From assembly GCA_017392345.1 (NCBI GenBank), contig JAFOVN010000018.1, positions 1 through 35,214 on the forward strand: a stretch of 35,214 nucleotides of DNA. Reading direction: 5' to 3'. The position numbers and the translations under genes were made by a program. Positions 1-35,214 of this stretch are shown piece after piece (the stretch's first letter is position 1; each line of letters opens with the position of its first letter). The notes under the pieces were generated by a model. It did no database searches, was not told the DNA's origin, and saw nothing but the letters and a program-made list of their open reading frames with translations. The DNA comes from Alphaproteobacteria bacterium. Lineage in GTDB: Bacteria > Pseudomonadota > Alphaproteobacteria > Rs-D84.

Positions 1-425
1 CCACCACCACGAAGCCCGCGGAAAATCCACCATATAAACAGCACCCCCATAATAATCGGCACCCACACCCCAAGGTAATCAACCCAACCCTTGGACGTGT
101 CAATCGAAATGGCCGTGCCACGGTCCGCAAATTTTTCAAGCATTTCAGGGCTATACGCAATGGTCGCACGATATTCCGTTCCATCGCGCATTTTCCCCGT
201 TGCCATATCACCACGAACATTCATCGTCTGAATTTCATCCGCGCGCCGCAACACATCGGAAAAAGACAGTTCCACCGGTTCGGACCGCACCACACCGTTC
301 GAATTATTTTCCGCAACAAACGAATTTACAACCACCGCCAAGAATAATGCGACAAAAACGCCAAAGAAAATCGTTGAAATTCCAAAGCGGGACCTATTTG
401 AATTTTTGAATATATTTTTTTCCAT
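1..425 (-). CDS. ftsH: FtsH AAA+ zinc metalloprotease, N-terminal part (cut by window edge)
   Basis: Reading the minus strand from the ATG at 425-423 gives 141 codons open to the window edge. The product starts with a short basic cytoplasmic tail, a first membrane segment at about residues 16-37 (FGISTIFFGVFVALFLAVVV), a periplasmic domain of about 75 residues, a second membrane segment at about 118-134 (GVWVPIIMGVLFIWWIF) and the Arg/Gly turn FRGLRGGG that precedes the AAA+ domain. This is the typical FtsH N-terminus; the ATPase and HExxH protease parts lie outside. FtsH degrades membrane and short-lived cytosolic proteins from the inner membrane. Its start lies inside the end of tilS (32-nt overlap), so the two are probably translationally coupled. 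The tilS-ftsH order is common in bacteria. Confidence 0.9.
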   Translation of the reverse strand, partial: MEKNIFKNSNRSRFGISTIFFGVFVALFLAVVVNSFVAENNSNGVVRSEPVELSFSDVLRRADEIQTMNVRGDMATGKMRDGTEYRATIAYSPEMLEKFADRGTAISIDTSKGWVDYLGVWVPIIMGVLFIWWIFRGLRGG

Positions 426-1380
426 GTTTTTTCCTAAAGCTTGTTTTTTCGCCTTCGGGAACGACCAAGATTTGACCGTGCAATCGTCGCACCGTACAAT
501 GCCCCAGTGTGAATTTACAATCCGCACGCAACATTTCCGTGGCACGCAGCAACGAATCCAACCGTGGTAAATACCTGTCCCCCCCAATTCGGCGAATGAT
601 TGTTCCGATAAACTTTAACCTAATATCATCGCCCAGGTCAAATAGAAAAGTTTCATCAAACACGGCACGGTTTCCACGCACCACACGCCGCACCAGTGCG
701 CCAAGGTTTAATTCGCGTTCGCCCCGCACACGCCCAAGGTTTTCTATTGCGGTCAAAATGCGTTCATCAGAAATCCCAAGTTTTTCATCCAACAAATGCC
801 GATTTTGCCGAATGCGCACGCGCGTATAGTGCGGATCATCGTTCATTTCATCAGAAAAATACCTAATGCCACGTGAATCGCAAAACGCACGCAGTTCCCG
901 CCGAAACACCGACAAAAGCGGCCGAATAATTTTAATCCCGTTCATTAAACCTTCGCCCCGCATCGCCGCCAGGCCGTAAACCCCACTGCCCCGCCCAAGG
1001 TTCATCAAAAAAGTTTCGATTTGGTCGTCCGCCTGGTGCGCGGTGGCGATAAATTCAATTCCATTTTCGTGGCAAAAATCAGTCATCATTTTATACCGTG
1101 CAAGTCGCGCTGCATCTTCGACCCCGGTTTCCGGCTTTTCCCCGTCCCAATAAAAAACATGACACGGCACATTTAAACCTTTGCACAAATCCCTAACGTA
1201 TTGTGTTTCGGTTTCCGCGGCGGCACGCAGGCCGTGATTCACATGCAAACACACAATATCCCCACGCGCGATTTCCGCCATCCAATGCAGCAACGCAACC
1301 GAATCGACCCCGCCACTAACGGCGACGGCGATTTTATGGCCGGCATATTTTCTCATAAAATTTACAAAATTTTTGTTCAT
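394..1380 (-). CDS. tilS: tRNA(Ile)-lysidine synthase TilS
   Basis: 328 residues. TilS converts C34 of the CAU-anticodon tRNA-Ile to lysidine using ATP, so that AUA is read as isoleucine. The PP-loop SGGVDS is at residues 22-27. The second conserved block AHQADDQIETFLMNLGRGSG matches the family pattern HxxDDQxETxLxxLxRGSG, with Gln in place of the usual Arg/Asn after the first His. The C-terminal half is short, as in other compact alphaproteobacterial TilS proteins. The start ATG has no clear Shine-Dalgarno sequence. The end overlaps ftsH by 32 nt. The divergent neighbour is the LOG-family gene, and the two share an AT-rich promoter region of about 50 nt. Confidence 0.93.
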   Translation of the reverse strand: MNKNFVNFMRKYAGHKIAVAVSGGVDSVALLHWMAEIARGDIVCLHVNHGLRAAAETETQYVRDLCKGLNVPCHVFYWDGEKPETGVEDAARLARYKMMTDFCHENGIEFIATAHQADDQIETFLMNLGRGSGVYGLAAMRGEGLMNGIKIIRPLLSVFRRELRAFCDSRGIRYFSDEMNDDPHYTRVRIRQNRHLLDEKLGISDERILTAIENLGRVRGERELNLGALVRRVVRGNRAVFDETFLFDLGDDIRLKFIGTIIRRIGGDRYLPRLDSLLRATEMLRADCKFTLGHCTVRRLHGQILVVPEGEKTSFRKKHGKKYIQKFK

Positions 1381-1398
1381 AACCGTTATATTCTATGC

Positions 1399-1404
1399 TA
1401 TAAT
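1399..1404 (+). promoter_or_regulatory. Candidate -10 box for the LOG-family gene
   Basis: A perfect TATAAT lies 25 nt upstream of the ATG at 1430, which would give a leader of about 20 nt with an AAAGGA ribosome site at 1415-1420. The -35 region is weak: TTCATA at 1376-1381 gives a 17-nt spacer. It lies in the gap shared with divergent tilS. Confidence 0.45.
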
Positions 1405-1429
1405 CCCGAAAAATAAAGGAAAAAAAGAT

Positions 1430-1993
1430 ATGGAACATAAAATCAAAACTGTTGCGGTTTATTGCAGTCATACATTTGGATTATACCCTGAATTTATGCA
1501 CGACGCCGATTTGGTGGGTGAACTTATTGCAAAAAACGGTCTTAACATGGTATTTGGTGGCGGAAATGTCGGATTGATGGGCACGGTGGCCAGTGCCGCA
1601 CTTAAAAACGGCGCACACGTGACCGGCATTTCAACCGAACATGTTATCGCACTCCAAGAACCCGTCCATAAACACATAAAGGTCGAAATTGTCGGTGGCG
1701 TGAACGAACGGAAACAAAAAATGTTTGAATTGGCCGATGCATTTATCATACTGCCCGGCGGCATTGGAACATTGAACGAAGTGACGGATATTTTAACCAT
1801 GCAACAAATTGGCGAAACATCCAAACCGATATTCTTTTTGAATACTTGCCGATTTTGGGCATCGTTCCATAATTTGATTGTCGATATGTTAAACAATAAA
1901 TTTATTGAAACATTGGATGATTACAAGGTCAATATCTGTGGCACGCCCAACGAACTTATGGACGCGGTTTTGAATTACAAGGATTCAAAGTAA
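1430..1993 (+). CDS. LOG-family (YvdD-like) nucleotide 5'-monophosphate phosphoribohydrolase
   Basis: 187 residues from the ATG at 1430. I prefer this to the in-frame ATG at 1373 because AAAGGA sits upstream of it and homology begins here. Family hallmarks are GGGNVGLMG at 43-51, the ERK pair at about 93-95 that matches the catalytic Arg region, and PGGIGTLNE at 109-117, the PGGxGTxxE motif. LOG enzymes release the base from cytokinin riboside monophosphates; bacterial homologues often act on AMP and other nucleotides as a clean-up activity. The true substrate here is unknown. The gene ends tail-to-tail with the S41-like peptidase, overlapping it by 9 nt. Confidence 0.9.
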   Translation: MEHKIKTVAVYCSHTFGLYPEFMHDADLVGELIAKNGLNMVFGGGNVGLMGTVASAALKNGAHVTGISTEHVIALQEPVHKHIKVEIVGGVNERKQKMFELADAFIILPGGIGTLNEVTDILTMQQIGETSKPIFFLNTCRFWASFHNLIVDMLNNKFIETLDDYKVNICGTPNELMDAVLNYKDSK

Positions 1994-3100
1994 TTTCCCT
2001 TTTATCATATCCATGGCAACCTTAAACGCATCGGTTCCCGGGGTACATTCTATATCTGGCGCATAACCATGCATTTCGAATTTTTGGGATTTTACATGTG
2101 CTATCTCTTTATAAACCAACGGCAAACGCACATGAATACCAGACCTGGCTAGCTCAATAAAGCGATAGTGAATATATTGATTACAACCACTGGTATGTGT
2201 GCCAATCAATTTTGTATTCGGATTATATTTTAGATATTCTATAACCGTTTCCGAACTTGATGCGGAACGGTTGTTGACCAGTATGTATATTTTACCACCA
2301 AATGCCCATTTATGATTTTTTGACATTTTGAATTTAGAATTATCGACAATCATGACCGGGTCTGGTGCATTATTAGCAATAGTTTTTATTGCCGGAAAAT
2401 CCGTAATATACTGTTGCAATTTTCGTGCCAATGGTGTATTACGCGCGAACATTCGTCGTGAACGCGGTATCAAATCATAGCCCGACAATGTTTTTCCCAA
2501 CATCGAAGCAATATGCATGCTACCACCGCCATTATTACGCAAGTCAACAATAATTGCGTCTGTTTTGGTCATTATATCCAAAACCCGTTGCCGAATATCT
2601 TCCAAATCTTTCGGTTCAAAAAATCGTGATAACGCGATAATACCTATGCGCCCCTGTTTTTCTATAAGATATGGTTCTTTTATATGTCTGGCTGTTACCA
2701 GATTATCACCAACATTTATGGGGGTTTCTATGTTTATCATCGGATTTTTATCTGCAACAATCATTATATGCCGGTCAGGCATCATGGCCACAATCGGTTT
2801 TAATCGGTCATATAATTCACATATCTTTACCGGTCCAGATATGGAATCGTATATGCGCAATAATACGGTCAATATTTTACGTCGCAACAATTTCGGATAA
2901 AAAGGCCACCCGCCATACGCTTGAATCAAAAGTTGTGCTAGCATGGCAACATCCGCCCACGCCATATCTTGCGAGATAGTTTTTTCCATATCAGATGGAA
3001 GATTTGGCAATTTATTCACACAAAAACCATTTTCAGGCGCAACCGATAAAAACCGCTGCTCTAAACATTCCAATATCAATATCTCTTTAACTTTACGCAT
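1985..3100 (-). CDS. S41-family (C-terminal processing) peptidase-like protein without signal peptide
   Basis: 371 residues. The C-terminal half has the S41/tail-specific protease core: DAIIVDLRNNGGG at 181-193, followed by the nucleophile region NNRSASSSE at 277-284 and KLIGTHTSGCNQY at 297-309. The end HGYAPDIECTPGTDAF resembles the closing strand of CtpA-type proteases (PDIxVxxTxxD). I see no PDZ domain. Residues 1-110 are a helical region with no recognisable domain and no signal peptide or membrane segment, so the protein may be cytoplasmic, unlike classical Ctp/Prc. The catalytic Ser appears present; the Lys partner is not certain by eye. The promoter geometry predicts a leaderless mRNA. 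Confidence 0.78.
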   Translation of the reverse strand: MRKVKEILILECLEQRFLSVAPENGFCVNKLPNLPSDMEKTISQDMAWADVAMLAQLLIQAYGGWPFYPKLLRRKILTVLLRIYDSISGPVKICELYDRLKPIVAMMPDRHIMIVADKNPMINIETPINVGDNLVTARHIKEPYLIEKQGRIGIIALSRFFEPKDLEDIRQRVLDIMTKTDAIIVDLRNNGGGSMHIASMLGKTLSGYDLIPRSRRMFARNTPLARKLQQYITDFPAIKTIANNAPDPVMIVDNSKFKMSKNHKWAFGGKIYILVNNRSASSSETVIEYLKYNPNTKLIGTHTSGCNQYIHYRFIELARSGIHVRLPLVYKEIAHVKSQKFEMHGYAPDIECTPGTDAFKVAMDMIKGKLL

Positions 3101-3106
3101 GTATAA

Positions 3107-3135
3107 ATCGTATCATAAATATACATACTTATCAA
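3107..3135 (-). promoter_or_regulatory. Promoter of the S41-like gene, predicted leaderless
   Basis: On the minus strand TTGATA (3135-3130), a 17-nt spacer and TACGAT (3112-3107) are followed by 6 nt and then the ATG at 3100. Transcription would start at or next to the A of the start codon, and there is no Shine-Dalgarno sequence. Confidence 0.55.
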
Positions 3136-3176
3136 GTTGTCCATTATTCACTTTTCGGACCACGGGTTAAAACAAC

Positions 3177-3401
3177 CTAATCTGCCAACTCCACCACCTT
3201 GTCCCGCGATGTGGCGCCACGAACAATTTTAATTTGTGATTTCGGTACATCAAAAAAATCGGCCAGTGCGCGAATAACCGCGTCATTCGCCGCACCATCA
3301 ACCGGCGCGGCGGTTATATGCACACGAATCGTCCCATCTGCATCGGTGGTAATTTTATTCTGTCGCGCACGCGGAATCACACGCAGTTTTACTTTTTGCA
3401 T
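3177..3401 (-). CDS. DUF167 / YggU family protein
   Basis: 74 residues from the ATG at 3401; an in-frame ATG at 3428 would add nine residues and deepen the overlap with the HIT gene. The motif PVDGAANDAVIRALADFFDV is the DUF167 signature (P..GkAN..l...la..f.v), followed by KSQIKIVRGATSRDKVVEL, which matches the family ending (I.iv.G..sR.K.v.i). These small alpha/beta proteins are widespread and have no established biochemical role. The start lies 13 nt inside the upstream HIT gene, so both are probably translated from one message. Confidence 0.88.
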   Translation of the reverse strand: MQKVKLRVIPRARQNKITTDADGTIRVHITAAPVDGAANDAVIRALADFFDVPKSQIKIVRGATSRDKVVELAD

Positions 3402-3775
3402 AACATACACTTCATAATGTCCAAACATGCATCCGTTTTTTCACCCGCAAGCAAGTGTAAATGAAAATGAAACACGCTTTGGTTAAAGAGCGGCGCATCC
3501 AATCCCGCATTTGCAAAGACATTAAACGCCCCACTTACCCCAATCGCATCCGCGGTTTTGACAAAGCAATCCCAAAATCCCGCCTGTTCCACCGCGGGTG
3601 CACGCCGTGCAAAATCAAGGATATTTTCATATTCGCCCTTTGGCACGACCAACACATGCTTTTCACACATCGGGTTCACATCATAAAAAGACATCGCATA
3701 TTCGTTTTCGACAACTTTCTTCGATGGTATTTCCCCACGAATAATTTTTGCAAAGACATTATTTGAATCATACAT
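3389..3775 (-). CDS. HIT-family nucleotide-binding hydrolase
   Basis: 128 residues from the ATG at 3775, which has an AAGGGG ribosome site six nt upstream; a longer reading frame to 3865 lacks one. The start FAKIIRGEIPSKKVVENEYAMSF is typical of HINT-type proteins (F.kIi.geips..v.e.d...aF.D). The catalytic histidine triad is HFHLHLL near the C-terminus, preceded by NQSVF. These enzymes hydrolyse nucleoside phosphoramidates and related nucleotides. The body is slightly short and the tail ends in a Cys-rich KCMLCKK. The downstream gene DUF167 overlaps it. Confidence 0.9.
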   Translation of the reverse strand: MYDSNNVFAKIIRGEIPSKKVVENEYAMSFYDVNPMCEKHVLVVPKGEYENILDFARRAPAVEQAGFWDCFVKTADAIGVSGAFNVFANAGLDAPLFNQSVFHFHLHLLAGEKTDACLDIMKCMLCKK

Positions 3776-3801
3776 TTTAACCCCTTTTTCATTACCGAAC
3801 G

Positions 3802-3829
3802 ATTGTATCATAACCAAAGAATTCTGCAA
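3802..3829 (-). promoter_or_regulatory. Promoter of the HIT-DUF167 pair
   Basis: Minus strand TTGCAG (3829-3824), a 16-nt spacer and TACAAT (3807-3802) lie 26 nt before the HIT start codon. Confidence 0.5.
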
Positions 3830-3917
3830 CGAAAATATGTACGAACCACTAACCGCTATCCTCAAAAACCACTTGCGGGATTTTTTATTTTTTTGCTAGC
3901 ATTATTTTAGTAAAGGG

Positions 3918-6146
3918 ATGAAAGGAAAAATACTTTCTTTTGTAATATGCGCGTTATGCGCCATGTCGGCGTTGGCGGCGGTTCGCACCCAAAATTCACC
4001 ATCACGCGTGCAAACAAATGAAACCACCCGGGGTGGTCAAAATGTCGCATCGCGCACCGCAACCATTACACGCGCCGTTTCAAACCGCGCAACGAATGCC
4101 CGAACCGGGGTGGCACGCGTGGGGCGCACCGCAACAAACCCACGGGGCGCAATAACAACCGCGGCGGTTGCGCGCATCACATCGCGCGCCACAACGAACC
4201 GCGGGGCAACCGCACGCGCGACGGCAACGCAAACAATTCCAACAAATACATTTGACGAAAAATATCATAATTGCTATGCGGCGTATTTTTCATGCATGGA
4301 TCAATTTTGTGCAACTGTTGACGACCATTATCGTCGCTGTATATGTTCATCAAAATTAAACACGGTGCAATCGCGCGAAAACGCGCTTAGCCAAACGTCC
4401 ACACAATTGCAAGATTTCAAAGACCTTAATATCGATGCAATTCTAAAAACGCCCGAAGAAGTCAAAGCAATGCTATCGGCAAGTGACGGCGAAAAAAAAC
4501 TTGCCGGCACACACGATAATTCTGCATCGAATAAAAAATTGACCGCCATCGGCGATGTATTAAAAAAGACGAAAACAAATTCACTATCGACCGCGGGCAC
4601 ATTGGATATTGCCGGCAACATAAACCAAATATGGAACACAACCGATATTGTATCCGGCGCAAACATTGCGAACCTTACGGGGGAACCATTATACAACGCC
4701 GTTCATGCCCAGTGCGCCGAATTGGTAATGCCAACATGTTCATCGATGACAACACTAAATATGGTCGCATCGGCGTATGGAATGTATATTGAAAACGATT
4801 GTTCGATATTACTAACCGCGCTTGAAAAACAATCGATAAGTGCAAACGCCGCAATCCGTGAAACGAATCGGGAAATGAATGCGGCGCGACTTCAAAATTA
4901 TGATTCACATAATTCAACCGCGATAAATGAATGCATCGCCGGCGTGCGCGCGGACATAACCGCGGACACGGCATGCGGTGCAAACTATATTCATTGTTTG
5001 GATTTAACCGGCCTTTACATTGAACGCGCAACCGGCAACCCAATATATTCAAAAAATTTCTATAAATTGAATGACCAGATTTCACTGTCGGGCAACATTT
5101 TAACCAACAGCATAAACGCAAAACTTGTGACCGAATTAAATACAAAGCGGAAATTCGCCGAACACACACTTGAAACATGCCGCGACATCGCGGATACGGT
5201 TTGGGACGAATACCTGCGCCAGGCAATAACCGAAATATACCAAGGTCAACAGTCGCGCATTCAACAGGTTAAAAACGAATGTATGGATGTTGTGAATACA
5301 TGCTATGACACGAAAACATCGCAACTTCGTGATTATAGTAATATCGAAGAACAAATGTTGCTTGGTGCGCGTCTTGAATTGTCCGAAGAACAATGTTCGG
5401 AAAAATTGGAAACATGCAGCAATCTTTACGGTGGCGGTCCGAACGGACTTCAACGATTGGTGACGGAAATGCGCAATATCGTAAGCCAAAAGATTTCGCA
5501 AAATTGCCTGGGGACACTAAAAGATTACGCAAAAAAACTGTGCCGCGTTTCAAACAATGACGCAACGCATGAATATCCATACGGTTGCCGTGTTTATACC
5601 CCCGGCGATATCAGTTACGCAAACAACCCCGATTGCAATTATATTCAACCGGGTTCATACACCGGCACACCGATAATACCCGGTTTAGATTCATTAGGCG
5701 ACACCAGTGGTTATATGTGTTGGGAAAACCGCGAATATACAAGTTGCAAATCTGGATTTTATCTTGACCTATATAACGGCAAACATAAATGTATGGTCTG
5801 TCCAAACGACGATGAATGGGTATGCGACGCAAACGGTCCGCACCGTGTTGGTGTTGATTGCGACGATTACGCGGGCAGTTTATATCAAAAAATGGTGAAC
5901 TATGCGATGCAGTATTGTATGCGTCCATCCGACTATGCACAACCCAACGCCGTATTGCCAATATCGGTCTTGGCCGATGTAAACGCAGTTATGGATTCGG
6001 TGCGCGCCGACATGGCAACGGTGCTTGCGCGCGAATGCACCGACATGGGCGGCACATGGACAAACGATACATCCGCACCAAAGTATATGGATTTCTATAA
6101 CCAAACAAATGCAAATGAAAAATGGGGCATTTGTCGCGAACCATAG
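3918..6146 (+). CDS. Secreted cysteine-rich protein P1, founding copy of a three-member family
   Basis: 742 residues; I do not recognise the family. Residues 1-20 are a signal peptide (cut near ALA-AV). Residues 21 to about 113 form a Cys-free, low-complexity segment rich in Arg, Thr and Ala with no Lys. The first conserved module then has the exact signature C-x3-Y-x2-C-M-D-x-F-C-x9-C-x-C-S, shared with the proteins at 16715-19183 and 19183-21396. I count 29 cysteines in the mature chain. The middle has helical stretches such as TLETCRDIADTVWDEYLRQ, which aligns with the VLDQCMAV block of the paralogues. The last 200 residues have a CxxC pair (KCMVCP) and are not shared. The start codon abuts AAAGGG directly, so spacing is unusual; TTGCGG-18-TAGCAT at 3873-3902 is a possible promoter. 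Likely periplasmic or surface exposed, with many disulfides. Confidence 0.8.
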   Translation: MKGKILSFVICALCAMSALAAVRTQNSPSRVQTNETTRGGQNVASRTATITRAVSNRATNARTGVARVGRTATNPRGAITTAAVARITSRATTNRGATARATATQTIPTNTFDEKYHNCYAAYFSCMDQFCATVDDHYRRCICSSKLNTVQSRENALSQTSTQLQDFKDLNIDAILKTPEEVKAMLSASDGEKKLAGTHDNSASNKKLTAIGDVLKKTKTNSLSTAGTLDIAGNINQIWNTTDIVSGANIANLTGEPLYNAVHAQCAELVMPTCSSMTTLNMVASAYGMYIENDCSILLTALEKQSISANAAIRETNREMNAARLQNYDSHNSTAINECIAGVRADITADTACGANYIHCLDLTGLYIERATGNPIYSKNFYKLNDQISLSGNILTNSINAKLVTELNTKRKFAEHTLETCRDIADTVWDEYLRQAITEIYQGQQSRIQQVKNECMDVVNTCYDTKTSQLRDYSNIEEQMLLGARLELSEEQCSEKLETCSNLYGGGPNGLQRLVTEMRNIVSQKISQNCLGTLKDYAKKLCRVSNNDATHEYPYGCRVYTPGDISYANNPDCNYIQPGSYTGTPIIPGLDSLGDTSGYMCWENREYTSCKSGFYLDLYNGKHKCMVCPNDDEWVCDANGPHRVGVDCDDYAGSLYQKMVNYAMQYCMRPSDYAQPNAVLPISVLADVNAVMDSVRADMATVLARECTDMGGTWTNDTSAPKYMDFYNQTNANEKWGICREP

Positions 6147-6151
6147 ATAAC

Positions 6152-6180
6152 TTGCACCGGGCAAAAAAAACTGATATAAT
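6152..6180 (+). promoter_or_regulatory. Strong promoter for the small secreted cysteine protein
   Basis: TTGCAC (6152-6157), a 17-nt spacer and a perfect TATAAT (6175-6180) lie directly after the stop codon of P1, so the downstream gene can be transcribed independently of P1. The start site would fall near 6187, leaving a leader of about 10 nt that holds the purine-rich ribosome site. Confidence 0.7.
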
Positions 6181-6196
6181 ATGGGGGAAAGGAAAA

Positions 6197-6901
6197 ATGA
6201 AAAAGCAATTTGCAATTTTATTCATCGGTTGCACCGCATATGGTGCCGCGTTTGGCGCAACAACTGATTTTTGGTGGATGCACGACACAATCTGCACCAT
6301 CAATGATGCACTTTGCTATACACGGAACACACCCGGCATCGATACAGATTCGGACACCAGTTGGGACACGTCCGGCAATTGTCGCGGACGGAAAATTATA
6401 TGTGCGGCCGCACTTAGTTCGGGTGGCGCGGACGCAATTGCGATGAACCGTGACGACATTGCACGTGGCAACGGAATAAGTTCTGATTTTGACACAAATG
6501 TTTATGTCGCCGCCGAAGATTGCTATGGCGCACGCAAAACATCGCAAAACGGCGCAATGGTTTTAATAAACGGCGAATACGTGCGTGTTTGGTGTAATGG
6601 AATTTTATCGAATCCAACGGAAACGGTCGCAAATGGCGAAATTGGTCTTGCGCCAACATGTCGCGAATTGGCCGAAATGAACTATGTCGCGACACTAAAC
6701 GGTAATTGTTATGGAAAAAGATATGACCCATCAAAATATAGTATCGATTGCGACGGCGAAAATCCGGTAATCATTGTCCTTAATGGTGCGCAGTATAATC
6801 CGGATATAAACAACTTTATTACACCATTTGTGTTGAATGCGCGATTTGGCGCGATGCAAACATCCGCCGCAACCCAGCGTTCGATCCATTTCCCGAAATA
6901 G
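6197..6901 (+). CDS. Small secreted cysteine-containing protein of unknown function
   Basis: 234 residues from the ATG at 6197, which follows GGGGAAAGGAAAA; an upstream in-frame ATG at 6122 lies inside P1 and is rejected. Residues 1-20 are a signal peptide (MKKQFAILFIGCTAYGAAFG, then ATTDFWW). The mature part has nine cysteines and is rich in Asn, Asp, Gly and Tyr, with three similar C-Y-G or C-R-x segments (EDCYGARKT, GNCYGKRYD, GNCRGRKIIC) that suggest repeated small folds. It has its own strong promoter. The final 60 nt, including the stop codon, are duplicated at 7490-7549. Function unknown; probably envelope or extracellular, and possibly linked to P1 by position. Confidence 0.75.
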   Translation: MKKQFAILFIGCTAYGAAFGATTDFWWMHDTICTINDALCYTRNTPGIDTDSDTSWDTSGNCRGRKIICAAALSSGGADAIAMNRDDIARGNGISSDFDTNVYVAAEDCYGARKTSQNGAMVLINGEYVRVWCNGILSNPTETVANGEIGLAPTCRELAEMNYVATLNGNCYGKRYDPSKYSIDCDGENPVIIVLNGAQYNPDINNFITPFVLNARFGAMQTSAATQRSIHFPK

Positions 6902-6910
6902 TGGTTAGTG
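6851..6910 (+). repeat. 60-nt direct repeat, copy 1 (end of secreted protein gene)
   Basis: This stretch encodes the last residues and stop codon of the 6197-6901 gene plus nine nt. It recurs at 7490-7549 with a single difference (A at 6871, G at 7510). The two copies bracket the lipoprotein gene. Confidence 0.9.
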
Positions 6911-6933
6911 TAAGTGTTAGTGATTAGTGTAAG
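6899..6933 (+). repeat. Stop-anchored TTAGTG/TAAGTG hexamer array 1
   Basis: The array begins in the TAG stop codon of the secreted protein gene and continues as alternating TTAGTG and TAAGTG units with one extra A. It carries stop codons in all three frames of the gene's strand. No clear terminator stem follows this copy; the repeat copy at 7490-7549 is the one followed by a terminator. Confidence 0.8.
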
Positions 6934-6975
6934 ACAAATGAATTTATCTCGAGCTTACGTTCAAGGTTTTGTGCT

Positions 6976-7383
6976 TTAATCCATATCAATCCATCTTTTT
7001 TCAAATTTGGCGATAGGTACCGTTTTTTCTCTTTGTTTTGTTGTATATTCTATTTGGCTTTTTCCTTTACCTGAAACAAGATATTTTATAACACCATTAT
7101 CTTCACCAGAAGTAATGTACTTATAAGTCCCATCATACACTATACATTCATTATCTTTTCGCCGTATTTTTGCACCATCATATAACTTATATTCGTCAGA
7201 TTCTGGTAAAAACACAACTATCGAATCAGCGGAAGTTGTTGTAGCCAATGCCCCACCTTTAAACACTTGAAAAACTTTTAGTTCCTTTATGCCTGTGCAA
7301 TTCGGATTTTTCGTGTAAATTACATTTTTTGTTGCAGCACATCCACATAAAAAAACTAAACTAAACACCCATATTTTTCTCAT
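6976..7383 (-). CDS. Putative lipoprotein of unknown function
   Basis: 135 residues from the ATG at 7383, eight nt after AAGGGG; the longer frame to 7419 has no ribosome site. The N-terminus MRKIWVFSLVFLCGC is a lipoprotein signal with lipobox LCGC, so Cys15 would be lipidated. The mature part has charged, beta-rich segments with only two further cysteines (NPNC, NECIVYDG) and no domain I recognise. Its sequence is more AT-rich than its neighbours and lacks their alanine bias. It sits between two 60-nt direct repeats derived from the end of the upstream secreted protein gene, which suggests the block was inserted or duplicated in. Confidence 0.7.
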   Translation of the reverse strand: MRKIWVFSLVFLCGCAATKNVIYTKNPNCTGIKELKVFQVFKGGALATTTSADSIVVFLPESDEYKLYDGAKIRRKDNECIVYDGTYKYITSGEDNGVIKYLVSGKGKSQIEYTTKQREKTVPIAKFEKRWIDMD

Positions 7384-7489
7384 TTCTAACCCCTTTTCAA
7401 CATTATGATTATACTCCATAAGGCCGCTTCTGACAACAATATTATTAAAAAATTATATAACAACATTTATGGCCAATCAACGTTTCAGT

Positions 7490-7549
7490 GCGATGCAAAC
7501 ATCCGCCGCGACCCAGCGTTCGATCCATTTCCCGAAATAGTGGTTAGTG
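7490..7549 (+). repeat. 60-nt direct repeat, copy 2 (detached gene end)
   Basis: This is a copy of 6851-6910 with one mismatch, here detached from its gene. It is followed by a short spacer and the bidirectional terminator at 7560-7582, so it probably marks the original 3' end of the secreted protein gene before the lipoprotein block arrived. Confidence 0.9.
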
Positions 7550-7559
7550 CAAAAACAAA

Positions 7560-7582
7560 AAACCGGCGCAACGCACCGGTTT
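7560..7582. terminator. Rho-independent terminator, bidirectional
   Basis: The stem is AAACCGG/CCGGTTT with an inner GC/GC pair. On the minus strand it ends in a run of T (7560-7550 region) and would end the DUF805 transcript. Confidence 0.75.
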
Positions 7583-7613
7583 ACTAATCACTTACACTAA
7601 CCACTAACACTTA
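7583..7613 (-). repeat. Stop-anchored hexamer array 2
   Basis: Read on the minus strand, the array starts in the TAA stop of the DUF805 gene and runs through TTAGTG and TAAGTG units straight into the terminator stem at 7560-7582. Confidence 0.8.
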
Positions 7614-8138
7614 TCTCTTACTTGGCAAGCATGCAACCACGATATTGAATATCGTATCGATGATAAAGAACAACGCGTACAATGCCATACCCGACGACAC
7701 ATACCCAAATGATATCATCGTGTACCATGCCGAACCGCGAATCACCGGTATCAAATAAACCAACAACACCGGCACAAGATAAAGCCACACCGAAATTCCC
7801 GCATCACGGAAACGACGAACCGAAAGCGCAAGCACCGGGATGAACAAAATCGCACTAACCACCAAAGATACCGTTCCACCGATAAAATACGCGAAACAGA
7901 AATTCACAATGTATGCAAACAAATATCCAAACCAAAATTCCGCACGCGTTGAACGCCCAATGAAATCAAAATATCGACGCCAAAAACTTGCAATCGCCGA
8001 AAGCGGTCCGACCATGCGACGCCGCGGTGTTTGAACCGGAACTTCACGCACGACAGCACGACGCACCGGCGCACGTTTCACGGATTTTTTCGCTGTTGTT
8101 GTTTTCTTTGCTGATGTTTTCTTTTTTGCAACTGGCAT
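7611..8138 (-). CDS. DUF805 family inner-membrane protein with basic N-terminus
   Basis: 175 residues; AAAGGAGA precedes the start. Residues 1-37 are a Lys/Thr/Ala-rich basic tail (KKTSAKKTTTAKKSVKR), reminiscent of histone-like tails. The DUF805 domain follows: SFWRRYFDFIGRSTRAEFW at about 48-66, then four hydrophobic segments, with the family motif LALSVRRFRDAGISVWLYL between the second and third. DUF805 proteins are integral membrane proteins with no assigned activity. The basic tail is not typical of the short DUF805 proteins and might contact nucleic acid or lipid headgroups; that is speculation. Single gene, with its own terminator. Confidence 0.88.
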   Translation of the reverse strand: MPVAKKKTSAKKTTTAKKSVKRAPVRRAVVREVPVQTPRRRMVGPLSAIASFWRRYFDFIGRSTRAEFWFGYLFAYIVNFCFAYFIGGTVSLVVSAILFIPVLALSVRRFRDAGISVWLYLVPVLLVYLIPVIRGSAWYTMISFGYVSSGMALYALFFIIDTIFNIVVACLPSKR

Positions 8139-8164
8139 ATTCTCTCCTTTGTTTTATGAACACA

Positions 8165-8824
8165 TTATACATTATTTTTGAACCCAAGTCCAACAATAAA
8201 CATTTCAACAGAATCCTTGCGCGATGCCGCCGGTTTCACATGATGCACCGATTCGAATTTCTGTTTTATTTGTTTCAATAACTCATTCGTTGTTCCACCC
8301 GTAAAAGATTTTGCAACAAATGTCCCACCGGGCCGCAACGCACGGCACGCAAAATCGAACGCATATTCCAACAACACCATTTGACGCAGGTGATCAGTCT
8401 TTTGATGTCCAACGGTATTCGGTGCCATGTCCGACACAACAACATCAACAACACCGTTTGCATTATCATCCAATTTTAATTTTTCTTCTAACCACCGCAG
8501 CGCCGCATCTGTTGTAAAATCACCCTGATAAAATTCAACATTGTTGATTGGTGTTATTTCCAGCAAATCCATCGCAAAGATTTTTGTCTTTGGAAAAGTC
8601 CGCGCAATAAATTGCGACCATGATCCCGGTGCCGCACCCAAATCCACAACCGTTTGTCCGTTTTTCAAAAATTTATATTTTTCATTTATTTCGATAAGTT
8701 TATACGCCGCCCGCGCCCGATAACCATCACGCCGCGCCCGTGCAACATAGGGGTCGGCGGCCTGGCGCGTTAACCACGCCACCGAAGATTTATGTTTCGC
8801 AATTTTATTATTTGTTATTTTCAT
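8165..8824 (-). CDS. rlmE: 23S rRNA 2'-O-ribose methyltransferase RlmE (FtsJ)
   Basis: 219 residues. RlmE methylates U2552 (E. coli numbering) in the 23S rRNA A-loop using S-adenosylmethionine, a late step in 50S assembly. The SAM motif is VDLGAAPGSWSQ at 60-71. The catalytic K-D-K-E tetrad is visible: K42 (RAAYKL), D132 (SDMAPN), K172 (VAKSF) and E207 (SVEMF). Length and domain order are normal. It begins 17 nt inside the preceding 69-residue orphan gene and follows the SRP M-domain gene, a grouping around ribosome-related functions. Confidence 0.95.
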   Translation of the reverse strand: MKITNNKIAKHKSSVAWLTRQAADPYVARARRDGYRARAAYKLIEINEKYKFLKNGQTVVDLGAAPGSWSQFIARTFPKTKIFAMDLLEITPINNVEFYQGDFTTDAALRWLEEKLKLDDNANGVVDVVVSDMAPNTVGHQKTDHLRQMVLLEYAFDFACRALRPGGTFVAKSFTGGTTNELLKQIKQKFESVHHVKPAASRKDSVEMFIVGLGFKNNV

Positions 8825-9017
8825 TTTGTTTTAATACCAACCGTTGTTGGAATCTGCATAATTTTTGATACCCGCGTGAAAGAAGAGTATTCTTAAAATA
8901 ACGCAATTCTGTTTGATTCTCATTAACATTATATGCAAGACGCCAATACAAAAATCGACCTTTATTATCATATATCGGTTTACTTCTTGGTTGACCAATA
9001 ACATAAATCTTTCCCAT
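8808..9017 (-). CDS. Small hypothetical protein between the SRP M-domain gene and rlmE
   Basis: 69 residues from the ATG at 9017; a GTG nine nt upstream is possible, but the AAGGTGG ribosome site fits the ATG better. The sequence is basic and aromatic (GKIYVIGQPRSKPIYDNKG, LYWRLAYNVNENQTELRYF), with no signal peptide or membrane segment and no domain I recognise. The start lies 12 nt after the M-domain gene and the end overlaps rlmE by 17 nt, so it looks like a real member of a three-gene operon. A role in RNA or ribosome handling would be a guess from context only. Confidence 0.55.
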   Translation of the reverse strand: MGKIYVIGQPRSKPIYDNKGRFLYWRLAYNVNENQTELRYFKNTLLSRGYQKLCRFQQRLVLKQNENNK

Positions 9018-9029
9018 CGCCACCACCTT

Positions 9030-9512
9030 TTACTTCGCGCCTGGTTCGCCGCCGCCCTGTTTCATGCGTTCCATAACGGCCTCCATACCGCCCATGCGCT
9101 GAATCATGGCCATTTGCTGTTTCATTTTTGTATATTGTTTTATAATATGTTCCACATCGCGCACCGTCACGCCCGCGGTTTCCGCAATACGCGCCTTGGC
9201 ATTGGCAAAGATTTTTTCCGGATCCGCACGTTCGGCGGCGGTCATCGCCTCTAATATCTTAATTTGCGAATCAACACTGCCGTCCTTAATTTTTTCTTTG
9301 ATTGCCGACACCGCATTCGACATACCAGGCACCATTTTAAGCAATCCACTAAAATTACTCATTTTCTTAATCTGTTTCAATTGCGCCAACATATCGTTCA
9401 TATCGAACACGCCCGCCATCATACGTTCGGCGGTTTCCTTCATGCCCTTTGGCACATGTGGTTCTTCCAAATTTACATTTTCTTCTTTTTTCTTTTTGCC
9501 AAATCCAAACAT
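9030..9512 (-). CDS. Stand-alone SRP54/Ffh M-domain protein
   Basis: 160 residues with its own AGGAG ribosome site seven nt before the ATG, so it is not the tail of a longer gene; uvrA lies directly upstream. The protein matches the methionine-rich M domain of Ffh: FDMNDMLAQLKQIKKM (36-51, helix M1), the finger loop with MVPGM (60-64), LEAMTAAERADPEKI (87-101), and the final helices VRDVEHIIKQYTKMKQQM with Met-rich tail. The N and G (GTPase) domains are absent. The SRP RNA-binding motif, usually GSRxxRIAxGSG, reads ANAKARIAETAG at 103-114, so key Arg, Ser and Gly residues are missing. A full ffh probably exists elsewhere. It may bind hydrophobic signal sequences without SRP RNA. N-terminal KKKKEE tail. 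Confidence 0.85.
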   Translation of the reverse strand: MFGFGKKKKEENVNLEEPHVPKGMKETAERMMAGVFDMNDMLAQLKQIKKMSNFSGLLKMVPGMSNAVSAIKEKIKDGSVDSQIKILEAMTAAERADPEKIFANAKARIAETAGVTVRDVEHIIKQYTKMKQQMAMIQRMGGMEAVMERMKQGGGEPGAK

Positions 9513-9552
9513 TTTGTTCTCCTTTTTTTACTAGATTTTATTTTACAAAACC

Positions 9553-12396
9553 CTATTTGTCCAGATACTTTGCCAAATATTTTCCTGTGAGTGATTCCGG
9601 ATTACGCGCCACATCTTCGGGTGTCCCCGTTGCGATCACGCGACCACCACCCGCGCCCCCCACCGGCCCCAGGTCGATAATCCAATCCGCGGTTTTAATA
9701 ACTTCCAAATTATGTTCAATAACAATTACGGTGTTGCCCTGCTCTACAAATTCATGCAGAACGCCAAGCAACTGTTTAATATCTTCAAAATGCAGTCCCG
9801 TTGTCGGTTCGTCCAAGATATAAAGCGTCTGGCCCGTGCCACGCGCCGATAATTCTTTGGATAGTTTTATACGCTGGGCTTCGCCCCCCGAAAGGTCAAG
9901 TGAACTTTGTCCCAATTTTATATAATCCAAACCAACGCGTTTTAACAATTCCAACTTGCGACTAATCTGTGGATGATTGATAAAGAACCGATATGCTTCG
10001 TCCACGGTCATATCCAACACGTCCGCAATTGATTTTCCCTTGTATTTTACCGCCAATGTTTCTTCGTTATATCGCGTGCCGTGGCATTTGTCGCATTCGA
10101 CATAAACATCCGCCAAGAAATTCATTTCAATTTTTATCTGGCCGTCACCCTGACATGCCTCGCACCGGCCACCTTTTACATTAAACGAAAACCGCCCTGG
10201 GCCGTATCCACGTGCCTTGGCCTCTGGCAATTCGGCAAAGAAATCACGGATATTCGAAAACACACCGGTATATGTTGCGGGGTTGCTGCGCGGGCTGCGC
10301 CCGATGGGTGATTGATCAATATCCACAACCTTGTCTATATTTTCCATACCGCGAATAATATCATGCGCCCCGGATTCAATTTTTGACCCATACAGCGCGC
10401 GCATCAATGCCGGATACAACGTATTCAACAACAATGTGGACTTTCCCGAACCCGACACACCCGTCAACGCAATAAATTTGCCAAGCGGAAATTCAACATC
10501 GATATTTTTCAAATTATTTTCCCGCGCACCACATATGGTAATTTTTTGTCCATTGCCGGCACGCCGTTTTTTCGGCACAGGAATTTTTTTTGCACCCGAC
10601 AAATACTGACCCGTAAGGGAATTTTTATTTTTTATAACCTGCCCTGGTGTGCCGGCGGCAATAACATTTCCACCGTTCACACCCGCGCCACGACCAATAT
10701 CAATAAGGTAATCCGCCGCCCGCATTGCATCTTCGTCATGTTCAACGACAATCACACTGTTGTCTTTATCGCGCAGCATTTTTAGTGTTTCAAGCAATTT
10801 GTCATTATCACTTTGATGCAACCCGATCGACGGTTCATCCAAAACATACAGAACGCCCGACAGGCCACTGCCAATCTGTGACGCAAGGCGGATACGTTGC
10901 GCTTCGCCCCCGGAAAGTGTTCCCGCCATCCGCGACATTGTTAAATACCCAAGTCCAACATTTTTAAGGAAAAACAAACGACTTGTTATTTCACGCAGAA
11001 CCATTTTTGCGATATCGTTTTCTTGTTTGCTTAGATGATTCGGCAAATCCATAAACCACACATAAGAATCATCAATTGACATATCACAAACATCAATAAT
11101 ATCCGCGCCATTTATTTTTATGCAAAGTGCCTGAACATTAAGACGTTTTCCATGACACACCGGGCACGGTTTTTCCGATTGATACTTTGCCAATTCCGCC
11201 CGCATTACATCGGATTCAGATTCACGCCACCGCCGTTCAATGTTTGGTATCACCCCTTCGAACGGTTTTTCATAAACGAACCCGTTCCAATTTATCTTTA
11301 TCGGTGTATCACCCGTACCGTATAAAATAATGTTTTTGTGTTCCGCACTAAGCATATGCCACGGTTTCCCAAGTGGAATTTTATATTGTCGGTGCAACGC
11401 ATTTATCAAGTGTTCAAATTGCGACAACATTCCACCCCGCGACCACGGCGCAATCGCCCCGTCCAAAATCGACTTTGACGGGTCGGGAATAACCAAATCA
11501 GGCGACATATTTAACTGCACACCCAAACCATCGCACGCACTGCACGCACCAATCGGCGCATTAAAAGAAAACAACCGCGGTTCAATTTTCGGTACGGCAA
11601 AACCACTAACTGGGCACGCATAATTTTGTGAATAAAGAACATCTTCGTTCGTATCCAACCGCCGCAAAATCACCGACCCCGGCACCAGGCGCAACGACCC
11701 TTCGAACGAAGAATAAATCCGCGAACGAAATTCTTCGCGTTCAGAATCCGTCGCATCCGCCGCCGGCATTTGAATCCGATCAACAATAACAAAAATGTCA
11801 TGCTTTTTATTCTTATCAAGTGGCGGCACCGCCGTCAAATCATAAAGTTCACCGTCAATAATTACACGCTGATACCCCTGCTTTACCAAAAACGCAATTT
11901 CTTTTTTATATTCGCCCTTGCGCGACCGAACCAGTGGTGCCATAATAAACGCGCGCGTCCCGGCGGGGATATCCATTGTCATATCAACCATTTCCGCAAT
12001 CGTTTGTGATTTTATGGGAAGTCCAGTCACCGGCGAATATGGCACACCGATTCGCGCCCATAAAAGTCGCAGGTAATCGTATATTTCCGTCACCGTTCCA
12101 ACGGTCGAACGCGGATTTTTTGACGTAGTTTTTTGTTCAATCGATATCGCCGGTGCCAAACCTTCAATCAAATCAACATCGGGCTTTTTCTGCATATCCA
12201 AAAATTGCCGCGCATAACTGGACAGCGATTCGACATACCGCCGCTGACCTTCGGCATAAATTGTATTAAACGCAAGTGACGATTTTCCCGACCCGGATAC
12301 ACCGGTCACGACCACCAATTTATTCTTTGGTATGTCTAAATCGATATTTTTAAGATTATTTTCGCGTGCACCGCGAATTTTTATAACGCCACTCAT
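9553..12396 (-). CDS. uvrA: Excinuclease ABC subunit A (UvrA)
   Basis: 947 residues, the usual length. UvrA is the damage-sensing ATPase of nucleotide excision repair; it loads UvrB on lesions. Two ABC modules are present: Walker [11 protein letters not shown] near residue 32 and [10 protein letters not shown] near 640, with signatures [14 protein letters not shown] and [15 protein letters not shown] and Walker [10 protein letters not shown] and LDEPTTGLH. The interaction and zinc regions include [16 protein letters not shown] and CEACQGDGQ...CDKCHGTR. The first zinc knuckle has CPVS instead of CPxC, so it lacks one ligand; I recall this from other alphaproteobacterial UvrA proteins. Promoter spacing predicts a leaderless message. 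Confidence 0.97.
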
Positions 12397-12403
12397 GGCA
12401 CTA

Positions 12404-12431
12404 AATATAGAACTTTTTTATTTGTTTTCAA
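12404..12431 (-). promoter_or_regulatory. uvrA: Promoter of uvrA, predicted leaderless
   Basis: Minus strand TTGAAA (12431-12426), a 16-nt spacer and TATATT (12409-12404), then 7 nt to the ATG. There is no Shine-Dalgarno sequence. I see no LexA-type operator. Confidence 0.5.
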
Positions 12432-12445
12432 TAACCAACGAAAAA

Positions 12446-13351
12446 CTATTTATCCGATTTTTTCTTGGCCAATTTTTCCGCATCCAATGCAACGCCAGTT
12501 TTACGGACATTATCATCACCGATTTTTCCAACCAGTTCTTTATTGACCCAAACCTCTATCGCGCCCGCATTGCCAAATGTTCCCTTATGCTTGTTCCCCG
12601 CCGGCACATAGTAAATATCACCTGGAACCAGTACGCGACTAAACACGGTTTTTCCACGCGCATCTTCAATTTTTACCCAAGATTCTTTGACCGCCTGAAT
12701 CACGATATCCGCACTATCCGCGTTTTCGCTCCCAAACTTTTCACGCACATCTAATGTATATTTCGGTTCCGTCACAATAACTTGCTGTGGTGCAGAAACC
12801 TGAACAATTTGGCGAACCGGTGCAACCCCTTCATCGGCGGACGGCAAAATCAAAACCAATGCAACCAACACACCAACCAACGTCACCACGCCACCGACAA
12901 ACCACATCCAATGTTTTTTCACATAAGACCAAGTTTTAGATTTTTTTTCACCGACAACACTTTTCTTTTCGGCTCTTTCGACTTTCTCTACTTTTTCAAT
13001 TTTCTCTGTTTTTTCAACATTTACGGCCTTTGGCTGTTCCGTCTTTTGCGCAACCATCGCTTCGGCCAATTTCATTATTCCCAATTCCCTTTTAATCTTG
13101 GCCACAATCAAATCGGGGTCCAACCCCAGTTCCATTGCATAATTCCGTGCAAACCCAAGGATATAAACCACCTCTGGCAAAACGGTATAATCGCCGTCCT
13201 CTAACGCCTGCAAGAACTCTTCGCGTATACAAAGTTGCTTTGAAATTGTTTGAATTTCACGTTTACGCCGCCCGGTTGTCCGTGCCGTTCGCAACATTTC
13301 ACCCGCCGTCATTTCTGGATTCATTTGTAAATCTGTAAAATCTTCTGCCAT
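12446..13351 (-). CDS. RodZ-like protein (cytoplasmic HTH, one membrane helix, periplasmic DUF4115)
   Basis: 301 residues. Residues about 14-85 form a Cro/CI-like HTH_25 domain: [20 protein letters not shown], then [19 protein letters not shown] and [21 protein letters not shown]. Residues 115-135 are a charged repeat of [18 protein letters not shown] membrane helix lies at about 147-171 ([20 protein letters not shown]). The periplasmic part contains DUF4115: [47 protein letters not shown]. RodZ links MreB filaments to the cell-wall elongation machinery; some alphaproteobacterial homologues may instead be regulators. Start chosen for AAAGG upstream. Neighbours dusB and uvrA lie on the same strand with short gaps. 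Confidence 0.85.
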
Positions 13352-13390
13352 GGCGTAAACCTTTTTGTTATCGTTATACCTATCATAGAC

Positions 13391-14314
13391 CTATCTTTTC
13401 GCAACGCAACCCCAAAATTGCAAAATTTCTTGTTTCATTTCATTTTCGTCGGTTATCTGATTGATTTTTACCCGAAAATCACTTGAATTTGGCATACCGG
13501 CCGAATACCACGCAAGGTGTTTTCTAAACATTGGCACACCGGCACGCGCACCATAGTATTCCAATACTAAATCAAGGTGTCGCATCACCAATTCCCCAAT
13601 ATTTTCGGGTTTTTGACCCGTTCCCAAAATTTCACCAAAAACCCATGGCCGGCCCATCATTGCACGCCCTATCATCGCGCCGGCATATCCGTTATCAATC
13701 GCGCTTTGTACGCCCGCCATATCCACAATGTCCCCATTTGCAATAATCGGAATCGGCATATCTTTAATTTTCGGATGCACCGCCATGCCGGTGTATCCCT
13801 GGGCCCGCGTCCGCCCATGTAATGTCAAAAACTTCGCCCCCGCATCCGCCGCCACATGCACCAAATCGGTCCAATCCATATTTTCGTTATCCCACCCAAG
13901 TCGCGTCTTAACCGACACCGGAATTTTGACCGCGCGCACCACCGCCGAAATAATCCGCCCCGCCAAGCGGTGGTCGCGCATTAAAAAGGCCCCCGCATTC
14001 GCACGCGTTGCAACCTTTGGCACCGGGCACCCCATATTTATATCAATCCATGTCGCACCCGCATCTCCTAAAATCCGCGCGGCATCCGCCATCAAATCCG
14101 GTACGGCACCAAAAATCTGGGTTCCAACATTACCCTCTGTGCCATAGTTATCAAAATTCCGCAGACAATTTTTATGTTGTTCCACCAACGAATGACAAGA
14201 TATCATTTCCGTAACAACGGGAACACCCGGCGCAAATTCGCGTATCATTCGCCGAAACGGGTAATCAGAAATTCCCGCCATCGGTGCAGCAAAAATTTGA
14301 TTATTGGTTATCAT
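13391..14314 (-). CDS. dusB: tRNA-dihydrouridine synthase (DusB/NifR3 type)
   Basis: 307 residues from the ATG at 14314. A longer open frame to 14554 runs through divergent ftsB and is rejected because homology starts at IFAAPMAGISDYPFRRM. Dus enzymes reduce uridines in the tRNA D-arm with FMN and NAD(P)H. FMN-barrel motifs are present: INMGCPVPKV with catalytic Cys96, VSVKTRLGWD, LTLHGRTRAQGYTG, IIANGDI and AMIGRAMMGRPW. The INMGC(P)xxKV...AGAxLM pattern fits DusB best. The promoter shares its -10 box with divergent ftsB, and the mRNA is predicted to be leaderless. Confidence 0.93.
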   Translation of the reverse strand: MITNNQIFAAPMAGISDYPFRRMIREFAPGVPVVTEMISCHSLVEQHKNCLRNFDNYGTEGNVGTQIFGAVPDLMADAARILGDAGATWIDINMGCPVPKVATRANAGAFLMRDHRLAGRIISAVVRAVKIPVSVKTRLGWDNENMDWTDLVHVAADAGAKFLTLHGRTRAQGYTGMAVHPKIKDMPIPIIANGDIVDMAGVQSAIDNGYAGAMIGRAMMGRPWVFGEILGTGQKPENIGELVMRHLDLVLEYYGARAGVPMFRKHLAWYSAGMPNSSDFRVKINQITDENEMKQEILQFWGCVAKR

Positions 14315-14326
14315 TTGTGATATAAT
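14297..14326 (+). promoter_or_regulatory. ftsB: Promoter of ftsB, predicted leaderless, overlapping the dusB promoter
   Basis: TTGATT (14297-14302), an 18-nt spacer and TATAAT (14321-14326), followed by 7 nt and the ATG at 14334. The -35 box lies inside the first codons of dusB. Confidence 0.6.
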
Positions 14327-14350
14327 GCCACGGATGAAAGACAAAATCAA
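14322..14350 (-). promoter_or_regulatory. dusB: Promoter of dusB, sharing its -10 box with ftsB
   Basis: Minus strand TTGATT (14350-14345), a 17-nt spacer and CATTAT (14327-14322), followed by 7 nt and the ATG at 14314. Five of the six -10 bases are the same base pairs used by the ftsB promoter, so both cannot be occupied at once. Confidence 0.5.
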
Positions 14351-14660
14351 AAATTTATTTGGCTTTATCGGTCGCGCGTGGCGTGGTGGTGTCCGTGGCA
14401 AATTCGGCGTATTCTTTGCGGCGTTCGCATTGCTTGCGTTCATCCGAATCTTTTTCGGCGAAGTCAATGTTGGTCGATTCGTGACGAACATATGGCGTCT
14501 TGACACAGAACACGCGGAATTGGCGACGGAGCAGAAAAAACTCCAAACCATCAACCATCACATTAAATTGCTTAAAAGTTACAGCCCCGATTACGTCGAA
14601 GAACTGGGGCTGCACTACCTTAATGTTGGCGATTCTGAATTCAAAATCCTTAAGATTTAA
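14334..14660 (+). CDS. ftsB: Septum formation initiator FtsB/DivIC family protein
   Basis: 108 residues from the ATG at 14334. In-frame ATGs at 14304 and 14325 lie at or before the -10 box and are rejected. A short cytoplasmic basic segment is followed by a membrane helix at about 21-38 (GVFFAAFALLAFIRIFF) and a short coiled coil (LDTEHAELATEQKKLQTINHHIKLL). It ends with the family region YSPDYVEELGLHYLNVGDSEFKIL. FtsB joins FtsL and FtsQ and helps activate septal peptidoglycan synthesis. In many alphaproteobacteria this gene sits beside enolase or pyruvate dehydrogenase, which is not the case here. Its stop codon interleaves with that of convergent tspO. Confidence 0.85.
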   Translation: MKDKIKNLFGFIGRAWRGGVRGKFGVFFAAFALLAFIRIFFGEVNVGRFVTNIWRLDTEHAELATEQKKLQTINHHIKLLKSYSPDYVEELGLHYLNVGDSEFKILKI

Positions 14661-15130
14661 TTCATCAATGTAATATACGCGTTCAGATAGAATGCAAACA
14701 TCATCCATAACAAATACGGTATGACCAACAACATCGCTTTTCTATCGATGCCATTAAACACGCGCGCCATCCATATTGAAATTATAAACAGGCCCAACAA
14801 CACAACAAGTGCCAATCCCGTCATATGCAACCCAAAGAACAAATATGACCAACCCGCATTCAATAACATTTGCGCCGCAAACAAAACATAGGCCATCATT
14901 TTTTCCGACTTTCCACGCGCACTTTTAATAACCAAATACAGCGCAACCCCCAGCAGTGCGTATAAAATCGTCCACGCGGCACCAAACACCACACCCGGCG
15001 GGGTAAGGTTCGATTTGTTAAGTGCCATATACCATATATCTGAATCACCGTGCGGTGTAAAGAACACACCGAAAATTCCCGGCAAAAAAGAAATTACCAT
15101 CGCAACACAAAATTGAATCAACCGTTTCAT
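14657..15130 (-). CDS. tspO: TspO/MBR tryptophan-rich sensory protein
   Basis: 157 residues from the ATG at 15130, with GGGGGA upstream; a frame extending to 15172 lacks a ribosome site. Five membrane segments are visible. Family motifs are WYMALNKSNLTPPGVVFGAAWTILYALLGVALY (PxWxxPPxxxFxxxWtxLYxxmGxa), QMLLNAGWSYLFFGLHM (lNxxWsxlFFg) and PYLLWMMFAFYLNAYI (PYlxWvxfAxxLNxxi). TspO binds porphyrins and cholesterol-like ligands and takes part in tetrapyrrole or stress responses. In alphaproteobacteria it is known as a regulator of photopigment genes, which does not obviously apply here. Convergent with ftsB: the two stop codons share two base pairs. Confidence 0.93.
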   Translation of the reverse strand: MKRLIQFCVAMVISFLPGIFGVFFTPHGDSDIWYMALNKSNLTPPGVVFGAAWTILYALLGVALYLVIKSARGKSEKMMAYVLFAAQMLLNAGWSYLFFGLHMTGLALVVLLGLFIISIWMARVFNGIDRKAMLLVIPYLLWMMFAFYLNAYITLMN

Positions 15131-15204
15131 ATTTTCCCCCTTGTTTGGTTGATTTGATTTTACCACATTCACGCCCCCGGCGATATAGGAAGAAAAACAC
15201 GAGA

Positions 15205-15233
15205 GTGTCAGTGATTAGTGTAAGTGGTTAGTG
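15205..15233 (+). repeat. Hexamer array 3 (orphan copy)
   Basis: It contains TTAGTG and TAAGTG units as in the other arrays, but no gene on this strand ends at it, so it is the exception among the five. It may mark the end of a lost gene. Confidence 0.65.
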
Positions 15234-15251
15234 GCAAGCATAATTGCGCCC

Positions 15252-15279
15252 TTGTTTTTTGGAAAAAAACAGTTATAAT
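15252..15279 (+). promoter_or_regulatory. Promoter of tRNA-Arg
   Basis: TTGTTT (15252-15257), a 16-nt spacer and TATAAT (15274-15279), 12 nt before the mature tRNA end. Confidence 0.6.
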
Positions 15280-15291
15280 GTCCCATGTCGT

Positions 15292-15368
15292 GTGCCCATG
15301 GCTCAATTGGATAGAGCAATTGCCTTCTAAGCAATAGGTTGCAGGTTCGAGTCCTGCTGGGCACGCCA
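15292..15368 (+). tRNA. tRNA-Arg(UCU), CCA encoded
   Basis: The acceptor stem is GTGCCCA/TGGGCAC, with discriminator G and genomic CCA at 15366-15368. The anticodon stem is ATTGC/GCAAT around the loop CTTCTAA, giving anticodon TCT at 15326-15328. The T stem is GCAGG/CCTGC with loop TTCGAGT. It reads AGA codons. Cloverleaf folded by eye. Confidence 0.95.
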
Positions 15369-15375
15369 AAAATTT

Positions 15376-15405
15376 AAATCGGCCTTGTGCCGATTTTAAT
15401 TTTTG
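15376..15405 (+). terminator. Rho-independent terminator of tRNA-Arg
   Basis: The stem is AAATCGGC/GCCGATTT with loop CTTGT, followed by TTAATTTTT. Confidence 0.85.
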
Positions 15406-15409
15406 ATGT

Positions 15410-15600
15410 GTGCCCAAAGGACGAGAACCCAGGTTCGAAAACAAGTAGATTTTGCAAATGTAATGCAGCAAAATCGTCACGGTTTACGCGCAGTGTCGGC
15501 AAAGCCGACCAAGCGACCCGATAGTTGATGAGAACGAGTGTAAACGAAGTTCGAATCTTACGTGTGGTGAGCAACGCGAACAATCCTGCTGGGCACGCCA
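15410..15600 (+). other. tRNA-Arg-like element with an unrelated 170-nt interior
   Basis: This stretch begins with GTGCCCA and ends with TGGGCACGCCA, the two acceptor strands and CCA tail of the adjacent tRNA-Arg. The last 17 nt (15584-15600) are identical to 15352-15368. The interior is not a tRNA: there is no D arm, anticodon arm or paired T arm. It has two good hairpins, GATTTTGC/GCAAAATC (15448-15475) and GTCGGC/GCCGAC (15495-15509). A perfect terminator follows at 15616-15640. It could be a novel small RNA with a tRNA-like end, the remnant of a tRNA-targeted insertion, or a decayed duplicate. Confidence 0.5.
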
Positions 15601-15615
15601 CGAATTTTCATTAAT

Positions 15616-15640
15616 AAAAAATCGCCACAGGCGATTTTTT
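15616..15640. terminator. Perfect bidirectional rho-independent terminator
   Basis: The stem is AAAAAATCGCC/GGCGATTTTTT with loop ACA. It would end transcripts of the tRNA-like element. Confidence 0.85.
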
Positions 15641-15737
15641 GTTTAAGAAAATTCAGTGTCCCGCCGTAGCACAGTTCGCACTTTGTTGAAAATTTTGCAT
15701 AAAAAGGCCGCGAAGGCGGACAAAATACAATTGCATA
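15641..15737. other. Spacer between terminators
   Basis: I see only a weak hairpin (CCGCGAAGGCGG) and no gene. Confidence 0.5.
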
Positions 15738-15765
15738 CAAAAACCGGTTGCAATCGCAACCGGTT
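15738..15765 (-). terminator. Rho-independent terminator of the cysteine-rich/mscS operon
   Basis: A perfect 10-bp stem AACCGGTTGC/GCAACCGGTT with a 4-nt loop, followed on the minus strand by TTTT. Confidence 0.85.
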
Positions 15766-15766
15766 C

Positions 15767-15794
15767 CACTAATCACTAACACTTACACTAATCA
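15767..15794 (-). repeat. Stop-anchored hexamer array 4
   Basis: On the minus strand the array starts in the TGA stop of mscS, runs through TTAGTG and TAAGTG units, and ends one base before the terminator stem. Confidence 0.85.
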
Positions 15795-16700
15795 CTTCTT
15801 CACATGCACGTCCATTTGCGGAAACGGGAAGTGTATTTTCTTTTTCGGCAATTTGTTATAAATCAATTCCAACATATCGCCACGACTTGGGACCATATCG
15901 GCGGCGGGTGTCCAATAACGAACGGTCAAAATTACCGCACTATCGCCCAAATCAGAAACAAACACAACCGGCGCGGGGTCTTTCAAAACACGTTTATCCG
16001 CCTTGATTATCGCCAAAATTTCTTTGCGCGCCACATCGACACTGTCGCCGTACGAAATTGCAACCGTGATTTCCGCGCGCCGTGTTTCATTGCCCGAAAG
16101 GTTTGTTATCTGACTGTTGGATAACACACCGTTGGGCAATAATACAACCTGGTTATCAAATGTATGAATTTCGGTTGTGAAAATCATAATCTTTTTAACC
16201 GTGCCGGTTTTGCCATCGGACGTTGAAATAATATCCCCAACCTTGAACGGTTTAAGGAACATAATAATAATTCCGCCGGCAAAATTCTGCATTGTCCCGG
16301 ATAACGCCATACCAATTGCCAACGACGCGGCACCCAAAACCGCAACAATCGATGTCATTTGAACCCCTACGGTCGCAAGCGATATAATGATTACAAATAT
16401 CCGCAAAAGTATATTCATAAACGAACCCAAAAACGACACCAACGATGGATCCGCATTACGCCGTTCCAGCATCCGTTTGAACCCGCGTGCAATACGTTTT
16501 GCAATCCACATACCACCCATTAAAACCAGCAACGCCGCCAGCAATTTCAAACCAAAATCCACCGCCATCCCGGTCAATGATGAAATCAAACTTTTTAATT
16601 CTTCGGCACTGGCCTGTACTTTTTCCGGCACGGTTTGTATCGCACCAACCGCATTACCAAAAACACCATCAATAACTTCTACATTTTCCACCGGTTCCAT
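15792..16700 (-). CDS. MscS-family small-conductance mechanosensitive channel
   Basis: 302 residues from the ATG at 16700, with AAAAGGAA upstream. There are three membrane helices in about residues 40-135. The third, pore-lining helix has the alternating Ala/Gly pattern LGAASLAIGMALSGTMQNFAGGIIIM. The beta domain follows (FKVGDIISTSDGKTGTVKKIMIFTTEIHTFDNQVVLLPNGVLSNSQITN), the hallmark of MscS, and then the alpha/beta C-terminal domain. The channel opens under membrane tension during hypo-osmotic shock. It is the last gene of a unit with two large cysteine-rich secreted proteins, 14 nt after the second, so its expression is tied to theirs. Confidence 0.93.
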   Translation of the reverse strand: MEPVENVEVIDGVFGNAVGAIQTVPEKVQASAEELKSLISSLTGMAVDFGLKLLAALLVLMGGMWIAKRIARGFKRMLERRNADPSLVSFLGSFMNILLRIFVIIISLATVGVQMTSIVAVLGAASLAIGMALSGTMQNFAGGIIIMFLKPFKVGDIISTSDGKTGTVKKIMIFTTEIHTFDNQVVLLPNGVLSNSQITNLSGNETRRAEITVAISYGDSVDVARKEILAIIKADKRVLKDPAPVVFVSDLGDSAVILTVRYWTPAADMVPSRGDMLELIYNKLPKKKIHFPFPQMDVHVKK

Positions 16701-16714
16701 ATTTTTTCCTTTTG

Positions 16715-19183
16715 TTACATTTGAATATCTTCGCACTTTTCAATCGGTTCAGATTCAGTGCAATCTGTTTCACTTTTTGCACCGATTCCCCAAAAACCAG
16801 TTCTAATAAACGATTTGCAATCTTTCGTAATCGTCGAAGAACAAAGCCTGCACATGCGCGTATCGCGATTAAATGTCGCCCACATTTCACGGGTCCCGCC
16901 CGGTATATCAATCGTTTTTTTGCCACGAACAATTCGCCCACCCGCGGAAGTCGCTGATTCAGATTTTCCCCCCTGGGTCAGCAAAGCATCATTCAACCCC
17001 GCGGCAACTTCATAACTTATCGCGTACGGTGGCGCAAGTGATACATTTTCCGTTGCCGTTCCACCAACCGGCGCACCATCCGTCATCGGCAACATTTGAC
17101 ACATATACTGTGCAATATCCGCCGATGCGTCTTTGGTTGCCTTGGCAAGGTATTCATTATACTTTGCCTGGTAATTCGTCTGTGCCTGGCGCAGGGCTGC
17201 AAGTGCAATTTGCATCTTAACCTGATTCAGCAAATTTGGGAAACGCGCCACGGTCATATTATTATCGCGTTTCGAATTTGGGTCTATTTGACTTAAATCA
17301 CGTCCCGTCACACAAAATTGAATCTTTGGATCGGATGCAATCATATCAATCACACGATTCACATTTTCAGAAATATCGGTCAATTCCATTTTAATCGTTT
17401 CCAAAATTTCTTCTTTATTGGGAACATTTCCATTTGCTGTCCCGGCATTCGTCATGTAATCAGCAACACCAATTTTACCCAAATCAAGTTTTTCGCCACC
17501 GTCCGTTGTTGCGCCATTTCCAACCTTTATCGCACCAAACGAAATCATACCAGTAATGCGATAGATATTACCATCTTTGTTACCGCCACGCAACGACCCG
17601 GTTCCAATCGTTTCGTCGGTTGTGAATCGATTGCAATCGGTTGTTGAACCACAAATTTCCATCATTTTATCTTCGACCAATTTTTGACAGTTATCCAATG
17701 ACTTGTTATCCATATTCAGGTAAAGCCCCATTATCATTGAATCAATATCACCTTGTGATACCTTTTGTCCGTTTTTCTGGCACCCAACAAATATTTCCGC
17801 TGGACACAACCCACGCACAAATTCCCAATCCATACCGATACAATTCATAAAGTCCGGGCCACACCGGTCGGGCGAATAAATGCAATCTTTAACTTCCGCC
17901 GTACATGCATCAACCCGCATCGCCGCAAGTTTATCAACCACATATCCCCAAATCAAAGGTTCCATACGTTCACACGGGTCAATTTGCACCTTGCAAAAAG
18001 ACCGCGCCATATCGGGCCGCGACAAGCAGGAATCCATTGTCGCCGTCCCCTTGCCCGCAATGTCATCTTTGCATGCGGTATGAATACAGTTCGTGATTTC
18101 CGACAAACACGATTGCCGAAAATTCGATTCCGCCCGCAATTCCGCAAGTTTAAGGTTCGGCGCAACCTCACGTAAAAACGCCGTCCAAACATTATCTCGC
18201 ACCGCCATACATTGATCCAGCACGCGTTCGCAAATTGTCCGTTTAGATTCCAACCGTTCCAACACCGACGGTGTTATGTTATATTTAATAGTGGTTTTCA
18301 CTTTTGTGTTTGCGGTACTGGTCGCGGATTTATTTTGCATATTTTCATTTGCAATTATCGAAACACAATTCGCCCAATCATCACCGCACGCATCCGCACC
18401 CAACATACATTTTTTAAGTTCAACCATGCATTCGCCCTGGTTAAATTTATTGGCGGAATCAAAACTTTCTTTTAACGCATTGCGCACATCGGATTCCGCC
18501 GAATTCATCGCGGCGACCGCCGCCGTGCGCTGTTGCGCAATTGCGTTTGCAAACCCACGACAGTCAGATTCAATTTGCCGTTGATAAATTTGTTTTAATA
18601 ATTTTATATCTTTGGCACACGAATTTCCCAACTGCGCGCGACACGTTTCATCCGCGGCGGCAAACAGCGCGGCACCGGTTTTATGCATCACATCATCATC
18701 GTCTTCGTCATCTTCGAACAAATTGACTTCAAACAGTTTTAATGCTTCTTGCTTTTTATTTACCTTTGGCGTGGTATCTTTTTTCTGCACAGACGAATAT
18801 TGTATCACATTTCCGTTCGCATCATATTTGCGTTCGCCGGTAAAGACAATATCCGCATCCGCCCCCAGTTTTATTCTTTCAACCTCTACGGTTTTTATTC
18901 GGTCGGCTTCGGCCAAGATTTCGTTTATTTCTTCTAATTCGGATTCGTATTTTTCATTATTGTTACTGCATAAACAACTGCCACCATTTATGTTTTCGGA
19001 TATGCAAAATTGATCCATGCAACCATAGTATTCGTCATAGCATTGTTGCGAATAAACACCGGTCGCCGCAACACGTGCGCGAACATTTGTCCCGTTTTGA
19101 ATTGCCGATTGCTTTTTCGCCGTCGCCGCAAACGCGACAATAGGCACAATAAACAACAATGATAGAACGGTAAATTTTTTCAT
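16715..19183 (-). CDS. Secreted cysteine-rich protein P3, paralogue of P1 and P4
   Basis: 822 residues from the ATG at 19183, which overlaps the upstream gene's stop as TAATG and has GGAGAG before it. Residues 1-20 are a signal peptide (ends AFA-ATAKK). I count 36 cysteines in the mature chain. The N-terminal module is C-x3-Y-x2-C-M-D-x-F-C-x9-C-x-C-S, followed by an acidic coiled-coil-like stretch (ELEEINEILAEADRIKTVEVERIKLGADA) and an acidic patch (EDDEDDDD). Cysteines 1-29 align in order with P4. Shared blocks are RTICERVLDQCMAV, GECMVELKKC and CGPDFMNC, and the end carries EKCEDI as in P4. The family is not one I recognise. Probably periplasmic or surface, heavily disulfide bonded. Confidence 0.82.
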   Translation of the reverse strand: MKKFTVLSLLFIVPIVAFAATAKKQSAIQNGTNVRARVAATGVYSQQCYDEYYGCMDQFCISENINGGSCLCSNNNEKYESELEEINEILAEADRIKTVEVERIKLGADADIVFTGERKYDANGNVIQYSSVQKKDTTPKVNKKQEALKLFEVNLFEDDEDDDDVMHKTGAALFAAADETCRAQLGNSCAKDIKLLKQIYQRQIESDCRGFANAIAQQRTAAVAAMNSAESDVRNALKESFDSANKFNQGECMVELKKCMLGADACGDDWANCVSIIANENMQNKSATSTANTKVKTTIKYNITPSVLERLESKRTICERVLDQCMAVRDNVWTAFLREVAPNLKLAELRAESNFRQSCLSEITNCIHTACKDDIAGKGTATMDSCLSRPDMARSFCKVQIDPCERMEPLIWGYVVDKLAAMRVDACTAEVKDCIYSPDRCGPDFMNCIGMDWEFVRGLCPAEIFVGCQKNGQKVSQGDIDSMIMGLYLNMDNKSLDNCQKLVEDKMMEICGSTTDCNRFTTDETIGTGSLRGGNKDGNIYRITGMISFGAIKVGNGATTDGGEKLDLGKIGVADYMTNAGTANGNVPNKEEILETIKMELTDISENVNRVIDMIASDPKIQFCVTGRDLSQIDPNSKRDNNMTVARFPNLLNQVKMQIALAALRQAQTNYQAKYNEYLAKATKDASADIAQYMCQMLPMTDGAPVGGTATENVSLAPPYAISYEVAAGLNDALLTQGGKSESATSAGGRIVRGKKTIDIPGGTREMWATFNRDTRMCRLCSSTITKDCKSFIRTGFWGIGAKSETDCTESEPIEKCEDIQM

Positions 19184-21396
19184 TATAAATTCTCTCCATG
19201 GCAACCACCATCAACACCGCTTGCCTCAATATCTTCACAGGATTCTATTTCCTGGCAGAATGTATCCTTGCCACCGGATTGGTAACCGGCAAAACCTTTT
19301 GCAAGCCCGAAAAGTGCGCCTCCAATTGCAGTTCCCCATCCGACGTTCACCATTGTCCCCATGGATGCCCCCTCGGCAACACCGCCCGCGCCCGCCATCA
19401 ACGCTGATTCCCATTCACTTTGCCCACCAACCGCACATACGCGTTGCATACGACATACATGACAATTACACAATGACGGTTCAAACGAAACACTCTTGAT
19501 ATATGAATACGACATATCTTGATTATTTGTACCTTTCGGTTTTTTCTCAACCTGATACGTGGAAAGACACCAATCACGCGATGCCCCAACACCCTTAGCC
19601 CGTTTAATCTGCATAAGTTTTGATTCCAAATCCGCCAAATAACGATTTTCCGCGCCATTTTCTGCGACCATTTTTGCCGTTGTAAACACGCTATCTTTCA
19701 AACTTGACCGACCCGCTGGCTGTTGTGCACTTTTGCATGCTGCAACGGTTGCCTCTTTCTCAAACTGCTTAAAGAACTCCGTGACGGCCGCTTTACTTTC
19801 CGCCCTAACTTGAGCACGTAATTCAGCCTCGTCTGCCGGAACATTTTTCAACGTTTCAACAATATCACTTTTCGGCAGGCAATTCATATCTGTTCCGCAC
19901 ACGCGCCCCAACATATCATCATAGTAATTGATACAACCCTGCACCATTTGATAATTCATCTGCAACAAAACAGAACTTACGATTACATCGTAAAACTTTT
20001 CGTTCTTGCACGAATTAAACATTTTCTTTGGGCACAGTTCAACAATTTCCGCCGAACTTTTGCCAACACATTGTGGGCCCGTGAAATTTTCACCACACTT
20101 GTCACGCAGGCATCTATCGACATCATTTTGGCAAAAATCCGTCCGCAATTCCGCAAGTTTATCGTTCCAACTTTGTTTGATTCCCGGAATTTTTTCATTG
20201 CATTCATCAATAATCGGACACACGCCCGCCGCAACATTTACATTGGTCAAACACCCGGAATCCGTATTGATTGAACACCCATCTTCCAAACACGCACGAA
20301 TCTTCGCATTACACGTAAGGCGCATATTTTTATCCGTATACACCGCCGCATCGGCAAGCAACATTTTCGCTTCGTCCCGCCAATCATCCAACACAAATGT
20401 TTTCACCGCCATACATTGGTCCAAAACGTTTTCACACGCGTTTGCGCGGCGTTCAAGCAACTTTGCATCCAAACAATTTTCAAAATTCACACCGCAACCA
20501 CCCTTGTCCGCAATGCACGCACGATACGCCAACAAACATTCACCGCGATTGTATTTATTCGTGGTGGACAGCATATCCAGTGTTGCCGACCGCACCGCGG
20601 CATCCGCCGTCCGCCGGTTTGATTCCGCCGCACGTTTTTGTTCCGCAAGGTATGTGCTAAAATTCTTGCAATCTTTGACAACTTCGCGTTGATAAAGTTT
20701 TTCTTCCATTTCCGCACGTGGCTTTTCACACATATCCAAAATGAAACTGCACGAATCCGCCGCCATATCGTAAAGGTTATCGCCAATATCATCGTCCGCA
20801 TCCAAACTTGCCGCCGAAGAACCACCGTTTATCCACGCAACCAAATCAATTCCGGTGCGCCGCGAAGATTTTTGCGCCTGCTCACTTTCACCGAACCGCA
20901 CAAATTTTGCCTTGGCGCCCAGGCGTTCGCGTTCAACACCTTCGGTAAATTGTTTTTCCGCGGCAAGTTCGATTTCCTGAATTTCTTGAATTAAACTTTT
21001 CGATTGTTTTATATTATCGGAACATGAACAACGCCCACCTTCGGATTCATCCAGCAAGCAAAAATCATCCATACACTCACGATACGCCGCACGACACTCA
21101 TCGGGTCCAACATTTGCGGCAACTATTGCCTCGGCGGATTCACTTGCAACCGGTTCGTGTTCCGCGTCCGTCGCACTTTCCGCCGGCGTTTCATTTGCCA
21201 CATTCGCCGTATTTGTCGTATTCGCCACGGGCTTGACCACCGCATTTATATTCTTTGATTTTACCGCCGGCCCAATGGAAAGCGACGGCGCACGAATTCC
21301 AAACCGCCCCGCACCGGCCACACCATTATCACGCGTTGCGGCCATGCCAACACACGGCAAAACCGCCAAAATAACGGACAGTATTCTGACTTTCAT
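19183..21396 (-). CDS. Secreted cysteine-rich protein P4, paralogue of P1 and P3
   Basis: 737 residues; AGGAAGGG precedes the start. Residues 1-19 are a signal peptide (ends GMA-ATRDN). Residues 20-97 are a variable Ala/Thr/Glu-rich linker. The shared module C-x3-Y-x2-C-M-D-x-F-C-x9-C-x-C-S follows, then SLIQEIQEIELAAEKQFTEGVERERLGAKAKF, close to the P3 equivalent. I count 38 cysteines in the mature chain; the first 29 match P3 in order. Near the end is CNCHVC...VC, then a glycine-rich hydrophobic stretch (about 680-715) that could be a glycine-zipper membrane insertion, then ESCEDIEA. It is the first gene of the operon P4-P3-mscS. Family unknown to me. Confidence 0.82.
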   Translation of the reverse strand: MKVRILSVILAVLPCVGMAATRDNGVAGAGRFGIRAPSLSIGPAVKSKNINAVVKPVANTTNTANVANETPAESATDAEHEPVASESAEAIVAANVGPDECRAAYRECMDDFCLLDESEGGRCSCSDNIKQSKSLIQEIQEIELAAEKQFTEGVERERLGAKAKFVRFGESEQAQKSSRRTGIDLVAWINGGSSAASLDADDDIGDNLYDMAADSCSFILDMCEKPRAEMEEKLYQREVVKDCKNFSTYLAEQKRAAESNRRTADAAVRSATLDMLSTTNKYNRGECLLAYRACIADKGGCGVNFENCLDAKLLERRANACENVLDQCMAVKTFVLDDWRDEAKMLLADAAVYTDKNMRLTCNAKIRACLEDGCSINTDSGCLTNVNVAAGVCPIIDECNEKIPGIKQSWNDKLAELRTDFCQNDVDRCLRDKCGENFTGPQCVGKSSAEIVELCPKKMFNSCKNEKFYDVIVSSVLLQMNYQMVQGCINYYDDMLGRVCGTDMNCLPKSDIVETLKNVPADEAELRAQVRAESKAAVTEFFKQFEKEATVAACKSAQQPAGRSSLKDSVFTTAKMVAENGAENRYLADLESKLMQIKRAKGVGASRDWCLSTYQVEKKPKGTNNQDMSYSYIKSVSFEPSLCNCHVCRMQRVCAVGGQSEWESALMAGAGGVAEGASMGTMVNVGWGTAIGGALFGLAKGFAGYQSGGKDTFCQEIESCEDIEASGVDGGCHGENL

Positions 21397-21466
21397 GATT
21401 TTCCCTTCCTACAATACTTATATATAATTTTATCAGAACATCGCCCCATTCGCAAATAAAAAATTC

Positions 21467-21495
21467 TTGATTTTTGAAACGCCGTGGCATAGAAT
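21467..21495 (+). promoter_or_regulatory. infA: Promoter of infA
   Basis: TTGATT (21467-21472), a 17-nt spacer and TAGAAT (21490-21495). The leader of about 20 nt carries the AAAGGGA ribosome site. Confidence 0.6.
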
Positions 21496-21522
21496 TGATA
21501 CCGTTTTATCAAAGGGATAAAT

Positions 21523-21774
21523 ATGGCAAAAGATGACGTCGTCGTTTTCGAAGGCACCGTGATTGAAAAATTACCAAACACAATGTTTCGTGTGCGGCTT
21601 GAAAATGACCATGAAATTTTGGCGACTGTATGTGGCAAAATGCGCAAGGCGCGCATCTGGGTCAATGTTGGCGAACATGTTCGTGTTGAAATGACGCCTT
21701 ATGATTTGGCCAAGGGTCGCATTACTTTCGTCGAACGCAAACGCGCGGCTGCGACCGAACAACAAAATCAGTAA
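21523..21774 (+). CDS. infA: Translation initiation factor IF-1
   Basis: 83 residues. It is a single S1/OB-fold domain: [28 protein letters not shown], then [38 protein letters not shown]. It binds the ribosomal A site during initiation. The tail [12 protein letters not shown] extends about ten residues past the usual end. It is divergent from the cysteine-rich operon and convergent with clpX; the 32-nt gap to clpX contains only weak dyads. Confidence 0.95.
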
Positions 21775-21806
21775 TTATTGAATTTTTTTCGAAAATACCG
21801 CCGTTT

Positions 21807-23063
21807 CTATGCGGCCTTTTTGGCGGTGCGCATAATTTCAATTGGTGCCTTTTTACCGATAACCACATCTTTATCGATAACAATTTCCGCTAAATCTTTC
21901 TTATCCGGCGCATAGAACATTGGTTCCAACAAAATCTTTTCCAAAATACTGCGCAGACCCCGCGCCCCCGTTTTCCGCGCAAGCGCCAGTTTTGCAATTT
22001 CCCGCAATCCGTCATCCTTTATCGTCAATTTCACATCGTCCATGGCAAGCATCGCGGTATATTGCTTTACAATCGCATTTTTCGGTTCGGTCAAAATTTT
22101 CACAAGCGCGTCTTCGTCCAATTCCGTAAGCGTGGACACAACCGGCAACCGCCCAACCAATTCCGGAATAATTCCAAACTTTACCAAATCTTCGGGTTGC
22201 ACATCGGGCAAATAATTTTTCGCATCGCGTTCTTTCTTTGACGAAACGTCCGCCCCAAATCCGATTCCGGCGCGTTCACACTTGCGATTTGCAATCACGC
22301 GATTCAACCCATCGAATGCCCCACCACAGATAAACAATATCTTGCTTGTATCCAAACGCACGGTCGCTTCGCCCGGATGCTTGCGCCCCGCGCCACTTGC
22401 GGGAACATTCGCAATCGTGCCTTCGACCAGTTTCAGTAGCGCCTGTTGCACGCCTTCGCCCGAAACATCCCGCGTTAGTGACGGATTTTCGGATTTCCGG
22501 GCAATTTTATCAATTTCATCGATATAGACAATTCCGCGTTGCGCCTTGTCCACATCGAAATTCGCATTGTGCAACAGTTGCGTCAGAACGTTTTCCACAT
22601 CTTCGCCAACATAGCCGGCCTCGGTCAGTGTTGTGGCATCGGCAATCGCAAACGGCACATCCAAAATGCGCGCAAGTGTTTGCGCAAAAAGCGTCTTTCC
22701 CGTCCCCGTTAGCCCAATCAGCAAAACATTAGATTTTTGTATTTCAACATTGGACGAAAGCGTGACATTATGCCGTTTATAATGATTATACACCGCAACC
22801 GCCAACGTCCGTTTCGCCGTATCTTGGCCGATGATATATTCATTAAGGAAATCATAGATTTGTGACGGCGTTGGCAATTTTGCGGCGTCCTTGGCAACTT
22901 CGGTCCGCATGTCATCCGCCATAATATCGTTGCACAGCGCAATACATTCGTCGCAAATGCAGACATTACGACCACTGACCAATTTTTTTACTTCGTAAAC
23001 CGCCTTGCCACAGAAACTGCAAAACTGTTGTTTTTTTTCCGTTGTTTTCTTTTCGTCCGTCAT
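21807..23063 (-). CDS. clpX: ATP-dependent Clp protease ATPase subunit ClpX
   Basis: 418 residues. ClpX is an AAA+ unfoldase that feeds substrates to ClpP. The N-terminal zinc domain has C15-x2-C18 and C37-x2-C40. Walker A is GLTGTGKT at 117-124, a slight change from the usual GPTGSGKT. The pore loop GYVGEDVE, Walker [13 protein letters not shown], the ClpP-docking IGF loop (RAGIGFGAD), and the sensor region [10 protein letters not shown] are all present, so it should be active with the ClpP encoded eight nt upstream. It is last in the run tpiA-grpE-clpP-clpX. Confidence 0.97.
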
Positions 23064-23071
23064 ATTCCGCC

Positions 23072-23656
23072 CTATTTTTTCCTTGTCAAAATACCGTCAA
23101 TTATTCCAAAATCTTTTGCCTGCTCCGCGGTCATCCAATTATCACGTTCCATTGCATCGTGTAATTCCTTGACCTTACGGCCGGTAAATTCTGACATTTG
23201 CTTGGTAATCGTTTCTTTGACCTTTTGCATCTTACGCATACCAATTTCCATATCGGTCGCCTGCCCCTGCAAGCCACCAAGTGGTTGATGAATCATGATC
23301 TCTGTATTCGGCAAGGCAAATCTTTTACCCTTTTCACCCGCCGCCAAAATCACCGATGCCATAGATGCAACCAATCCCATACCAATCGTTGTGACCGGCG
23401 ATTTGATGTATTGCATTGTATCCATAATCGCCCATCCGGCGGATATAATTCCCCCTGGACTGTTGATATAAAGCGAAATATCCGCATTTGGATTTTCTGA
23501 TTCCAAAAACAGCAACTGTGCCACAACCGTATTAGCCATTTGCAATTCTATGTCACCATTTATCATAACAATTCTATCCCGCAGCAAACGCGAATAAATG
23601 TCAAACGACCGTTCGCCACGTGGGGATTCTTCTATAACCATTGGTATCAAAGACAT
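23072..23656 (-). CDS. clpP: ATP-dependent Clp protease proteolytic subunit ClpP
   Basis: 194 residues from the ATG at 23656; a GTG nine nt upstream leaves no room for the AAAGGTG ribosome site. The catalytic triad is Ser98 (GLVASMAS), His123 (IMIHQP) and Asp172 (ERDNWM). The N-terminal [23 protein letters not shown] is the axial-loop region. Residue 95 is Val where most family members have Ala (usual GxAASM), a minor change. It forms the tetradecameric protease chamber with ClpX, whose gene follows after eight nt. Confidence 0.97.
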
Positions 23657-23729
23657 AACACACACCTTTTATTTCTGATTATTTTTGATTATATCACACA
23701 AAAACGCGGTTCGCAAACGTGGCGGCCAA

Positions 23730-24248
23730 TTATTTTGCAACGACCACCATCGCGGTGCGTAAAACGTTATCGCCGAACATATATCCGGCCTGCATTTCTT
23801 CAACCACGGTGTTCGACGCGACACCATCGGCCGCGGCCACAACCTGAATCGCGTTATGCAACGCGGGGTTCAATGTTTCGCCAACCGATTTTATTTTTGT
23901 GATTCCAATCTGTTCAAACGCAGATTCCATCGCCCGCGACATCGATTGAATACCCGCATCATTGGGCGAATGTTTCAACGCCGCGTGGATTGCATCCATA
24001 ACCGGCAAGATTTTTTCCGCAACCGACATCGCCCGCGACCTTGCGCGCGCATCCGCATCAATGGCGGCGCGACGACGGGTGTTTTCCAACTCCGCCGCCG
24101 TGCGCAGGTATTTATCATTCAGTTCCGCAATTTGCGCGACCAATTCCGCGGCTTCATCTTTCTTTTCGGTTTTTTCAACCGGTTTTTCGGGGGTCTTTGC
24201 ATCCTTTACCGACACGGTTTCGACCTTTACTTCTTTTTTATCTTCCAT
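23730..24248 (-). CDS. grpE: GrpE, nucleotide exchange factor of DnaK
   Basis: 172 residues. It has a charged N-terminal tail (KKEVKVETVSVKDAKTPEKPVEKTEKKDE), then the long coiled coil AELVAQIAELNDKYLRTAAELENTRRRA, and the head domain with ILPVMDAIHAAL, GITKIKSVGETLNPALHNAIQ and VVEEMQAGYMFGDNVLRTAMVVVAK, the family signature. GrpE releases ADP from DnaK. dnaK is not in the window. The start codon has only a weak ribosome site and follows tpiA by 20 nt. Confidence 0.96.
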   Translation of the reverse strand: MEDKKEVKVETVSVKDAKTPEKPVEKTEKKDEAAELVAQIAELNDKYLRTAAELENTRRRAAIDADARARSRAMSVAEKILPVMDAIHAALKHSPNDAGIQSMSRAMESAFEQIGITKIKSVGETLNPALHNAIQVVAAADGVASNTVVEEMQAGYMFGDNVLRTAMVVVAK

Positions 24249-24268
24249 GAATATTTTCTCTATTTTTG

Positions 24269-24973
24269 TTACCTTGCATTTTCTATTATAGTGACAAATT
24301 CTTGCGGTTTCAAGGACGCGCCGCCAACCAGCACCCCATCAACATTTCTTATCGCGACAATATCGGCAACATTTCCGCCGTTCACACTTGCGCCATACAA
24401 AATCGGCGTTCCGCCAAGCCCCATATATGACAAAGTATCCGCAATAACCTTGTGCGCATCGGCGATTTCCTGTGCGGTCGGGGTTATTCCCGCCCCAATG
24501 GCCCAGCGCGGTTCATACGCAATAATAATATCATCATGTGCGTCATTTGGCACGGACTCACGGACACCCGCCTCTATGATATCAAAGGTCTTGCCGGCAC
24601 GCTTTTCCTCCATCGTTTCGCCGACACAGATAATCGGCGTCAGGCCGTTTTCCAACGCCATCTGCGCCTTTTGCCGAACGATATCATTCGTTTCATCGTG
24701 ATACATGCGGCGTTCACTGTGCCCGACAATTACGTATTTCGCACCAACCTCACTCAGCATTGCACCCGATACTTCGCCGGTATATGCGCCTTTTTCATGC
24801 GTACTGATATCCTGGGCACCAATCGCGACTTTATCCGTTCCCGCGCGCACCATAGTAAAAGGCACACACAAAATCACGCGATTTTCGGTCTTTACCGGCG
24901 TAATTGCGCCAATCATTTCGTCCAAAGCCGCACGCGACCCGTTCATTTTCCAGTTTCCTGCAATAATTTTCAT
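24269..24973 (-). CDS. tpiA: Triosephosphate isomerase
   Basis: 234 residues, a little shorter than the usual 250. It interconverts dihydroxyacetone phosphate and glyceraldehyde 3-phosphate in glycolysis. Catalytic residues are Lys9 (GNWKMN), His85 (IVGHSERR) and Glu154 (AYEPRWAIG; Arg replaces the usual Val or Ile after the Pro). Phosphate-gripping parts GLGGTPILYGASVNGGN and DGVLVGGASLKPQEF are intact. AAGGAAG precedes the start. It is divergent from the PpiD-like gene. Confidence 0.97.
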   Translation of the reverse strand: MKIIAGNWKMNGSRAALDEMIGAITPVKTENRVILCVPFTMVRAGTDKVAIGAQDISTHEKGAYTGEVSGAMLSEVGAKYVIVGHSERRMYHDETNDIVRQKAQMALENGLTPIICVGETMEEKRAGKTFDIIEAGVRESVPNDAHDDIIIAYEPRWAIGAGITPTAQEIADAHKVIADTLSYMGLGGTPILYGASVNGGNVADIVAIRNVDGVLVGGASLKPQEFVTIIENAR

Positions 24974-24991
24974 TTTTCTTCCTTTTTTCCG

Positions 24992-25021
24992 TTGATTTTC
25001 TTGGTTACATTTTGCTATGTT
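24992..25021 (+). promoter_or_regulatory. Candidate promoter of the PpiD-like gene
   Basis: TTGATT (24992-24997), an 18-nt spacer and TATGTT (25016-25021), in the 66-nt gap to divergent tpiA. Confidence 0.4.
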
Positions 25022-25039
25022 ACCGCAAAAGGTGAAAAA

Positions 25040-26449
25040 ATGCTAGAATATTTACGTAATGCGGCCGATAAACCGTTGGCCAAGGTTTTAATGGGAATTC
25101 TAATCTTTTCGTTCGTCGGATGGGGCGTTGCCGAATGGGTATTTGGTCTTACATCGTCCGATACGACACTGGTTCGCGTCGGCGGGGAAAAGATTTCGAT
25201 TCAGCAATATAATAATATGCGCTCTAACGAATTGGCGGCAATGTCGCGTGACGCACAACGCGAACTTTATTCAAATCCGGTAAAAATGTCGGACTTTCAA
25301 AACGGCGTGATTAAAAAAATCGCATCGGTCCAAAGAATTAGCAAACACGCGGATGATTTGGGCTATGTCGTGTCCGACCACCGAATCGCAAATGATATTC
25401 GCGCGATTCCGCAATTCCAAGAAAACGGCAAATTTTCAACGGCGGCGTTTGATGTCGTTCTGCAAAATTCGGGTCTTACCGAATCGGATGTTGCAAACGA
25501 TTTGCGTATAAAGGCAATGCACGAAATGGTAAATGTGCCGACCACAACACAAATCGAAACGCCACGGTTTGCAACCGTTGCGGCATATAACGCACGCAAT
25601 ACAAAACGCGAAATAAATATGGCGACTGTAAAGTTTTCTACATTCAAAACGCAAAAACCAACTGACGAAGAATTGCGTGATTTTTACGCCGCGCATCCGC
25701 ATCATGTGGCGGAATCACGCGACATATCATACGTAATTGTTCCGGCGGCGATGGATAAACCGGACGAATATGAAATTGCACTTAAAACCGCACAAAAAAT
25801 GGAGGACGATATAATCGGTGGCGAAAAATTGTCCGCGGCGGCAAAAACATATAATGCAAAATTCGTACAACACGCCGGTGTTTCAACCGAAAAATTGCCA
25901 GATGATAAAAATTTAACCGAATCGGTTGTGGCAAATATATTTGAACTTGCACCCGAAACCGAAAGCGAACTTATCGAAACCAAAACTGGTTTTATAATCG
26001 TTCGCGTGGATAAAATTATTCCAGAACACACCGCGGAATTCGATTCGGTGAAAAAGGAAATCGTCGCCGAATGGACAAAATCTGAACAGGAAAAAATGGC
26101 ATACGTTCGCGCAAATGAATTGTTGGTTGAACTGAACGAAAACGGAAAATTGCAGGGTGCAAAAAAACTGACCGTGTCACGCACGGACGGCGCACCAATG
26201 CCGGTTTTGGTTGAAGCGTTTAAAAACAAAATTGGTAACAATTCAATTGTGTCCGACACTGATGCGTTTTATGTTGTAAATATCGCGGACGAAAAATTAC
26301 CGGAAACAAACGACAAAAAACTTGATGAATTAAAACCGGAAATTGCAAATATGTCGATGCGGCACTTGGACGCGGATTATAACGCATACCTTGAACGGAA
26401 ATACCCCGCCAAGATAAATGAAAAGATATACAATCGTTTTGTAAAATAA
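25040..26449 (+). CDS. PpiD/SurA-like membrane-anchored periplasmic folding chaperone
   Basis: 469 residues from the ATG at 25040, preceded by AAAGGTG; the much longer open frame upstream runs antisense through tpiA and is rejected. Residues 14-36 form one membrane anchor (AKVLMGILIFSFVGWGVAEWVF), preceded by MLEYLRNAADKP, a typical PpiD start. The SurA_N-like region follows (VRVGGEKISIQQYNNM, about 55-150), then a parvulin-like region (about 210-340) with VSTEKLPDD and ELIETKTGFIIVRVDKIIPE. PpiD assists folding of exported proteins leaving the Sec channel. The typical parvulin active-site residues are not clear, so it may be a chaperone only. A strong terminator follows. Confidence 0.85.
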   Translation: MLEYLRNAADKPLAKVLMGILIFSFVGWGVAEWVFGLTSSDTTLVRVGGEKISIQQYNNMRSNELAAMSRDAQRELYSNPVKMSDFQNGVIKKIASVQRISKHADDLGYVVSDHRIANDIRAIPQFQENGKFSTAAFDVVLQNSGLTESDVANDLRIKAMHEMVNVPTTTQIETPRFATVAAYNARNTKREINMATVKFSTFKTQKPTDEELRDFYAAHPHHVAESRDISYVIVPAAMDKPDEYEIALKTAQKMEDDIIGGEKLSAAAKTYNAKFVQHAGVSTEKLPDDKNLTESVVANIFELAPETESELIETKTGFIIVRVDKIIPEHTAEFDSVKKEIVAEWTKSEQEKMAYVRANELLVELNENGKLQGAKKLTVSRTDGAPMPVLVEAFKNKIGNNSIVSDTDAFYVVNIADEKLPETNDKKLDELKPEIANMSMRHLDADYNAYLERKYPAKINEKIYNRFVK

Positions 26450-26453
26450 TTTT

Positions 26454-26477
26454 TCCCCGCCCCGCGGGGATTTTTTT
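26454..26477 (+). terminator. Rho-independent terminator of the PpiD-like gene
   Basis: The stem is TCCCCGC/GCGGGGA with loop CCC, followed by seven T. Confidence 0.9.
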
Positions 26478-26523
26478 AATTTGCGATTACACGATAATTA
26501 TGATAAAATTCAAATTGAATCAG

Positions 26524-26715
26524 ATGGGAATCTGGTTCGGGGCTGTCGAAAGCCTTGGTACTCTCGGTGCATTGCATCGTAATCCGACTTTGTTTAATAC
26601 ATTGGTTGTGATTTTCATGTTTTGCACCGTCTTGATATTTTCCCCGACCGCGTGGTTCGGGATGCTGTTGGGGTATAAAACAGGGATAAAAACCAAAGCC
26701 CAACGGAATCAATAG
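26524..26715 (+). CDS. Possible small membrane protein
   Basis: 63 residues from the ATG at 26524 (71 if the ATG at 26500 is used). A hydrophobic stretch covers about residues 24-46 (LFNTLVVIFMFCTVLIFSPTAWFGML), with a basic tail (GIKTKAQRNQ). No Shine-Dalgarno sequence is visible; TTGCGA (26481-26486)-17-TAAAAT (26504-26509) could be a promoter. I recognise no family. The opposite strand is open over a similar length, so coding is uncertain. It could be a short single-span protein or chance. Confidence 0.35.
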   Translation: MGIWFGAVESLGTLGALHRNPTLFNTLVVIFMFCTVLIFSPTAWFGMLLGYKTGIKTKAQRNQ

Positions 26716-26732
26716 AGTACCGATTTTCGAAC

Positions 26733-26766
26733 ACCCCGACTGTTCCATTTGGTAACGGTTTTTTAG
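26733..26766 (+). terminator. Possible weak terminator
   Basis: An imperfect dyad CCGACTGTTCC/GGTAACGG is followed by TTTTTT. Confidence 0.35.
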
Positions 26767-26817
26767 TGTCGCGTCACAGGAATAACCGAAAAAACAATAA
26801 AACAAAGGAGAGCAAAA

Positions 26818-28044
26818 ATGAACCCCAAAACACTTTTAATCACAACCGTGCTTGGTATCGCAACAACCGCGGCATTTGGTGCGGCGTCACTGCGCGCGCC
26901 GCAAATGGGCGGCACCGCAACGGTCACAACGCCCACGGCAACAAATACCGCACGTGCGGGAACAATGCGCACACAAACGATGAAAACATCGTCCGTTTCC
27001 GCGCCATCGGTCACAACAACGCAATCCGTCGCGACACCGGTTTCAACCGAAACAACGGATGCACGTATTGCACTGTTAAAAGGTATCAAAGGTTTTAATC
27101 CCGGTAAAATCAAAGATACCACCGCCGCAACCAATGAATTAAATACAATTGATTCGCGTATCGAAGAATTACAATCAAAACTTGACCAGGCAGAGGCTGC
27201 GGCCGATCAAACAGCAAAATTGACAGATGTTTATACCAAAGAACAAGTCGAAGCCAAAATTGATGAAAAACTTTCCCAACTTGGCACATCAACCGACACA
27301 AAAGAAACCTACAGCAAAGCGGAAGTGGATAGATTATTGGCTGAAAAATTACCCACCGTTGATGCCAATGGAAATCTTAACTTTACTGATTCAAATGGCA
27401 TAACGATTGCACAACTTTTGCCATATAATCTATATTCCACACATAAATACAACGACCTTGCCAGTACCCAAACATATAAATTGACGGCGCCACACGATTT
27501 CAAAACATCGTCTTTCGTCAGCTTGGCCCAAGATTACACACGTAATTGGGTGTCGGATATTTGCGCAACGGAACGTTCCAATCCGGACCTGGTTGCATGC
27601 GGTTTTTATAACGCAAACGGTCAAAACACCACAATGACCGAATTCAACACAATCAGTTGTTTCAAAGGAATGCACGGAACCGACGCTTCCATCAAAGACA
27701 ATATGGTAAATATCCAATATACAACGTTCGAAGATCTTAATGAAACGCAAATAAATAGCCATTTTTGTAGCGATGCACAAAGTGACGAATGTTCAATATC
27801 TGAATACGCAAGAACCCCAATGGGCGCCTGCGCCGAAAAAACATTTACCCTGATTGAAACAATAGAGAGAGCAATGGGACAAGGCGGGGTTGTAATGAGA
27901 TGCTCAAATCCGGGATGTTTTATTATATGCACGAGTGGCGCAACGCCAAGCGGCGAACCGACCACACTCTGCGACTGTTGGAGAAGGACAGAAAATGGGT
28001 CCGCAGTGTGTGACGACTCAGAATTAATAATAGAAGTTAGATGA
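26818..28044 (+). CDS. Secreted coiled-coil protein with cysteine-rich C-terminus
   Basis: 408 residues; AAAGGAGAG precedes the start. Residues 1-21 are a signal peptide (ends AFG-AAS). Residues 22-80 are Thr/Ala-rich linker. Residues about 104-180 form a coiled coil (TIDSRIEELQSKLDQAEAAA) with two copies of a [YV]-[TS]-K-x-x-V-[ED] unit (YTKEQVEAKIDEKL, YSKAEVDRLLAEKL), the type seen in trimeric phage tail fibres and adhesins. The last 220 residues carry 12 cysteines, including CSNPGCFIIC and CDC. This points to a trimeric stalk with a disulfide-stabilised head, by analogy only. It does not carry the C-x3-Y-x2-C-M-D signature of P1, P3 and P4, but shares the secreted, Thr/Ala-linker, Cys-rich design. 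A strong terminator follows. Confidence 0.75.
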   Translation: MNPKTLLITTVLGIATTAAFGAASLRAPQMGGTATVTTPTATNTARAGTMRTQTMKTSSVSAPSVTTTQSVATPVSTETTDARIALLKGIKGFNPGKIKDTTAATNELNTIDSRIEELQSKLDQAEAAADQTAKLTDVYTKEQVEAKIDEKLSQLGTSTDTKETYSKAEVDRLLAEKLPTVDANGNLNFTDSNGITIAQLLPYNLYSTHKYNDLASTQTYKLTAPHDFKTSSFVSLAQDYTRNWVSDICATERSNPDLVACGFYNANGQNTTMTEFNTISCFKGMHGTDASIKDNMVNIQYTTFEDLNETQINSHFCSDAQSDECSISEYARTPMGACAEKTFTLIETIERAMGQGGVVMRCSNPGCFIICTSGATPSGEPTTLCDCWRRTENGSAVCDDSELIIEVR

Positions 28045-28097
28045 TAATATCAACGATCTCTGGTGGTTATTTACATAAATTCGAATATCACCATAAC

Positions 28098-28124
28098 AAA
28101 ACGGGCGCGATTGCGCCCGTGTTT
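28098..28124 (+). terminator. Rho-independent terminator
   Basis: The stem is ACGGGCGC/GCGCCCGT with loop GATT (28101-28120), followed by GTTTTG. It ends the secreted coiled-coil gene. Confidence 0.85.
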
Positions 28125-28182
28125 TGTGTTCCGTCATGCCGTGCACCAAACCCGTTATCTTTGTAGATATTGACATGAAGTT

Positions 28183-28362
28183 ATTCCAGAGACGCGTCAC
28201 ACCGCTGAAGAGCGGTGCCCAGGCCGAGCGTAGCGAGGACTTGCCCCGCAGGGGATTCTGAAACAAGTTCAGAATGACAATTTATTTGATGTCTGCGACG
28301 CAAGTTTTTGCATTCGCAAAAACTGGATCCCGCGCTTCCGCGGGATGACGGCTCTCTGGAAT
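28183..28362. repeat. Mosaic palindromic intergenic element bounded by inverted repeats
   Basis: The ends are ATTCCAGAG (28183-28191) and CTCTGGAAT (28354-28362). Inside are hairpins ACCGCTGAAGAGCGGT, CCCCGCAGGGG, ATTCTGAAACAAGTTCAGAAT, TTTTGCATTCGCAAAA and ATCCCGCGCTTCCGCGGGAT. The first 23 nt recur at 34486-34508 with two mismatches. It resembles the dispersed extragenic palindromes of many bacteria. No coding potential seen. The surrounding gap 28045-28441 holds only this, terminators and an array. Confidence 0.7.
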
Positions 28363-28367
28363 TTTCT

Positions 28368-28393
28368 AAAAAACGCGGGGCATTTGCCCCGCG
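28368..28393 (-). terminator. Rho-independent terminator of the BOF gene
   Basis: The stem is CGCGGGGC/GCCCCGCG with loop of four, followed on the minus strand by TTTTTT. Confidence 0.88.
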
Positions 28394-28399
28394 CATTTC

Positions 28400-28444
28400 C
28401 ACTTACACTTACACTAATCACTAACACTAACACTTACACTATTA
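28400..28444 (-). repeat. Stop-anchored hexamer array 5 (longest)
   Basis: On the minus strand it begins in the TAA stop of the BOF gene and contains seven units of TTAGTG/TAAGTG type before reaching the terminator at 28368-28393. Confidence 0.85.
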
Positions 28445-28828
28445 TAACTTCTTCATTGCCGAAACATCGATTTCAACCATGGATGCGCCGTTCTTGTCAA
28501 CTTCGCCCCAAAGTTCAACATAATCAGACGGCGCGACGTTCATGCCGTTCCAATCCATTTCGTCTATTTCAACATTGATTGTTCCGGTGTTATCTTGGAA
28601 AACATACGAATTTTCCCCATTTTGCCGCAACAAGTATCCGCGAACAATAACCGGCGAATTGTCGGAAAGCCCGCGAACCTGTTCAATGGTCATAACTTCG
28701 GTCATCGTATTGTTATTTGCATTATTATGCGCCATATTTCCAGAACCCGCAAATGCAGCCGTGGATGCGACAACACCCAATACCGCCACAACGGATAACT
28801 TTTTACATTCCTTGCTTTTCTTTTTCAT
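28442..28828 (-). CDS. Secreted BOF (YgiW/YdeI-type OB-fold) protein
   Basis: 128 residues; AAAGGAAAG precedes the start. Residues about 1-28 are a signal peptide with an extended basic head (MKKKSKECKKLSVVAVLGVVASTAAFA). The OB-fold matches the BOF family: MTIEQVRGLSDNSPVIVRGYLLRQNGENSYVFQDNTGTINVEIDEMDWNG and DYVELWGEVDKNGASMVEIDVSAMKKL. YgiW and YdeI are periplasmic stress-tolerance proteins (peroxide, antimicrobial peptides) with unknown ligands. Single gene with a candidate TATAAT on the minus strand at 28883-28878 and a strong terminator. Confidence 0.9.
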   Translation of the reverse strand: MKKKSKECKKLSVVAVLGVVASTAAFAGSGNMAHNNANNNTMTEVMTIEQVRGLSDNSPVIVRGYLLRQNGENSYVFQDNTGTINVEIDEMDWNGMNVAPSDYVELWGEVDKNGASMVEIDVSAMKKL

Positions 28829-28917
28829 TTTTTCTTTCCTTTGTTTGGTTTTTGTTATGTGCTTTTAACACACCGAAATTATACCGTAAAAAGGCAAAGA
28901 AATATTCAGGAATGGTT

Positions 28918-29625
28918 TCAAAGGAATTTATGCAAATCGCCCCCGTGCACATTCAGCCACCGCCGCGCACGTTCAACCCCGAAACCGTAAAGCACACGAA
29001 CCTGGGCCCAAAAAGCCGCCGAATGATCCATATGCATTGTATGCGCCAATTCATGCATCACAACATATCGCATAACATCAAACGGCGCAAACGCCAACCG
29101 CCACGAAAAGGAAATCGTTCCCGTTGTTGACCGCGAACCCCAACGCGACGACGTATCACGCAGACAAATTTTCTTTGGCCAAAATTCACGCGGCGTTTGA
29201 TGAATCAATTCTTTGATATGTTTCAAAAGTTCCGACTTAATGAACAACCGAACGCGATTTTCAATTAGTTTTTCATCGCCACCAACAAACAGTGTCCGCG
29301 TTCCATCATCATTCAAAACAAACTTATTCCCGCGCATGGCGCAATCATAAATGACCCGCACCCGCATATCCAAAAAGACAAACATATCGCCCGACTTCAA
29401 ATGTTCTTTGCGCGGGGCGTTCGCGAAAAAGCGCTCCAGCCACCGTCGCTTTTGCTCCACAAATTTCATCACAGTTGAATTGGCGGATATCAACGGCCGC
29501 GTTGCATCAATACGCCGCATATCCCCGCCGCGCGGCCGCAGTGTAATATTCCGCACGCCCGCACGCACGGTTATGACAACCGGTATCTTTTCCCCAGATG
29601 AAGTTATAAATTCAAATTCAGACAT
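28918..29625 (-). CDS. YgjP-like (DUF45) zinc metallopeptidase family protein
   Basis: 235 residues. The zinc motif is HELAH at 191-195 with the third ligand H201 (HMDHSAAFW). The conserved CLRDTSSRWGSRSTTGTISFSWRLAFAP block lies at 154-181. Family members (YgjP, SprT-related) are often linked to restriction or DNA repair loci, but their substrates are mostly unknown. The start codon overlaps the end of transketolase by 8 nt, so the two are translationally coupled. Confidence 0.9.
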   Translation of the reverse strand: MSEFEFITSSGEKIPVVITVRAGVRNITLRPRGGDMRRIDATRPLISANSTVMKFVEQKRRWLERFFANAPRKEHLKSGDMFVFLDMRVRVIYDCAMRGNKFVLNDDGTRTLFVGGDEKLIENRVRLFIKSELLKHIKELIHQTPREFWPKKICLRDTSSRWGSRSTTGTISFSWRLAFAPFDVMRYVVMHELAHTMHMDHSAAFWAQVRVLYGFGVERARRWLNVHGGDLHKFL

Positions 29626-31396
29626 GCTTTATTTTTATGCGAATCGCCCGCGCGATTTTTTCCGCATCAAACCCACACGCACGATACACCATGTCCGCCG
29701 CCCCTGACAAGCCAAAATCGTCAATTCCAACAACAATATCTGCAAATTCAAACCAAGGCGCGGTGGCGGATGCCTCTATGGCAACAACGGTGCCGACCAA
29801 GATTTTATCCCTATATTTTTCATCCATCGCCCGGAAATGCGCAACCGACGGCATACTTACCACCCGAACCGCACCGCCCAAAATCCGCGCAACATTTATG
29901 GCAAGCGGAACCTCCGCCCCCGTTGCAACAATCGTCATCTTTACCCGCGCCGCGCCCGATTCATAAACGACATAGCCCCCGCACTTTATTTCCCCAAGGA
30001 TTGCATCGCCCACCGGCGCAATCGCCTGGCGCGAAAGGACAATGCACGACGGACGGTTCGTTTCCGATAACGCCGTTTGCCATGCCCATGCAACCTCTGC
30101 CATATTACATGGCCGAAAAACATTCATATTCGGAATTAAACGCAGACCCGCCAATTGCTCAACCGGTTGATGCGTCGGCCCATCCGGCCCAACCGCGACA
30201 CTATCATGCGTTAAAACATAGATTACCGGCAACCCCGCCAACGCGGAAATACGCATCGCACCACGCATATAGTCACTGAATACTAAAAACGTTGAACCCG
30301 CCGCGCGCACACCCGCATATGCCATACCGTTCATAATTGCCGCCATCGCATGTTCGCGCACGCCATAGTTTATATATCGCCCTGAAAAATTGTCCGTAGT
30401 AATTTCGCGCACGCCCGGCACACGCACATTCGTACTTTGTCCCAAATCCGCACTGCCGATGATAATATCTGCGCCCGTCCGCATAACCGCCGCCAAGTAT
30501 TCCCCGGACATCTCGCGCGTTGACATTGCGACTTTTTTTTGCGGTACCGAAACCCGCGGCACATTTGCGTATTTTATGCTTTCAGATTTTTTATGTCCGC
30601 GCGCAAATTTACGCCACAAATCGCGCCCAGTCGCCGAATCCAAATGTTTTATCAAATTTGTGATTTCGGCTTCATCAATTGCGAACCCATGCGCACGCGC
30701 CGTTCCCGAAACACTTGCGCCCTGCCCCAGTGTCGTATCGCAACGCACAAACAGCGGCCCCACCGCTGGCGCGCTTATCGCATCATAAAGTTCGTTCATA
30801 TCTGTACCGTCCGCCGCGCGCACTGTCCATCCCGCCGCCCGCATCCGCATCGACACATTCTTATCCACCTGCGCCACACCATCGATACTTAGTCCATTAT
30901 TATCCCAAAGCAGCACCAAGTTATCTAACCCATACCGCCCGGCAAAGCCGATTGCCTCCTGGGCCACGCCCTCCATCAAATCGCCATCGGAACAAAGGCA
31001 ATACACGCGCCCGCCGGTTTTATTGTGCTTTGCGGCAATCGCCATACCGACCGCGTTCGCAACACCTTGGCCCAGCGGCCCCGTTGTTGCGCTAACCCCA
31101 TCGATTCCAAATTCCGGATGCCCGGGGGGTCCACCAATTTGCCGAAAAGATTTCAAATCGCCAATGTTATACCCCGCAAGTTTCAACACCGCATACAGCA
31201 TCGCCGACCCATGCCCCGCCGATAAAACAAACCTGTCGCGCGCGGGATTTAGGAACACCGCGTAAATCATTGTGACAATGTCCGCCGCGCCAAGCACAAT
31301 TCCAACATGCCCACTTTTGGCCGCGGCAATCGCCCGCAACGCATCCGCGCGCAGAGCATTTGACATTTCGTGTAAATTCTTGGAATCTATTTTCAT
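29618..31396 (-). CDS. tkt: Transketolase
   Basis: 592 residues, shorter than the usual 650-670. It moves two-carbon units between sugar phosphates in the pentose phosphate pathway using thiamine diphosphate. Motifs are FVLSAGHGSAMLYA, ATTGPLGQGVANAVGMA, the ThDP site CSDGDLMEGVAQEA, RAHGF (catalytic His), INYGVREHAMAAIMNG with the catalytic Glu, and THDSVAVGPDGPTHQPVEQL. The shortness comes mainly from a trimmed linker between the PP and Pyr domains (about 240-300). The usual SGHPG near the start reads SGHVG. The promoter -10 TATAAT (31410-31405) shares bases with that of rnhA, and 8 nt separate it from the ATG. Confidence 0.93.
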   Translation of the reverse strand: MKIDSKNLHEMSNALRADALRAIAAAKSGHVGIVLGAADIVTMIYAVFLNPARDRFVLSAGHGSAMLYAVLKLAGYNIGDLKSFRQIGGPPGHPEFGIDGVSATTGPLGQGVANAVGMAIAAKHNKTGGRVYCLCSDGDLMEGVAQEAIGFAGRYGLDNLVLLWDNNGLSIDGVAQVDKNVSMRMRAAGWTVRAADGTDMNELYDAISAPAVGPLFVRCDTTLGQGASVSGTARAHGFAIDEAEITNLIKHLDSATGRDLWRKFARGHKKSESIKYANVPRVSVPQKKVAMSTREMSGEYLAAVMRTGADIIIGSADLGQSTNVRVPGVREITTDNFSGRYINYGVREHAMAAIMNGMAYAGVRAAGSTFLVFSDYMRGAMRISALAGLPVIYVLTHDSVAVGPDGPTHQPVEQLAGLRLIPNMNVFRPCNMAEVAWAWQTALSETNRPSCIVLSRQAIAPVGDAILGEIKCGGYVVYESGAARVKMTIVATGAEVPLAINVARILGGAVRVVSMPSVAHFRAMDEKYRDKILVGTVVAIEASATAPWFEFADIVVGIDDFGLSGAADMVYRACGFDAEKIARAIRIKIKHV

Positions 31397-31409
31397 TTTA
31401 TGATATTAT
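31380..31409 (+). promoter_or_regulatory. rnhA: Promoter of rnhA overlapping the tkt -10 box
   Basis: TTGGAA (31380-31385), an 18-nt spacer and TATTAT (31404-31409). The near-palindrome TGATATTATATCA also gives a TATAAT on the minus strand for tkt. Confidence 0.5.
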
Positions 31410-31433
31410 ATCACAAACAAAGGATGAAATAAA

Positions 31434-31862
31434 ATGCTAAAAATTTGGACAGACGGCAGTTGTTTGGGTAACCCCGGTCCCGGCGGATGGGCATTTGTTG
31501 CAACCGACGGGAAAAATCGCGCAGAACGCAGTGGTGGCGAAAAGGGCACAACAAATAATCGCATGGAACTGACCGCAGTCATACGCGCAATATCCGCCGC
31601 GCGCAAACACAACGAAATTGAAATTCACACCGACAGCCAATATGTAAAAAACGGCACGATGGTTTGGATGAAAAATTGGAAAAAAAATAATTGGCGCACC
31701 GCCGACAAAAAGCCCGTAAAAAATCAAGACCTGTGGCAACAGTTGGACGAATTGGTATCCGCCGTAAAAGTTAATTGGGTTTGGGTGCGCGGACATAACG
31801 GCGAAGAATTAAATGAACGCTGTGACGAACTTGCACGCGGCGCGGCGGAAAAATTGAAATAA
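31434..31862 (+). CDS. rnhA: Ribonuclease HI
   Basis: 142 residues; AAAGGA lies nine nt upstream. It degrades the RNA strand of RNA-DNA hybrids. The metal-binding acids are D7 (WTDGSCLGNPGPGGW), E45 (NNRMELTAV), D67 (HTDSQYVKNG) and D131 (ERCDELA), with His121 in RGHNGEELNE. The basic handle region MKNWKKNNWRTADKKPVKN is present. Length is close to the E. coli enzyme. First gene of the run rnhA-DUF1653-recO. Confidence 0.96.
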   Translation: MLKIWTDGSCLGNPGPGGWAFVATDGKNRAERSGGEKGTTNNRMELTAVIRAISAARKHNEIEIHTDSQYVKNGTMVWMKNWKKNNWRTADKKPVKNQDLWQQLDELVSAVKVNWVWVRGHNGEELNERCDELARGAAEKLK

Positions 31863-31892
31863 ACACCAAAACACACGAAAGGATGCTATGAC

Positions 31893-32120
31893 ATGCCAGA
31901 AATAGGAAGTATTTACAGACATTATAAAAACCAACAGTGTTACCAAGTAATCGCAATAGGCAAACATTCAGAAACTCTGGAAGACCTTGTAATTTATAAA
32001 GCCTTATATAACTCTGACGAATTTCCATACGGGCAAATATGGTGCCGACCACTTAAAATGTGGCAAGAAACCGTCAATGGCAAACCAAGATTTGAAAAAG
32101 TTGAAAACGATATCAAATAA
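31893..32120 (+). CDS. DUF1653 family protein
   Basis: 75 residues. The pattern GSIYRHYKNQQCYQVIAIGKHSET, LVIYKALYNSDEFPYGQIWCRPLKMWQETV matches the small DUF1653 family (G.YrHyKg..Y.v...a.HSet.e..V.Y..ly......wvRp...f.e.v). Its function is not established. Of three nearby ATGs only the one at 31893 is in frame; AAAGGA lies nine nt upstream. It sits between rnhA and recO. Confidence 0.88.
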   Translation: MPEIGSIYRHYKNQQCYQVIAIGKHSETLEDLVIYKALYNSDEFPYGQIWCRPLKMWQETVNGKPRFEKVENDIK

Positions 32121-32125
32121 AACAA

Positions 32126-32791
32126 ATGAAACTTGAATCCACCGGTCTTTTAATATCACTGCGCCCGTTTAACGAACGTGATGCGGTCGCACATATATTT
32201 ACGCGCGAACATGGTGTCGTCGCCGGAATGTTGCGCGGTGCGGTGGTTGCCAAAACTAACAAACCACTGGTTGGCCAAATCGGCAACGCCACATGGGGTG
32301 CGCGACTTGATTCCGCACTGGGCGTGTTTCATTGGGAAAGCGAAAAAAATTTAACCGCCCCAATTATGATAAATTTCGAACGAATTAAATTTGTGAATTG
32401 TGTTTTTGATTTGATAAAAACTTTATTGCCCGAACGCGAATCATACTGCGCACTTTACGATTCGACGATACTGTTTTTAACAAATTTGCCAAACACAAAT
32501 TCCCCGACCGATGATTATTTAGATTGGGAAACAACACTGCTGCGCGAACTTGGGTTTGCGCTTGATTTGACAAAATGTTCTGGTTGCGGACGAACTGAAA
32601 ATTTGACACACCTTTCGCCAAAGACCGGCCGTGCGGTATGCGCCGAATGCGCCGCGCCATATAAAAACCGGCTTTTTCAATTACCTTTGACACTTGACAC
32701 AACGCTTCAATTTCTTGAAAAAATATGCGCGGAATTGGGAACAAAAATTCCGAACACGCGGTTGACTTTGACACACGAAAAAAAATCTTAA
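32126..32791 (+). CDS. recO: DNA repair protein RecO
   Basis: 221 residues. The N-terminal OB-fold is MKLESTGLLISLRPFNERDAVAHIFTREHGVVAGMLRGA; a helical domain follows. The zinc finger is C-x2-C...C-x2-C (KCSGCGRTENL, AVCAECA). RecO with RecR loads RecA on SSB-coated DNA in gap repair. The start is five nt after DUF1653 and has no Shine-Dalgarno sequence of its own, so translation is probably coupled. Confidence 0.93.
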   Translation: MKLESTGLLISLRPFNERDAVAHIFTREHGVVAGMLRGAVVAKTNKPLVGQIGNATWGARLDSALGVFHWESEKNLTAPIMINFERIKFVNCVFDLIKTLLPERESYCALYDSTILFLTNLPNTNSPTDDYLDWETTLLRELGFALDLTKCSGCGRTENLTHLSPKTGRAVCAECAAPYKNRLFQLPLTLDTTLQFLEKICAELGTKIPNTRLTLTHEKKS

Positions 32792-32798
32792 ATTTTCC

Positions 32799-32827
32799 TT
32801 GCATGCCACGGAAAAAATTTCTAAGAT
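32799..32827 (+). promoter_or_regulatory. Promoter of the DsbA-like gene
   Basis: TTGCAT (32799-32804), a 17-nt spacer and TAAGAT (32822-32827). The gene can thus be transcribed independently of recO. Confidence 0.55.
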
Positions 32828-32857
32828 ACAACCGTTCAACAAGCAAAGGAGAAAACT

Positions 32858-33682
32858 ATGTTTTGGACAATCCTCGTTCTGGTTATCGGAATTGCGCTGT
32901 TTTTGTTCGGCGGCATGTTCGCCAAGCAGGATGGCAAAAAATCTGAATCCAGTCCTATGATAATCAAAAAACTGATCAAATTGGTATCTATCCTTTTGAT
33001 CGCTGGCTGTGTCTGCCGTTTGTACACACCGTACTACCTGACACATACAAACCCAATGATCTTGCAAGAAATGGTATCCGCAATGCAGGAACAACAGAAC
33101 GCCGAAAAGAACAAGGCGATTCGCAAATATGTCCGTTCGAATTTAAAGGACATGATTGGCGATGCACCAATTTGGGGTAATGAAGATGCCAAGAAAACTA
33201 TTTTCTTGTGGTCTGATTATTCTTGCCCATATTGCCGTCGTGTTCATGGCGAATTGGCCCGTGTGATGGAAAGCCGTGACGATGTTCGCGTTGTCTTGAA
33301 AAACTTTTCTATCCATGGCGAATTGTCTGACGCACCGGCCAAGGCTGTTATTGCCGCAAAATTACAGGGCAACGACAAAGCCGCCGCATTGGATAAATTG
33401 TTGATGGACAAAGAATATTACACCCAAGATGATATGAAAGATCGTTCAAAACTTGGTGACAAAATCAAAAAGAATGTCATGAAATTGGCGGCCGAAGCTG
33501 GTCTGGACACCGCACAATTGGAAAAAGACATGAATGGCGAAGTTGTCGCACGTGAATTGAAAAATGTTCGTGATTTGGCACAACGTTTTGAAATCAGCGG
33601 CACACCGTATTTGGTTATCGGCGAAGAAGCATTTCCGGGCGCGATACCATACGATCAGATTATCAAGGCATTGGATAAATAA
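32858..33682 (+). CDS. Membrane-anchored DsbA-like thiol:disulfide oxidoreductase (Com1/BdbD type)
   Basis: 274 residues; AAAGGAG precedes the start. There are two N-terminal hydrophobic segments (about 3-20 and 38-53), the second with CVC. A thioredoxin fold follows: TIFLWSDYSCPYCRRVHGEL with the CPYC active site at 123-126, a helical insert (about 175-230), and the cis-proline loop ISGTPYLVIGEEAFPGAIP near the end. Such proteins oxidise or shuffle disulfides in exported proteins. Codon use is slightly more GC-tolerant and regular than in neighbours, suggesting high expression. The window encodes at least five secreted Cys-rich proteins that would need such an enzyme. A strong terminator follows. 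Confidence 0.9.
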   Translation: MFWTILVLVIGIALFLFGGMFAKQDGKKSESSPMIIKKLIKLVSILLIAGCVCRLYTPYYLTHTNPMILQEMVSAMQEQQNAEKNKAIRKYVRSNLKDMIGDAPIWGNEDAKKTIFLWSDYSCPYCRRVHGELARVMESRDDVRVVLKNFSIHGELSDAPAKAVIAAKLQGNDKAAALDKLLMDKEYYTQDDMKDRSKLGDKIKKNVMKLAAEAGLDTAQLEKDMNGEVVARELKNVRDLAQRFEISGTPYLVIGEEAFPGAIPYDQIIKALDK

Positions 33683-33702
33683 TAATTCCGATACACAAAA
33701 AT

Positions 33703-33730
33703 TCCCACGAAATTCGTGGGGATTTTTTTT
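33703..33730 (+). terminator. Rho-independent terminator of the DsbA-like gene
   Basis: The stem is CCCACGA/TCGTGGG with loop AAT, followed by GATTTTTTTT. Confidence 0.88.
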
Positions 33731-33757
33731 ACTTTTTACAAAAACACAACTACACAC

Positions 33758-33785
33758 TTGACATTTGACAAAAATCAACTATAGT
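33758..33785 (+). promoter_or_regulatory. Near-consensus promoter of the frameshifted gene
   Basis: TTGACA (33758-33763), a 16-nt spacer and TATAGT (33780-33785); a second TTGACA lies at 33765-33770. It is the closest match to the sigma-70 -35 consensus in the window. Confidence 0.65.
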
Positions 33786-33829
33786 ATACTTACAAAGTAA
33801 ATAAATCAACAATACCAAGAGGTAAAAAA

Positions 33830-34445
33830 ATGACCGCGGAACAAACAAACAAACAACCCAGATGAATTAACTGGTATTTACCTAAACGGTGTTCAACTAA
33901 CAAAACGTCAGGCAGACGAATTTGAACAAGTATTAGACAAAATGGTTGAGGCACGGCAAACAGAATTAAGAGATTCATTATCCAAATATCAAACAGAAAT
34001 TCACCAATTGCCACGAATTTTTCAAATCCGTATAGAGGCACTTAAAGAAGTGAACCCCAAAAAATTTGCGAACTCGCCTGAACTGATTTTATCAAGTTTA
34101 GCGGCTGCATATCTTATAAGGACACTACCACTTAAGAAACTTGTTTCTATTCCAAAAGATAAATATGAAGAAGCGCACAGCAGATACGGCTTAAGTTTTG
34201 GCGATGTAAATCCTTATCTTGTTTCCGAGTTATTTTGGGGATATATTCATGACATCCAAAACGGTGCAATTGATAAAAACGGAAACGTCCTGGACATAAC
34301 AAAATCCAAGGTGATGACCGTTTTCCATTGCTCGCGCAAAAACGGGATACCAATGGATGCAAAAGAAACGGTTGCAAAATATTCTGTTCCACGCAGTGAA
34401 CTATTAAAAACACTATCAAAACAGGTGTTTCCAAATTCAAAATAA
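33830..34445 (+). pseudogene. Unknown protein gene, frameshifted by a tetranucleotide repeat (possible phase-variable locus, OFF)
   Basis: The ATG at 33830 follows AGAGGT by six or seven nt but reaches TGA at 33863-33865 after 11 codons. The frame that continues is open from the repeat to 34445 and has no usable start before the ATG at 33942. The shift falls on (AACA)4 at 33840-33855. Removing one unit joins the two frames into 203 residues beginning MTAEQTNNPDELTGIYLNG. The body is mostly helical and charged, with no signal peptide and no domain I recognise (segments KMVEARQTELRDSLSKYQ, SPELILSSLAAAYLIRTLP, KSKVMTVFHCSRKNGIPMDA). The strong promoter and ribosome site argue that the gene is still in use; a fixed frameshift or assembly error is the alternative. 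Confidence 0.7.
33840..33855 (+). repeat. (AACA)4 tetranucleotide tract in the fifth codon region
   Basis: Four perfect units. Three or six units would restore the frame of the gene at 33830-34445; four and five do not. Confidence 0.9.
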
Positions 34446-34485
34446 AACACCCCGCGGAAACGCACAACTAAACCGGGGCACGAAA

Positions 34486-34508
34486 ATTCCAGACTCGCGT
34501 CACACCGC
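34486..34508 (+). repeat. Second copy of the intergenic element end
   Basis: This stretch matches 28183-28205 with two mismatches in 23 nt. Confidence 0.75.
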
Positions 34509-34710
34509 GCGTGCATTATTTTGCGACACCCCGTCCGCGGTCATCCCCCACAAAATTTTTCAAATTTTGCGGGGCCTGACACGCGTCCCCCCCCTCTAGC
34601 CAGAGGGGAACTTGGACCGCGATGTGACGAGAGCAAAATTCTCCTCTGGCCAGAGGAGTACGGCGTGAAACGCCGGGAGGTGTCGCCAACCCCTACCCCC
34701 ATCCTTAAAT

Positions 34711-34750
34711 ACCAAACAAAAAACACCCCGTGAATATTACGTGGGGTGTT
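34711..34750 (-). terminator. rplI: Rho-independent terminator of rplI
   Basis: The stem is AACACCCC (34722-34729)/GGGGTGTT (34743-34750), followed on the minus strand by a T-rich run. Confidence 0.75.
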
Positions 34751-34769
34751 CATATAACCAAAACCGGAA

Positions 34770-35214
34770 TTATTTTTCTTCCGCCAGTTCTGATTTTTCA
34801 GATTCCGCGGATACTTCTGTTTCTTTAACTTCCGCTTCGTCTTTTGGTTCTTCTTTGGTTTCAGATTCTTCTTCAACCTTTTTGGTTCCAAAGGTCAAGA
34901 CCTTGCCGGCGACCAACGCTTCGATTTCATCGTTTGTACGTGCGACATAAACCTTAATCGGAACAATCACATCCGGATGCAGTGCGATTTTCGTATCAAA
35001 CGCACCAATCGATTTAATCGGCGCACCCAACATAACCTGGGCCGAAGAAATTTCAACATTCGCAACTTCTTTAAGTGTTCGCGCGATATCACGACTTGAC
35101 ACCGAACCATACAATTGACCGGTATCGCCTGCCTGGCGTATCATGTACATCTTGGCATTTTTGACCGCATCAACCTTGGATTCCGCCGCCTTGCGTGCAT
35201 TTTCATGACGCGCC
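34770..35214 (-). CDS. rplI: Ribosomal protein bL9, C-terminal part (5' end beyond window) with acidic tail
   Basis: The frame is open to the right edge of the window, so the internal ATG at 35150 is not the start. The visible part covers the connecting helix (ARHENARKAAESKVDAVKNA) and the C-terminal domain: GDTGQLYGSVSSRDIARTLKE, then KSIGAFDTKIALHPDVIVPIKVYVA. The usual protein ends near here, but this one goes on for about 40 residues of Glu/Lys-rich sequence (EEESETKEEPKDEAEVKETE and more). bL9 spans from the L1 stalk base on the 50S subunit. The tail is disordered-looking and unusual in length. Confidence 0.93.
   Translation of the reverse strand, partial: ARHENARKAAESKVDAVKNAKMYMIRQAGDTGQLYGSVSSRDIARTLKEVANVEISSAQVMLGAPIKSIGAFDTKIALHPDVIVPIKVYVARTNDEIEALVAGKVLTFGTKKVEEESETKEEPKDEAEVKETEVSAESEKSELAEEK

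Follow-up and report, generated by a model that had tools for sequence, protein, structure and literature searches.

The gene examined here lies in a window of 35,214 nucleotides (the whole stretch of DNA that was analysed), which was assigned to Candidatus Enterousia (Alphaproteobacteria, Rs-D84). It occupies positions 9512..9030 on the minus strand, starts with ATG and comprises 160 codons, and a Shine-Dalgarno sequence, AGGAG (9523-9519, minus strand), is located 6 nt 5′ of the start codon. The gene order at the locus is uvrA (9553..12396), the 160-codon gene, an ORF of 72 residues (8808..9026) and rlmE (8165..8824), all on the minus strand, with 40 bases between the uvrA stop and the start of the 160-codon gene. 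While uvrA and rlmE, the latter encoding the 23S rRNA 2′-O-methyltransferase (PF01728, 196 bits), are the upstream and downstream synteny markers of the ffh locus, the 72-residue product has no Pfam or NCBIfam match, and its ORF is present in about 11 of 80 relative loci.

PF02978 (SRP_SPB), at 80.5 bits and profile positions 2-91 of 91, was the sole Pfam domain above its cut-off, 27 bits, in the 160-residue protein; matches to BORCS7, DUF3418 and FRB were all sub-threshold. The Ffh model TIGR00959 was matched over its last 115 positions only (313-427 of 428), and thus the NG domain is absent from the protein, in which PF00448, the SRP-type NG GTPase domain, was likewise missing. A short N-terminal stub, MFGFGKKKK (9486..9512, minus strand), stands in place of the roughly 300-residue NG domain. 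These results bear out the first-pass annotation, made from the sequence alone, in which a stand-alone SRP M-domain gene with its own ribosome site was described two genes before rlmE; we refer to it as the M-only gene.

Close homologues of the M-only protein occur in metagenome-assembled genomes (MAGs) of rumen and gut origin, some of them belonging to named Ca. Enterousia species. The PF02978 domain was present in all 79 aligned relatives, many alignment columns were invariant, and the median dN/dS was about 0.07 over 142 pairs, showing that purifying selection on the gene is strong. Residues M1, F2, G3, F4, G5 and K7 of the stub are invariant in the 79 sequences, and its aromatic-basic character recurs across genera (MFGFGKKK in the genus; MSWFSKKKK, MAWFGRSKK and MAFLGFGKKK in others). 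A role of MFGFGKKK as a membrane tag would be speculation, and we do not claim that it derives from FtsY, as the FtsY proteins of sister genera start with MGIFSK or MGFFSK and are alike only in being aromatic plus basic.

The segment corresponding to the SRP-RNA-binding motif reads FANAKARIAETAG (residues 102-114; 9171..9209, minus strand), where the Ffh proteins of related genera have [SA]RKxRIAxG[SA]G. Within the genus the motif is FANAK[AT]RIAETAG, with FANAK fixed in 79 of 79 sequences and the first G replaced by T, S, A, K, N or Q, and it departs from the RxxRIAxG[SA]G required of Ffh. When the proteins were aligned to E. coli Ffh, Ser397, Arg398 and Gly405, which we take to be RNA contacts in the E. 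coli complex, were found to be altered; one genome (G005, g6) differs in that Arg is retained at 398 and Arg401 is lost. Given this degeneration, already noticed in the first-pass annotation, SRP-RNA binding should be lost, and the parallel that it had drawn with chloroplast SRP54 holds to that extent: in higher plants, the M domain of cpSRP54 works without SRP RNA.

Because the former RNA patch was fixed to a new sequence and has not just decayed, selection may act there, and one could suppose that the protein has retained its fold for a job other than targeting, for example with the FANAK patch binding a new partner. We regard such a change of function as improbable, since the finger-loop/groove region, on which signal binding depends, ranks with the best conserved parts of the protein, and since the gene has stayed at the ffh locus and is carried by nearly all members of a clade that has kept Sec. 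The finger-loop region, which closes the signal-sequence groove, has the very well conserved pattern FDxNDMLAQLKQIKKMSxxSGLLKMVPGM; in the window it forms part of the start of the M domain, FDMNDMLAQLKQIKKMSNFSGLLKMVPGM (residues 36-64; 9321..9407, minus strand). At the other end of the protein, a Met-rich helix is predicted at residues 143-153, after MGGM (9054..9086, minus strand).

An AlphaFold2 model of the M-only protein, built with 79 sequences, had a mean pLDDT of 72, with values around 90 or higher in the core (residues 81-130) and low values in the stub, which is therefore probably flexible. Using VIA-align, the predicted fold was overlaid on SRP M domains, a check proposed at the outset, and it agreed well with signal-bound SRP54 M domains (4xco, Z 12.7; 3ndb, Z 12.3) and with E. 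coli 1hq1 (Z 10.6, rmsd 1.7, 76 aligned). Mitochondrial proteins scored lower than true Ffh M domains, with Z 8.8 (rmsd 3.5, 112 aligned) for Tetrahymena mL105 (6z1p_AT) and Z 8.9 for the Toxoplasma mitoribosome (9i05_AI), and a profile of the M-only family matched 6z1p_AT at a modest E value of 2.3e-5. As the mL105 fold match lies under the level that helical folds can reach by chance, the likeness to mL105 rests on shared M-domain homology.

Ca. Enterousia belongs to the order Rs-D84 of Alphaproteobacteria and its genomes are mostly below 1 Mb (PMC12306168), according to a paper in which SRP, Ffh, FtsY and signal recognition are not mentioned. All genomes studied here appear to be MAGs. The window genome (677 kb, 76% complete) contains a single M domain, and the search for a full-length ffh and ftsY that the first-pass annotation had proposed came back empty, with no SRP GTPase in this genome and none in the M-only clade. 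Among 142 genomes of the family, an M domain was found in 137, in 17 of them within an Ffh frame together with an NG domain and in 120 as a stand-alone frame (164-273 aa, measured from stop to stop). These 120 genomes carry the M-only gene without an Ffh or FtsY GTPase domain, showing that the M-only form is conserved in relatives. PF00448 was detected at 138-232 bits (best per genome) in 18 of the 142, all from g2, g4, g5, g9, g10 and g11, and these 18 keep Ffh and/or FtsY; in the remaining family genomes nothing exceeded 23.1 bits. We rejected the matches of 17-23 bits in M-only genomes as SRP GTPases and ascribed them to another GTPase: the one inspected (G010, L273:12958-14382) starts like Der/EngA, GRPNTGKSTLFNAL, a motif-based assignment of a single match. 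Two Enterousia genomes gave no M match, and missing sequence explains both, as G010 is also without rlmE and the contig of G137 stops just upstream of rlmE.

For the 4.5S RNA, Rfam RF00169 alone proved too insensitive in the Rs-D84 family. With strict filters even SRP-bearing relatives were missed, with lax filters matches were obtained in 8 of 17 SRP-bearing relatives, and the match in G001 was in a different place from the true RNA. A family-specific covariance model was therefore built from seven RNAs of the family itself, in which 7 of 20 pairs had changed on both sides. Scores of 56-91 bits were obtained with this model in 17 of the 18 SRP-bearing genomes, and it had no match in the 124 other family genomes. 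The patterns of the GTPase domain and of the 4.5S model across the 142 genomes indicated that the losses of the NG domain, FtsY and 4.5S RNA coincide. The main finding goes beyond the first-pass annotation: an entire clade no longer has an SRP.

The family includes a genome, G036, that consists of one contig of 1,001,484 bases with 45 tRNAs. E. coli queries for SecA, SecY, SecE, SecG, SecD, SecF, YajC, YidC and SecB were all matched in it, as were those for trigger factor, LepB and FtsH, and the Sec machinery other than SRP is intact. The E. coli FtsY query found no match in G036, and the Ffh query matched the M-only ORF alone. In many SRP-bearing genomes ftsY is flanked by pgk and clpP-clpX; in G036, rnhB-pgk (both identified from their sequence starts) and clpPX are kept within 10 kb, and ftsY is absent there. 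Similarly, a methyltransferase-like gene and a promoter-like TTGACT come immediately before the 4.5S gene in several SRP-bearing genomes, whereas in G036 the methyltransferase-like gene is followed immediately by another ORF and the 4.5S gene is absent at this site. No convincing 4.5S RNA was found in this single-contig genome; an 18-bit match (R1, L134:17740-17771) covered 32 bases without the SRP core and was attributed to chance. A small lipoprotein-like ORF of G036 (902058-902429) gave 61 bits to E. coli trigger factor, and its product is apparently an exported FKBP-type domain.

The incompleteness of the window genome could mean that ffh is simply split or incompletely assembled, with the NG half and FtsY located elsewhere or absent from the assemblies. 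The lone M domain of that genome accords with the split ffh that the first-pass annotation had named as a possible refutation, but no NG-only gene was found anywhere in the genomes searched, which excludes a split gene. Moreover, the same result was obtained in 120 genomes including the single contig, the M-only gene directly follows uvrA, the ftsY and 4.5S sites are empty although their neighbours are present, and the two genomes lacking an M match are accounted for by missing sequence; a split or unassembled ffh is therefore extremely unlikely. Equally remote is a regulator or accessory of a normal SRP, in favour of which there is nothing beyond the M domain itself, as the sampled genomes have no SRP. 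Of the two roles suggested in the first-pass annotation, signal-sequence holdase and SRP regulator, a signal-sequence-binding role stays plausible, while a regulator does not suit a clade without the Ffh NG domain, FtsY and 4.5S RNA.

SRP-bearing loci (L264-L270) and M-only loci (L257-L263 and nearly all of L043-L122) share the order rodZ-uvrA-[ffh or M-only]-rlmE, which indicates that the M-only gene arose from ffh by truncation in place. In a YidC tree the M-only genera were grouped (91/86) and G005 (g6) was unplaced; one SRP loss is thus the simplest reading, and two losses are the alternative. In G017 (g5; L269:5095-6489), ffh is full-length but carries a single in-frame TAG, located between E. 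coli positions 144 and 148; this reflects either an error in sequencing, a gene that is broken or an intermediate on the way to loss.

Outside the family, SRP GTPases were retained in every one of 24 other alphaproteobacteria that have an M domain; most of these have small genomes, and one is a member of the same order. Hence SRP loss does not generally go with genome reduction. Six further Alphaproteobacteria (G158, G289, G190, G195, G215 and G270), several of which are >90% complete, yielded no M domain and no convincing SRP GTPase; gaps, masked sequence or independent SRP losses could account for them.

SRP is commonly regarded as conserved throughout life. A search of the open-access literature turned up no earlier account of a bacterium that is M-only and SRP-less, although an unlisted one is possible. 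Relative to Ffh/SRP54 (TIGR00959, PF02978), the M-only protein has a homologous M domain at an orthologous uvrA-ffh-rlmE locus, but it has neither N nor G domain, its RNA motif is altered and its genome is without FtsY and 4.5S RNA. cpSRP54 differs in retaining the NG domain, using cpFtsY and binding cpSRP43, whereas the NG domain and FtsY were not found in the M-only clade. Streptococcus mutans likewise lives without a working SRP in reliance on YidC, surviving SRP deletion (PMC8546722); it possesses SRP genes and two YidCs, while in the M-only clade the genes were lost by evolution, a single short-tailed YidC is present and the M domain is retained.

The closest known thing to the Enterousia protein is MAP67/mL105. 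MAP67 is a stand-alone M domain of mitochondria that is reported to be essential in apicomplexans (PMC8321541), and SRP RNA has been lost in some plants and algae (PMC8321541). mL105 is located at the mitoribosome tunnel exit, where its C-terminal helix touches uL23 and enters the ribosome tunnel (PMC7326499), and it adjoins density assigned to the OXA1L insertase (PMC9576764). Both MAP67/mL105 and the M-only protein are stand-alone Ffh M domains of the same fold from which the NG domain is absent, and both work in a setting without SRP RNA, the mitochondrion being itself alphaproteobacterial-derived. They differ in that MAP67/mL105 is nuclear-encoded, mitochondrial and very divergent in sequence, in some cases with SecA-like C-terminal pieces, whereas the M-only gene is bacterial and chromosomal, lies in an operon-like, ffh-syntenic locus and is not nuclear-encoded with a presequence; furthermore, most mitochondria are without SecYEG, and the M-only protein occurs beside a full Sec system. 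The two likely arose independently.

On these grounds, we consider it probable that the M-only protein is the product of an ffh truncated in place and kept as a GTP- and RNA-free binder of signal sequences or transmembrane segments, most likely at the ribosome exit tunnel, feeding SecYEG/YidC. The ancestor of Ca. Enterousia and its sister genera would have lost the Ffh NG domain, its receptor FtsY and 4.5S RNA, after which ffh would have been reduced in place to the M domain and maintained by selection. By analogy with the Ffh M domain and mitochondrial mL105, we infer that the protein would sit at the exit tunnel and scan emerging chains, its Met-rich groove holding hydrophobic segments without GTP or RNA and handing them over to SecYEG/YidC. 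Whether a lone M domain, free of GTPase and RNA and docked at the ribosome exit, thereby replaces the SRP cycle, independently repeating the mitochondrial mL105/MAP67 change, we judge to be evenly poised.

The tunnel-exit proteins uL22, uL23, uL24 and uL29 of M-only genera did not differ in any obvious way from those of SRP-bearing genera, and nothing therefore points to new docking surfaces as in mitoribosomes. (uL22, at L276-L295, has a Lys-rich C-terminal tail of about 10-35 residues in the genera examined that E. coli is without.) Compensation by an Oxa1-like tail of YidC was rejected, the tails being equally short in M-only and SRP-bearing groups; as it is not lengthened, YidC does not account for how the ribosome would reach the membrane without FtsY. 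The unaltered exit proteins, the presence of SecA, SecB and YidC in G036, the disappearance of the motif by which Ffh holds 4.5S RNA and the precedent of chloroplast SRP54, with its RNA-free post-translational work, would also suit a soluble post-translational holdase, an undocked M domain that would bind signal sequences or transmembrane segments in the cytosol, with SecA/SecB or YidC as the recipients. This is a possible but clearly less likely reading, because the nearest stand-alone analogue, mL105, is ribosome-bound (PMC7326499) and because the M-only protein keeps the conserved C-terminal helix, the counterpart of the tunnel-reaching part of mL105. In the window itself, two plus-strand proteins (3918-6146 and 6122-6901) have signal-peptide-like N-termini, e.g., MKGKILSFVICALCAMSALA, which suggests that clients of Sec export persist in a bacterium without SRP.

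With Ffh GTPase, FtsY and 4.5S RNA lost together in more than a hundred bacterial species and the M domain kept under strong selection, the clade is a natural experiment separating the functions of SRP, and the unexplained mL105/MAP67 of mitochondria gains a counterpart among bacteria in the M-only protein. Two questions can thereby be put to the test: which part of co-translational targeting cells that have Sec and YidC really require, and how SRP loss was possible in mitochondria. If replacement by a lone M domain is true, signal recognition, and not GTP-controlled delivery, would be the indispensable part of SRP.

In addition, tblastn matches to Ffh M-domain sequence were obtained in MT836701.1 and other unannotated 'phage' records. 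They look like ordinary Ffh on unannotated fragments, and the M-domain sequence in these records is probably bacterial contamination.
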